Source of the DNA: Absidia repens
Lineage: Eukaryota; Mucoromycota; Mucoromycetes; Mucorales; Cunninghamellaceae
Assembly: GCA_002105175.1 (NCBI GenBank)
Contig: MCGE01000007.1
Span: forward strand, 1,240,001 to 1,304,000
Direction of reading: 5' to 3'
Length of the DNA stretch: 64,000 nucleotides
Part shown: positions 1 to 64,000 of the stretch, in pieces
How the letters are laid out: every line of letters starts with the position of its first letter
How positions within the stretch are numbered: the stretch's first letter is position 1
The notes under the pieces: generated by a model
What the model saw: only the letters and a program-made list of their open reading frames with translations
Told to the model about the DNA's origin: nothing
Database searches by the model: none
Translations under genes and position numbers: made by a program

Positions 1-274
1 TGGCCACGCCTTATGACACTCGCTCCCCTGACTGGGTTGATTTCTCGGCGCCGTCGACTCCTTCCGAACCAATGTTCTCTCCTATGGGTAATTCTGGTGC
101 TGTCGGTGCTACGATCGGTGCTAGTCCTTGGCGCTCGGATCTCAGTCCGTATGCTTCAAGTCCTGGTTACTCGCCATCCTCTCCATTTGCCGCTTCTCCT
201 GGTTATAGTCCTAGTAGCCCGTAAGTTTAAGAATATATGAAATTTTGCGTGAAAAGGGAAATTGGAATTAAACG

Positions 275-305
<31 letters not shown>

Positions 306-841
306 GTTGTTGTTGTTGCTTGACAATAGTTCATATAGCCCATCGTCACCGTAAGTGCTTTACAAAAAAAAAGTTTCATGCAGGTTTATAGCGAAATGTT
401 TATTGACAAACTTTACTTTATTATTTTCCATTACAGATCGTACAGTCCTAGTTCTCCGTAAGTCCTTCAAGAAACATCCCCGCTGGGGCAAGTATGGCGC
501 TAATATTTTTTATTCTGTTTGTTTGCTATCACTATAGTTCATACAGCCCGTCATCTCCGTACATATATAAAATACGCAAAATAGGTGGTTCTCTATATAA
601 TTATACTAACGATTTGCCTTTTTTCTATCTTTTTCGCATTTTATAGATCGTATAGTCCTAGCTCGCCGTAAGTATCGCATAAAAAAGGAATTGGTTTGGA
701 AATGAATGAGTGAATTGAACTCACCATCTTAATTTTTTTCTTTGTTACATATATAGTTCGTACAGCCCATCATCTCCGTAAGTATCACAAACCTATGGTC
801 AGATATTGGATTTGGTATTTGATGAGTTGACGCTTTCCCAA

Positions 842-887
<46 letters not shown>

Positions 888-2215
888 GTATAGTTCGTAC
901 AGCCCATCATCTCCGTAAGTAACACCGAAAAGCCTGGATCAAAGATTGAAAATTTACGCAGAATATGACTAATGAATTGAACCCCTGATCTTCTATGTTT
1001 TCTTCTACAGCTCGTACAGCCCTTCGTCGCCGTAAGTATTCAAAAAATAAACTAAAATTAAAACAATCACACTTGCATGTTCTAACGCTCTTTTTTTTTT
1101 TTTTGTTTGACATATTATAGATCCTACAGTCCGAGCTCACCGTTCGTATCGAAAAACGCTATGAATAACACCCAGTTACTGATCTTCCTTTTTTTTTTTA
1201 ATTTTCCTTTATTTTTCATTCTCATTCAACAGATCTTATAGTCCAAGCTCGCCGTAAGTGTCATCATTATTTTTCTTACTATATGTATACGTCGTACTCA
1301 CTTTCTCTTTTGCTTCTGATTTCATAGTTCATACAGCCCATCGTCGCCGTAAGTGCCATCTGATTTAAATAATCGAGAAAAGTGTCATAACCTTTTCATT
1401 TCTTCTTTTACTTCTGTAGATCATATAGCCCTTCGTCACCGTAAGTATCCCAAACCGTTACTTCACGAATGGATCATACGTATGAATCATACTGACTTTA
1501 TTGTATACCAACTTTTATACGCGTTTATAGATCATACAGCCCAAGCTCTCCGTAAAAATCGAAATATTCCTTGTAGAAAGTGTGAAAAGTGTTCTAACCA
1601 GTTTTTTTTTTGTTTAACTCTCAAACATAGATCGTATAGCCCAAGCTCCCCGTAAGTACTTGAATGACATATTTGATTTCGTGATGATTGTAAATAATAA
1701 CCGATGTTTTTCTACCTTAATATAGATCTTACAGTCCTTCATCTCCGTATGACCAGAAAATAAGGTTATGTGTATATGGTTCATTTACTAACCATGCTTT
1801 ATTATTACTATTATTATTATTATTATTATTATTATTATGCACAGATCTTATAGTCCAAGCTCTCCGTAAGTAGTCGCTGGAAAAAGGAAAATAAGGTATT
1901 AAATGTATTTTGACTAAACTATACCTGTTTTTTTTTTTTGCGTTTTCTTTCTAAATATTCCTGGAACTCAATAGCTCCTACAGTCCATCCTCGCCGTAAG
2001 TAAAAAAAGATTCATGCAAAACCGGTGGAATATGAATTGACAAATCCGCCTAATGGTGCCTTTTTTTTCCCTTTTCAAAAAATAGTTCCTATAGTCCTAG
2101 TTCGCCGTAAGTATCAAAGCAGGAGAGAATCTTTAGAAGAGTTTTTTAAATTGTTCTAACCCTTTTGCGTAGATCTTACCAAGCTCAAGGCTCAAACACC
2201 AACAAAAAAAATTAG
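1..2215 (+). CDS. rpb1: RNA polymerase II largest subunit RPB1, C-terminal part (5' end outside window)
   Basis: This is the 3' part of the gene for the catalytic subunit of nuclear RNA polymerase II. The reading frame starts at base 3 and runs through a Ser/Pro/Gly-rich linker into the first two YSPSSP heptads (exon ends at 220). Seventeen 21-base exons follow, at 330-350, 437-457, 538-558, 647-667, 757-777, 894-914, 1011-1031, 1121-1141, 1233-1253, 1328-1348, 1420-1440, 1531-1551, 1631-1651, 1726-1746, 1845-1865, 1975-1995 and 2086-2106. The last exon is 2173-2215 and encodes SYQAQGSNTNKKN followed by TAG. Every microexon encodes SYSPSSP, so position 4 of the canonical YSPTSPS repeat is Ser. 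All 18 introns interrupt the Pro-6 codon after its second base. Most donors are GTAAGT; the exceptions are 559 (GTACAT), 1142 (GTTCGT), 1552 (GTAAAA) and 1747 (GTATGA). The identity is certain from the CTD; the start lies off the left edge. Confidence 0.95.
330..2106 (+). other. rpb1: Array of 17 in-phase 21-base microexons encoding CTD heptads
   Basis: Each exon is exactly 21 bases, starts with the last base of a Pro codon and ends with CC. Each is bounded by an AG acceptor and a GT donor. The intervening introns are 66-116 bases, differ in sequence, and often hold T-runs (about 40 T before 883) and a CTAAC/CTGAC-like branch site. Among the exons only 757-777 and 894-914 are identical at DNA level. 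The rest differ only at synonymous positions. Confidence 0.93.
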
Positions 2216-2340
2216 TTTAACTTGCCATTTTAGTAGTCTTCTATTATTACTTTTTTTTACACTTTTTTTTTTCTCGTGTTCCGTTCGGACCAATGTTTTT
2301 TTTTATATTATTATCATTGCTTTATTCAAAATTCAATGCC

Positions 2341-2346
2341 AATAAA
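2341..2346 (+). promoter_or_regulatory. Poly(A) signal AATAAA of rpb1
   Basis: An AATAAA hexamer lies about 125 bases after the rpb1 stop codon and before the start of sen15. It is the first canonical signal downstream on this strand. Confidence 0.5.
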
Positions 2347-2500
2347 CAAATCGGTTACTCACCGTTTATTCAATATGACGAATGGTGTCTTGGGGTATGA
2401 AAGTAGAGGGTGTTGATCGGGGTTGAAAATATGGTGCTGAGGCAACTGGGGCAACGAAAAAAATGTCTGGTGGACAGAAAGATCTTGTTCCCTTTTGATT

Positions 2501-3150
2501 ATGGTATCATTCAAATCTCAGGTAAGAATCAATTGTTTCTCTGGATTCAGGATTACCAACTTTCTTTTATTTTGAAATTGGTAAATTTGCATCATAGTAC
2601 GATCACATTCAATCTTTGGCATCAGCGTTTCCGGAAAGCACAACCCTTATTTTGCAAGTTTATCAAGATCTGGCACTAAGTAAGCTTTTCCTCACCGTCA
2701 CTCTACATCCACTTGAACAATACTAATCATGGGACCTGCGCTTTTTATTTATTTATCTTAGACAAATTGTGGAAAACAATTCACGTCATACCAATCCCTA
2801 ACCTCGACACCTGTGTTTTGCAAGCCCATGAACCCGGTACACCAGAAGACGACCAACTATTGATTATACCCATTCGACATGATGAAGCCCTCTCCACAGA
2901 AAAAATAGCTGGTCTATTTCAAGGATTGGATCAATCAAAGCTACAAACTAACGGACTAATGCCCTCGCCTTCGAAGCAAGTTGATACAATATGACAATAT
3001 ATACATCGCTGTACTGATCCTCACTCCTCTTTTTTTTTTTTTTTTTTTTTTTCCTATTGTAGAAGGATCACTCTTGCCATTGTCGCCCGTGATTCAACTG
3101 TTTTATACTATCATATCAGTAAAGGCCTATCACCCCCCAAGGAGCAGTGA
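2501..3150 (+). CDS. sen15: tRNA-splicing endonuclease subunit Sen15
   Basis: This is the structural subunit of the heterotetrameric nuclease (Sen2/15/34/54) that excises introns from pre-tRNA. Exons are 2501-2521, 2598-2679, 2762-2975 and 3063-3150; the phases close to give 134 residues. The C-terminal segment RITLAIVARDSTVLYYH matches the Sen15 family signature (in human TSEN15 the corresponding stretch is LAIVESDSTIVYY). The upstream segment VYQDLALNKLWKTI matches the family's N-terminal helix and strand. The third intron has a GC donor (GCAAGT at 2976) and an AG acceptor. The only GT nearby (2981) leaves the wrong phase, so a GC-AG intron is required. The start was chosen because the first exon must end in phase 0 and this ATG is in that frame. 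It lies about 285 bases from the rpb1 stop on the same strand. Confidence 0.82.
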
Positions 3151-3522
3151 TCCCCTTTATCCACTTCCATTTCCCACCTTTATGTTTTCAATCCTTCCAT
3201 CTTTTCAATAGTATGATCTTTCCCCTAGTTTAGATACTGAACAATTCCTTTTCTTCTCGCACACAATCCAACCTACAATACTAGTTTCATATCATCCCCC
3301 CCTTTTTTTCATTTAAAATAAAGACAAAATACTGATTCCAAAACCGACCCATTATGATATTGTAAAGACATTGTTTTATTTTTTTATTTTTATTTTGCCT
3401 GCAAATGCCAAGTCATTTCAATATGATTGATAAAAAACCAAACGACGCAACACACCACCATCATTTCAACTAATACTAAGAAGCATTTTCAAATAATAAT
3501 AAAAAATCTAAACTTAGTCCAG
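3151..3522. other. Intergenic, convergent 3' regions
   Basis: This stretch lies between the stop of sen15 and the stop of the minus-strand membrane protein gene. It holds AATAAA at 3317-3322 on the plus strand and T-rich runs. I see no gene here. Confidence 0.6.
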
Positions 3523-4368
3523 CTACACCAGTCGTCCTGTCCGCCGTATTGTGTTCCGTAAAGCAATGGTGGTCATCAACGTCAAAAATCCATTCAAGGC
3601 ACCCCATTCTTGCAACGCTTTCAAAGTATACAATGCCGGTGTGTTGAGGTACGCTTTCGTTTGTACAAACGACTGACACCACGCCGCTACACAGAGGACC
3701 CACAACGCCGTTCGTTCCGTCGACAGTCGGCGCTCTTTCAATGCCAATGCCGCCAAGAAGGCCAATGCCAAATGAAGAACACCCGTGCTCCGAAATTGAT
3801 CTGCCATCAACATGCGGCTGGTCGTCGTCACAGTGATAGAAGACCCACCCGTGTGTTGGAGATTGGTATAACGGGTCACGGAGACATGGGATTTTCCCCA
3901 CAGTTGTCGAGCTACTAGAAGATGCCCAACCACGTTCAGAGCGAGCGGTAAATTGTTATCCCTGAATATCAAGCGACCCACCGAAGCGCTACATGTTCGC
4001 ACATGTCCCCACATGATTTGTCGTAGCGGCAACCGCTGTCCATTGCTGCCGGTTCCTTTGTCGGTTGTTGATGATGATGATGATATTGATGGGTCGTTAG
4101 TCGTATATACAAGCCGTGGTGATGATAGCATTTCGTCCCGTGTAGATAGATTCCTGTTGTGTGTGTTTTTGGAGGAAGAAGGTTGTGTTGAAGTATCATG
4201 TTGTATTGATCGCGGATCAACATCGATAGAAGGAAGAGAAGGTAGTGAGGGTAAAGAGGAAAATATACTGTTGCTGCTGTTGTTGTCTGTCGAATGTTGA
4301 CTATCGCCTAAATTGTGTGATGGTGAGGCAAGAGATGCATTTGACATATCCAAGGGAGAGTCGGTCAT
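3523..4368 (-). CDS. Predicted four-helix membrane protein of unknown function
   Basis: This is a single uninterrupted 281-residue reading frame starting MTDSPLDMSN. The first ~110 residues are Ser/Thr-rich and probably disordered, with a repeated SLPSLPSLP stretch. The remainder has about four hydrophobic segments: LPLALNVVGHLLVA, TGVLHLALAFLAALAL, TALWVLCVAAWC and ALNGFLTLMTTIALR. I do not recognise the family. The size and helix layout loosely recall small ER membrane proteins such as Erg28, but I see no convincing motif match. It is convergent with sen15. No intron is needed. It is probably a real gene because the frame is long, the hydrophobic pattern is regular and the overlapping frames are broken. 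Confidence 0.6.
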   Translation of the reverse strand: MTDSPLDMSNASLASPSHNLGDSQHSTDNNSSNSIFSSLPSLPSLPSIDVDPRSIQHDTSTQPSSSKNTHNRNLSTRDEMLSSPRLVYTTNDPSISSSSSTTDKGTGSNGQRLPLRQIMWGHVRTCSASVGRLIFRDNNLPLALNVVGHLLVARQLWGKSHVSVTRYTNLQHTGGSSITVTTTSRMLMADQFRSTGVLHLALAFLAALALKERRLSTERTALWVLCVAAWCQSFVQTKAYLNTPALYTLKALQEWGALNGFLTLMTTIALRNTIRRTGRLV

Positions 4369-4757
4369 GATATAATATAGTTAAACTGAGAAGAAAGAGA
4401 TGAGCGAGGAAAATGAAAAAAAAATAAAAATAAAAAATCAATAACCGCCGCATGTGATAAATCTGGAAGCGTCCAAAAAACGATACAGCATAATGCAGAA
4501 AGAAAAAAGAAATAAGACTGCTTGGTCTTGTATTTTATTGTCAAAAGAAAAAAAAGAAAAGTAATACAATATGGGAAGAATAAGGTATAAAAGATTTTTT
4601 TTTTTTTCTTTTTCATGAGTGTCAGTTGTATGTATAATAGATTAAATGATGGAGAGAAAGAGGAAGGGGTGCAACAATTTCTGCTGGTACAAATGATGGA
4701 GGATAATATAAAAAAACATGTATGTAAAATAAATAAAATAATAAGATGACAAACTAT
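4369..4757. other. Intergenic, no gene seen
   Basis: This is an A-rich stretch between the end of the Sel1 gene and the start of the four-helix protein gene, both on the minus strand. It should hold the promoter of the latter and the 3' UTR of the former. Short open frames here are lysine/phenylalanine runs from poly-A/T. Confidence 0.55.
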
Positions 4758-7144
4758 CTACGCTGCAGGTGCACTTTGCCCGATGATAAATCCGCTACAT
4801 AGCAAATCTTGTTCGTCCATAGTCGAGGATAGTGAAGACCCTGGCGATAATAAACATACACGTACAAGTAGACGACGTAAACGTTCGTGAGAGCTTCTAC
4901 AGCCAGCTATATAATAATATGAAAGCACAATAGTGTATGTTAGCCACCTATATTATGCTTCATGCCCACACATCGTATTGACACTCCCCCAGCTCCCCCC
5001 GCCTCTATCCCCTTTTGTACCTAAAGAAGCCCGTTCAAACCAAACAGTAGCTTGTTGCAAATCCACAGGACACCCAAGACCGTTTTCATAGCAGTTGGCT
5101 AAATGGAATTGAGCAGAGGTATGATCTTGATTGGCCGCACGCTTGAATAGATTAAATGCCGCTTCTTCATCCTTTTCTATTCCCAAACCTTGTTGCAGAT
5201 GTACGCCCAGCTTGTCCAGAGCTCGTGTATGATTTTGCTTTGCTGCTTGTTGATACCAGAAGACCGCCTGAGATTGATCCTTATCAATCCCAATACCATT
5301 CGCATAACAGAATCCTAGATTACACTGTGCCCATGGGTTGTGTTGCCGTGCAGACTTGTGATACCAGAAAACCGCCTTGACACTGTTCTTTTCGACACCA
5401 AGTCCCTCTTCAAAACAGAATCCCAGAGAGTTTTGAGCCAGTGCATTCCCTTGTTCCGCCGATCGATTGAACCACTTGACAGCTTCGTGTTGGTTTTTGT
5501 CCAAGCCAATGCCATTGCGATAACAGTAGCCAAGAGAGAGTTGGGCTGGAGCATGATTTTCTTCCGCGCTGAGATAGTACCAAAATACCGCTTCCTTTTC
5601 ATCCTTTGGCAAACCAATGCCATTTTGATAGCAGTAGCCCAAAGAGTGATAGGCAAAAATATTCCCCCGTTCCGCTGAGCGCCGATACCACTTGACTGCC
5701 TCCGCTTGATCCTGTTCGACACCAATGGCGTTTTGGTAACAAAATCCCAGATTATGTTGTGCCCGAGCATGTCCTTGCAAAGCTGCCTTGCGATACCAGT
5801 AAGCGCCCAGTCGATCATCCTTGTCCACACCAATGCCATTTTGATAGCAATAACCCAGATTGCATTCAGCCCAGGGGTATCCTTGTTCTGCCGACCGTTC
5901 ATACCACAGCGCCGCCATCCCAAAGTCTTGTTCAACACCAATCCCATCCTCGTAGCAATACCCCAGTGAGTTTTGTGCAAAAGCGTTGCCTTGTTCAGCA
6001 GAGCAGCGGTACCAGCCCACCGCTTCCACGACATCCTTCTCCAGTCCAATCCCCTCTTCATAGCAGTACCCCACATTGTAGATCGCTACGGTTTCACCCT
6101 GCTCAGCTGCCAGACGGTACCATCGCATAGCCTCCACCTGGTCTTTCGCCACACCAAAACCTTCACCATAACAATATCCGAGAATGCCTTGGCCACGTTC
6201 ATTGCCTTGTTCGGCACTCGCCTTGTACCATTGGAAAGCAAGTTGTTCACTTTTCTCAACACCTAAAGCGAAAAAATAAAAATAAAAAAATAATCATAAG
6301 TCAATTGTAGTTGCCACATTAGAATGATTTTGAGATGTTTCCTACCTATGCCATCGTGATAACATACGCCAAGAGCATACTGACAGGCTGCATCATTGTC
6401 ATTCAATGCACCGTCTTGAATCCATTGAATGGCGGAGACGGATCTTGTAGATGAGATGGGTGAAGAAGGGGGAGACATGTCTGGTAGTGATGATGATGAT
6501 GCTGATGACGATGATGATGCTGATGATGCTGATGATGATGATGATGAAGCGTATGAATCGAGGCGTAATATACACGGAGAGTAAGAGTAATAGCGTCGTA
6601 CACGATCCGCCCATTCTTCTGATTCTGCACGGTCGATCTTGATATTTGGTCTACCATATTTTCGTAAAAACGCCAATCGAGCCATGCCTAATCCATCATG
6701 CTGTTTGGCTGCTTCCAAATAGTAGTATTCAGCCAAGCCAAAATCCTTTTCCAGACCCAAGCCAAATTCATAACAGAAGCCAAGCACCCCGGATGCTTCG
6801 GCAAGCCCCAAAGCCGCTGCTTGTTGGAAAAAGGCAATAGCCAGGGCGGGTTGTTTTTTGGTTTGAGGCATTCGGCCAAAGAGATACTGATTGCCGGTGT
6901 TGAATAGGTGTCTAGGTATATCTTCAGGTTCAATGTTGCTGATGGATAACGAGTTGGAAGAAGAAGAAGAAGAGCGCCGTGAGGGAGTCGGGGTGGTCGG
7001 AGCGGTTGCTTGTGATGTGATTGTGGGTGAAGGTGATTCATTCAGACAAGAAGGGGAAGAATGGAGGTATTTGGGTTGCCATTTCGAAATGACCAGACGA
7101 GATCGTTGTATGATATGAGAAAAAGGTAGGGATGAAGGTGACAT
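4758..7144 (-). CDS. Sel1-like repeat protein
   Basis: This is a 729-residue protein from three exons: 7144-6346, 6262-5021 and 4906-4758. The introns are 83 and 114 bases and their phases close. After a Ser/Thr-rich N-terminus comes an HCP/TPR-like solenoid of about 14 Sel1 repeats of 36 residues. The repeats have the recurrent pattern A-x-(Y/F)-x-LGYCY-x-x-GIG-x-x-KD. Two repeats lie near residues 80-150, and a Ser-rich insert (Ser runs encoded near 6470-6545) separates them from the main array. The last exon adds a basic tail ending in GFIIGQSAPAA. Sel1 repeats are protein-interaction scaffolds in ER-associated degradation, signalling and chitin-synthase regulation. Nothing in the sequence says which applies here. 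The uninterrupted frame ends at 4953, but that tail reads through an intron (donor GTACAA at 5020). Confidence 0.82.
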
Positions 7145-7636
7145 TGTAGAAGTTGGTTTATTAAGTGTAAAGGACTATGTGAATTGTGTAGATATATGCC
7201 AGCTTGTATAAAAGAAACAAGATAAAGTATAATTTGAGGCAAAAAGGAAGGGGATAAAAAAAAAAAAAAAAAGAAAGGACGTAAGCTATAAAAAAAAAAG
7301 GTAAAAAATAAAATAAAAAATAAACAAATAAAAAGGAAAGGAGAAAGAAAGAAAAAGGCACAAAAATAGGCTGAAGGCACGAAAATCATATTGGCCATTT
7401 TTTGTTGGCTACTTTTTTTAGGTTCTCCTTTTCTTTTGAAACTCAACGTATCAATGCAAACTCATTACCAATTCAATAACATGATTGGATATTTGATAAT
7501 TCATTCATCCAGGGTCGAGTACATGTATATTTATGGCCCAATTTTCCTCATTTCTTGCTCCTTACTCTTGCCAAGAACTACATTATCTATTGTCAATAAA
7601 TACTTGATTCGTCAAAATAGTTTGAATAACAATAAG

Positions 7637-7690
7637 GAGGGGGGTGGGGGGAGGGACTGCTGGGTGGGTGGGTGAGTGGGTGGAGGAGAG
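7637..7690 (+). repeat. G-rich block with G-quadruplex potential
   Basis: The block includes GGGTGGGTGGGTGAGTGGG, which is four G-triplets with loops of 1, 1 and 4 bases, preceded by two longer G-runs. It lies about 500 bases upstream of the Sel1 gene start, on the non-template side relative to rightward reading. Confidence 0.6.
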
Positions 7691-7904
7691 GCAAGCGCAA
7701 ATTCAAAAGGAACGGGGAGGGAACTCTTTTCAACGCTAAATAGCTTTTATGACAAAGTCCGTTTTTGGAAAGTATAAACTGATTGATTGGATTTAAATAT
7801 GGATCGTGACCGAATCATCGGTTTCTTTTCCAACCGTGAAGTTTATTGCCAATTATACTCGCTTGTACAGTTTATTAACTTCGAGTTGAGACGATGGTAA
7901 AATA

Positions 7905-8642
7905 AATAAAGACGGTGGTATAATAAAATTGGGATGGGAAAATGAATAAATTGGGATCGGCAAGAAATGTTTTAGGATATTGGAGAAAATAAATTCAGAC
8001 GGTCATAAAATAATATTGAGACTAGGATGGTATGGTTGGAAGTACGTTAGGATTCATTTTTTGAAATGCTGATATTCAACTTTTTGAAAACTTTTGCAAA
8101 AAACCAGTTGCTTGTGCTACTTGAAAGCATTCTGGGGCAAATACAGAGAAGTTCAAAGTGTCAACATTGCTCTGTCATACTCTACCCCTGAGGCAAAATC
8201 TACATATAGCTCAGAGTAGCGCCGATCAAAGGAAGCTGGGATTTAAAAGTATTTTGAGTTGACAAGATGCAATTTTTTATGGACGATGGAAACTGAAAAT
8301 TAGGACGACATTCACATATTTCTGAGACGCCTGTTATGATTTTTTGGGATGATGTAAAATAAAATTAAAACATAGGCGGGTTTATTTCTAGACGCTCTGA
8401 AAAAAAAAAAAAAAAAATTGAGATGCATCCGAAAAATCGGGATGGACAGCTGCAAATCTCTCCTCAGGAATTTACATTAGCTATCATGTATTTAGGTGAT
8501 TCCAAAGTATGTGATCCTAGTAGATACTGGAATGTATCCAGTTACAATATCTTTTTAGCCTGCAAAAATTCCCATCAAATTTACCGTCCCAATTTTTTTT
8601 TTCCCCACCTCAATTTTATTATACCACCGTCTTAATTTAAAG
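7905..8642. repeat. Inverted-repeat bounded element with internal degenerate direct repeats
   Basis: Sequence at about 7909-7970 (core AAGACGGTGGTATAATAAAA) recurs in inverted orientation at about 8581-8642 with only scattered mismatches and a short gap. The arms are about 60 bases. Related units (GATGGTAAAATAAA or CGGTCATAAAATAA) lie at about 7893, 7995 and 8350. No transposase frame lies between the arms, so this would be a non-autonomous foldback or MITE-like element. Target-site duplications were not recognised. Confidence 0.5.
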
Positions 8643-9317
8643 TAAAAAAATATGAACACCACTCAAAAGATCTATATACCGTACTTCTCAGAACAACAGG
8701 TTCGGTAGAACTGGACCGCATGAAATTGTAGAAAGCTTTATCTGGTAATTAATTTAAGTATGGGTCTGGAACTACATTTAACATTATATCATTTATATAG
8801 AAGGCGATTATTTTTGTATTCAACCACCGCTTTTTGTTTTTTCCGTCCCGATCTGTTCAGGCACCATCCATAGAAAAAAAAATAGAGCCATTTAGTTCCG
8901 GGTCCATTATAATACCTTTATTGAAAGATGACGCTCTAATAATCCTGCTCTGTAGGTCGAGCATGTCTCTGTCCACAGTTTACACCAAAAATTAGTTTTG
9001 GGCCAAATGTGGTCGAACATGCGCACACACAAAAACAGAAAAAAATATAGGCTATGGTGCAGTTCGGCATAACTCTAAAGCAAACCAATATTTTTTATAT
9101 CCAATTTCAAAACATTAATCTACTGGGTGTCAGGGTGAGGTAGCTGAAATGCAGCTTTCGATGAAATTAGATTACTCCCGCTACCATTTTGCATCATGCA
9201 AGGCCATCCATTGTTGCTCAATTCGACTTCAGTTTGAGCTTCATTTTTTTTTCATTTTTTATTTTACCACATGCAAAAAAAAAAGAGGGTGGGGGAAAAA
9301 TTAAACAAACATGATGG

Positions 9318-9350
9318 TAAAATAAAATCCACGTGGGCGGGATTTGAAAT
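9318..9350 (-). repeat. Solo head of the dispersed CACGTG repeat
   Basis: Read on the minus strand this is TTTCAAATCCCGCCCACGTG followed by GATTTTATTTTAC. The same ~30 bases open the full repeat copies at 24262, 32412 and 54932. The body that follows here (towards 9100) does not match those copies. Confidence 0.6.
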
Positions 9351-9650
9351 GTGTTATTTTTTTGTTTGATTCCTTCAACTGTCCAAAGCCGACCAAATTG
9401 AAATGCCTGAGTCGTTTTGTTAATAATCACTCCAACAAGGTGCCTTTGTTCCTTATTAATTTTACAGTCATGTCAAGAAACACAAATAACCTTAGCATTT
9501 TCAATGAGAACCTAAGTGTTTTTCCTTTGACGTTCTTATGCAGTTCAGTTTACACTTCAGAAAAAAATGGAAAAGGGGTAAAACGTCCCCAATCAAATTA
9601 TGAAAATATCCAGCCATTTATTTAACTTTTTGCAACACAACTCAATAATT

Positions 9651-10616
9651 TTAAACATCCACCTCATTGACAGGTACAGAAAGCATATTCATGATCTTTT
9701 CCAGCATCTGATTGCCACCTAAAAGAGCAATATCGTTGCGTGCTTCCGCTTCCATTTTGGCCAAAAACCGACGACAGTAGGCAAACGTTTTTGTTTTTTC
9801 TAGTAGTTGAAGGGCGAATTGCTTAAGTTCGATCGACTGACTCCGTTGTTTGAGAATATTTAGCAATTGCCTGTTGGTGGGATCCGATCGGATGGAATGG
9901 ATAATAGGGAAACTAAATTTGCCTTCGGTTAAATCTTCACAAAACCCTTTATTGTCTGCGTACTATTATTTTTAATTTGAAAAAAAAAAAAAAAAATGAG
10001 AGGGTACAATAACGTTTAGTGGACAATTTTTTGTGAATTGTGTTTTCGTGATTACCGTGCTCGATTGCAAATTCATATAATCATCCCGCACTTGGAAATG
10101 TATACCAATTTTGCTCACCAACGCTGTGTAATCACTAAAAAAATAAAAAATGGTCAACGTCTTCGTTTTTTTTTTTTGCCCCCCCCCCTCCACTTTTTGC
10201 CTTACGTCTCAGATTCACTTGCCGCTTGCATTAATTTTACAGCTAACCGGAGCAGCCCACCAGTTTCTATCAAAATGATTTTTTTTAATAATCTTATCAT
10301 TTCCCATCCCCCTCTGATTTTTTTTAGTCACATTACTGTTATCCACCATTTCAAGAAATTCGTCTTCGGTGGGGCATGTTAGGGTATCTCTCCAAAACAG
10401 TTCCATGCCTTGCCCACGATGAAGGTTGAGCAGCTCCTCGGTGTAAATAGTCACCATCGTTGGATTATTAAGGGTATTGATTTCATGTAAAGCCAAAAAA
10501 TACACATAATTGGCACAGTTGATGGTTTGTGGGATTCCATAGAGATGGTGAGCTGCTGGAACGCCACGTCGTAATACAGAATCGTCTTCAACATCATCAA
10601 TCCTATGTTGTTGTTG

Positions 10617-10651
<35 letters not shown>

Positions 10652-10990
10652 GGAAGAAGAATGAGTAATCATTCGCTTTACAAAAAAACAAAAACAAAAC
10701 AAAAAACGAAACAAATCATACAGTAGACTTGCACTGTGTAACATTTCAATCACTCTGGTGATCACTTTGAGGTCCTTTTCAGGCACCTTCAACCAAAGAT
10801 CGAAAGCTTCAATCATTTTCGATCGAATATCTTTGCCTGGGTGGGCACAAAGATAATGAAAGGGTTCGAGAAGGATCTAATACAATAAATGAAAATAATG
10901 AAAATAACATTAGAATAAAAAAAATCCTATCCTTTCATTGCCTGTCTTGACCTTCCACCGCAGAGAAAATGATGTTACAACTAAATCTGT

Positions 10991-11022
<32 letters not shown>

Positions 11023-11171
11023 TTAATATCGTTTTCTAAGGTGCCTCTTTTTCTTTTATTCAAAATTACCGACTCCTTGTCTTCAGTCTGTGTTGCTGGA
11101 GAAGAATGATTAGAAATGCCATTAATATGCTGTTGAAGAGGAGACTTGACTTTTAACTGTGCTGATAGCAT
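9651..11171 (-). CDS. carG: Geranylgeranyl pyrophosphate synthase
   Basis: This is a trans-prenyltransferase that condenses farnesyl- and isopentenyl-diphosphate to GGPP, the precursor for carotenoids and for protein geranylgeranylation. Exons are 11171-11070, 10876-10722, 10602-10337, 10266-10206, 10134-10056 and 9962-9651; all phases close to give 324 residues, normal for the family. The first Asp-rich motif is DDVED at residues 88-92, directly after an exon junction that splits the preceding Leu codon. The second is FQVRDDYMN with Asp212-Asp213. The segment [17 protein letters not shown] and the [10 protein letters not shown] stretch are typical of fungal GGPP synthases. The N-terminal ~34 residues are variable. 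Intron 1 carries a run of more than 30 T/A bases. The symbol carG is used by analogy with Mucor. If it belongs to a paralogue set, its specific role cannot be told here. Confidence 0.88.
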
Positions 11172-11742
11172 AGTGGATAAGTGTAAAAAAAAAAAAAAAA
11201 AGAGGAAGAGATAAATAAATTAAGGGGCAGAGAGACAAAGTGCAAGGAGTAAGGTCTTTAAATATCATAAGAATCTGGGACATAAACAAAGCCTGATGAC
11301 CTTTCAATGTGGCGGTGTGAGGGTTTCTGTTTTTTCCTATCTCTCGTCGTTTTTTCCCATGCATTATATCATGACACGGATAAAGCAAGGTCCGTGTATA
11401 AGAACTATACTTTATGGTTTATCATATAGTATGTACTTTCAATGGCTCCACATCTTCCTTTTAGCTCTAGTCCTCACATAAGCTATCCAGAGCAAAACTA
11501 CACTAAGCACCCGCAGCTTTCCCTTCATCGTCATCACTACACTATATATATCATACCCACAAAGTGCCACATCATCCAAAAATCCACCATCGTGGTTGTA
11601 TTGTACCACACAATCCCCAAAAAAAGTATGTAAGTATTCTGTACAGGTTTTTATTTCATCAAGAAGTCAAATCAAACTAATACTAAATCAAAACGTATAT
11701 AATAATAATCAATAATAATAATAACAATAAATCAAATCTATT
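11172..11742. other. Intergenic between mccA and carG
   Basis: Both neighbours are on the minus strand, so this holds the carG promoter and the mccA 3' UTR. I see only A/T runs and no coding signal. Confidence 0.55.
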
Positions 11743-14602
11743 TTATTCGGCATCAGCGAACATGACCAACGACTTGTTTTCTTCGACCAAATCACCCACG
11801 GCATAAAGAACTTGATCAATTACACCGTCCACAGGAGAGCGAATCACATGTTCCATTTTCATTGCTTCCAAGACAATAATAGCTGCGCCCTTTTCCACCT
11901 TTTGTCCTGGCTTAATCATCACCTGGGAAATTTTGCAGGGCATTGGAGTAAGCACATTACCAGCTCCACCAGCACTTCCAGCTCCACCAGCCACGTATAA
12001 AGGTGTGGGTAATTTCAAGTTCGTGCGACCATGCTACACCCAAAAAAAGAAAAAAGAAAAAAAAGATGAGCCCGTGCATATTCATATGTGCGTTCGGTTG
12101 ATCTTTTACCTCGTCAAACACCACTACGTCATCATTGTGCAATACCACATTCGACTTGACTTGCTTGTTGTCCAAAGAAGCAACCAGTAATCCGTCTTCA
12201 TCCAAATAACTATTCACACCTTCAAAAGTTTTGACGGTATTGTCAGCTTGCTTGATTTCTACATCCACAAGATTAGGGTTGGCGGCATTTGCTTGAGGCG
12301 ATGTCGTCATGTAAACATCAAAGGATTCACCATTGCTTTCCATTGTTGTGCGTGTTGTTTCTAACGAGTTCAATCGGAGGCTGTTACCGGCTTTTTGCCA
12401 TGGACTAGCGGGGTCATGTTGGTTGAAGGTCAATTGTTGTTGTTCTTGTAATCGCAGAGCAGTCGCGGCAAGAGCCAAAGTTTCCGCATTGGGTACTTCC
12501 GGTGCCTTTAAGAGGTCTTTTTCGAATTGCTATAAATATGTATAAAAATACAGTGTGAGTGGATTGTTCCTTTTTTTTCATATGATCACATAAATATATC
12601 TATGTATAGATCGCCTTTTCAATTTACCTGAATAAAGCCTGTTTCTACTTCACCCTTGATGAATTCCGGATGTTCAGCCACCTTCTTGATAAAATCAATA
12701 TTGGTCGTCAGTCCAACAACCTGGTATTGTTCCAAAGCCCGACGGAATCGGCGCAAAGCATCATTGCGATCTTCACCACGGACGATGAGTTTGGAGATCA
12801 TAGGATCATAATGTACACTGATTTGGTCGCCTTGAATAAACCCAGTTTCCAAACGAAGATCTTCCGAAGTTTCAGGGGTACGGACACTGAATAATGGACC
12901 AGTGTCAGGAAGGAAGTTGCTATTGAAGTTCGATGTTGATAAAACTAACAGTTAGTATGCGGTACAATGATACGTCCAACCCCCCACTTTCTCCTTCTGT
13001 GGCGAGGCTTCTTTGACTTACTTCAATGGGTTTTCAGCATAAACACGGGCTTCAAAGGCATGGCCAGTCAATTTCAATTGATCTTGATTCAGTAACAAAC
13101 GATTTCCAGAAGCGACTTCAAATTGCCAGTGGACGAGATCGGTATCGGTCACCATTTCAGTCACAGGATGTTCCACCTGGAGTCGAGTGTTCATTTCCAT
13201 AAAGTAGAATTGCTTGTCAATGTTGTCCATAATGAATTCCACGGTACCAGCATTTTCGTAGCCGACGGCACGCGCAGCAGCGACAGCCTTGGCACCCAAT
13301 TGAGAACGGATTTCTTCAGACAAACCAGGCGCAGGGGCTTCTTCAATCACCTTTTGATGTCGACGTTGGACAGAGCAATCACGTTCAAACAAATGTACCA
13401 CGTTGTCATGCTTGTCGGCAAACACTTGGACTTCCACATGGCGAGGTCGTTCCAGATACTTTTCCACCAAGACCTTGTCATCACCAAACGACTTGATGGA
13501 CTCGCGACGGGAGGATTCCAACATTTCTTCGAACTCCCCAGCATGACGCACAATACGCATACCCTTGCCACCACCACCCTTTACAGCCTTGATCAATACT
13601 GGGTAGCCAATCTTTTGAGCCTGGTCCTTCAAAAATCCAACATCTTGATTTTCACCATGGTAGCCAGGAACGACGGGTACACCTGCCTTTTCCATAATGA
13701 ATTTGGATTCACTACCAGAACGAGAGAGAGAGAGAGAAGAGGGAGGGGAAAGATATGTATTAGTATCTGAAGATAGTAAAATCTATATTGTCAGTGTATT
13801 CCTTTGATTCCCATCTTACCTCTTTGAGCCCATGGATCGCATAGCATCACCAGAGGGACCAATAAACGCGAGTTGTTGGCTTTTGACACGATCGGCAAAG
13901 TCGGCATTTTCAGATAAGAATCCATAACCAGGATGAATGGCCTGTTAAAAGAGAAGAGAGAGAAAGTGAGCGATATTGAGTGGGTTGTAAATTCAATGCA
14001 ATAAAAGCGGCTTTTTCTTACTTGAGAGCCAGTCAATCTAGCGACGTCAAGAATCTTGTTGATGTCCAAGTAACTTTGAGCGGAAGGAGCAGGACCAATC
14101 AAGTAGGCTTCATCAGCCTATGAACGAGCGAAACAAAAAAAAAAAAGTTGAGCCCGCTGAGAAAGTCTGACTAAGAAGATATGCAATGTTACTGAACTTA
14201 CCATCTTCACGTGTTGTGAATGAACATCAGCTTCACTGTAAACAGCCACCGTCTTGATGCCCAACTTTTTGGCAGTACGCATGACACGGCAGGCAATTTC
14301 ACCTCTATTCCGAACACAGAAAAAGCAAACGTCAGAAACATTGTAGCCAGTAGCCTTGTTATTTAAAGTAAATATTACCTGTTTGCAATCAACACCTTTT
14401 CGAATAAGGCATTGCGTTCTATAAAGAGAGAAGCAAAAAAGTGAGTTAATATAATGAGGGCGTACGACAAGCTTTTTTTTTTATCTTGAAAGTTACCTGG
14501 TTGAGAAGAATAGTAGAGCTTTGTACACGTGAGCTGAATAGGGTAAGTGCTTCGAACGCGAACTACAGGAGTTGCTACGTTTTTAAATAAACGAAACATC
14601 AA
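11743..14602 (-). CDS. mccA: Methylcrotonoyl-CoA carboxylase alpha (biotin-carrying) subunit, mitochondrial
   Basis: This is a biotin-dependent carboxylase subunit of leucine breakdown. It carboxylates biotin with ATP and bicarbonate for transfer to 3-methylcrotonyl-CoA. Exons are 14602-14497, 14418-14379, 14304-14202, 14117-14022, 13941-13820, 13711-13022, 12919-12628, 12529-12110 and 12033-11743, giving 719 residues, as expected for MCC alpha. The N-terminus ([19 protein letters not shown]) is basic and acid-free, like a mitochondrial presequence. The biotin carboxylase domain shows [27 protein letters not shown], the ATP-grasp glycine loop GGGGKG (201-206), [20 protein letters not shown] and [13 protein letters not shown]. 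After a Gly/Ala hinge the biotinyl domain has EAMKMEH with the acceptor Lys682. Propionyl-CoA carboxylase alpha is the main alternative. No beta subunit is in the window. Confidence 0.87.
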
Positions 14603-15254
14603 AGGATAAATAAAAAGAGAGTGAGGAGAAAAAGAGAAAGAATAACAAAAAGTGGGGAAAAAAGAGAGGTTTGATAAAAGAAAAAGGGGGCGGAGACATA
14701 AAAAGATAAAAAATCACACAACCCGTGGGAAAAACTGGGCGACCCCTTCAGCAGCTTCATTCAGTTCCAAGTCACGCCCGAGACCACACACTTTGTCGGT
14801 CGGTACTGCACTGCCGCGCACACTACACTGCTCACACAGAAACCTTGCAACCTTTCGGCATATTCAACCTATTCCATGCAAATCAATCATTCCGTCAAAA
14901 TGGTATATTTTATTCAGATCAATCATAGATATCAATAAGTAGCTAATATACAATAAGCATATCATTCATTCCTAAGATCCCAAAATCAAAGATCAAAAAA
15001 TAAGACTACACTATTGGGCACAACCCTTCCTATCACTTTCACTATGCACACACACACGCACACACACACACACGCACACACGCACACACACACACACGCA
15101 CACACACACACACGTCAAATAATTGATAGCAATGATATAGTAGAACAGTACCACGCCATCTTCAAAACATATCCTCTCCCTCCCAGCACTACAAAAACAT
15201 ATCAATCAATAAAATGAGCATATAATAGGATGTATGATAGATAAAATAAATAAT
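14603..15254. other. Intergenic with CA microsatellite
   Basis: This is the upstream region of mccA and 3' flank of tma7, both on the minus strand. Apart from the CA repeat I see no feature. Confidence 0.5.
15045..15113. repeat. (CA)n microsatellite with CG interruptions
   Basis: About 69 bases of CA dinucleotides, interrupted at intervals by CG in place of CA. Confidence 0.9.
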
Positions 15255-15677
15255 TTATTTCTTTCCACTCTTCTTGATACCACCGCTAACTATAAACGAT
15301 CAAGGAGATAATAACAAGTCAGTTCATTCATCCTACAGAAGTTGATTCTGATTATATACTTACGAAGAGGACCCTTTCCACCAGCCTTAGCTTGCATTTC
15401 CTTCAACTTTTTGGCATCTTCTTGTTGCTTCTTCTTGAAGGCAATGTCTTCCTGTATAAGTGAAAAACGAAGTATAAAAATGAGAATGACAAAGATAGTC
15501 AAGATATGATCACAAAAAGAAAACTTACATCATCCATATCAGCGCTCTTCTTCTTGGATTGCTTGAGGGGCTTGAGTTTACCACCTATAGAAGAATAAAC
15601 AAGTTGCTCTTAGTTTTTTTTTTCTTTAAACATGCAATATTTATAGCAAGATTTGAAATACCTTGACGACCAGACAT
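15255..15677 (-). CDS. tma7: Translation machinery-associated protein 7 (TMA7/CCDC72)
   Basis: This is a small basic ribosome-associated protein, conserved in eukaryotes and linked to translation in yeast. Four short exons, 15677-15662 (16 bases), 15584-15529, 15451-15364 and 15289-15255, give 64 residues. The protein starts MSGRQGGKLKPLKQSKKK, has an acidic turn DMDDED, then a charged helix (AFKKKQQEDAKKLKEMQAKA), and ends GGIKKSGKK, which is the TMA7 family signature. All phases close. The 16-base first coding exon and the four-exon layout for so short a protein are typical of this intron-dense genome. It faces the PAM2-protein gene head to head across about 780 bases. Confidence 0.93.
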
Positions 15678-16454
15678 GATTATTGTTGTTGTAGTGTTGA
15701 TAAAGAGAAAAGAAAAAGAAAAAGAAAAACAAGAGAAAGCCAAACAAAATAAATATACAACAATCAAAGAAAAAAAATATTTTTTAAATCCCGCAAGCCA
15801 CCCGCTCGACACGCGTAATTTGACAGGCTCTCCTCGAAAGAAGATTTTCCCGGCGCCCCCCTCTCCCCCTATTTAGGTGCTGGAATCATACATATCGTAT
15901 TATAATTTATCATACCAAGAAGAAAAATCGACTATTCTTCAGCGCGCATTCAGATGAGGTCAACTCTGATATAAAAAGGAGAAAATTTTGTTTTGATTGC
16001 TACAAAAACGGATAAAGCTCTTTGAAACTCTATTTTAAATACCGTCCCCTTCTTCTTTATTTTTTTGGTCTCTTCTCTTTTACAATCTCTTTTATTCTCG
16101 CAAATTCGATTTCGTCCACTTTCTCTTTGTATTTTATTTCCATACGAATAACTACAATCAGCAAGGTATACATATTTTCAATACGAAACTGGTTGGACGT
16201 CTGCTAGGGACGAGTTTTACTGATGTTACGTATATATTCTTTATTTTTCTATTTAGGTATTGAAAAGGCACTTTGACCAACTGGCTTCCCCTCTTTCTCG
16301 CTCTCTTTCAAACGTCCTATCCTTACTTCCAAATTTACAACAAAAATACCTCTCATTAGTTTGAAATAGGTAAAAATAAAAGGAACACAATGTTTGACGT
16401 TCCTAATGCTGAAGAAAACATGTACTGAAGGGGTATTTTTGTTTATTAGGGACG
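15678..16454. other. Divergent intergenic region between tma7 and the PAM2-protein gene
   Basis: It should hold both promoters. A possible 5' UTR intron ends in TTATTAG just before the ATG at 16455. At 15783-15796 there is TTTAAATCCCGC, a partial match to the repeat head seen elsewhere. No coding sequence was recognised. Confidence 0.5.
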
Positions 16455-18587
<2,133 letters not shown>

Positions 18588-18958
18588 CTTGGCACACCTC
18601 ACGACCGATGATGATCATGATCATGATCATGATCATGATATAGCGTTTTCCCTCGTGTATTTTATATAGCCATCTCCTCTCTCCTCCCGTCACTATTTAT
18701 TCCAGATCCCTTAGTTTATTACGCTCCTACCATCACCCAATAGTCAACTTTGTACATTTCATTTTTTTTTTTTTTTTTTTACTGGAATAAAAAAATTCAC
18801 CCTCTTTTCTCACCTTCTATTATCTATGTGTAAGCGGGGGTTGAAATATGGCGGGCGGCGGGATTTTTTTCAATTTTTTATTTTTTATACACTTTGGTTA
18901 AAACCTCTCTCCTCCCTTCTCATTTTTTTTTTTTTCAAGAACATATAGATTAGAAGAC
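18588..18958. other. Intergenic; ATGATC hexamer repeat and poly(A) signal
   Basis: A short tandem array of ATGATC units (about 18607-18640) follows the stop codon. AATAAA is at 18786-18791. Poly-T tracts precede the arl5 start. No gene was seen. Confidence 0.55.
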
Positions 18959-19588
18959 ATGGGCATCCTATTCAGTGGGTTATGGAATAAATTATTTTCA
19001 AAGGCAGAAGTCAAGATTATCATCGTTGGATTGGATAATGCGGGCAAAACGACCTTGTTGTATAAACTGTAAAGTAGACCAAAAAAAAAAAAAAAAAAAA
19101 AAAAACTAGTGTGACATTTATACTAGATGACTGGACTTACTCGCGTCTTTCTGGCTTTTCATAGATTGATGGATCAAGTGGTGACAACAACCCCAACTAT
19201 TGGAAGTAACGTTGAAGAAATACAATATAAGAATATCAAGTTTATGATGTGGGTAAGGAAACAAACTGGAAAGAGCTTCTGGTAGACGGACGGAATGGGA
19301 TGAGGCGGGGGCAGGGATTGAATGTCAAACGGCAGGAATGGATGGAATTGGTTTGATTATGCTGAATGGATGGGATGATGGCGGTGAGAAAAAAATGGCC
19401 AACTGTTGACTGTACCTACTTTAAAAGGATAATGACGACACGGCAGGTGGTTGCGCTGTTGTTAGCGATGATTCAATATAGTCTAACAGTTTTTTTTTTT
19501 TTTTTTTTTGGCAATAGGATATTGGTGGGCAAGAATCTCTACGAACGTCATGGAAAACCTATTTTGTGGATACAAAGGTAAACATTGT

Positions 19589-19622
<34 letters not shown>

Positions 19623-19768
19623 ACGGGGACGATATTTAACTGTTGTTGTTTTTTGGATACGTGGGTGGGCTTAATTCAGGCTGTGATTATGGTGATTGAT
19701 AGTACAGATGCCAATCGCTTACATATTGCAAAACAAGAACTACACCAGATGATGGAAAGCGACGTAAG

Positions 19769-19806
<38 letters not shown>

Positions 19807-20362
19807 AACCTGGATTAGGTTTAGCGACAATTATAGCGGACAGTGATATTCATGATAGTATTTTTTTTGGTGAAACGGATGGCTGGTTGATCTGGAACAT
19901 AGCAATTACAAAACTCAAGTTTATTGGTGTTTGCAAATAAGCAAGATGTCAAAGGGGCACTGTCGGCAGCCAAAATATCTGAAGTATTGAACCTTACTAG
20001 TTTAAAGGATAAGCAATGGCATATTCAGGTAAGACAAAATCTAGCGATTGAAAAGAAAAGGAGGTAGAGACCCATGGAATTGGTTCTTAATTGTTATACA
20101 AAGATGTGTTGATCATGGACGGAAAGCAGAAAAAAACGTGATGTAATGCAGTACTAATAATCATATGGTTTATTTAGGCATGCTCGGCCCTTTCTGGTGA
20201 CGGGTAATCCACTCAAAAAAGCAGGAGAAACTAGTCGGGAAATATTGCGGACGAGGGAGGGTATGGTGATTTGAGTACTCATGCGGAATTGATTTTATTT
20301 TTATTTTTCATAGGCTCTTTGAAGGATTGGATTGGGTTGTATTACAAATCTCAGGACAATGA
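18959..20362 (+). CDS. arl5: ARF-like small GTPase Arl5
   Basis: This is a myristoylated ARF-family GTPase acting at the trans-Golgi in endosome-to-Golgi tethering (known for animal Arl5). Exons are 18959-19068, 19165-19252, 19518-19577, 19680-19763, 19903-20028, 20178-20203 and 20314-20362, giving 180 residues. MGILF has the N-myristoylation Gly2. The G-motifs are GLDNAGKT (24-31), [11 protein letters not shown] (switch 1), WDIGGQE (66-72, switch 2), NKQD (126-129) and CSA. The strings [11 protein letters not shown] and KDxQWHIQACxALxGxGL are Arl5-specific rather than Arf1- or Arl1-like. Introns 1, 3 and 4 carry runs of more than 20 A or T beside the donors. One exon is only 26 bases. Confidence 0.93.
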
Positions 20363-20744
20363 AAGTACGATCAAGCATTTGCGTAGATTGACTCTTAGTT
20401 TAGCTGTAGACTTTTTTTTTTTTTTTTTTTTTAACATTCACTTAGTATATAGTATACCATCGCCACCCCTATCGTCTCCTGTTATCGTTACTAGTATATA
20501 GTCGATTGTTTTTTGCCGTACTCTCCTATTTTAAAACTATTATTAATAAAAATTATCGAAAACTATCGATATCTCCTTAAAGCATAAATCGTTCGTACCT
20601 TGATATGAAATTGTGTGACACTACCGATGTAAAAAAAGAAAAAGGAAATCAGAAGCAGACCCTACCCAAATTTGCGTCAAAACGAAATCAATATAAATAT
20701 GGCCCCTTATTTGCTCTCTTTTTTCATTTCTCTTTATCATTTCA
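20363..20744. other. Intergenic between arl5 and cotH
   Basis: Poly-T and AATAAA at 20545-20550 mark the arl5 3' end. The remainder should hold the cotH promoter, including a TATAAATA-like stretch near 20692-20699. Confidence 0.45.
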
Positions 20745-22949
20745 ATGCATTTCATGTCGGACAAAAAAGCAATAGTGATCTTGTTATGTAAGTTACCCTT
20801 GATCTAAGCGCATGGCGGATCCTAAAAATTCATATCGCCATTTTTATCGCTATTATTACATACATGGTTAATCTCTTATTTTTTTTTTTTTTTTTTTGCC
20901 ATTAGTCGTTTCTGTGATTAACTATCTGACACTATGTATTGCAGCCGCCAACACATCGTACAATGTGATTGCCTTAGCAAAAGATAAACCCGTGACAGAT
21001 ATTGGTGTGATGTTAGATGAAAAGGACGTGTACCCCATGAAGCAAGTGACTCCTGGAAGCCTCCTCTACCAAGTCAATGCGCCCAAAGCAACCACTGGCT
21101 ACAAATATGTTCACATCAACCGAAACACTCAAAAAATTGAAGAATCAGAACCATTCGTACGATCTCCTCTTACGGACAAGGACGACAATAACGATAATGA
21201 CGATGCCACGGAAAAAAAGGAAAATGACAAGGGTATCAATGAATTCTATGGCCGATCTTGGACTTACCGTGACGTTAAAACGTTTGATCGCATTGATACT
21301 TTCCCCCAAGATTACAATCGAATTAGTGCAAAGCAGCTACATCCCGCTAACGAAATCCCAACAATGCATATCCAAGCACCAGCAGCTGATATCGATCGTT
21401 TGCATGGCTATTACCTGCAAGATATTGATATCAAAGCTAATATGACGTATATAACGTAAGTAATAAAAAAACAAAAAACAAAATGGCCATTAATATTTTA
21501 AATGATCCCTTATTAACGAGGTATACCTAATTTTCTGACTGGATAGGTCAAAAAAAGTGCATCACTTTGTTGATACCACTTTTAAACTTGGAGGACGGAG
21601 CTCAAGATACTTCACCAAGTTTGCCTATAGTGTCAAGCTTCCCAAGCATACCAACATTGATAATTATCGTAAATTGAAATTACGGGCCATGTCATCAGAT
21701 CCTTCTTATATGCGTGAAAAACTGGGCTATGACATGTTGGCTGCTGCTGGTCGACCTTCCACAAGGAACACTTATGTTAGGTATTGCCCAGTAGGACGAT
21801 AGGAATTTAATTTGAAATGCCGCCTCCTCATTCTTTTTTTTTTTTTTTTTTGGGCAGACTTTTTATCAACGATCGAGCTGTTGGATTATTCACTGTTGCT
21901 GAAAAATATGATGACAATTTCCTTCGAAACGAATTTGGTGGCGGTAGCAAATCATACAAAACAGGCATTCTTTATGAAGGTGAAGGCGCAACCAAAAGGC
22001 GTCATGCTGCCGATCTGAGTTACCATGGCGATGCTGCAAGCTATTATGAAGGAAGCGCTTACGAAATTGCCGAAAAGCCCAAAGTCGGAAACAACAGCTA
22101 TGATGCCCTGATTGCGTTTACAAAGTTCATTGATGACCAACTCAAACTTCAACAAAACAAATCGGTGGACTTGAACTCAACCGTAGATGCTTGGAACAAA
22201 CAGATCGATGTCAATGGATTCTTCATAAAGTATGTCAGCGTAAGGGGATCAAAGCATTGATCAAACATGAACTAACCAAGTGCGTTTGTTTCCTTTGTAG
22301 TATGGCATTTGACTTCTTAGTTGGCAACTTTGACGACTATCTTCAGAACACCAACAATTACTTTCTCTATTTGGAGCCCCGCACGGAACGCTTTGTGTAC
22401 CTTACATGGGACTTGGATATGACCTTTGGCAGTGGACCTGTCAAAATGCGCAAACTACTCCAGGGGGATTATCGCAAATATGCTGGGATGAGCAAACGAC
22501 CATTAACCAAAGCCACCCTCATGACCGTGCCTTACTTCCGTCAAGTCTTTGAATCTCAATTGCGCACCATTGTCCATCAACTCTTCCAACCCAGTGTGGT
22601 GAACCCCATCATTGATTCTCATGTCAACTTTATCAAGGACGATGTGGCATGGGATCGATCTTTACCTCGTGAACGAAAGGGTGCCAGCTTCTTCCCCTTT
22701 GGTGAACACAATATCGACAATTGGTTCTACAACAATGCCACCGGCGAAACCGTCTCTCTTCCAATGACCTTCAGTGTGATCAACTCTGCCGACTACCTCA
22801 TCCGTACCAATGCTGATATCTCCTTCCAGCGTGCCATCGAAGGCCCAACCCGTCATTCAAGTTTGTATGCCCTCAAGAATTGGTTCAAGGAAAAAACAAA
22901 CAAAGTCCTTCCCTACATTGATTCTCCTCCCACCTCCAAATCAAAATAG
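20745..22949 (+). CDS. cotH: CotH-family protein (secreted, kinase-like)
   Basis: This is a member of the CotH family, atypical protein kinases related to bacterial spore-coat CotH and expanded in Mucorales. Exons are 20745-20787, 20906-21455, 21547-21780, 21858-22229 and 22301-22949, giving 615 residues. A hydrophobic N-terminus split by intron 1 (AIVILLFVSVINYLTLCIAAA) is a likely signal peptide. The kinase-like core shows RLFINDRAVGLFTVAEKYDD, then FLVGNFDDYLQNTNNYFLY and the metal-binding DLD in LTWDLDMTFGSG. The C-terminus ends in hydrophilic DSPPTSKSK with no GPI-anchor signal, unlike some cell-surface CotH proteins. The product is therefore probably secreted or luminal. A second ATG three codons downstream (20754) is an alternative start. 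Host-interaction roles known for other CotH members cannot be inferred here. Confidence 0.88.
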
Positions 22950-25900
22950 ACATATCATTTCCCCCCCTCTATAGCATTTTTTTTTTAATATCGTCATTTA
23001 TTTATTTCATAGTTTGTAGTCCTTTAGCATTCTTCACTCCCCCCTTTCCTATCCTCCACAATTTTTTTTTTGTATCTTTAATAATAAAGGTTTATTGTGA
23101 TTCTTAGATTTTATTAATTTTTTGATTTTGACTGATCGATACCCTCTTTATATTGTTATGTTATTGTTGTGTTATTGTTGTGATTAATATGGAGCTGAGT
23201 ATTGATTATCATGTGGAAGTTGTTGAATGTGTTGCTGAAATTGAAATTATTTACTGCAAGATGATATTAGCTGGATACTTTGGAAGAGCGGGATACAGTG
23301 ATCATTTATAATAAGTCATGGGTAGATGGAAGGCATACAGTATAACAACAGTAATGATATTCTTGTGATCTTCCTCTGTTACTTGACATTGTGACGTTAA
23401 TGATTTACATCGGATGGTTTCAATTTTTTTTTTTTTTTTTTTTTTTGACTATGAGGAAACCATGAATCGTTACATTAGTATATGGTGCAGTTCAGCAAGA
23501 GTGTAATAGAAATTGAGCCTCCCAAAAAAATGTTAGGGACGATGTAGTGCGCTGCAATCATTGTTTTTTATACCTAATATGAGCTCATCGCTGCTTACAT
23601 TCGTATTCCCCTTTTTTGCTTTTTTTTTTTCATGCCTTCAACACGGTCTATTTTTTTTTTAAAAAAAAAGCATCCCTCTCATCCCTGTCTTTGATGCCCA
23701 GCCAGTGATGTATTTTTCAATATAGTAGAAGATGCACGGGACACAACAGTTGATCGAAGTCGGCTAATACCTAATTCTTTTATTTTTTTTTTTGCGCACA
23801 CCATTTTTTTTTTTTTTTTCGGAATAGGCACATGCACTGTACTATACGGAGTGTGTATAGCCATTCGTCAGGAAAATGTAATCAATCATATGAGAGGGGA
23901 TATGTACAAAAGTTACGAAGACAAGAAAGATTTTATTCAGATACTATGACGTCTGTCTAAGGGTGAGCTATTTAGGGTGTGTGGGGTAGGGGGAAGGAGG
24001 TATTTTTCTGCAGAATAAATATACTGTATGATAAAATACTCTAACGGGAGAAGGTACGTTATTCTGCGCTGAGTGACAAACTATTCTACTGTGAAGGAGT
24101 AAACTAAACGAGACTGAGCTACCTCATCATGACCGCCCAAAGCGTCAATAGAAGAGAATCATCATGTTGTTTGTTGGAAAAAGAAACGGAAAATATAAGG
24201 GGAGTTTCCAGTTCTTGCAATTGACAAAAAAAATTGCACGCAAGGACAATCCCAGAAACCAGTTTAAATCCCGCCCACGTGAATATTTATTTACTCCTTA
24301 ATTTTATCTTTCTCGCTCTCCTTTTTTTTCTTTTTCTTCTTCCTTTGAGGTTATGGTGATCTTAGATTAATGTCAGGACTAGTTTAAAAGGGGTTTCAGC
24401 TCAGGGATTACAAGATGCATGGGGAAACCCTTCCATTTTGGATCTCGGATCTGAAGGTACCATTAGTTTGCTTTTGGGATTCCTCAATAGCTTAGTTTAG
24501 TGTTTGTTTGACCATAGTTTGTAACTCCATCTGAATAAAAATATGACTATGTTTACAGCCTTCAATAAAATATGTCCCATTAGTCTCTCGTATGTCTTGT
24601 ACAATAGAGTCTTCTTTGACTGCCATCATCTCTTTTGATTGATGTTGTAACCGTTATTACACTTCAATAAAAGATGTCCCTTAATGTTTCCCTAGTCTTA
24701 TACTATACATTGTATTCGCCCTTGTTATACAATTCTCGCTTTACGTTAATACCCGCCACTCTTCAAATCTCACAAAAGACTCTGTCATTGGTCCTCCAAT
24801 AGATCCTTCTGTTGCATCACCTGTTAGAATGAACCCCTCGTCTTTAGTTTTAGTATCCCCCAAATATACTACAATAAAATATGCTTTCTTATTTATTTAC
24901 TATGCTCTGACTCTTAGGATAATAAACTATGTCACTATTGTAGTTGTTTTGCGGCTACCATCCACCCACTTTCTCTCTATAGACACTGGGGCTAATTGAT
25001 AGGCTTAGATCATTTATAATCACAGATAACCATATTTTCCTCCTTGGAGTATCAAATAAAATGAATTTAAGTGGTGCTGGGCGTGTAAACGCTGCTATAG
25101 AGTATTTTGCATTGTTTTCTAGCTTATCTAATAGCTTATCTAATGCTTACTTGCTGAATTACACTATACTAACGCTATCAAGTTAACAACTTTACGAATA
25201 GTTTGAAAGAAATGTACTTATACTAGGACTACATTGAATAATAGACTGACTTTGACTTATGGGACAAAGCGTTCATGCCCTAAAGCCAAAAAAAACCATA
25301 AAATTTCAACCACTCTTTTTTTTTTTTTTTTTTTTTAAGGTAGGAAATACCCTCTCATTAAAGTCAGGGTCAAAAAAAAAAAAAAAAAAAAAAAGTAGTT
25401 AAGACATGTAGGAATTGAACATGGTATACATTGATACACAAAGAAGGCCTCTGTATCAAATAAGGTTTGGCAATGGTAACACCCGCATGGGACAATCTAC
25501 TTGGGATCAGTAATAGGGCGTCGCTTCAATAGAAAGATCGGGAAAGTGACACCAAACTATTATTATCATCCAAAAAACGTATAGACTAGAGAGAAAAAAA
25601 AAAAGCAAGGTGTACGTAAAATGCCCATTGAACGCCACTATATTTTTCAAATGTCGATGACAAAGATAATAAATGATTTAAAACTAACAAGACAAATCAA
25701 AAAAGAGAAAGAGACAAGATAATAAGGATGATGCTAGTAAATGAGAGGGGTTTTTTTTTTATTGGACAATTTTCAATATGATCATAAAAGTGTATAAATA
25801 AATGGTGTAGGAACGGAGGCGGATGTAAAATAATAATACTAATACTATGTATTGCGGCAGGATTAATGTCAAACGTATATAATAAGAATAATAACAATAA

Positions 25901-25980
25901 TAAGGAGCATGGAGGAGGAGGAGGAGGAGGGAAATCCAATGTACACAAAACACACACGAAGAGTTTCGGTCTACCCTATC
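22950..25980. other. 3 kb region without a gene
   Basis: It contains the cotH 3' flank (AATAAA at 23083-23088), several T-runs of 15 or more bases, and a full copy of the dispersed repeat at about 24262-24960. It ends with the 3' flank of the minus-strand gene. Open frames (for example 23679-23864) look random. Confidence 0.55.
24262..24960 (+). repeat. Dispersed non-coding repeat, copy A
   Basis: It begins TTTAAATCCCGCCCACGTG, continues with a CT-rich tract, then GTCAGGACTAGTTTA, a conserved AGGGATTACAAGATGCATGG block, and repeated AATAAAATATG or AATAAAAGATG units. It aligns over about 700 bases with the reverse complement of 31690-32412, and less closely with 46235-46900 and 54250-54932. 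No open frame is shared between copies. The right border is approximate. Confidence 0.75.
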
Positions 25981-28063
25981 TTATCCATTGATTGGTCTGT
26001 AGCGTCGAGCAGTGGATGCGCCGGTCGAAGAAGATCTTGACACCGATGAGGAGTTCCATTGTTGTTGTAAATGAGTACCGCGCGAAGGCTGCCACATACG
26101 AGGATTGGTGGATGGTGTTGTTGCAGCGGTAGTGGTTGAGCGACGCACAAGTGGTGAATCACGCTGTTGCTGTAGTGGTGGCGGTGGTGGCGGTGGCGGC
26201 GGTCTACGAGAGGAGGAGGAAGCTGTCCTTGCTGAACTATGCCTTGTGACTCGTTGTGTTGGTGAATAATATACACCAGGCTGTTGTTGTTGTTGTTGCA
26301 AATGCCGTGACGATGATCTTTCATAATCCATATACCGACCTGTCGACCATGGCCGTTGAATTTCCTCGATCTCTTCATCATCATGAGCGTAATAGTAGTC
26401 CTCCCCTCCTCTAGGGTTGTCCGCGTTGCCGTCTTCGTCGTCATAGTAATAATACCGGTGTCGTCGATCGTTTCCTCTGTATTCGTACTCCTCCCCTCCT
26501 TCATCGTCATCGTCCATTGCTGCTGGCATATAGTGCTGTTGTCTTTGTCCGCGATGATGATGGATATATGGATGGTGGTACCTTGGCGTTCTTGGCATCG
26601 GTGCCATGCTGACAGTGTATTGTCCATCCTCATCCATGTCGTCGTCGATGACCTCATCTTCCTCCTGACCATAGTCTTCATAATCATGGTGATGGTCGCT
26701 GTTATAGTAATGATCAGGATAATGGCGTTGGTCGTATTCACTTTCGTCATAGTGTTCGTATGCCCCGCTGGTCACCGTATCGTCATCGTCATAGTAGTCT
26801 TCTTCTTCCATTTCCCGCTCCCGATCGTACATGTTGCCTCTATAATAATGTCCGCTGCTGCTACTGCTGCCTTGATTGTCATCATAATAGCCATCATCGT
26901 GGTCGTGATGATCATTGTAGAGTATATCGCCGCCATCAATAGCGTCCTCTTCGTCGACCCAGTGACTGTCCGGAACGAATACCTTGACCTGTGGTTGTGC
27001 GTCTGTAAATCGTACACGCCGCTTTCCCTTGACTGATTTTACTTGTTTGCGTTGTACTTTGGGCAATGATGGTGCGGATATAGATGGTGATGGTGCTGGC
27101 TGTTTTTGCTGTTGCTGCTGTTGTTGTTGCTTCCTTGGTTTGTCTTTGATTGATGATATCGCTTGTGCTTGGAGGTGTGATATAGGTGAGGTCATGGGTA
27201 TAAATGTGTTGATAGGTTTGCGCTGTGTATAGGATGAAGAGGGAGATAATGACTGAGGTACTGGTGAAGAGATGGAAGGACTAGACATGGCTTGGAGTTG
27301 CTGCTGTTGCTGTTGTTGGTGTAGTTGTTGATATTGAAGCATCTGTTGAAATTGATGTTGTTGTTGAAGCAAATGAGGCATCATGTTATTGATTGGCATC
27401 ATGGGGTGCGTTGGATTCATCATCATATTTCCAGGATTGGCACCACCACCATAAAACATATTGGCTTGCTGATAAAAATTGTTGGGAAACATGGATTGGC
27501 CAAACATACCGGGAGCCGCAGGGTTGAGACCTCCCGCAGTAGTTGCATTGGGAGCAGCAGCCGCCGAAGTAGGAGCGCCAACAGTAGTAGTCGATGAGGA
27601 AGAAGATGGAGTGACGGCATTACGATCAAAAGGAAGACTGGATACCATATGAATGATTTGAATAGATTCCGGTGGTAAAGGATACATGCCAGGTTTTGCC
27701 CAAAACGCAGGAAGCCATATAGGAGGATCCCCACGATAAGTACGCCGATCAAGATATAGTACAGGTCGAGCACGGTCCAGCCTTTTGTCATCAATGATAG
27801 GTTTGTTTTTGGTGGTATAGGGTCCAGTTACTAAAAATATATACAAGGTGATGAGTTGAAGAATTCTCCATAGTCTTGTTCTTTGAGGTGCGGTAGATTC
27901 CTCCGCCCCCAATGAATCCCATATTGTTATTGTGTACTTACCTAATACTATTGGCGCTTGGCCAGTCGAGGTCGTTTCCTTTTTTATTTGAATGGTTGTT
28001 GTGGCATCATCAGAACTACAAACATAGTGAAGAAGGATCGGAACTTCTTTTCCATATTCGCTG
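25981..28063 (-). CDS. Low-complexity protein rich in Gln, Asp, Tyr and His (5' end unresolved)
   Basis: The main exon (27830-25981) encodes about 615 residues, preceded by an exon ending at 27942 (donor GTAAGT). Splicing joins ..TSTGQAPIVL to VTGPYTTKNKPIIDD in frame. The N-terminal part (DRARPVLYLDRRTYRGDPP) looks conserved and foldable. The rest holds Met/Asn/Gln-rich segments, poly-Gln runs, a basic patch KVQRKQVKSVKGKRRVRF, a long Asp/Tyr/His-rich acidic region and a poly-Pro run. The upstream exon is open to at least 28063 but has no in-frame ATG, so a further 5' exon is missing. I do not recognise a family. The length and composition suggest a nuclear or RNP-type disordered protein, but this is only a guess. 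Confidence 0.6.
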
Positions 28064-28861
28064 CTGTTAAATACTTTGGCCGCCAGTGTGAATAATTATT
28101 TTTTCAGACAAAGGATAAAATAATATAAATATTTTTTTGTATGTAAAAAGTAGTAACAACAAAAGAAAAAAAAAATTAGTGGGAGGAAGAAAGAAAAAAA
28201 AAAAAATCCCCCACTAACATATCTTCCCTCCCCCCCCCGTATTTTTGTATTAAAAAAAGAGAGTTTGGAGCAGCACAGACTTGCTATTTTGGGACTTGTT
28301 TTTAGCCGTCTTGTATCATAGTATGATATGATAGGTTTATCGAGATGATCTTGCTTTTCTTTTTATTCTTATTGTAATTTATTATGTTGACAATACAATG
28401 ACTACGGTATGATTATGAGACAGTACATATTTACATATATAAATAAGTATTGCTTACTATGGTAGGTTGTTGGCGGTCGTATTTTAATATCATTCTTCAT
28501 TATAGTTTGGACTTGACTGTTGTTCCTCTTGCTATATTATTCATATTCTATCATATTCTATCTAAATATATTAGCTTTTTATTCAATATCACCAGTGAAT
28601 AATACTACTGAGCTTATGCTAATCCACTTTTCATTTATTTTTTTCAGGTACAGTATCAATCTACAATGCAGCATTCAACGGCCGTTCGAAAGGAATATTT
28701 TAAAACGCCGCACACCGTTCATTCATTCGTGACTGACTCCCCACCAGAAAAAATAAAAACCAATAATAAACTACGCGCGTATAAGGCTCAAGTCCGTTTT
28801 TTGACATCTCCCTTCTTTCTTTCATCATATTCTCATCTCATCTTGACATTTTTCTATCATC
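28064..28861. other. Divergent intergenic region upstream of cct2
   Basis: It should contain the cct2 promoter and the unfound first exon of the minus-strand low-complexity gene. There are A- and C-runs near 28165-28245. No coding segment could be supported. Confidence 0.4.
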
Positions 28862-30983
28862 ATGGTAAAGAAAACACCCTTTTGTTTTATTTTATTTTTA
28901 CCATCCATGTACTTACTAATTCCTCTCTTTTATGTTACTCATAGTCCTTAGCACCAGTACAGATTTTCCAAGATCAGGCAACCGAAGAAAGAGCTGAAAA
29001 CGCTCGTTTGGTAAGTGGATCTTGTCATCTTGCTTATACTGATTTCATCTTACTCAAAGTCTATTTATTTACTCTTTATAGTCATCCTTCATTGGTGCCA
29101 TTGCTGTCGGTGATCTCGTCAAAAGCACCTTGGGTCCCAAGGGCATGGTATGTCACACATTTTCGTAGTAGAATACTTGACTTTTCACACTCATCGCTTG
29201 TTTATATAGGATAAAATCCTCCAATCTGCAACCACTGGTGAAATCCTTGTGACTAATGATGGTGCCACTATTTTGAAATCGATTGCTTTAGACAATGCTG
29301 CTGCCAAGGTATTAGTGAACATCTCCAAAGTCCAAGATGATGAAGTGGGTGATGGTACCACATCAGTGTGTGTGCTTGCTGCTGAATTACTTCGTGAAGC
29401 TGAACGACTTGTCAACCAACGTATCCATCCTCAAACCATCATCGAAGGTTACCGTATTGCCTCTCAAGCCGCCTATGACACATTGGAAGCCAGTGCCATT
29501 GACCATAGCAAAGACCAAGACTTATTCCGTCAAGATTTAATCAACATTGCCCGAACCACCCTCAGTTCCAAGGTGCTTTCTCAAGACAAGGAATACTTTT
29601 CAGAATTGGCTGTGGATGCTGTGCTTCGATTGAAGGGTTCTACCAACTTGGAAAACATTCAAATCATCAAGAAGCCCGGTGGTAAACTCATGGACTCTTA
29701 CTTGGATGAAGGTAAGCAACAAAAAAAAAAAAAGGTTCTTTATATTATGAACCACATTACTGAGCTTTTTTTTTCACTCTGTTTTGTGTTAGGTTTCATC
29801 TTGGATAAAAAGATTGGTGTCAACTGCCCCAAACGAATTGAAAACGCTAAAATTTTGATTGCTAACACACGTAAGTTTTTTTTTACTATGAGAAAATGTT
29901 TGGAGGTGTAGAAGTATCCGACACTCATGTCTTTTTCTTGTGATATTTATAGCCATGGATACCGATAAGATCAAAATTTTCGGCGCTAGAGTTCGTGTGG
30001 ACAGCACTGGCAAGCTCGCTGAATTAGAACGGGCCGAACGCAACAAAATGAAGGATAAGGTGGAAAAGATCAAGACACATGGTATCAATTGCTTTGTCAA
30101 TCGTCAACTTATCTACAACTGGCCTGAACAATTGATGGCGGATTCCGGTATTGCCAGTATTGAACATGCTGACTTTGAAGGCGTAGAACGTTTGGCTTTG
30201 GTGACTGGTGGTGAAATTGCATCTACCTTTGAACATCCTGAATTGGTGAAATTGGGTCAGTGCGATCTTATTGAAGAAATCATCATTGGTGAAGATAAGG
30301 TATTACATTAGGAAAAACGGTAGGTGGGGGAAGTATTATATGTGCTTATTTATTTGTTTTTGATATCTATCATTATATTAGTTGATTAAATTCTCAGGTG
30401 TTGCTGCTGGTGAAGCTTGTACCATCGTTCTTCGTGGTGCCACTCAACAAATTTTGGATGAAGCTGAACGTTCTTTACACGATGCCTTGTCTGTATTGTC
30501 ACAAACCGTCAAGGAACCCCGCACTGTGTTGGGTGGTGGCTGTTCTGAAATGCTCATGTCCAAGGCTGTGGATGAAATCGCCACCACGATTGCCGGTAAG
30601 CAAGCCATTGCGGCCGAATCTTTTGCTAAAGCTTTACGTCAAATGCCTACCATTCTTGCCGACAACGCTGGTTTTGATTCATCTGATCTGGTCGCTCAAC
30701 TTCGTGCTGCTCAATACAAGGGGGATGCTACCGCTGGTTTGGATATGGTGAACGGTGAAGTGGCCAATGTACGAGAACTCGGTATCACAGAATCCTTCAA
30801 ACTTAAGAAACAAGTCCTTTTATCTGCTTCGGAGGCCGCTGAAATGATTCTTCGTGTGGATGATATCATTCGATGTGCTCCTCGGTAAGTTACCTTTTTT
30901 ATTTTATTTTATCGAATGACGATGATCTTACTTACACCAATTATCGTTATGATTATGTTTTGAGTAGTCAACGACAAGGATAG
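28862..30983 (+). CDS. cct2: T-complex protein 1 subunit beta (CCT2)
   Basis: This is a subunit of the cytosolic chaperonin TRiC/CCT that folds actin, tubulin and other clients. Exons are 28862-28864, 28945-29010, 29082-29147, 29210-29711, 29793-29870, 29953-30299, 30382-30884 and 30968-30983, giving 526 residues. The first coding exon is only the ATG; the spliced start reads [19 protein letters not shown], matching the CCT2 N-terminus. Group II chaperonin motifs are [31 protein letters not shown] (60-67) and VGDGTTS (ATP binding, about 91-97). CCT2-type strings include [23 protein letters not shown] sequence, [18 protein letters not shown] and GGGCSEMLM. The tail is [15 protein letters not shown]. 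Orthology to the beta subunit is clear along the whole length. Confidence 0.96.
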
Positions 30984-31689
30984 ACGACATTTGGCATCTT
31001 TTTTTTGTTAGTTTTAGTTTTGTTGGTTATTTAGTTGTAGAAAAAAAAAAAAGAAAATCCTCTCTCCTTTCCCTTCAGAAAACATCATCATTTTATACAT
31101 AGTCTTTTTTTCAATAAAAAGTGATATATCTCAAGTACTTCTTTTATTATATTATGCATATGCGTTGAATGAATGAATATTTATTTATTTAAACAGTTGG
31201 CTTTACGGTAAAAGAAAGATGTGATGGATAAAGGGTGTTTTTGGACAAACCAAGTTCGTTAGCATTATAACTTTGCGGTGCCTCCAACTGCATTAGTTCT
31301 TGATATGGTATCAAACATGAACTAGGTGGGCTGAGTAACTTTTTTTTTTTTTAAACTGAGTGAGGCTGTAGTTTACAATATTGCTAACTTGGAAAGAACT
31401 GTGATCCTTTTGGGACTTGTATGGGAAAGATATGCGGCATAAGTTAATTGATATGAATAGTAGAGCGCGAATAGGAGCACGTTTAATATTAAATGACTTC
31501 AAACCGTCAACCAGTCATTAGACCTCTGAGATGGAGCAAGTAGTCATAGATACTGGAAAAATTGTGCAAAGTACTCTACATCTGCAGGTAACCACACAGC
31601 TCAAATCTAGCTTCATTTATATAATTGCGAAACATGGCTATCTTTATTAATAAATCTATAGGCGAGACTAGTGGGTGAATTGGAGAACA

Positions 31690-32412
31690 TGAGTCTGGCA
31701 GGAAACTCTCAAAACTGCTACAATAACCACATTTTTTCATAATCAGATGAGTCAGAGTATGGTTACTAAAAAAGCATAATTTATTGAAGCATATTGATAG
31801 ATATTAAAACTAAAGACGACGGGTTCATTGCGGCAAGGGATTTAGTGGGAGGGGTCTAATGAAGGTAGCATGAAGGAGACAATAAAAGAGTTAAAGAATG
31901 TTTAATGCTAATCTAAAGAGAAAATTGTAAAAAGGAATCTGATATAATGTACAAAGCACGAGAAATACTAAAGGGACATTCTTTTATTGATGGCATAGCA
32001 ATGGTCCGCACTAATCAATAGGGGATTGGTCATTAAAAAGGGATCTATTGCACAAGACATGAGATAGGCTAATGGGTCGGTTTTCATTGAAGTATGTGAA
32101 ACATGTTTTATTCAGATGTAGATATAGGCTATAAACAAACTATGACCAATCTAAGTTATTGGGGACTCCATGAGCCAACTAATAGTGCTTCTCAGTTCTG
32201 AATCCAAAATGGAAGGGTTTCCCCATGCATGTTGTAATCCCTGAGCTGGAAATCCTTCTAAACTAGTCCTGACACTAATCTAAGTCCACCACAACCCTAT
32301 AGGAGCCACATCATGAAGAACTAAAGAAGGGAAAAAAAAAGAAAATGAAAAGAGACAGAGCCAAAAAAAAAAAGGATGTAAATATAAATCCACGTGGGCG
32401 GAATTTAAAATG
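31690..32412 (-). repeat. Dispersed non-coding repeat, copy B
   Basis: This is the reverse-complement counterpart of copy A. The head, with CCACGTGG, is at 32385-32412. The GTCAGGACTAGTTTAGAAGG block is at about 32250-32275 and CATGCATGGGGAAACCCTTC lies at about 32211-32231. AATAAAA motifs punctuate the body. No shared open frame was seen. Confidence 0.75.
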
Positions 32413-33756
32413 TTTTCTTTAAGTGGAGGTGTTTTTTTCACAACAGTGACCACCACTATTTGACATCGGCAACACAGTTGTTGCCCTCTATATATTCCAT
32501 TTAAAAACAAGATGGAGCAATTCAATCTAGTTTAGTTGGCCCCTTTCACTGTAGAATAGTTTGCCACTCACCGTAAATTTCTTGTTTTCTCCCCATTAGA
32601 CCAGTTTGCTTACCGTATGTTTTCTACAGCATAATTACCACTTCACCCACACACACTCCTAAACGTATCGCTATTAAATATGTGTCTTAAAATTATCATG
32701 CGATTACATTGTTTAGTTTATTTTTCATAGTTTGTATTTTTATCTGAATAAAATATATCTTGGTGCTGAAATTCTCGCTTCCTCTGCCAGAACCGACCCA
32801 CTTCAAATGTCCGTCTGTTTTATAAAAATAAAAACTAATCAAGCCGCGTAACTTTGTTCCTTTTACCTTTACCATAATATTACTTGTTGATTGATTTTGT
32901 TGTCAGGCAAACAAAAACAAATCCTTAGTATATTTCGTGAGACCTAAATTCCTTGAACTGCATCATAGGTGTCCCTCTCCCTGATCCCAATACAAAGTCA
33001 GATAAATTAATTTCACTGGAGAAAAAACTTCATTACACTCTGTATTTTCCACTCATATTGAGTTCCGATGTGTTAAATAGTTTATGCATGACACTAAAAT
33101 ATACGGAAACTAGAGTTCGTGGTGTTTGACTCACAATGAAGCTCTCAATGTTAACCAAAAGTGCGGGGTCTCAGCTATTTATTTAATACTGCATGCAAAG
33201 CCAGCGGTGGGAATAAAAAACGTCGGATTTACTTTCGTAGCAAAAAAAAAAAAAAAAAAATCATCATCGAAACCCTACTAACTTCGCACTAATAAAAAAA
33301 AGGCGGCGTCTGAAAATGGTAAAGCTAAGGGACCACCTTGATTTCAACGTTTTCGTGGGGTGGAAGGGTTCCGATCACAATCGATAAAACTTACTCTTCA
33401 TATTTATGCGTATTATACCTAATTCTTAATGCAGATAGGTATGCTCACTATGTAAACTATCTTTACTGTTCTCCAAAGTTGAACTTTTTGACAGGTTCGA
33501 CAATCTTAATGAGCCATATCAAATACAGTAAAGATTTTCAAAACCTTAAAAATTTGTTCTCACGCTTTCATATGGATTTGTATAAAGGCTAAGGTTAAAT
33601 TATTATATACCGTGCATAGAGCATAATGGTTTATGCTAGGGGGGTTCATTGACAAAACTGAGATAAAGATATATCGTAGATAATAATCACAATGGTTTCA
33701 ACTGATAAACTCCAATTAATTAGTTGGTTATTATAGATAAGACGAGTGAAGAGTAG

Positions 33757-33783
33757 AGAGGTGGAGGGGGAGGGGGAGGGGCA
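33757..33783 (+). repeat. G-rich run (GGAGGGGG repeats)
   Basis: Four closely spaced G-runs of 4-5 bases are separated by single A residues, about 300 bases upstream of the PKA gene start. It could form a G-quadruplex. Confidence 0.5.
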
Positions 33784-34089
33784 TGAAGTCATAGATTAGA
33801 GGGCTCTCACTGATAATTATCAACGATGTAATGGGTTCTCTCAGAAATGTGTCCAACCAAAATGCATGAACCAAATTCTGCTACAGAAGCGGAACTTGAA
33901 TTTAATGAGATTAAAAATACACTTCTTACCTTTTTTTTTTCTTTTCCTTACCTGGTTATCTCTTGCTCTTTTTTTTGTGCAGTCTATTTATTCTATTCAT
34001 ACTGTAGACATAACAACAGTCGTCCCCGTTTCTTTTTTTTTTTTCACTGTCCTGTTTGAACCAACGACTTTACTAAGCCATAACTCAAG

Positions 34090-35966
34090 ATGGATCTTAT
34101 CAGCAAGGGTGTGGACATCTTACGATTATCAAGAAACGAACACGATAGGTCATCACCCACTCGATCCACCAGCCCTGCGTGTAGTATGGCAAGTGATGAT
34201 GGTAAGTGGGTAAAGTATAGCTTTCAAAGCGTATAGTTGTGCATCGACTCACTGACTGACTTATTTTACGTTTCTTACAGGGGCAGCGACGTGTGTCAGC
34301 ATCACCCCCATCCGCACACCAAGCAACGCTTCAGATCTAGCAGCTGAAGGAATCACCATCTCCTCATTAGACATGACTACACACTGGAATGGCAACAACA
34401 GGCACAACGACAACAATGAAAACGACAACAACACCGCATCCAACAACGAGCAATTGCCTTGTGCTATTCATCTGCCATCACCAACTCCTTTCAAGCACCA
34501 TCTTCATTTGGCTCTTTCACCATGCCATCCCTCACCTCTATCACCATATACTCAACATGAAACCACTGGAAAGCATGACGAAGATTATTTCTCTCAATCC
34601 ACCTCCACCAAACACAACCCATCTTCGCCTTCTTTCGATCTGTCGAGTGGCATCGATGACTGCATCAACCAGAGTCGAACCAGTAGTCTGACAAGTTCCC
34701 CTTCACTGGCAACAACAACACCAGCATTGTCTACCACCTCATCACCTGTCACCATTCCATCCACGCCTGCACCACGCTCACCCAACCGCCCGATTCATAC
34801 TGTTCGATCGCATAGCAACAAGAAATACGGGATGAGTGCCATTTTCAGCGGCAGTGCCGCTCGTCGACGGTATTGGGGGAAACGGAACAAGCATCGCAAA
34901 CTTCGACTGGACGATTTCCATATCAAGCAAACACTCGGGACTGGCGCCTGCGGTCGTGTGCATTTGGCCCAGAGCAAATTCAACAAGAAACATTATGCCA
35001 TCAAGACCCTGAACAAACATGAGGTGGTGCGCAAGAAACAGGTAGATCATACCAACAACGAATTCACCATCTTACGGGATATGTACCATCCGTTCTTGGT
35101 CACACTCTGGGACGCCTTTCAAGATGACTGCCATTTATTCATGGTCATGGATTATGTTCCTGGTGGTGAACTTTTTCGTGAATTGCGACGACAAAAGGTA
35201 ACAAAAAACCAAAAAAAAAAAAAAAAGGGGAAGGGTGGGGGGGTTCCCGGAAAAATTTCAATATTCTGACATCTTTCCTTGTCTCCTATATTAGAAATTT
35301 TCTCAAGAAGCTGTGCGATTCTATGCCGCCGAGGTGATTCTTGCTTTGGAATACTTACACGCTAACGAAATCATCTACCGGGATTTGAAGCCCGAGAATA
35401 TTCTTTTGGATGAACGGGGACATGTCAAGCTGACGGATTTTGGATTTGCGAAACGAGTCCCGACGTATACATACACGGTGTGTGGCACGCCCGACTACCT
35501 TGCTCCTGAAATGATTCGATCACAAGGCTATACACTTGCGGTGGATTGGTGGTCTCTTGGTGTTCTGATCTATGAAATGCTGGTGGGCAAGCCTCCTTTT
35601 GCCGACACCAATCCGGTAAACCTCTATGAAAAGATTTTGGACTGTCGCATTGACTGGCCCGACGGGTTTGACCCGGTGATCATGGACTTGTTATTGGGTT
35701 TGTTGACCCCAAATGTGGCACAACGGTATCGCGGGACAAACAACGATGGCTATCGGGATATTAAACAACACCCTTGGTTCGCCTCTATCGACTTTGACTT
35801 GGTCTTTCGACGCCAGGTGATGCCCCCTTATATACCCTCCGTCATGAATGATGGTGATAGTGCCTGCTTTGCAAAATACAAGGAGATCGGTCACCCTTAT
35901 GGAGCACATCATCATTCGTCGCCACCGTTTACTGATCAACACCGCTCAAAGTTCCCTGCCTTTTGA
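34090..35966 (+). CDS. cAMP-dependent protein kinase catalytic subunit, with long N-terminal extension
   Basis: This is an AGC-family Ser/Thr kinase of the PKA catalytic type. Exons are 34090-34201, 34281-35197 and 35295-35966, giving 566 residues. Residues 1 to about 245 are a Ser/Thr/Asn/Pro-rich, probably disordered extension. The kinase domain starts at LDDFHIKQTLGTGACGRV (P-loop 257-264). It has AIK with Lys279, YRDLKPEN with catalytic Asp373, DFG (391-393), the activation-loop Thr404 in YTYTVCGTPDYLAPE, and VDWWSLGVLIYEML. The C-terminal tail ends exactly in FPAF, an F-x-x-F hydrophobic motif as in PKA. The QRYRG...DIKQHPWF segment is also PKA-like. Intron 2 interrupts the catalytic domain after RELRRQK. 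The regulatory subunit is not in the window. Confidence 0.9.
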
Positions 35967-37323
35967 AAATTCAGTAGACCACGTTTTTTTTTTTTTTTTG
36001 TTAGACGCTCATCCTTAGATTTGTTTATACAGTAGAATTTGTTACCCTCTCTCTCCTCTCCCTTATTCGTAGTCTATTATGTAATTTAGTATTCTGTTAT
36101 TAGTTTTTTAATATACTTATCAATTAGCAAATAAAATCCATCTTTTTATATACATCATGTACATTTGCGGCGAATCGTTAAATGGAGGGTAATTGTTTAT
36201 CTGTTTGTGTATATTTTTTTTGGTCGACTTTTATATGATACGATACTGATCGGCTCACGGGAATTAAAAAAAAATCGTGATAACGAAAAGTTGACGTTTG
36301 ATAACCACTTTTTTTTTTTTTTTTTGTGGGTTCTGTTAGTGTACGCTCTCTGCACATCAAAAAGCAAAAAAGAGAATTATTCATTGTACAGCTCTTTGTT
36401 TTCCAATGACATGTTTTCAGGACCCAAGTTTTACTGTTTTACACATTGCTTATATATCACCCTATTGTAAATAAGTCGAATAGACTCCACTACCATATGA
36501 GAAAGTGTCACTCCTCTCAACAATTTTTTTTCTGGAGGGTGGAGTTTGGATACTGAATACTAGTCATATATTCCTCTCTCTTCCTTTCTTATACCAACCA
36601 TATACACCGTTTTAGTTACCAATACCTGATCTTTCAGATCATAAATAATAAAGTATATATTCTTTTTGCTTTGGGGGATAACAATTTGAAACATTGAAAG
36701 TCAGATGTCAAAAATCCTAATTGTTTGTTTAAAAAAAAATATATTCCTGGGAATCGGGTTCGAGGTTTTATTATACAAAATTTAATTTTAAGGAACTACA
36801 TGATACTTGTCTACCAAATGGTTAATAAAATGACAGTATAAAATTTCTATAGTCATTGTGAAAAATTGATCCATCCCATGATGACATATCAAGTGTAAAC
36901 CTAGTTTTCAAAAAAAAAAAAAAAAAAACTCAGCTTCAGCAAGCATGGTGGGGTCCAGTAAATGACTGAATAGGACCTTTCCTGTCCAGACAACCCTTGT
37001 TCTATATGAGAATATTTCGAAACATGGCCAACGCGGAAAATAACAAAAAAATAAAAAAAATTAGCCTTTCATCAAGGACAACCCCCCTCCTTCTATCAAG
37101 GTTCAAATTCATGCGGTGTTTTAAAACCCGACATAATAATCCGTGTCTCGCTTTTTTTTTTTTTTTTTAATTCTAAAACCGGATTTTCTATTTTCTTTTT
37201 TCTTTTTGTTTTCTTTTTACTCAATTGTTTTTATTTTCTTACTTTTTTTTTTCTATTTTCTAAAACGATTTTGATTATATTCACTTTTTCTTCCTTCCCT
37301 CCTATCTACATAAAAAACAGATT
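35967..37323. other. Intergenic, no gene seen
   Basis: The PKA 3' flank has AATAAA at 36130-36135. The remainder is AT-rich with T-runs, ending in a long pyrimidine-rich leader before the transporter ATG. Confidence 0.5.
36130..36135 (+). promoter_or_regulatory. Poly(A) signal AATAAA of the PKA gene
   Basis: A canonical hexamer about 165 bases after the stop codon. Confidence 0.5.
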
Positions 37324-39134
37324 ATGGATTCAAGAGAAAGTAAAGTCAAAAAAATAGTGATTTTTGGCGCCATGGTGGCTTCTCTTGGTGCATTGAACTC
37401 AGGGTTTAATACGTCTTCCATCAATATCCCTGGTAACAATGTACGGTATTGCCCCGGTGTCCCCAAAGGTGAAGTGACATACTTCCCAAACTCTCCATTT
37501 CCAGAATGTATTCCCATGTCTGACTGGATTTGGTAAGCTGGACTGCATCTCATAAATATCATATATATATAGCACACTCATCTTTCTCTCTTCGTCTTTT
37601 TTTTTTATTTTTTATTTTTTTATTTTTATTACATGAATTACTTGTTTGTTTCCATAGGGGTAAGTCATTAATCAAAAAAAAAAAAAAAAAAGATTTGATT
37701 CATGGTTCTGACACAAAACGGGTTTCATTTTATTTAGGTGTGGCCACTGGTATGTTTGCAGTGGGCGGTCTTGTCGGTGCTTTAATTGCTGGGCCATTAG
37801 CAGAATACTTGGGCCGTCGTGACTCGATGTTAGTGATCAACGTATCATTTATTATTGGGGCCATTCTGTTGTCCCTCTCGACGAGTAGTGCTCAATTTGC
37901 GATTGGGCGTATTTTTGTGGGCATTGGAAGTGGGTTTATGACGGTGGTGATCAGTATGTATATTGCGGAGACAGCACCTCCAAGATGGCGTGGAACGCTT
38001 GGGTCCCTCTTGCAATTATTTATGACGATTGGTATTTTTGTGATTCAACTGATCGGGCTTGGCACATCTTCGGCAATAGGTTGGCGTATTGTGGTGATGT
38101 TGACGATTGTGCCTACGATCGTTCAAATGATCTGTTTACCCATGTGTCCTCGGTCTCCTCGTTGGCTGGTCTCCAAAGGTCGTATTGATGAAGCCCGCGA
38201 ATCGCTACTCAAGCTACGCAATGGTGATATCGAAGAAGAATTCGCCGACATGGTGGTCTCCTCAACAAAAGGCGGTGGCAGAGATGAAAAGAAACCGGTG
38301 CCCAATGCTGATGCTGCTGCTGTTGCGGATGGAATGAACAACGAAAACAATGTGGATTCTGACTCGGCCGCTGGATTCGAACAACATCAAACCGCTGCAC
38401 CCGCGGATCCCGAAATGGAAGTGTCTCTCAACTTTTTCCAAATCATGCGTATCCCAGTTTTGGCGAAATTGTCTATCAAGGTGATGATTGTCCATGCCGT
38501 CTCCCAGCTGACAGGTATCAACGCTATTATGTACTACTCGACCAACATTTTTGAAAACTCTTTCCAAGAAAATGCTCGGTATGCTACGGTTGGTGTTGGT
38601 GCGCTGAACATGTTGATGACATTTGTAGCTTTGGCATTGGTGGATCGATTGGGTCGTAAAATGTTGCTGACCATCTCTGCTGCTGGTATGTGTATTTTTG
38701 GTGTGATAGAAATGATTGGACTGCTTTATAATGTGGGACCTCTTCAAGTGGTATGTGTATTACTCTTTGTCGCTTCGTTTGCCATTGGCCTAGGTATCAT
38801 TCCTTTCATTTACACTGCCGAAGTCTACCCTACCTATGCTGTCTCCGGAGCGTCCTCTGCTGCTCTTACTATCAACTGGTTGTGTAACTTTATCATCGGG
38901 CTGATCTTCCCTACGCTTCAAAATGCTTGCGGTCCTTACGTCTTTTTGATCTTTGCTGGTATTGCTTTCTTCACTGTCTTCTTCTTGATCATCTTTATTC
39001 CTGAAACAAAACAAAAGTCTATTGAAGATATTGGTCGTCAAGTCGGTTGGTACAATGTGGATCCCACGCATGTCATGAACGAAGCTCAAAAGCAACAAGT
39101 GGTAGCTGCTCCAGGGGGCGAAACCAAGACCTAA
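37324..39134 (+). CDS. MFS hexose transporter (sugar porter family)
   Basis: This is a plasma-membrane facilitator or proton symporter for hexoses, with twelve predicted helices. Exons are 37324-37532, a predicted 2-base exon GG at 37658-37659, and 37738-39134, giving 535 residues. Direct joining of the two large exons breaks the frame. The GG exon, flanked by CCATAG and GTAAGT, restores W-G-V-A-T-G-M-F-A-V-G-G, which aligns with the conserved helix-2 start W-S-x-x-V-A-x-F-S-V-G-G of GLUT-type porters. Other family motifs are EYLGRRDS, the loop motif PRSPRWL (PESPRWL type), QLTGINAIMYYSTNIF, VDRLGRK, and PETK near the end. The central loop has a ~45-residue Asp/Ala/Gln-rich insert. A decayed copy lies 1.4 kb downstream. 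Confidence 0.88.
37658..37659 (+). other. Predicted 2-base microexon (GG) of the hexose transporter
   Basis: AG acceptor at 37656-37657, exon GG, and donor GTAAGT from 37660. The exon completes the Trp codon begun at 37531-37532 and supplies the first base of the next Gly codon. Confidence 0.65.
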
Positions 39135-39276
39135 ACTAGTTATTTAATTCTTATTTATACTCATCCCCCCTTTTTTTTATATGAACATTTTTTCCCATCC
39201 TTCTCTATATTATTTATTACTTTATGATTTCTTTTTATTTGTACCTGTATCAATATAGTCTTTACCTTACCATTAC

Positions 39277-39282
39277 AATAAA
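39277..39282 (+). promoter_or_regulatory. Poly(A) signal AATAAA of the hexose transporter
   Basis: A canonical hexamer about 145 bases after the stop codon. Confidence 0.5.
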
Positions 39283-39467
39283 AAATTGAAATGATTTCTT
39301 TTTGTTGCTTTTTGGCCTATCTTGATCGTAGTTGAAGTTTAAAGACCGCGGGTGGGTTTGACTTTTGTGCATAACCACTTCTTCTCTCTTTTGTTTATTT
39401 TTCTTTTCTTGCGCTTGTTTTTTTTTCGTTATCATCATCGGTGTGATTTACCATTCGCGCAATCCCA

Positions 39468-39470
<3 letters not shown>

Positions 39471-39504
<34 letters not shown>
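39471..39504. repeat. (TA)n microsatellite
   Basis: About 34 bases of alternating T and A. Confidence 0.9.
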
Positions 39505-39506
<2 letters not shown>

Positions 39507-40539
39507 ATATGCTTTTTGGTTCCTTTGCTTCCTGGGCATCCGGTATGTATGATTTTATACTTGATGAAGCAATTGATACTTACCAGTTGTTCATTTGTAT
39601 ATAGAATCATTGTCAGTAACAACAGCTCCTTTTACCATGCGGTTCCCTGGGACCAAGCTCAAATCCAACCAACTTGACGCAATCATACACTGTTGACCTC
39701 TTTAAGGCGGAGCCCCTTGTTCGATTTTATGGTAAGAAAAACGCTGCTGTGTTTATTTATTATAGCATATTATGTAACTCATTTATTCTTTGAAATGACA
39801 TTAGATTGATTGTATGCCATATCCGCCACTTTAGTACACCATGCAGTAGGAGCGTGGTTGCTTAACTGTACTGTAATTCAATGGAGAACACGAATTTACC
39901 CCCAAAGAAACACTGAATGTATTTACTCTACAACCTGTCAAGGATATTGGTGTATAGGGTATGTATGTATGGCCACATCTTGATTACTATGACAGCATAT
40001 TGCCAGAGTGTGATATAGGTACGGGTTGATTTACAGTGATGATGAATCTATTAGAACTTGTTACTAACTGAATTACTTTTTGTAATAGCATGTGGGAAGC
40101 AAATGAGGTTACTGCCAAATGATTATTATCCAACTTGACCTCTACCGACAAGGCAAAAGAACATTCAAAGAGGGGGATTGTCATGGAAATGAGGACACAA
40201 TCAAAACGGACCACGATGAACCAATTCTGGCGTGCATTTTGAAATGACTGGAGCAATACAAACGGTGATACACTGATGATGACTACTTTTTGGGTGGAGG
40301 TGTACCTTGCTCTCTTTTTGCGATATGTCATGGATTGGTCATTTCTTGTTTTATAGATATTGGATTCTCTCTCCTCCCCTCATTGCTTTCCCTTTGTAGT
40401 TTAGCTTTTGTTTATTAATATCAATAAAATCCTTTTTTTTTTTATTTTGACATTGACCTCATATTATTTGATTATTCATTCTCTCCCTTTATTTACTATT
40501 CGTTCCCATCTTTCTCTTCATAAATATGACCTTGGCATC

Positions 40540-41190
40540 TGCACCTGAACTCAAAGTTAATTTGCATCTGCGGACTCTGAAGTTGGGTGTCTGAATTCTT
40601 TTTTTTCCACATCATGTGTATCCCTATTTGGCGAAATTGTCTATCACAAGGTGATGATCGTCCATGCTCTATCCCAGAAGGCCGGGACCAATGCCATGAC
40701 ATGTGCCGCTTAACCTTTATTTTCCAAGACCATGGTTGATTGATGTATAGGTGAACTGATTATGCCCAGGACGATTTTGTTTTACTTTGGCGTTAGTGGA
40801 TGACAATGATTGGGAACCTTCTTCTAATTGGTGTGTGTGAGTGCATTTTCGTTTTACCTTGGACCTACCTGGCGGAGGTTTATCCCATTAATGCAGTATT
40901 TCTTGGGTGCTTGTCTTCACTGTCAAATGGTTGTGTAACTTATCGGGTTTGGTTTGTTTCCATACGCTTGGTGTCCTTTTTGTCTTCTTTATCTTGCTGG
41001 TTGGTATTGCTTTCTTTACTATCGTCTTCATCAAACCATCTTTATTCCTGAAACAAGAAACAAAAAAGTTTATTGAAGATCTTGGCCGCCAAGTCGGGTG
41101 GTACAATATGAATCCCACGCATGTCATGAATGAATCTCAAAACAACAGGTGGCAGCTTCTTTAAATCCAGATGGTGAGATCAAAACCTAG
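40540..41190 (+). pseudogene. Decayed partial copy of the hexose transporter
   Basis: DNA at 40590-40700 matches the upstream gene around 38400-38530 (shared GGCGAAATTGTCTATCA and GGTGATGAT). DNA at 40780-41190 matches 38630-39134, ending with a frame that reads FIEDLGRQVGWYNMNPTHVM against SIEDIGRQVGWYNVDPTHVM in the intact gene. Between these blocks there are deletions and frameshifts, and no continuous frame spans them. The 5' half (helices 1-6) is missing. It is in the same orientation as the parent, so it is best read as a tandem duplicate that decayed. Confidence 0.85.
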
Positions 41191-41906
41191 TTTTAGTCGT
41201 ATTTAATCCCTTATCATATCCACATAGTATTTACTATATATCTTTCCCTTTATTTTGATGCACAACCCTTTTTTCGGTCTCTTATCCCCCAAACAAGCCT
41301 TCTTTTTTTTTTATATCAGCATCACCTTCCTTTTTTTTTTTTTGTTGTTGTAATGAAATTCTTATTATTTTGAAATGTAATCATTATGACCCTGTCTTAC
41401 TTGACCTTGGCGTTCTCCGAGTCTCTATGCCAAGTCAATCAAATTCAACCTCAACCTATGATTATTTTTTTTTATGATTTCTTTACAGGATCACTAATGA
41501 CCATCTGAACTATACACACACTACATATTCATTTGAATCATGATGATTATTCTCCTTGATGTTGAATGGCAGTGATGATGATTGTCTTACTACCTTGTCA
41601 CTGGGAAGAAAATAACCGCCATTTTTGACACCTATCCCTTTTTTTTTCGATTTTCTTTTTATTTATTTTTTACCGATTCCCCTTTTACTCCTTTTTTTTT
41701 TTCCTTTAAAAACCATTCTACTTTTTTAACATGACCGTGTCACATATTTTTACTTTGCCAAGACCTGATTCTCTATACTGCTATAAGGTATGGAAAAAAT
41801 AAAAATTAGTGCGTGTGCGGTGCATTACAAATACATTCAGATTCTCCGTCTCATTGTTTCTCTTCTTCCTTCTTCATCTATTTTATTCAGTGTCTTTTTC
41901 AACAGA
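41191..41906. other. Intergenic plus probable 5' UTR intron of the ankyrin gene
   Basis: A donor GTATGG at 41788 and acceptor TTCAACAG ending at 41905 fit a leader intron directly before the ATG at 41907. The upstream part is T-rich with no gene. Confidence 0.45.
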
Positions 41907-43367
41907 ATGCCTCTTGTCTCTCTACTCCCAACTCCTCCCATTTCTCCAAGTGATGGATCTGTCAAGATGACCTGGCCTCCTCCTTCTACTTCTTCAACTG
42001 ATCAAGTCCAAACCATGGATGTGCAAATCTTACAACGGTACTTGGATCGTGGTGGCCAATGTAACATTCGCCACCCTGGAACAACACTTAGTTTATTGGC
42101 ATGGGCTACCAAGAGCTCCTCCGTGCAAGGTATCCAAATGTTACTGAATGAATCTTTGGAACGAAACAACAGTCTATCAAAATCACAACAACAAGCGACT
42201 ACTACTACTACTGCGGGCATGGTGAAAGAACTCCTCCTCTTCCCTAGTAGTCATGGTGTAACGGCAATTCATATGGCGACTCAGCAAAACTTTGTGCAAG
42301 CATTGGCACTTTTCCATCAATTTGTCCAACTTGAAAAAAAGCAACGTCTTTTCCCTTCTGGTCCTTCTTCTTCTTGCTTTCTGGACGACCTCCTGACGAA
42401 TGATAACAATGACGAATGGTTGAATGTAGTGGATGGTACCAAACGATGGACGCCTTTGCATTATGGGGTGCAAGCAAACGCGTGCCAAGCAGTGGATTTC
42501 TTACTTCATCATGGGGCATTTGGGTCTCCGAAAGATCGATTGGGTGTGACACCATTGGCATTGGCTTTAATGCTTAATCATGTGGACTTGGTGGATCGAT
42601 TGATTCATACATTGGATGACCATGACTTTGTCGTACTCTTACAACAAAAGGACCAAATACAAGGGGATGGCAGGGTGGCTTTATCGAATGATTTGTGGAC
42701 ACTCGTTTTCAAGCATCATTATGACGATTTGGAGGGGTACGATTATATAGCATCATCAACAACAACTACTACTTCGTCGACTGTGGTGTCGCGGGATGAA
42801 TGGCTTTATCTTTCTGTGTTTTGGAATCGAGGGGACGTCTTGGCACTTTTATTACAATATCACCAGGGTCGGAATAGAAATCAACATAACGGATCATCAT
42901 CATCATCATCAGCATCATCAATATCACCGTCACCAGCTGTCACGTTACCAATCTCATCATCATCACAGCAACCACAACAACAACAACAACAACAACAACA
43001 ACATGCTAATAGTACGACTGCGGTCAGGGATCCTTTCTCACTATGGAAACGACCGGAAGATCATATTTTGTTTTATGCTCTGCAACAAGGTAAACTGGAG
43101 ATGGTGAAGCAATTGCTTGGGGCTGGTTATTCCCCACCTATTTCTCCTTTGGGTGACAACCCTTGTTTACTTTATGCGGCTGCTCATGGCTTTTTGGATG
43201 TGATCTCATTATTATATACACCTTCGACCTCCGATGACTGTCTTCAACTGGTTTTGCAGCTCTCTGGTCATCTTCGGTCCCATGTTTTGCAACAATTGAA
43301 TTGCGTGCTTAGTCTGGAAAAGATCATGATTTTAAACCCTACTGACTTCTCGGCCTTGGCTCTTTAG
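41907..43367 (+). CDS. Ankyrin-repeat protein
   Basis: This is a single-exon protein of 486 residues. I start it at MPLVSLLPTPPISP because the longer frame back to 41790 reads through a probable leader intron. Ankyrin-like units are visible at HGVTAIHMATQQNFVQALALF, RWTPLHYGVQANACQAVDFLLHHGA, LGVTPLALALMLNHVDLVDRLI and, near the C-terminus, ILFYALQQGKLEMVKQLLGAGY with NPCLLYAAAHGFLDVISLLY. Ser-rich and poly-Gln inserts (42895-43005) separate the repeat blocks. Ankyrin repeats mediate protein contacts. The partner is unknown and I do not recognise an orthologue. Confidence 0.78.
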   Translation: MPLVSLLPTPPISPSDGSVKMTWPPPSTSSTDQVQTMDVQILQRYLDRGGQCNIRHPGTTLSLLAWATKSSSVQGIQMLLNESLERNNSLSKSQQQATTTTTAGMVKELLLFPSSHGVTAIHMATQQNFVQALALFHQFVQLEKKQRLFPSGPSSSCFLDDLLTNDNNDEWLNVVDGTKRWTPLHYGVQANACQAVDFLLHHGAFGSPKDRLGVTPLALALMLNHVDLVDRLIHTLDDHDFVVLLQQKDQIQGDGRVALSNDLWTLVFKHHYDDLEGYDYIASSTTTTTSSTVVSRDEWLYLSVFWNRGDVLALLLQYHQGRNRNQHNGSSSSSSASSISPSPAVTLPISSSSQQPQQQQQQQQQHANSTTAVRDPFSLWKRPEDHILFYALQQGKLEMVKQLLGAGYSPPISPLGDNPCLLYAAAHGFLDVISLLYTPSTSDDCLQLVLQLSGHLRSHVLQQLNCVLSLEKIMILNPTDFSALAL

Positions 43368-44621
43368 TTTTACCTATTATTAATATTCCCCTCTTCTCCC
43401 CTACTTTTATCCAATGGATCTAATAAAATTCATCATGTCACACAAAAAATAAAATACCCGGGTTTTGCGCGGAATTTGAATTCGTTTTTTTTTTTTTTGC
43501 TTTTTTTTTTTTGTCTTGACTTCTCTTGTCTTCTTCTCAATCGCTTTATAAAGGCATCTTCCATGATCTTTATTTATCTACCACGTTACTTTTTATTTTT
43601 ATTTTTTACAGAAATGAATAGGCTTGGCATTATTATTACTATACACTATATTGGTGTAGGTGGTTGGAAATAATGTCAACCATGGCTTTTTTTTTAAGAC
43701 TCTCTTTTCTGACGCAGAGCTCCATGAGGGTTATGCAACACTTCAAGGTAACCCCAGCGCTAACAGACACACTAGATGAAAAACACTGCACCATTTTTTT
43801 TTCTCTCTCTCTAACACACTTTCGCTCTTTAGAAACTATTGTTGTGTAGGTACCTTTTACTACGAGTTGAAAGGGGGAAAAGTGGACTTGGATCGATGAC
43901 AGTCTACTTGGACATATGAACGGCGCTAAAGGGGAGGTGGGCACCTCCCTCTCTCTCTCTCTGCATTGTGGTGAAGGGGCGGGGTTTTTTTCGCAATACA
44001 ATGCCAATGCTCTTTTACGGGTAACAGCACCTCTCGGCAGAATGGAAATAAAAAGGCAACATGGGTTGGTTCTATATGGGGCTGTGTCTCCTTTTTCTCT
44101 TCACCAAACAAGGCATCACTGACTTAATTCTGGTAAAAAAAAACAAAAAAAAATACACAGAAAAGGGATCCATCTATGTTTTCTTTTCTTTTTATCTCTA
44201 GAAGGATCAAATTTACCTCCCCCATTTATCCTCTCCCGATACTCAGTCTTGGCGAGATTCTATGTTACGTCCGGCCACTTGTTAGGTTTAGTGATTTAGG
44301 TGTTACTAGTATTAGAATATATTGATTGTCTTGGGTTATATATTTACTATTTGATATATGAATAAAAATTGAAAACTATTGATTCTTGATTGGATGATCG
44401 AATTTGGGATTGTTTGATATACTGTCCTATATGCTATGCTCTGATATCATACTGTGTTTTAAAAATTCAATCTCACCTTTTTTTCTATTCTTCCATCATG
44501 AAGGGTCCAATTTTTCATTTGAGAACTATATATACCATATGCGAGACGTCTTTTTTTTTATTTTTATTTTTTTGTTTCTTACCCATTTTTACATCACACA
44601 TTTTTTTTTTTTTTTACAAAC
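43368..44621. other. Intergenic, no gene supported
   Basis: AATAAA at 43422-43427 marks the ankyrin gene's 3' end. Frames at 43639-44007 overlap on both strands in CT/GA-rich sequence and show no family signal. Confidence 0.5.
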
Positions 44622-45023
44622 ATGAGTCCTATATCTAAATTCAAGGAACACCTATTTTTCAACCAAAGCTATTCATCAACGAGTAAACGACGTCATGACT
44701 CACACCTGGTCACCATGCTACAAAGGTATTCTATAGGGTCCATCAATATGGATGAAAATGGTTGCATACTAACGCAAGAGGAAGTTTGCTGTCATCCCAT
44801 GGACGACACCATCAATTCACCTTCTATTCCTGTGATGTCTTCCTCCTCCTCCTCTTCTTCTTCTTCCTTTTCTTCTACGAACTATTGTACCTCACCTTCA
44901 TCCCCATTTCCCCGTCCTGCTACCACCTCATTATCCTCCTCCTCTACATCCTCTTTCAAGTCCCGCTTTCGCTCCCTTTGTCATTTAGAAGGTGGCGGTG
45001 ACAAAAAATCATCCAGCGGCTAG
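44622..45023 (+). CDS. Small Ser-rich protein of unknown function
   Basis: This is an intronless 133-residue frame starting MSPISKFKEHLFFNQ after a T-run leader. The first 60 residues are of mixed composition (LVTMLQRYSIGSINMDENG). The remainder is dominated by Ser runs and SP pairs, ending KKSSSG. There is no recognised domain. In favour of a real gene are the varied N-terminal composition, an ATG in a plausible leader and T-rich 3' sequence. Against it is the low-complexity second half. Confidence 0.42.
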   Translation: MSPISKFKEHLFFNQSYSSTSKRRHDSHLVTMLQRYSIGSINMDENGCILTQEEVCCHPMDDTINSPSIPVMSSSSSSSSSSFSSTNYCTSPSSPFPRPATTSLSSSSTSSFKSRFRSLCHLEGGGDKKSSSG

Positions 45024-45067
45024 TAGTTCTTTATTCTTTCCTGTAAATAGTTATATCATTACATACA

Positions 45068-45100
<33 letters not shown>

Positions 45101-47482
45101 TGTTATTATTTTCATCGATCATCATCTTTCTCCATCCATTATGTAAATAGTTTTAACCCATGATCTCTCTTCTCCGTCATTAAAAAAAAAAGAGTAACGT
45201 CATTTTTTTTTTGTTTCTAAACCGTATATTCTTCGAAGTTGGCCTTTTCGGGCATTCTATTGGGTATGTATAACGAAAGGGGTTTCGAGTAGGTTTTTTA
45301 TTAAATATGTATCTCGATTTCCACCCTTTTTTTCGCTTGATCTTTTGCCCACCCAGTTCATCCCCGCCCCAGGTATCAGTCTGTGTTTCACTCTGTCAGA
45401 AAAAGAGAAAATACATGATAAAACTTTCAGCATGTTCGAAGGGTTGCTAAAGATCATTCTATTTCCCTTTCCAATAACAAACAATTCGCAGAACGTCTTT
45501 TCCACCTCTATTTTTTGACTTGGGTTTCTGGAGTCATTTTATTATACTGATTTATTTACAATAACAAGTTAGAATAAAAAAAAATAGCTATGGATATATG
45601 ACAAACTCATAAGGAAAAGATTCAAATATAGGATACTGTATACTGGTTTTTATGATAGTCAGATACAGTACTATACATCAATTATGTATACATACTGTAC
45701 ATATATATTATAATATAATAGTATTCTACTACTGCTATACGATGATTGACGTTGACGAGCTAGAGGCAAAAATAAATGTCGGACTTTTTATGAAAAATGG
45801 TTTAAGATATACACCTCATGCAAGATCGCAATACAGAATATTTTTTTTAAAAAAACAAAAGGTCGATTTTTTTCTGTGTGAGGATTTTTCTTAAACACTC
45901 TGCGCATATAATCTTGCAGGTGCTAGTCCGGCACTTTTTTTTTGGAGTTGGGGTAGGGAACGGTACGGTCTCTATATCAAAATAGGACAAGGGACTTGGG
46001 AGTGAGAATAGGTGTACGTATCATATCTTTTCAAACGATGGTCTAGGAAACATGATCAAAAGCATTATAGACCGCAGTAGTAGTAAAAAAGAAAATAAAA
46101 AGGCCGAATGATAAAGTAGGACGTATATTATTGCGATATAAATATCATAAAACAATAATTTAAAAGATACATCAAGGGCAAAGACTATTATCTGTAAAGA
46201 GAGACAAACGCAAGGAGGAACTTTAAAAAAAAAGAAAGGGATATTTTATTCATGCATAAGAATGGTCAATGTTTGAACTATAAGAGGGGCGGGGTAACGT
46301 ATAACAAGAGGATAGATATCATGGTGGAAGCATGAGGGAGACTATTAGGAAATATAAAGAATGGACGACATTAACCTAATGGGGTGATTGTAAAAAGGAT
46401 CCAATACAGTATACAAGATACACAAAAGAAGAAAAAAAGGCTAAAGGAACATTTTGTTATTGAAGCAACATCAGTCTATAGTAATCAAAAGGATGATGGT
46501 ACTAAAAGGGAATCTATTGCACATGTCTAGAGAACAACTAATTAAGGCATTTTTCATGAAGGCAAGTAAAAAGATACATATTTTATTCAGATAGAGATAC
46601 AAAATATGGACAAACTAGCACTAAACTAAGCTAATGATGACTCCAGAAAACCAACTAATGATAGTCCTAAATCCTGAATCGAAAATGAAAGGGTCTCCCA
46701 TGCATCTTGTAATCCCTGTTCTGAAAACGCTTCTAAACTAGTCCTGATACTAATCTAAGTCCAAAATAGTCCCATACAAGTTGAATGGTGAAAAAAAAAT
46801 ACAAGGAGAAAAAGAAAATGAAAGAGAGAGAGCGCGAAAAAAAAAATTTGTGGGATAAAAATAAGCATGGAAATTCAGGTGATCGGAATCTGAAAATGTA
46901 GAATGACATGAATCCGGCTGGTCGCCTCATTTCATTCAACGTAAAAACAACGTTTAACGTGATATATCGGTGCATATAAATGAACCAATATCACACAATT
47001 GATAGGTAGAATGTATGAAACAATATGTAAACTGAGGAAGTTGGGAAATAGAAGTCATTTATGATAATCCTTCTCGGAGACTTCTGTTTCCAAAAAAAAC
47101 AATAAAACATCATATGTTGCTGGTTGATTTTGAGATATCATACTGAACAGTACAGTACAGTACAGTACAACATACAGCATGACTTCTTACTTCATAATAA
47201 ACTAATGTACGGATATATGGAAGGCAATGGATTGTTTAAAAAGAAGGTTTTATTTATTTATTTTGACTATAATAGGATGGTTTTACTATAAACGAAATAA
47301 ACATAAAAAAGTGGAGGGGGGATAAAAATCTATTTACAACAAAACTAAACAATAATACTATAGAGGGAGGAAGGAGGAATAATGATGAGTGTGGCAAGAG
47401 GTGACAAATAAAAAAGTACAATAACTAAAAGATGAGGAGGTATATAATATAGAAAAAAAAGATGTAGCAGGACCAGCCAGGA
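45024..47482. other. 2.5 kb region without a gene
   Basis: It holds an ATT repeat (45070-45099), a third copy of the dispersed repeat (about 46235-46900), a short ACAGT direct repeat near 47148-47168, and AT-rich filler up to the 3' end of the Avt gene. Confidence 0.5.
46235..46900 (-). repeat. Dispersed non-coding repeat, copy C (head degenerate)
   Basis: On the minus strand it has CAGGACTAGTTTAGAAG, then GGGATTACAAGATGCATGGG and several AATAAAATATG-type motifs in the same order as copies A, B and D. The head is degenerate here: CACGTG is lost and only GATTCCGATCACCTGAATTT-like sequence remains. Confidence 0.7.
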
Positions 47483-49148
47483 TTATTTTTGGTTTTGGAA
47501 ATCTGTTATTAAGGACTCGATAGCATCCTTTGAGCCAAAAATCACACCTATGTAGCAAAATTGAAATAAAATGTGAGCATAATGGATTCGAAAATATTGT
47601 ACAATATGACTTTTTTTTTTTAAAAAAAAAAAAACAACTTACCGACAATACCGAGCAAAATTGTCAAAGCACAGAAAGCCAATTCATACAAAGGTTTGTT
47701 TCGAACGCCTGTCAATTTCAAGTAACAAATCACTGGTAACAAGAACACCAAGCCGCAGTTAGCCAAAGCACCAATGAGACCCATGAAATCATCAAAGAAA
47801 GGAACAAAGATGGCAAGAATCACCAAGATGGCCATGGTACAGGTACGAATGACGGCACGAGCAAGCCAAGCACCGAATTTCCCAAGACGTTGTTCGTCTG
47901 CTCGAGTCCATTTTTCAAATTCCAAAGAGAAAGAGGTAGTATAGATAGGAATGGCCAAAATAACGTGAATGGTCATGACAATGATAGCAATCATTTGGCC
48001 AGTACCCTCAGGCAATGAGTTGTAGATGGGACTTTCAGCTTTATCACCAAATGCATAGTAGGCAGGAATACTGGTCAAAAAGTAGAGGACAGTACAGGTA
48101 GAAAGACCAGCAATCAAGGCGTAAGTCCAATGATGAGGCTTCTTCAATGCGTGTTCGACGTCTATATTGATAAATCAAGTTTTAGGATATCAAAAAAAAA
48201 AAAAAGGACAGGGAGCCAGATGATGCATTCATATTTTTATAACTTACGAGGATAGGTATTGTTTCCACCATACGAAAAGGCTATAGTAGCAAGAGATCCA
48301 GGGAAACCAGTCCAAATAACGCCATCACGATGCACATCAGGGTTTTCTTTATGATACATGGGAGATTCAACCAAGACAATAAAGACAGCCATCATGGTGC
48401 AAATGGCACCAATGGATGAGATGATAGTAATTTCACGAAGGGTCTTCAGAATCAGGGAAGGAACCAACAAAATCACGCCAACAATGATGCACCATATAGG
48501 GTGAGACAATTCACCAGGCTGAAATAATGAAAGAAGCGTGTGAATAAGAGGTCTAGTTTTGATTTCTTTTTTTTTTTTAAAAAAAATACTTACTGTGCCC
48601 TTGCAAAGAGTACCGAAATTTTCAGCAGCCAAAACAACATATAAAGCAGGACAACCAAATAGATTGAGGAAATGCAAAAAGGAAGCAACAATATAACCCA
48701 CAACACCAAAAGCGGCAGTACCAATACCTTTATAGTCGTGAATACGATGACCAGGCTTGTGATATAAACAACGAATCAAGACAATACCAGAGTAAACAGC
48801 CATACCGTAGGCTAAGAGCAAAATAAGAATCCCAAGCCATCCACCTTTTGCAAACGCTTGAGGAAGACCCAACGTACCGGTACCAGCAACGACCTATAAT
48901 ATGTATAACAAAAAGGTGAGTCATTCCATTAAGAAAAAAAAAGCTCCCGGAGAATCAATGGGATGAACAAACAAACAATAAAAAAATGGATGTTTTCTAC
49001 TTACACAAGTGACATTAAAGTACGCTGTTATAAAGGAGCCATTACCGCGCCCAAAATCTTCTACACTTGTTTCCGAGTGAGCATCTTCTTCGTAATCGAC
49101 CACATGCTCCACTTTACTGTGAATACTGGCTGTTTTGACTTCTTCCAT
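47483..49148 (-). CDS. Vacuolar-type amino-acid transporter (AAAP/Avt family)
   Basis: This is a secondary transporter of neutral or other amino acids, probably at the vacuole. Exons are 49148-49005, 48893-48594, 48518-48248, 48161-47643 and 47547-47483, giving 432 residues with closing phases. An acidic N-terminus (VEHVVDYEEDAHSETSVEDFG) precedes about eleven helices. Helix 1 carries VVAGTGTLGLPQAFAKGGW, the AAAP-family hallmark G-x-G-x-LGLP. Later segments include FPGSLATIAFSYGGNNTYP and LTSIPAYYAFGDKAE, typical of Avt proteins, and the protein ends DFQNQK. The start at 49148 is favoured over extension upstream because there is no other ATG in frame. The exact Avt subgroup cannot be fixed. 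Confidence 0.88.
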
Positions 49149-51080
49149 AACGTGCTTTATCAAAATCAAATAGAAAAACTTGTTTAAAAATTAAAGAGTA
49201 GGGGGAATATTAATAAACAAATAAAATAGAAGAAAGAGAAAGATAGAAATAAAAAAAAAAGTGGGGAAGATAAAGAGAAAAAAATTTTATTCCCTTTTAT
49301 AAGTAAAAAAAAATTCAGGGTCAGATGACAATTTTGGTAAAAATCATTTGGTTGATAAGATTTCTTTGGGACTGACGTTTCGAAACTAGTAGAAAACTTT
49401 AAACCTATATCTACAGAAAAAACATCAAACAAGATTCAAAAAGTGCAGAACTCGTTATGCATCAAGATAAAAATATCACACACACACATATATATATATA
49501 TCATATAAGAAAGCATATGATATAATACACTTTGACCCCATCTTGATACTCTGAATGATAGCCTTCATTTTTCTTCATTTGATAGAAAATAGTGCCAAAT
49601 ATCTGAACCAACCACAAGCTGATAAATTTATCAGGTCACAGTAATAAAATGAGGGGAAAGATAAGGTTTCCGATCTATGGGTAAACTTGATCACTTTTCT
49701 CACGGGCAGTCCGATATTGTACTACTCTAAAGAAATACCTTTCCCCGCGGTATACATCTATCTGTCAAAGTTAGGATTTCTCGCATTTTCATTTGTTCAT
49801 TGTTCAAAGTGTTCTATCAAATCAAAAGTAAATAATGCTATTTTTCAAGAAAATTGACGGTATATAAAATAAAAAGATATCTCCTATTTTAGTTCATTTA
49901 TTCAATATGGTGAGGGTCATTATCATTGACATGTCTATTGGTTGATTTTGTCAAACTCCGATTGGATATTCTTTACCGCCGTTTCAATTATTTTAGCTCT
50001 CTAGGTGACATCATGACTGGATTCCACTTTGTTGGAGCTGTGCCAGCAGCACAACTTTATACTCATCGTGTCGGCTATTAAATTATATAATATAGTCTTT
50101 TTTTTTTTTTGTGAGGGCAACAAAAAAATAGTCCCCAACATAACTTTCTTTAAAAATTGTGCGAGATAGTAAACGTGGCAACTGATCTTATTCTTTTTGT
50201 TATCATTTTATGATTTTCATCATTATCAACCCCATTTATCGTCATTATAACCATTCTTTATTATTCGCACTGACCACATTCGATTCATTTTGTCCTATAC
50301 TTTTAAATAAAAAAAATGGAGACCTAAATTTTCATCGCCCCCCCCCGCCTACCCCTGACTTTCCAGCAAATAATATAAGAAAATTATCTGATTGGAAATG
50401 TTTCAATTCAATATCCATCTTTTTTTTTTTTTTTTTTTACCTCCAGACTTCCCAGTTGTAGAGAAAAAGGTCATTTAGATGGATATGGTGGGAATGGTAA
50501 AGAAATCAAAACAGTCAAGGGAAAAAAATAAAATAAAATTCAAATACGGTAAAACAAAATGGGAAGGGATTTTCCAGGTTGGTGTAGCACTATACTACTA
50601 GTATTGTTAGTATAATTAAAAACACCGCTCCGACCGGTCTTTACTATTTTTTTAGGCTCACTCTTTCGCTGCTGAGTACCTTTTTTTTTTTTACTTTTTC
50701 AAAAATGGAGTTTAGTGGAATTTCGTGTGCTTAAGATCAACTTTTTCCAACGTTACACCATCAGTCAACCTGCAGCGTTTCCCGCCATTGGGCAAATGCA
50801 AAAAAAGATGGCTTATACCCAAGCAATTCCCTTTTTAGACCATGAAACGATTTTCCCGACTGGACAGGCGCAAGTTTCCCCAGAAATCCACGTTTCGAGG
50901 AAAACTTACACTTGCTAGTCGGGAATACAATCCTCAATTTAAATCCTTCTTTTGCTCTTCTCCTTTTATTATCGTTTCCTACTATTTCTCTTCCCTTTTC
51001 TTTCTCTTTTTCTTGTTCCACTTTTCTTTCTTTCTTTCTGGGTATCACCAAAGTCGTGTGATAGTGAGTTCCTCTATATC
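49149..51080. other. 1.9 kb divergent intergenic region
   Basis: It lies upstream of both the Avt transporter and the seven-helix protein gene. It contains CA/TA short repeats (49480-49500), poly-T near 50100 and 50425, and a pyrimidine-rich leader at 50945-51045. No gene was supported. Confidence 0.5.
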
Positions 51081-53015
51081 ATGGTCGCTTTATCGCCTTA
51101 TGGAGCCAGAGTGGTTCAAAGGATCAATTTTATCGGTACCTGGCTTGCTCTTTTAGTCTGTTGTCGTAACTTTTTGATCTGCTACGCTCAATATAAACGA
51201 TCCAAAGGCAAAATGTATGATGAAAATAAAAAATCATTAATCACTGCAGCACTTTGACTCATCCTATTTCATTGTTGTCCTAACATAGTCATCTTGTCAA
51301 TATGGCACAAGTCACTGTCATCTTCTTTCATCGCATCCTTTATGGTATCATCCCCTTATTTGAAATCACCACCTGTGCCTATTTCCCCCTGTTAGTCTCG
51401 TAAGCAAAATGGAACAATGAGAAAAAAAAAAAAAAAAAAAAGGGACGGCAAATCGATCATCCAAACTCACCTCACTTTTTGAATATTGACTCCGCTACCA
51501 GTTTGTGGCATCTTGGTAAGGAACTGATATATTGTATGAACACACACAATAATTCCTAATTATTAATATTTTATTTTATCTCTTGTTTGGTTATGATTAT
51601 ATATAGCATATATCCTGTTTTATGTTGGTAAGTCTTTTGAATATACCCACATAAAAATGGCGGTGTTTTAACTATTTAATGCTTCTTTTTCACTATATAG
51701 TCATGTTTCAGCGCTTAATTATCTTGGAAGCCGATCGTCACTCGCGCTGGATTAAAATCATTGGCTTACTTCTTATAACAGTACGTTTCGCTGATTGGCC
51801 TTACGAATTAATCGTCCATGAACTTTCTAATAATTATGTTGGCTCTGCATCTATTTTCCAAGAAGGCACTTGCTGGGCTCAATGGTAAAAAAAAAACAAA
51901 ACAAAAAAAAACCGGGCGGTGAATAAAAAAAAACTCAATTCTTCCTTTCTCTTCCGTTTCTTTTTCGTTGCTGTTGCATAGGCAAATCGGTGTACTTATT
52001 CTCAATTTTATTGGTGATGCTATTGCCAATCTCTTCCTCAGCGGCATGTTTGTCCGTCGACTTTACAAACACATTCGCTCAACACAATCCAGCACACCAC
52101 AAAACCAAATGATTGAATACATTGCACGCAAATCCTTGGTATGCTTGACTTTGACCTTTTTTGTCAACTTGACCATGAATCTGCTCAAAGTCACTACCTT
52201 CTTGGATGAATACTCTGATGTAAGTCGAAACACGACCCAACACGATACGGAAAAAAAGATGGAGTCTCATGTTTTTGTCTTTTCTTTATTAGGCGTTCAC
52301 TGTGTTTTTTGAATTAGCAGAGTCGACTCTTCTTGTTGAAGCATTGCGGGTAGATGATCAACTCAAGGCGACTGTGGGGTGTTCTCAATGTGGCAAGTCA
52401 TCTGGATATGGAAAATCCTCAAGTTACAATCATGGTGGACAGAACCCTTCCCAAAAACGCAGCAGGATGCCTCCCTTTGGATCATTTGACTTTGTACCTC
52501 TGGAAGAACGACAGTCAACACCCGATCCTTTTAGAAACAATTACAGCCCCAGCAATTCAAGTCAGCATCATCACCACCACCATGAAACGTCTACCTCCGT
52601 TTCCACCATGACTGGACGTCGTTTCCCGCATAACAATGACAGCGACAACGAAAAGGATGACCCCATGCAGATTCAATCGTCGTTGGATCCTCCACCACGC
52701 TCCGCTACATCGGCAACAGTCAACAAAAGCAAATCGTCCATGGATATCACAAGTGGCTATGCACCGTCATCAACCACTACAAGAGGCGACAATGATGGCT
52801 TTATGTCTTCTCCTGTGACATTCTCTCGACAAAAATCCATCTCACCCACCAACAATAGCACAAGTCCGTTGGCAGCCGCTGCTGCTGCCGCTCCACAGCA
52901 CCAACAGCAGCAAATACAGGACCCACCATCGGATATGTCGGTGCCGATGGATACCTTGTCAAGCTCATTGGTACATCATCCGGAATGGAACAACAATGAC
53001 TATAGAATGTTTTAG
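51081..53015 (+). CDS. Predicted multi-pass (about seven-helix) membrane protein with cytosolic Ser/Pro/Gln-rich tail
   Basis: Spliced from seven exons: 51081-51214, 51289-51399, 51502-51515 (14 bases), 51607-51627 (21 bases), 51701-51884, 51982-52219 and 52293-53015. The product is 474 residues and all phases close. Hydrophobic segments include INFIGTWLALLVCC, IIPLFEITTCAYFPLLVS, AYILFYVGVMF, WIKIIGLLLITVRFA, GVLILNFIGDAIANLFLSG and LVCLTLTFFVNLTMNLL, plus AFTVFFELAESTLLV. The last ~210 residues are hydrophilic (His, Ser, Asn, Gln and Ala runs). The layout is receptor-like, but no GPCR family motif was recognised. The two microexons sit inside helix 3, so annotation without RNA support would probably miss them. 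Confidence 0.72.
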
Positions 53016-53182
53016 ATTATATGTATGATAGTTAGATATGTTTTTTTATATGTGTTGAATAGCTGTAGTTTTAGTTTTAGTTGATGTCCCTCCCCTTATT
53101 TATTGATTTTATATATTACTTGTACCTTATATTATTTTTACCGATGTCCATTCTTTATATATATATATTTATTATATGTTTT

Positions 53183-53188
53183 AATAAA
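53183..53188 (+). promoter_or_regulatory. Poly(A) signal AATAAA of the seven-helix gene
   Basis: A canonical hexamer about 170 bases after the stop codon. Confidence 0.5.
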
Positions 53189-54249
53189 CACTCGGATGAA
53201 TCCGCTGGATCCTCGTTTTGAATTAAAATAATGATTTGTGATATTCAGCGTCATGATGAAAAGTGCATATGGAATAGGAACCAAATGTTAGGAGGAGGGG
53301 GTTGGGGATTGGGATTGGATTTCGGATTTGCTAGAGCGAATTATGCAAGAATTAAACATAAACCAATGGCGGGTGGTGATTTTAGTGTTGGTTACAATGA
53401 CTGGATGGAATGAAGGAAGATAGGAAATCGATGTACATATTGTGCTGCAATGCAATTCACGTCACACAAAAAGAAGAACATTCATTAAAATAATAATAAT
53501 CATCCACGCACGGTCTCATGCCCTAATAGTCGGATTCCAAGATCAAACTATTTAACAATACTTGCTGGGCTGGCCTGGGGGTTTTTTTTTCATGGGATTT
53601 TTTAAAGCGTTTGAACGAAACAAAAATGGAAACGATTCAATTGATTTGTGTACTCATAAGTAGGAGACGACTACAACCACAGTGTTTCTATGTCATTTGA
53701 GATCAAATGATATTGAAAAAAAAAAATTGCTGGATTTAAACGTTAATACATGAGGTTTTTTGATGGGATAAGAATTAGACACCCCTCACCATTTCGTACT
53801 TTAGTGGGCGACTCTTTGAGTCTCATCCATTACACAGCGATCGGCTTTTCTGTGTGCATAAAGAAAAAAAAAAGACAAAAAAACAAGATAGGTATTGATG
53901 CCTGCATCATTGCACACTTTGGTGAGCAACCTCTTGCCGCCTGACGGCTTTGTTTAGGTTTTTTTATTGGGAGAGGGTGGGAGTAAAAACATCATATATG
54001 ATGAACTGAATATATACAATGTATCCAGTCTAGTAGAAGATATACTATTTTATAGGAGAAGACGACGATAGAGTCATAGTCTAGATCAATCAATATGAAT
54101 GGTAGAGAGGGGAAGGGGAGATCCGCGTCCCTTATTAAGTGATCTAGCACTATAAAGGGACTCTTGGGGGGGGGAATAGCCATAATAGTGAGTTAGAAAA
54201 CTGGTGCTTGATAGGACACCAGTAATATATCCACAAGAATGACTTTTTT

Positions 54250-54932
54250 TTATTAATATTAGGGTCAGAAGATGTGTAAAAAAAAAGATATACTTTGATT
54301 GAACGAATATGATTGATACTAAACTAAGAGGGCAGGGTTCATTATAATAAGGGATCTAATGGGGCTGGGTAGCATGAGGGTAACTTGTACGGGGATCTGA
54401 AGAATGGTCAACGCTAAACTAACGGGAAAAAGGTGAAAATGGGAGCTAATATCTTGTACAAGGCTTGATAAACACTAAATGGACATCTATTATTGAAGTA
54501 CAACAGTGATTGAAAAAGCATGATGGTAATGAAAGAGATCTCTTGAACATGACAAGGGAGAGACTAATGGGACGTTTTCATTGAAACAAGTGAAAAACAA
54601 AAACAACATATTTTATTAGGGTATACAAACACACTATGACAAACTAACGCTAAACTGAGCTAATGATGACTCCAGAATGCCAACCGATGGTAGTCCTAAA
54701 TCCTGAATCCAAAATGAAAGGGTTTTCCCATGCATCTTGTAAACGCTAAGCTGAAAACCCTTCTAAACTAGTCCAGATACAATTTTAGGTCCAAAATAAC
54801 CCCATAGAAGTTGAATGATGAAAAAAAAAATTAAATTGAAAAAAGAAAATGAAACGAAAGAGAGCGAGAGAGCGAGAAAATAAAAAGCGGGAGAGAGTAA
54901 AATAAAAATCCACGTGGGCGGGACTTGAAACA
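54250..54932 (-). repeat. Dispersed non-coding repeat, copy D
   Basis: On the minus strand it starts TTTCAAGTCCCGCCCACGTG and is followed by a CT-rich tract. CTAGTTTAGAAGGGTTTTCA and AAGATGCATGGGAAAACCC come next, then AATAAAATATG. The order and spacing match copies A-C. The far border is approximate. Confidence 0.75.
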
Positions 54933-56123
54933 TTTTTTTTTGTGAGGATTGTTTGCACAAAAAAAGAAACCCTCCTGTTCTCTGGCTTCTCTTCCTACTG
55001 TATCAACACCATATAAAAAACAACCATCATTCAAAATATGAAGCATGTCGAGTTTTCCTTGTTTTTACAACATTGTAAGCAATATCGGCAGCATTGTCGT
55101 TCTCTTCTCTTGATGTGACTACCATGACATCTAGGAATCTCTCCTCCAGCGAAGAATTGTTTACCCTCTTCGTTTGCCTTTCATTATGTTTATTCTATAA
55201 TACAATAAAGAAATGATACATCTTCAATGAATGCCTTCAATAGTTTATAATGTATCAAAAAAAGATGCAAGAGGGACATTTTTAGTCGGTGCCAACAAAG
55301 ACCGTGATGGACTTGACAAAAAAGTGGGTGATGGGAAATACAAAAAAAAAAAAAACAGTATGCAGTGATGGACATGCAAGACACGATATATGGTAGGAAA
55401 TTAAGTGCCGTGAATCCATTATTGTTATGTAGGTTGTGTCTCTTGAGCTTACGTACGGGAAAAACAATCCGCAGGTATCATAGGAAATTGGCCAAAAAAA
55501 AAAAAGAGAGAGAGCAACCTATGGGATGCTAAAGAGAACGGCTGTACAAAAGCTAATAAAATAATATATACTTCATGACATAATGCGTATAGATGTGGAC
55601 GGATCATTTATTCATGAAACTAATACATTCTCCAGCAAAACATTTTTCTTTTTTTGGAATTTGTTAGGGCGAAGCAAGAGTGCTTGAATATGGATCAAAC
55701 TAAAAAGAATAAAATGAGAATAATGCATCATATATAAGAAGCCATCTAGCCCACAAATAATATATAGCCCGTATACCCAAATACATATACAATGTAAACA
55801 CAATACACCACCAATGCAGACATATATAATAACATAATTTTGTATAATGATGATAATTCAAATTTTATTAATTTTTACAATGATCGATTGGAATGGGGAA
55901 TAACAAAGATAAAAGATAGGTGATACAAAGTACCACAAATGAAGAGGAAGGATGGTGAGTGTGTAATAGTAATAAAGAATGCTACAGGATGAGATTGAGA
56001 TGTATATAACTAGGTAGTATACTAATAATAAATAAATATGGGAAGCTGTGAAAGGAGCGAGGTACGATAGATCATAGGGAACCCTAATAGTAGGAAAAAC
56101 ATCGTTTTCTATGCGGTTTTGAC

Positions 56124-56701
56124 TCAAGCCTTCGATTCCTTGGGTTTCTTTTGGAAGGTCTTGTTCTTCTTGTCCTTTTCCGACTGTGCTAACCGAGCTG
56201 CACGTTGTTTCTTCTTTTCTTCCTCTAACTATTAAGATCCAAAACAAAACAAAAAGTTGAGTATTCTTGTCGCTCAGTTCTCCGTGCCCGTCCCTTTTTT
56301 TTTTTGTTCTTACATCCTGCTTGTGTCGTTCAACTTCATTTAAAAGCTCTTCCTTAAAGGGCCAGTTGTTGGGAATACCAGGATCCTTAGGTTTTCCTGT
56401 AAAGATCAATATAAAAAAGATAAGGTCAGTTCAAATCCAATGTCACTACCGTATATGGCCGGTTCCTCTTCTATCCTTCCAGTACCCTACTTACTTCTGA
56501 GTTGAGGGTTCTTCTTCTGTTCCTTTCTTAACTTTCGATGATGTTCACGCACACGTTTTTCGATCTTGTAGTATTCTCTTGCGGTTCCTCGCTTACTTTT
56601 GTATTCTATTTCAAATAACCAATAATAAGTAAATTTAGTATATGCACTAATCCTTGGTTATACTATACTCTTGATATTGACAACTTACTTTTAGGCACCA
56701 T
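56124..56701 (-). CDS. Stand-alone GNL3/Grn1 N-terminal-domain protein
   Basis: This is a 103-residue protein from four exons: 56701-56689 (13 bases), 56605-56495, 56396-56314 and 56228-56124. The spliced protein reads MVPKKYKSKRGTAREYYKIE.., then KRVREHHRKLRKEQKK, KPKDPGIPNNWPFKEELLNE and a Lys/Glu-rich coil. These are the hallmarks of the domain at the N-terminus of nucleolar GTPases GNL3/GNL3L/Grn1, which act in 60S ribosome biogenesis. The GTPase domain that normally follows is absent: the frame stops after KKPKESKA, and no downstream exon on this strand encodes G-motifs. It is either a genuine short paralogue or a truncated gene. A nucleolar role is inferred from the domain only. Confidence 0.75.
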
Positions 56702-57311
56702 TGTATACTATTGATAGAGTGTCAAAGGAAAAAAAAAAAAAAAAAAAAAGTGAAAAAAAAAGTTTCGATTTCACTCAGTTTCGACAAAAAGCCACAACGG
56801 GATTTCAATTCCCAACCCCACTGCAAACGATTGATCTCCAAGAACATAATTCGATCGATTACCTTTAATTTAAAAGGGAACAGTATTTATCATTGGCACA
56901 AAATGTGACTGATTATCTTCAAAGTATCTGATTTTACTTACTGCCTTGTCAAGTTGAAAACTCGATTAAATGGAGGACAGGGCGTGTGAGACTTGAAATA
57001 GAAATGAAGAACAGCATAACGTCAGCAGAAAAATCCACCTTCAGTCGGGATTTGAAACATATAGAAAAAGTGAGTTGTTTTTCACTTACGATCACTTCGT
57101 TTTCACTTCATCGATAATTTTTATTACTTTACACTAGTACACACACGCACACATATACTCTCTCTCTCTTCCATCTTTCTCCTTTTATCTTTTATTTATC
57201 GATACTTTAGCTTATTTTAATTCAACTGACTTAAACCTCTCTTATTTTTCAACTTCATCTCTACTTATCCTTACCACCATTTACTCTTATTGCGCTTGTC
57301 GCTGAATATCA
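56702..57311. other. Divergent intergenic region between Grn1-domain gene and dhh1
   Basis: It is the likely shared promoter region. At 57029-57060 there is a diverged copy of the repeat head (TCGGGATTTGAAACAT next to AAAATCCACC). A CT-rich leader precedes the dhh1 ATG. Confidence 0.5.
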
Positions 57312-59215
57312 ATGGCAGCACCTTACAACAATCAACAACTTAGGTATGTATGAAAAAAAAAAAAAGAATATACCAAGTTATATTTATATAAATGATGAAA
57401 ATTTTAGTTATATGCTAACACAAAGCTTTTCTATTGCATTGCCTCTATAGTCATGAAAACGACAACTGGAAGAAAGCAATGTCACTTCCACCAAAAGACA
57501 CTAGACCTCAAACTGAAGTAAGTTGACCAACCGTTTGCTATGGGCAAAAAGGATAGCTCAACACAAAGACTAATATTCATAAATGATATGATATGATACG
57601 ATATAGGATGTCACCGCAACCAAAGGCAACGAATTTGAGGATTACTTTTTAAAACGGGAACTGCTCATGGGTATCTTTGAAGCTGGCTTTGAACGACCAT
57701 CTCCTATCCAAGAAGAAGCGATTCCTATTGCGTTGACTGGCCGAGACATCCTTGCACGTGCGAAGAATGGTACAGGAAAAACAGCTGCCTTTGTCATCCC
57801 CACTCTGGAAAAGATCAACAACAAGAAGTCCAAGATTCAAGCATTACTTTTGGTACCCACGCGTGAATTAGCGCTTCAAACTTCTCAAGTCTGTAAAACG
57901 TTAGGTAAACATCTGGGGCTACAAATCATGGTCACCACTGGCGGAACAACTCTCAGGGATGATATTATGCGCCTTTCCGAGACGGTACATGTTGTGGTCG
58001 GTACACCTGGTCGTATTTTGGATTTGGCCTCCAAAGGCGTGGCTGATTTTAGTGAAGCCTCCACCTTTGTCATGGATGAAGCTGATAAACTCCTGTCTCC
58101 GGAATTCACACCTATCATCGATCAACTCATCTCATTCTTCCCCAAGGAACGCCAAATCATGCTCTTCAGTGCCACCTTCCCCATCATTGTCAAGCACTTC
58201 AAGGACAGGTATCTGGTCAAGCCTTATGAAATCAATCTCATGGACGAATTGACTCTGCGCGGTGTGACTCAATACTATGCATTTGTGGAAGAAAAGCAAA
58301 AGGTTCACTGTCTCAACACTTTGTTTTCGAAGGTAACATGATGATAATAATGATGATGCATTACGCGAACTGGATCAATTGAAACGGAAATTGACAATTT
58401 CATTATTATTACTATCTATCTATAGTTGCAAATCAATCAATCGATCATCTTTTGTAATTCGACCAACCGTGTGGAATTATTGGCAAAGAAGATTACTGAA
58501 TTGGGTTACTCTTGCTTTTACTCTCATGCCAAGATGTTGCAAAGTCATCGTAACCGGGTGTTCCATGATTTCAGAAATGGTGTCTGCCGAAACTTGGTCT
58601 GCTCAGGTAAGTTAACTCACAAGTAAAATAGGAAACAAGCCATCTAAAATTATTTCCTGGTCATTACTAGATTTGTTGACTCGTGGTATCGATATCCAAG
58701 CCGTCAATGTAGTTATCAACTTTGACTTCCCCAAGAATGCTGAAACCTATCTTCATCGTATTGGTCGTTCTGGACGATTTGGTCACTTGGGTTTGGCGAT
58801 CAACTTGATTACCTATGAAGACCGATTCAACCTTTACAAAATCGAACGTGAATTGGGCACTGAAATTCAACCTATTCCTCCTACTATTGACAAGCAACTC
58901 TATGTGGCCCCCAATGCCCTGGATGATTCTCAAGTCCAACGCCCTGATCGCGAAGCTGCCATTGCTACCCGTCAACAGCAACAACAACGTGAATCGCAAC
59001 CTCAGAATCAGAACCAACAGCAGCAACCTCAAGTCCAGTCAAACTACTACCAGCAACCACAACAACAGTATCAGCAACAACGACAACAACATTATTATCA
59101 AAATGGCCGTGGGCGCGGTGGGTACCATGGACGTGGTGGCTACAATGGACGTGGACGACCAAGACAACAATATCAACAAGGACAACAACCTCATCAACAA
59201 ATGCCAACGAATTAA
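57312..59215 (+). CDS. dhh1: ATP-dependent RNA helicase DHH1/DDX6
   Basis: This is a DEAD-box helicase of P-bodies that activates mRNA decapping and represses translation. Exons are 57312-57343, 57451-57517, 57607-58332, 58426-58606 and 58671-59215, giving 516 residues. Helicase motifs run in order: Q-motif GFERPSPIQ (60-68), motif I AKNGTGKT (85-92), PTRELAL, TPGR, DEAD (190-193), SAT (221-223), the RecA-2 segment [28 protein letters not shown], and [10 protein letters not shown] (365-374). [20 protein letters not shown] and [15 protein letters not shown] are DDX6-type signatures. The C-terminus is Gln-rich with an RGG/GRG tail, common in fungal Dhh1. It shares a theme with the PAM2-motif protein in this window (cytoplasmic mRNP), but they are 40 kb apart. 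Confidence 0.96.
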
Positions 59216-60934
59216 AAACCCGATGGCTCGTTACTATAGGCTCTATTTTGCTAGGCACTCTCCATTTTTGCTCAACTGTATATAGTTTTTTTTCTCCTTT
59301 TTTTTTTTTTTTGCTTTGTTGTTAGCAATTACATACTAGTTACCTTTTTTTTTAGTTATCATTTTTTTTTTATACAAACATATCTTGTGTTTTTCCTTTT
59401 TGCCACATTTCATCACCCTCCTCTTTCCTTCATTTTACTCGTGATTCACCAGGTTTGAATTGTAGCTATATGTTATGTTTTTATTATGGAATACACATCT
59501 CTTAGTTTTTTAGCTGATGATATTAATCAAAATAAAATTGCTCCTCTATCAACTTTGATTATCCTTTATACAATTATCATTAGGGTCTCTTACAGCAATA
59601 TCAACAATAGGGCCAACACCCCTCCCCCTGATTGACGATAGCTTCATTGATAATCATTCACAATGGTAAGTAGCGCATATGTTTTTTTATTATTATTCTC
59701 TAAATTCGTTGATTCCTCATTTTTTCTTCTCCTTTCTTTGTTATAGATACCATCATAATATGCACAATAATGAAACTAATGGGTGTGTCTTAGGAATAGA
59801 CTCTACAACTCATCAACATATCCGCTTCATACTGTGCTGCTCTCAGTTTTATTAGACTTGAATTTTACTTTAGATCCCTTCAGTACTATGCAGTTATTCA
59901 TTATGTTCTCCTTCCCCTCTTCCTCCACACTATATGAATAGTCATAGCCAATCTCTATCCCATATATATTGCTTTTTGAAATAAAATCAATCAATTTTTA
60001 TCTTATCTTCGTTTGTTGTCTTTTGAGGTTAAAGCTTTACCCCTATCTTTAATATGCATGCTCGTTTTTTTATTTTTAAAATACGGTATGTACCTATAAT
60101 ATTGGTCAACAATACTGAGGATGGGTTATTTCTTCCTTATAAGCCGGATTATATAAGCCGAATTTATCCACTACATACTATTTGCATAAGAATCATGTTT
60201 TAAACCCCGCGTTTCGACCTCTAACCAAGAAAAAAAAAACACCGCTGAGGATTGAAACTGTGGCTAGTTCCTCAACACCACGGCCAGGTTTTATGCTCGT
60301 GAAACATTATACACTCGAAAATTGTAGAACACACTTCATAGGTTAATTGAAAACTGTATGTTATTCTTTTGACAGTGACCTACAGCTTATATTAATATGA
60401 AACCAGTGGTGCAATGTTCCTGAAATTATATATGAACCACTTTACAATGGTCTATTTATATCCTCAACACCTAAAAGCACAAATGCTTCTCACGCAGTCA
60501 ACCAAACCCATTATGTATCAGTTCTTGGACATTTTTAAAAACAAACTTGACTTCTTTAATGACGAGTGAAAATTTATTGTTGTCATTACGGCATGGCGAC
60601 AAGTCTGTATAAAAGAGCGCAGCCTGCTGTTATACATACATATTGGTGAGTAGACAGAGCACACAGAAAAAACGCATAGGAAGATGATCACTAAGGTAAA
60701 AACTTGTGGGTATCATTCTACTGGCAACCTGATAATTTTAATCCGAGCTTTGATGAGATAGGATATCGTAGTAGAAATAGTATACTGATCCATTTCTGTG
60801 TGAAAGTAGTAGTCGGGGATCGAACTGATTTCGGTCAGGCAGATATATTTAAATTTTTCTTCTTGTCTTCTTTAAACTTTCCTTATCATCATATTACCTT
60901 TTTTTTTTCATTGTATTTCACATACACATATACA
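59216..60934. other. 1.7 kb region without a supported gene
   Basis: After the dhh1 3' UTR there is an ATG directly followed by GTAAGT (59664-59672) and an acceptor near 59747, but splicing gives only a few codons before a stop. A tRNA-like stretch at about 60230-60312 does not fold convincingly. The right end holds the TRIC-like gene leader. Confidence 0.45.
59531..59536 (+). promoter_or_regulatory. Poly(A) signal AATAAA of dhh1
   Basis: A canonical hexamer about 315 bases after the stop codon, following a long T-rich 3' UTR. Confidence 0.45.
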
Positions 60935-61934
60935 ATGACATCACTTACTGAGCAACTCTCGACCATTGTATTCGGGCTTGCGGATCTCAGTTTGGACATT
61001 CCACAATTAAACATATCAGTACCATTGTTGGAAGTGATTCACGCGCTACTAATCAACTATGCTTATCGAACTGCTTTACGTGGAGCGCATACAAACATTG
61101 GATGGGGTCAAGGATTTATAGCTACTATTGTTATGTGTGCTGGTGGTGGATCGACGGTGGCTCTTCTACGTGGTGAACCTCTCGGGATATTGAAAAGCAA
61201 CCGATTTTGGGGCATCTATGGGTAAGTCATTCCACACACCACCAGGAAGCGCAGAAGGATGCATATTCTTCATGGTTGAAACTAAGTGTTTTTTTTTTAT
61301 CACCCTTTTTAGAACAATGTACTGGCTCATGTTTTCCAACCCATATGTTTATTCCTTGGTGAACGCTTTGTTCCGTATTCCGGCTTTGGAACAGGCACTT
61401 ACTTTGGCGGACGGCATTCTTCGAAATTTTTCAGTGACTCGTGTTGGTATTCAAGGTGTCGTCTCCAACCCGGCTTTAGGAGATGACAAGTGGATGGCCA
61501 AGTTGATCTGTGGTACCTTGGCTGGCTGTGGTGGTGGATTTTGGATTGGTAGGCTTGAATTATATAGATTAGTGTGGAAATGACCAATCATTGTAACTTT
61601 GCTCTTCTTTATTTTAGATACATTCAAATTAACCCAAGAACATTGGACATTCTCGACTCCTAGGATCCTTCATACCCCTACCATTGATATGAAAGCCAGT
61701 TTTGCTTCCACGATGTTTTATTTGGTGTCAACCCAACCCGAACTCTGTGAACTCGTCGGATGCTCTGCTCTCACCCACACGGAAGCCCAAACCTGGAGTG
61801 CTGTAATTCTCTCCTCTGGCCTTGTTTACAAATCGTATATCAATAAAATCAATAGCAAAAACCAATTCAACAAAGATGTACCATCAGCAACTATGACAAC
61901 GACTGAACAACCAAATGAAAAGAAGAACGACTAG
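60935..61934 (+). CDS. TRIC-type (TMEM38-like) intracellular cation channel homologue
   Basis: Exons are 60935-61221, 61313-61548 and 61618-61934, giving 279 residues. TRIC proteins are trimeric monovalent-cation channels of ER/SR membranes, with seven helices and two glycine-rich kinked helices. Here the glycine motifs are IVMCAGGGSTVALLRGEP (first pseudo-repeat) and GTLAGCGGGFWIDTFK (second). The spacing and the following GEP and ASFASTMFYL segments fit TRIC. The product ends in a hydrophilic tail (TEQPNEKKND). The start was chosen at the ATG in the TACAATG context (60935) because the upstream in-frame extension reads through leader sequence. The function in fungi is inferred. Confidence 0.8.
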
Positions 61935-62210
61935 TTACAAACTTTATTTATATTTTATAGTATCGTTTATTTTTTATGATTCAAATTATTCAAATAATAT
62001 ATATATATATATATGTTCATTTTATTGTCTGCATATACTCTGTCTTGAAAGAACTTGATATATTTATTGTGTACTATGTGTGTTGAGATGGGTGAAATTT
62101 ATGTATTATATATATTGAAAAAGGGTTTGATTTGAGATCTTTTGTATGTGTATGAATAGCTTTACATCACATATGAAATGATGGTTGATCTACAGAGTGG
62201 TTATTACCAT
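61935..62210. other. Convergent 3' region with TA microsatellite
   Basis: An (AT)n run at about 61996-62014 follows the TRIC-like stop. Nothing else was seen. Confidence 0.5.
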
Positions 62211-62382
62211 TTATCGACCATAGCGAGGACCGCGGTAGACATAAGGGCAGGTTCTAAATAAATAAAAATTGGTCCATCAAGAACATGAAATGGGTATAGA
62301 GGAGGGTGATATGTGCAACTTACGAATAGGTATGACTTCTCTTCCCGCAAAACATGCAGCCCATGTTTCTGCTTCTGTTCAT
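62211..62382 (-). CDS. Putative mini protein with a CCHC zinc knuckle (5' end uncertain)
   Basis: Two exons, 62382-62324 and 62253-62211, joined by a GTAAGT-TTTAG intron of 70 bases, give 33 residues. They contain CMFCGKRSHTYSTC, an exact C-x2-C-x4-H-x4-C zinc-knuckle spacing whose last Cys is supplied by the second exon, and a basic aromatic tail (YVYRGPRYGR). The frame is open about 17 codons further upstream (..DNFPYDGHLHKSKP) without an ATG, so a 5' exon may be missing. Conserved-looking composition on both sides of the intron argues for a real gene, but the size makes this tentative. It overlaps no other called gene and lies between convergent and divergent neighbours. Confidence 0.38.
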
Positions 62383-62616
62383 TGGTTTAGACTTGTGCAA
62401 ATGGCCATCGTATGGAAAATTATCGGTTGCTTGGGTTTATAGTGGTAAAAAATTGAAAATTAGAAAAGTGTGTTTGAATTATTTCTTTATTTTTTTATTT
62501 TTTTCTGTTCATAGAATCGACCCTTTTTATAATCTTGGAATCGTTTACTGACCATTGTTAAAATTCAACGTACAGGGACTGACCTTCATTGTCCTGTCAA
62601 ACTAAAAAATGTTACC

Positions 62617-63952
62617 ATGCGGAATTTGAAAATAGTGTTATTTTTCGTTCGACAACGTTTTTTTTTTCTTTTTCCTCTTTGTATTATTGCCTTTCCACTC
62701 ACGATCAATGTTGTCAACGTTCGCCAACGCTGTGTGACCACACTTCCGCTCTACACCGCTCAATCCTTGAAGACTTCTCTTCGAACACCAACAGCGCCTC
62801 TTCGGTCCAATCTTCAAGGTAAGAAAGAAAAAGAAATACATGACACACATCGACCAACTAAACCAATATGATTGTGGTCCCTGTAGATCGTTTACGTACT
62901 TTTGCTACTGAAGCCAAGGGTGTGGCCAACATTGAAGCAAATATGCTGACAAATTGAGACAAGCCGCCAAACAGTAAATAAACCAAAAAAAAAAAAAAGC
63001 ACCATGATCACTATCCTGGTCGTACTCATTCATACCCTGTATTTTTTTTTTTTTCATTGCAAAGACGTGGTGTCACTGTAGAAGAGCTCAAAACAAAGGT
63101 ATTGGAAGAAGCCAAAAACAACGGGATGCATCTAAAACACTCAAGAAAGCCACTTCAACCAGTGCTGCAGCAAAGCCAAATACTGCAGAAAAAGTTGCGG
63201 CCACTGTCACTGCCAAAGCTCAACAACCTTATGACTCGTCAGCACCTGTAAGCAAATCTCAGTCGCTCTTCCTTTGTTATCTGGATCTGTCATATATATA
63301 CTCACTTATCGTTTTTATCTGTATTGCATAGACCTTGGACAAGATTGTTAAATTGGAACTATTTGAAAAGGAAAATGCAGAAACGATTGAAAAGATCTGG
63401 ACACAATACCATGCTGACAAGGACTGTATCACTGCCATCATTCCCAGCAAGGTCTACGATACTCTTTACAAGCGCAGTCAAGCATATCCTATGGTAAAGA
63501 AGAAAAAGAAAAAAGGATCACTTTAAAACGTAAAAATTCGATGCTAAACCACACCCTCCTCTCTTTTTCTTTAAAAAACAACAACTTAGTTTATTGTTCC
63601 TATGCCAAGGGAATCAGGGATTGAATTTTTTGTGATGCAATTCAGTTTCCATCAATGTCACTTTACATCACTATTGGAATACAAGACAAAAGGAACCGAA
63701 GCTCGACCCTTCTTCACCATCACTCACTTCCCCGAATTGGCATCCACCAAGGACATTGTATTGATGCGTGGTGAAATCTCAGATGAACCTCGTATGATCG
63801 ACACTCAAAACGCACAATTTTTGGCTTTCACTCTTCAACAATTCTATGCCACGGGCGACAAGACGAAATTCGACATGGTCGAAACCTTCCACAAGGCTCC
63901 TCAAGATTTTGATTACCAAGCCCTTATCAATGAAGTCGAAAAGGTGATCTAA
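62617..63952 (+). CDS. atp11: F1-ATPase assembly factor ATP11, with two apparent 1-base frameshifts
   Basis: This is a mitochondrial chaperone that binds the F1 beta subunit during ATP-synthase assembly. Exons are about 62617-62821, 62887-62973, 63065-63247, 63332-63493 and 63590-63952. The 3' part is intact and diagnostic: TLDKIVKLELFEKENAETIE, IWTQYHADKDCITAIIP, PRESGIEFFVMQF, FPELASTKDIVLMRGEI, LQQFYATGDKTKF and ETFHKAPQDF. The N-terminus has a basic, RQRC..RTFATEA-type presequence. In exon 2 the frame changes at about 62940 (..ANIEA to YADKLRQAAKQ), and in exon 3 at about 63123-63125 (..EEAKNNG to DASKTLKKATSTS). Each is compatible with one missing base in a short A or G run. Assembly error or a recent null allele are both possible. 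The start ATG is tentative. Confidence 0.8.
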
Positions 63953-64000
63953 ATCTAGAAGATAGATATGACTTATTTTCTCCTCTCCTCCTCCTCTCCT

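Follow-up and report, generated by a model that had tools for sequence, protein, structure and literature searches.

The window, a stretch of 64,000 nucleotides of Absidia repens DNA (contig C67, bases 1,240,001-1,304,000, in an assembly of 47.4 Mb and 79 contigs), opens within exon 9 of rpb1, the gene for the largest subunit of RNA polymerase II. The gene starts about 5.2 kb upstream, so that exons 1-8 and the larger part of exon 9 fall outside the window, and what remains encodes linker sequence, the heptads of the C-terminal domain (CTD) and a short tail. Between positions 330 and 2106 we found 17 exons (exons 10-26 of the gene), each exactly 21 nt long, preceded by AG and followed by GT (17/17), and all of them read SYSPSSP (17/17). 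The Pro6 codon is split at every one of the 17, by an intron that always falls between its second and third bases, in a single phase. Each microexon thus runs from the third base of one Pro6 codon to the first two bases of the next, and supplies S7-Y1-S2-P3-S4-S5-P6. These 17 heptads and two from exon 9 make up the heptad CTD, and the microexons represent only the last 357 of the approximately 5,100 coding bases of rpb1. The features, all on the plus strand, are as follows.

1..220, plus strand: 3' part of rpb1 exon 9, encoding the RPB1 linker and the first heptads and ending in GYSPSSP; the exon begins 1,334 bases before the window
221..2172, plus strand: 18 array introns, phase 2, 66-116 nt
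221-329, 351-436, 458-537, 559-646, 668-756, 778-893, plus strand: array introns 1-6
915-1010, 1032-1120, 1142-1232, 1254-1327, 1349-1419, 1441-1530, plus strand: array introns 7-12
1552-1630, 1652-1725, 1747-1844, 1866-1974, 1996-2085, 2107-2172, plus strand: array introns 13-18
330..350, plus strand: microexon 1, SYSPSSP
437..457, plus strand: microexon 2, SYSPSSP
538..558, plus strand: microexon 3, SYSPSSP; donor GTACAT, likewise in the second gene copy (copy B)
647..667, plus strand: microexon 4, SYSPSSP
757..777, plus strand: microexon 5, SYSPSSP; DNA identical to microexon 6
894..914, plus strand: microexon 6, SYSPSSP
1011..1031, plus strand: microexon 7, SYSPSSP
1121..1141, plus strand: microexon 8, SYSPSSP; donor GTTCGT
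1233..1253, plus strand: microexon 9, SYSPSSP
1328..1348, plus strand: microexon 10, SYSPSSP
1420..1440, plus strand: microexon 11, SYSPSSP
1531..1551, plus strand: microexon 12, SYSPSSP; donor GTAAAA
1631..1651, plus strand: microexon 13, SYSPSSP
1726..1746, plus strand: microexon 14, SYSPSSP; donor GTATGA, likewise in copy B
1845..1865, plus strand: microexon 15, SYSPSSP
1975..1995, plus strand: microexon 16, SYSPSSP; Thr4 at this place in copy B
2086..2106, plus strand: microexon 17, SYSPSSP
2173..2215, plus strand: last rpb1 exon (43 nt), encoding a non-heptad tail and the stop codon

The original prediction described this array as 17 same-phase exons of 21 bases, flanked by AG and GT, splitting Pro6, encoding SYSPSSP and spanning 221..2172. 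The exon counts and the pattern search against shuffles given below confirm it, and the intron coordinates agree with the span. The upstream exons, the second gene copy and a frameshift in the window copy, all described here, are additional to that prediction, which was made from the window only. Its assignment of the array to the CTD of RPB1 is upheld by the full-length homology of the copy B protein with the largest subunits of Pol II, and by the heptads themselves. One array intron holds a run of 39 T (844-882), whose length probably differs among strains. Elsewhere in the window, the minus strand carries at 4953-6152 an open reading frame of 399 aa with ten Sel1 repeat matches.

The window contains 17 matches to the pattern AG-N-heptad-CC-GT, whereas 100 shuffles that preserved dinucleotides contained none. 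Over the whole assembly (47,368,516 bases) it matched 34 times, split evenly between two rpb1 genes (17 each), and the pattern read backwards had no match anywhere in the assembly. When the AG and GT flanks were dropped, the coding pattern gave 35 matches in the assembly; 34 of these are the microexons, and the single extra one (C79:1061983) lies in an own-strand frame of at most 38 codons. The shuffles, together with the assembly-wide and backwards counts, rule out a chance origin of the pattern. We also rejected, on the one other repeat domain compared, a genome-wide fragmentation of such domains: the C-terminal repeats of Spt5, read as open frames, occupy two long ones (299 codons with 7 KTP, then 252 codons with 9 [AQP]TP) and are therefore not divided one repeat per exon.

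The position of all introns at one codon position might be thought to betray introner-like mobile elements, inserted at each heptad. Yet the array introns are mostly dissimilar to one another, and a search of the assembly with window positions 360-2172 (simple repeats and very common words skipped) matched only the two rpb1 genes, with no similar introns at unrelated sites of the genome. As this search found no similar sequence outside rpb1, we discarded mobile introns, an explanation that we consider extremely improbable.

Two gene copies and the age of the array

The second rpb1 gene (copy B, the window gene being copy A) lies on contig C1 and has an intact frame of 1,708 aa. Like copy A, it has 26 introns and 17 microexons, of which microexon 16 reads SYSPTSP (Thr4), such that the pattern restricted to Ser4 gives 16 matches there. 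Its protein is 97% identical to a protein of Chlamydoabsidia padenii over 96% of its length, and 95% identical to one of Halteromyces radiatus, both species being Mucorales of the Cunninghamellaceae. The other PF04998 loci encode the subunits of Pol I (C31, with a locus on C59 that is 91.6-95.6% identical to it in DNA) and Pol III (C3). The original prediction had envisaged that the locus might be an untranscribed duplicate, with an intronless rpb1 elsewhere in the genome. We found no third or intronless rpb1 among the best-scored PF04998 candidates and the pattern matches of the assembly, and this alternative was abandoned.

The two copies have diverged at silent sites while their proteins hardly changed. 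Exons 1-4 and 6-9 give 1,469 codons for comparison, in which 1,457 residues are identical, with dN of 0.0044 and dS of 0.545 (NG86), or 0.0035 and 0.535 (YN00), and a dN/dS of about 0.008. The protein encoded by the microexons differs at one of 119 residues, despite a dS of 0.54. Exon similarity between the copies, taken in register, exceeds that of all 20,000 permutations; the class of the Ser4 codon (AGY or TCN) agrees at 14 of 17 positions; and the copies share the unusual donors after exons 3 and 14. Judged by these three traits, the microexon array predates the divergence of copies A and B.

An origin of the array by tandem duplication of an exon-intron unit had been proposed, and it can be traced in copy B, where the neighbouring units 6 and 7 are alike through exon and intron, a direct trace of unit duplication. 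At these same two positions the serine-codon classes fall out of step between the copies, which suggests gain and loss of units. Both observations weigh on another explanation for the architecture, namely that the unique introns act as repeat breakers: without them the heptad units would form a 21-bp tandem repeat, open to slippage and unequal exchange. Units seem to have been gained and lost in spite of the introns, and 11 other Mucoromycota models, compared as proteins, vary from 19 to 29 units. We therefore find the repeat-breaker explanation rather doubtful.

The duplication concerns more than rpb1. A neighbouring stretch is also present twice (window 3533-4374 matches L010 at about 70%, in two pieces), and the largest subunit of Pol I is doubled too (C31:338273-340320 and C59:4602-6645, the identity given above applying to the long stretches compared). 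The Pol I pair and the duplicated rpb1 neighbourhood suggest a large or whole-genome duplication in this genome. In a protein tree of copies A and B and 14 of the 120 listed proteins, made with the CTD removed and exon 5 of A masked, A groups with B, and the two Chlamydoabsidia copies group together. As these pairs are separate, the tree does not demonstrate a single duplication common to both genera.

The coding status of the window copy is less certain. Its exon 5, upstream of the window (L009:1753-2066), has 314 nt against 315 in copy B, which shifts the frame, and only copy B has an intact reading frame. The missing base falls in a run of C, a kind of sequence prone to assembly errors, and the deletion may be such an error or a recent loss; the array of copy B is unaffected by it. 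At the 12 amino-acid differences between the copies, the majority of three proteins from Chlamydoabsidia and Halteromyces (P0001, P0019 and P0002) favours B at eight and A at two and leaves two undecided, and we lean to the view that A is the faster-changing copy. The frameshift and this majority could both mean that the window holds a recently lost gene and that RPB1 is made from the copy on C1 only. Yet, outside the masked exon 5, the exons of copy A have no second frame break, its 17 microexons are intact, splice sites included, the dN/dS has the value given above, and the run of C makes an assembly error plausible. A recent loss is thus a possibility to be taken seriously, but one that we judge to be on the less probable side.

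Relatives and position 4 of the heptad

Relatives were compared as proteins, taking the best 120 of 8,000 scored candidates and 120 of 782 matches, for a total of 197 non-redundant proteins. Three of these 197 have a heptad Pro6 as their last residue. Two are the Chlamydoabsidia proteins, which stop after 10 and 4 units (the second being labelled partial at its source), and the third is P0006, which stops after 24. Such ends are as expected if annotation followed the microexons and then met a donor. The Halteromyces model looks complete, since a tail follows its 14 units; in P0012, 25 units are followed by a short tail. From these protein ends, the microexon array probably extends at least to Chlamydoabsidia, and truncated models are probably present among the annotated genes of this family.

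RPB1 of Mucorales and other fungi likewise ends in tandem heptads, but in A. repens 17 of them are each a separate exon of 21 nt. The content of the heptads differs as well. Thr4 predominates in the 11 other Mucoromycota models (Mucor, Rhizopus, Phycomyces, Lichtheimia and others) and Ser4 in the Absidia branch, whereas P0006 and P0012 have about half of each. The latter two form the sister group of the Absidia branch in the protein tree. Ser4 is found in 33 of the 34 microexon heptads (17/17 in copy A and 16/17 in copy B), a near array-wide loss of Thr4, which is a known phosphorylation site. Both AGY and TCN codons are used. Since each of these classes is one step away from a Thr codon, Thr4 was probably replaced more than once.

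Probable splicing of the array and its predicted consequences

The 36 array introns of the two copies are no different in length from the 16 other introns of rpb1 (p = 0.21), but their signals differ. Taking these 36 introns with the caution that they share ancestry and are not independent units in such tests, the donor GTAAGT is found in 26/36 of them against 5/16 of the others (p = 0.013), and CTAAC in 11/36 against 0/16 (p = 0.012; the mean of array shuffles is 1.8). The two sets do not differ in the looser CTNAC (18/36 and 8/16, above shuffle means of 6.1 and 3.0). In the array, ACTNA occurs in 24 introns against a shuffle mean of 10.1, and [CT]TNA[CT] in 35 against 31.5, which barely distinguishes them. 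By these counts, branch-site-like motifs are present both in the array and in the other rpb1 introns; the array is stronger at the donor and perhaps at the branch site, where the evidence is mixed.

The exon end before the donor is always CC, which cannot pair with U1 RNA, unlike the usual AG, and a strong intronic donor may compensate for this. That donors are strong where the remainder of the intron has diverged points to selection for efficient splicing of the array introns. We also found 12 inverted pairs between introns, many of them A- or T-rich, whose long-range pairing could possibly steer exon choice.

Overall, we consider it likely that the 17 CTD microexons are spliced constitutively, and that they are tandem-duplicated units, older than both gene copies and kept by selection. 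The starting point would have been a unit coding for a heptad, its Pro6 codon interrupted by an intron; tandem duplication would have copied both together, and the array was present before the split of the two gene copies. Intron definition across introns of 66-116 nt would then normally include all 17 microexons, giving an RPB1 with 19 heptads of the form [SG]YSPxSP and a short tail, and selection on the protein and on the splice signals would maintain the array. Constitutive inclusion and selection on splice signals are what we infer from sequence, which leans this way by the stronger array donors and by a single changed residue among 119 at a dS of 0.54. Some observations fit constitutive splicing less well. 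CTNAC is no more common in the array than elsewhere in rpb1, 10 of the 36 array donors are not GTAAGT, and the unusual donors common to both copies could mean regulated inclusion. The common ancestry of the introns reduces the weight of the tests, one of the three proteins ending at Pro6 (P0019) carries the label partial at its source, and copy A is frameshifted upstream of the array.

The original prediction emphasized exon skipping, and its premise holds: with all microexons of 21 nt and in one phase, any skip keeps the frame, and the loss of a whole exon would, from the sequence alone, remove just one heptad. Variation of CTD length by microexon skipping is therefore possible, and these symmetric exons might be skipped to produce RPB1 isoforms whose number of heptads depends on conditions. 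The non-consensus donors after exons 3 and 14, alike in both copies, could mark exons subject to such regulation. But array donors are overall stronger than those of other rpb1 introns, and the heptads are intact in both copies, which makes regulated CTD length, in our view, quite unlikely.

Retention, which the original prediction left aside, would have a very different outcome. In 15 of 18 introns of copy A and 14 of 18 of copy B (29/36), it would place a stop codon immediately behind Pro6, because CC followed by GTAAG reads Pro-stop. Retained introns might thus truncate RPB1 at a heptad boundary and expose its mRNA to decay, and the level of Pol II would track the splicing capacity of the cell. 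The 26 introns of the gene fit such a feedback, and so does the presence in the assembly of a sequence encoding a UPF1 zinc-binding domain, which is indicative of nonsense-mediated decay. There is a likeness in human cells, where loss of XAB2 leads to intron retention in POLR2A and to loss of Pol II, and where a splicing inhibitor lowers POLR2A (PMC6735682). Here, 18 introns lie in the CTD-coding part, whereas the abstract of that study is silent on CTD microexons (PMC6735682). On the other hand, any GTAAG donor placed behind CC produces the immediate stop by itself, so that selection need not be involved, and we hold this feedback to be possible but rather unlikely.

Constitutive splicing, which we favour, would itself leave RPB1 exposed to splicing errors. 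Since retention ends the protein at a heptad boundary and skipping shortens the CTD, the amount and length of RPB1 would depend heavily on accurate splicing, an effect on RPB1 dose that we infer from the gene structure. One may speculate further that, in this branch of the Cunninghamellaceae, the array serves as a splicing gauge within RNA polymerase II: a heptad would be added only upon removal of both its introns, weak splicing would shorten the CTD or stop RPB1 at the end of a heptad, and the cell would thereby tune the amount of polymerase, the length of its CTD, or both. We regard this as unlikely.

Arrays of repeat-encoding exons have precedents. Fibrillar collagens have arrays of 54-bp exons, whose length is tied to the protein repeat, which share one phase, and which originated by duplication of units. 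The rpb1 array resembles them in all three respects, but its exons are much shorter (21 nt), with one heptad each. In the micro-exon genes of schistosomes, the coding region consists mostly of very small symmetrical exons, permitting alternative splicing, and their products, found in secretions or glands, are varied in this way (PMC4350168). The many very small symmetrical exons are common to both systems, whereas the rpb1 array, unlike the schistosome genes as described there, belongs to a core polymerase subunit and has microexons of one length and sequence type. An architecture of many symmetrical microexons is thus already known (PMC4350168). In the capped lists of titles and abstract openings given by open-access searches, with subscription papers mostly outside their reach, we found no description of a CTD with one heptad per exon, and the words intron, exon, zygomyc, Rhizopus and Mucor are absent from the main text of a study of CTD evolution (PMC4362643). 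That a CTD should be built in this way, with an exon for each heptad, appears to be new.

The CTD recruits the factors that splice introns. In A. repens the CTD must itself be assembled heptad by heptad through splicing, and the gene thus offers a natural test of how CTD and splicing are coupled. The full tail requires the correct removal of 18 closely packed introns, in both of the gene copies found. The length of the CTD could thus be readable from RNA, and might be altered by splicing. Finally, the array shows a route by which the number of CTD repeats, and their content (from Thr4 to Ser4), can evolve.
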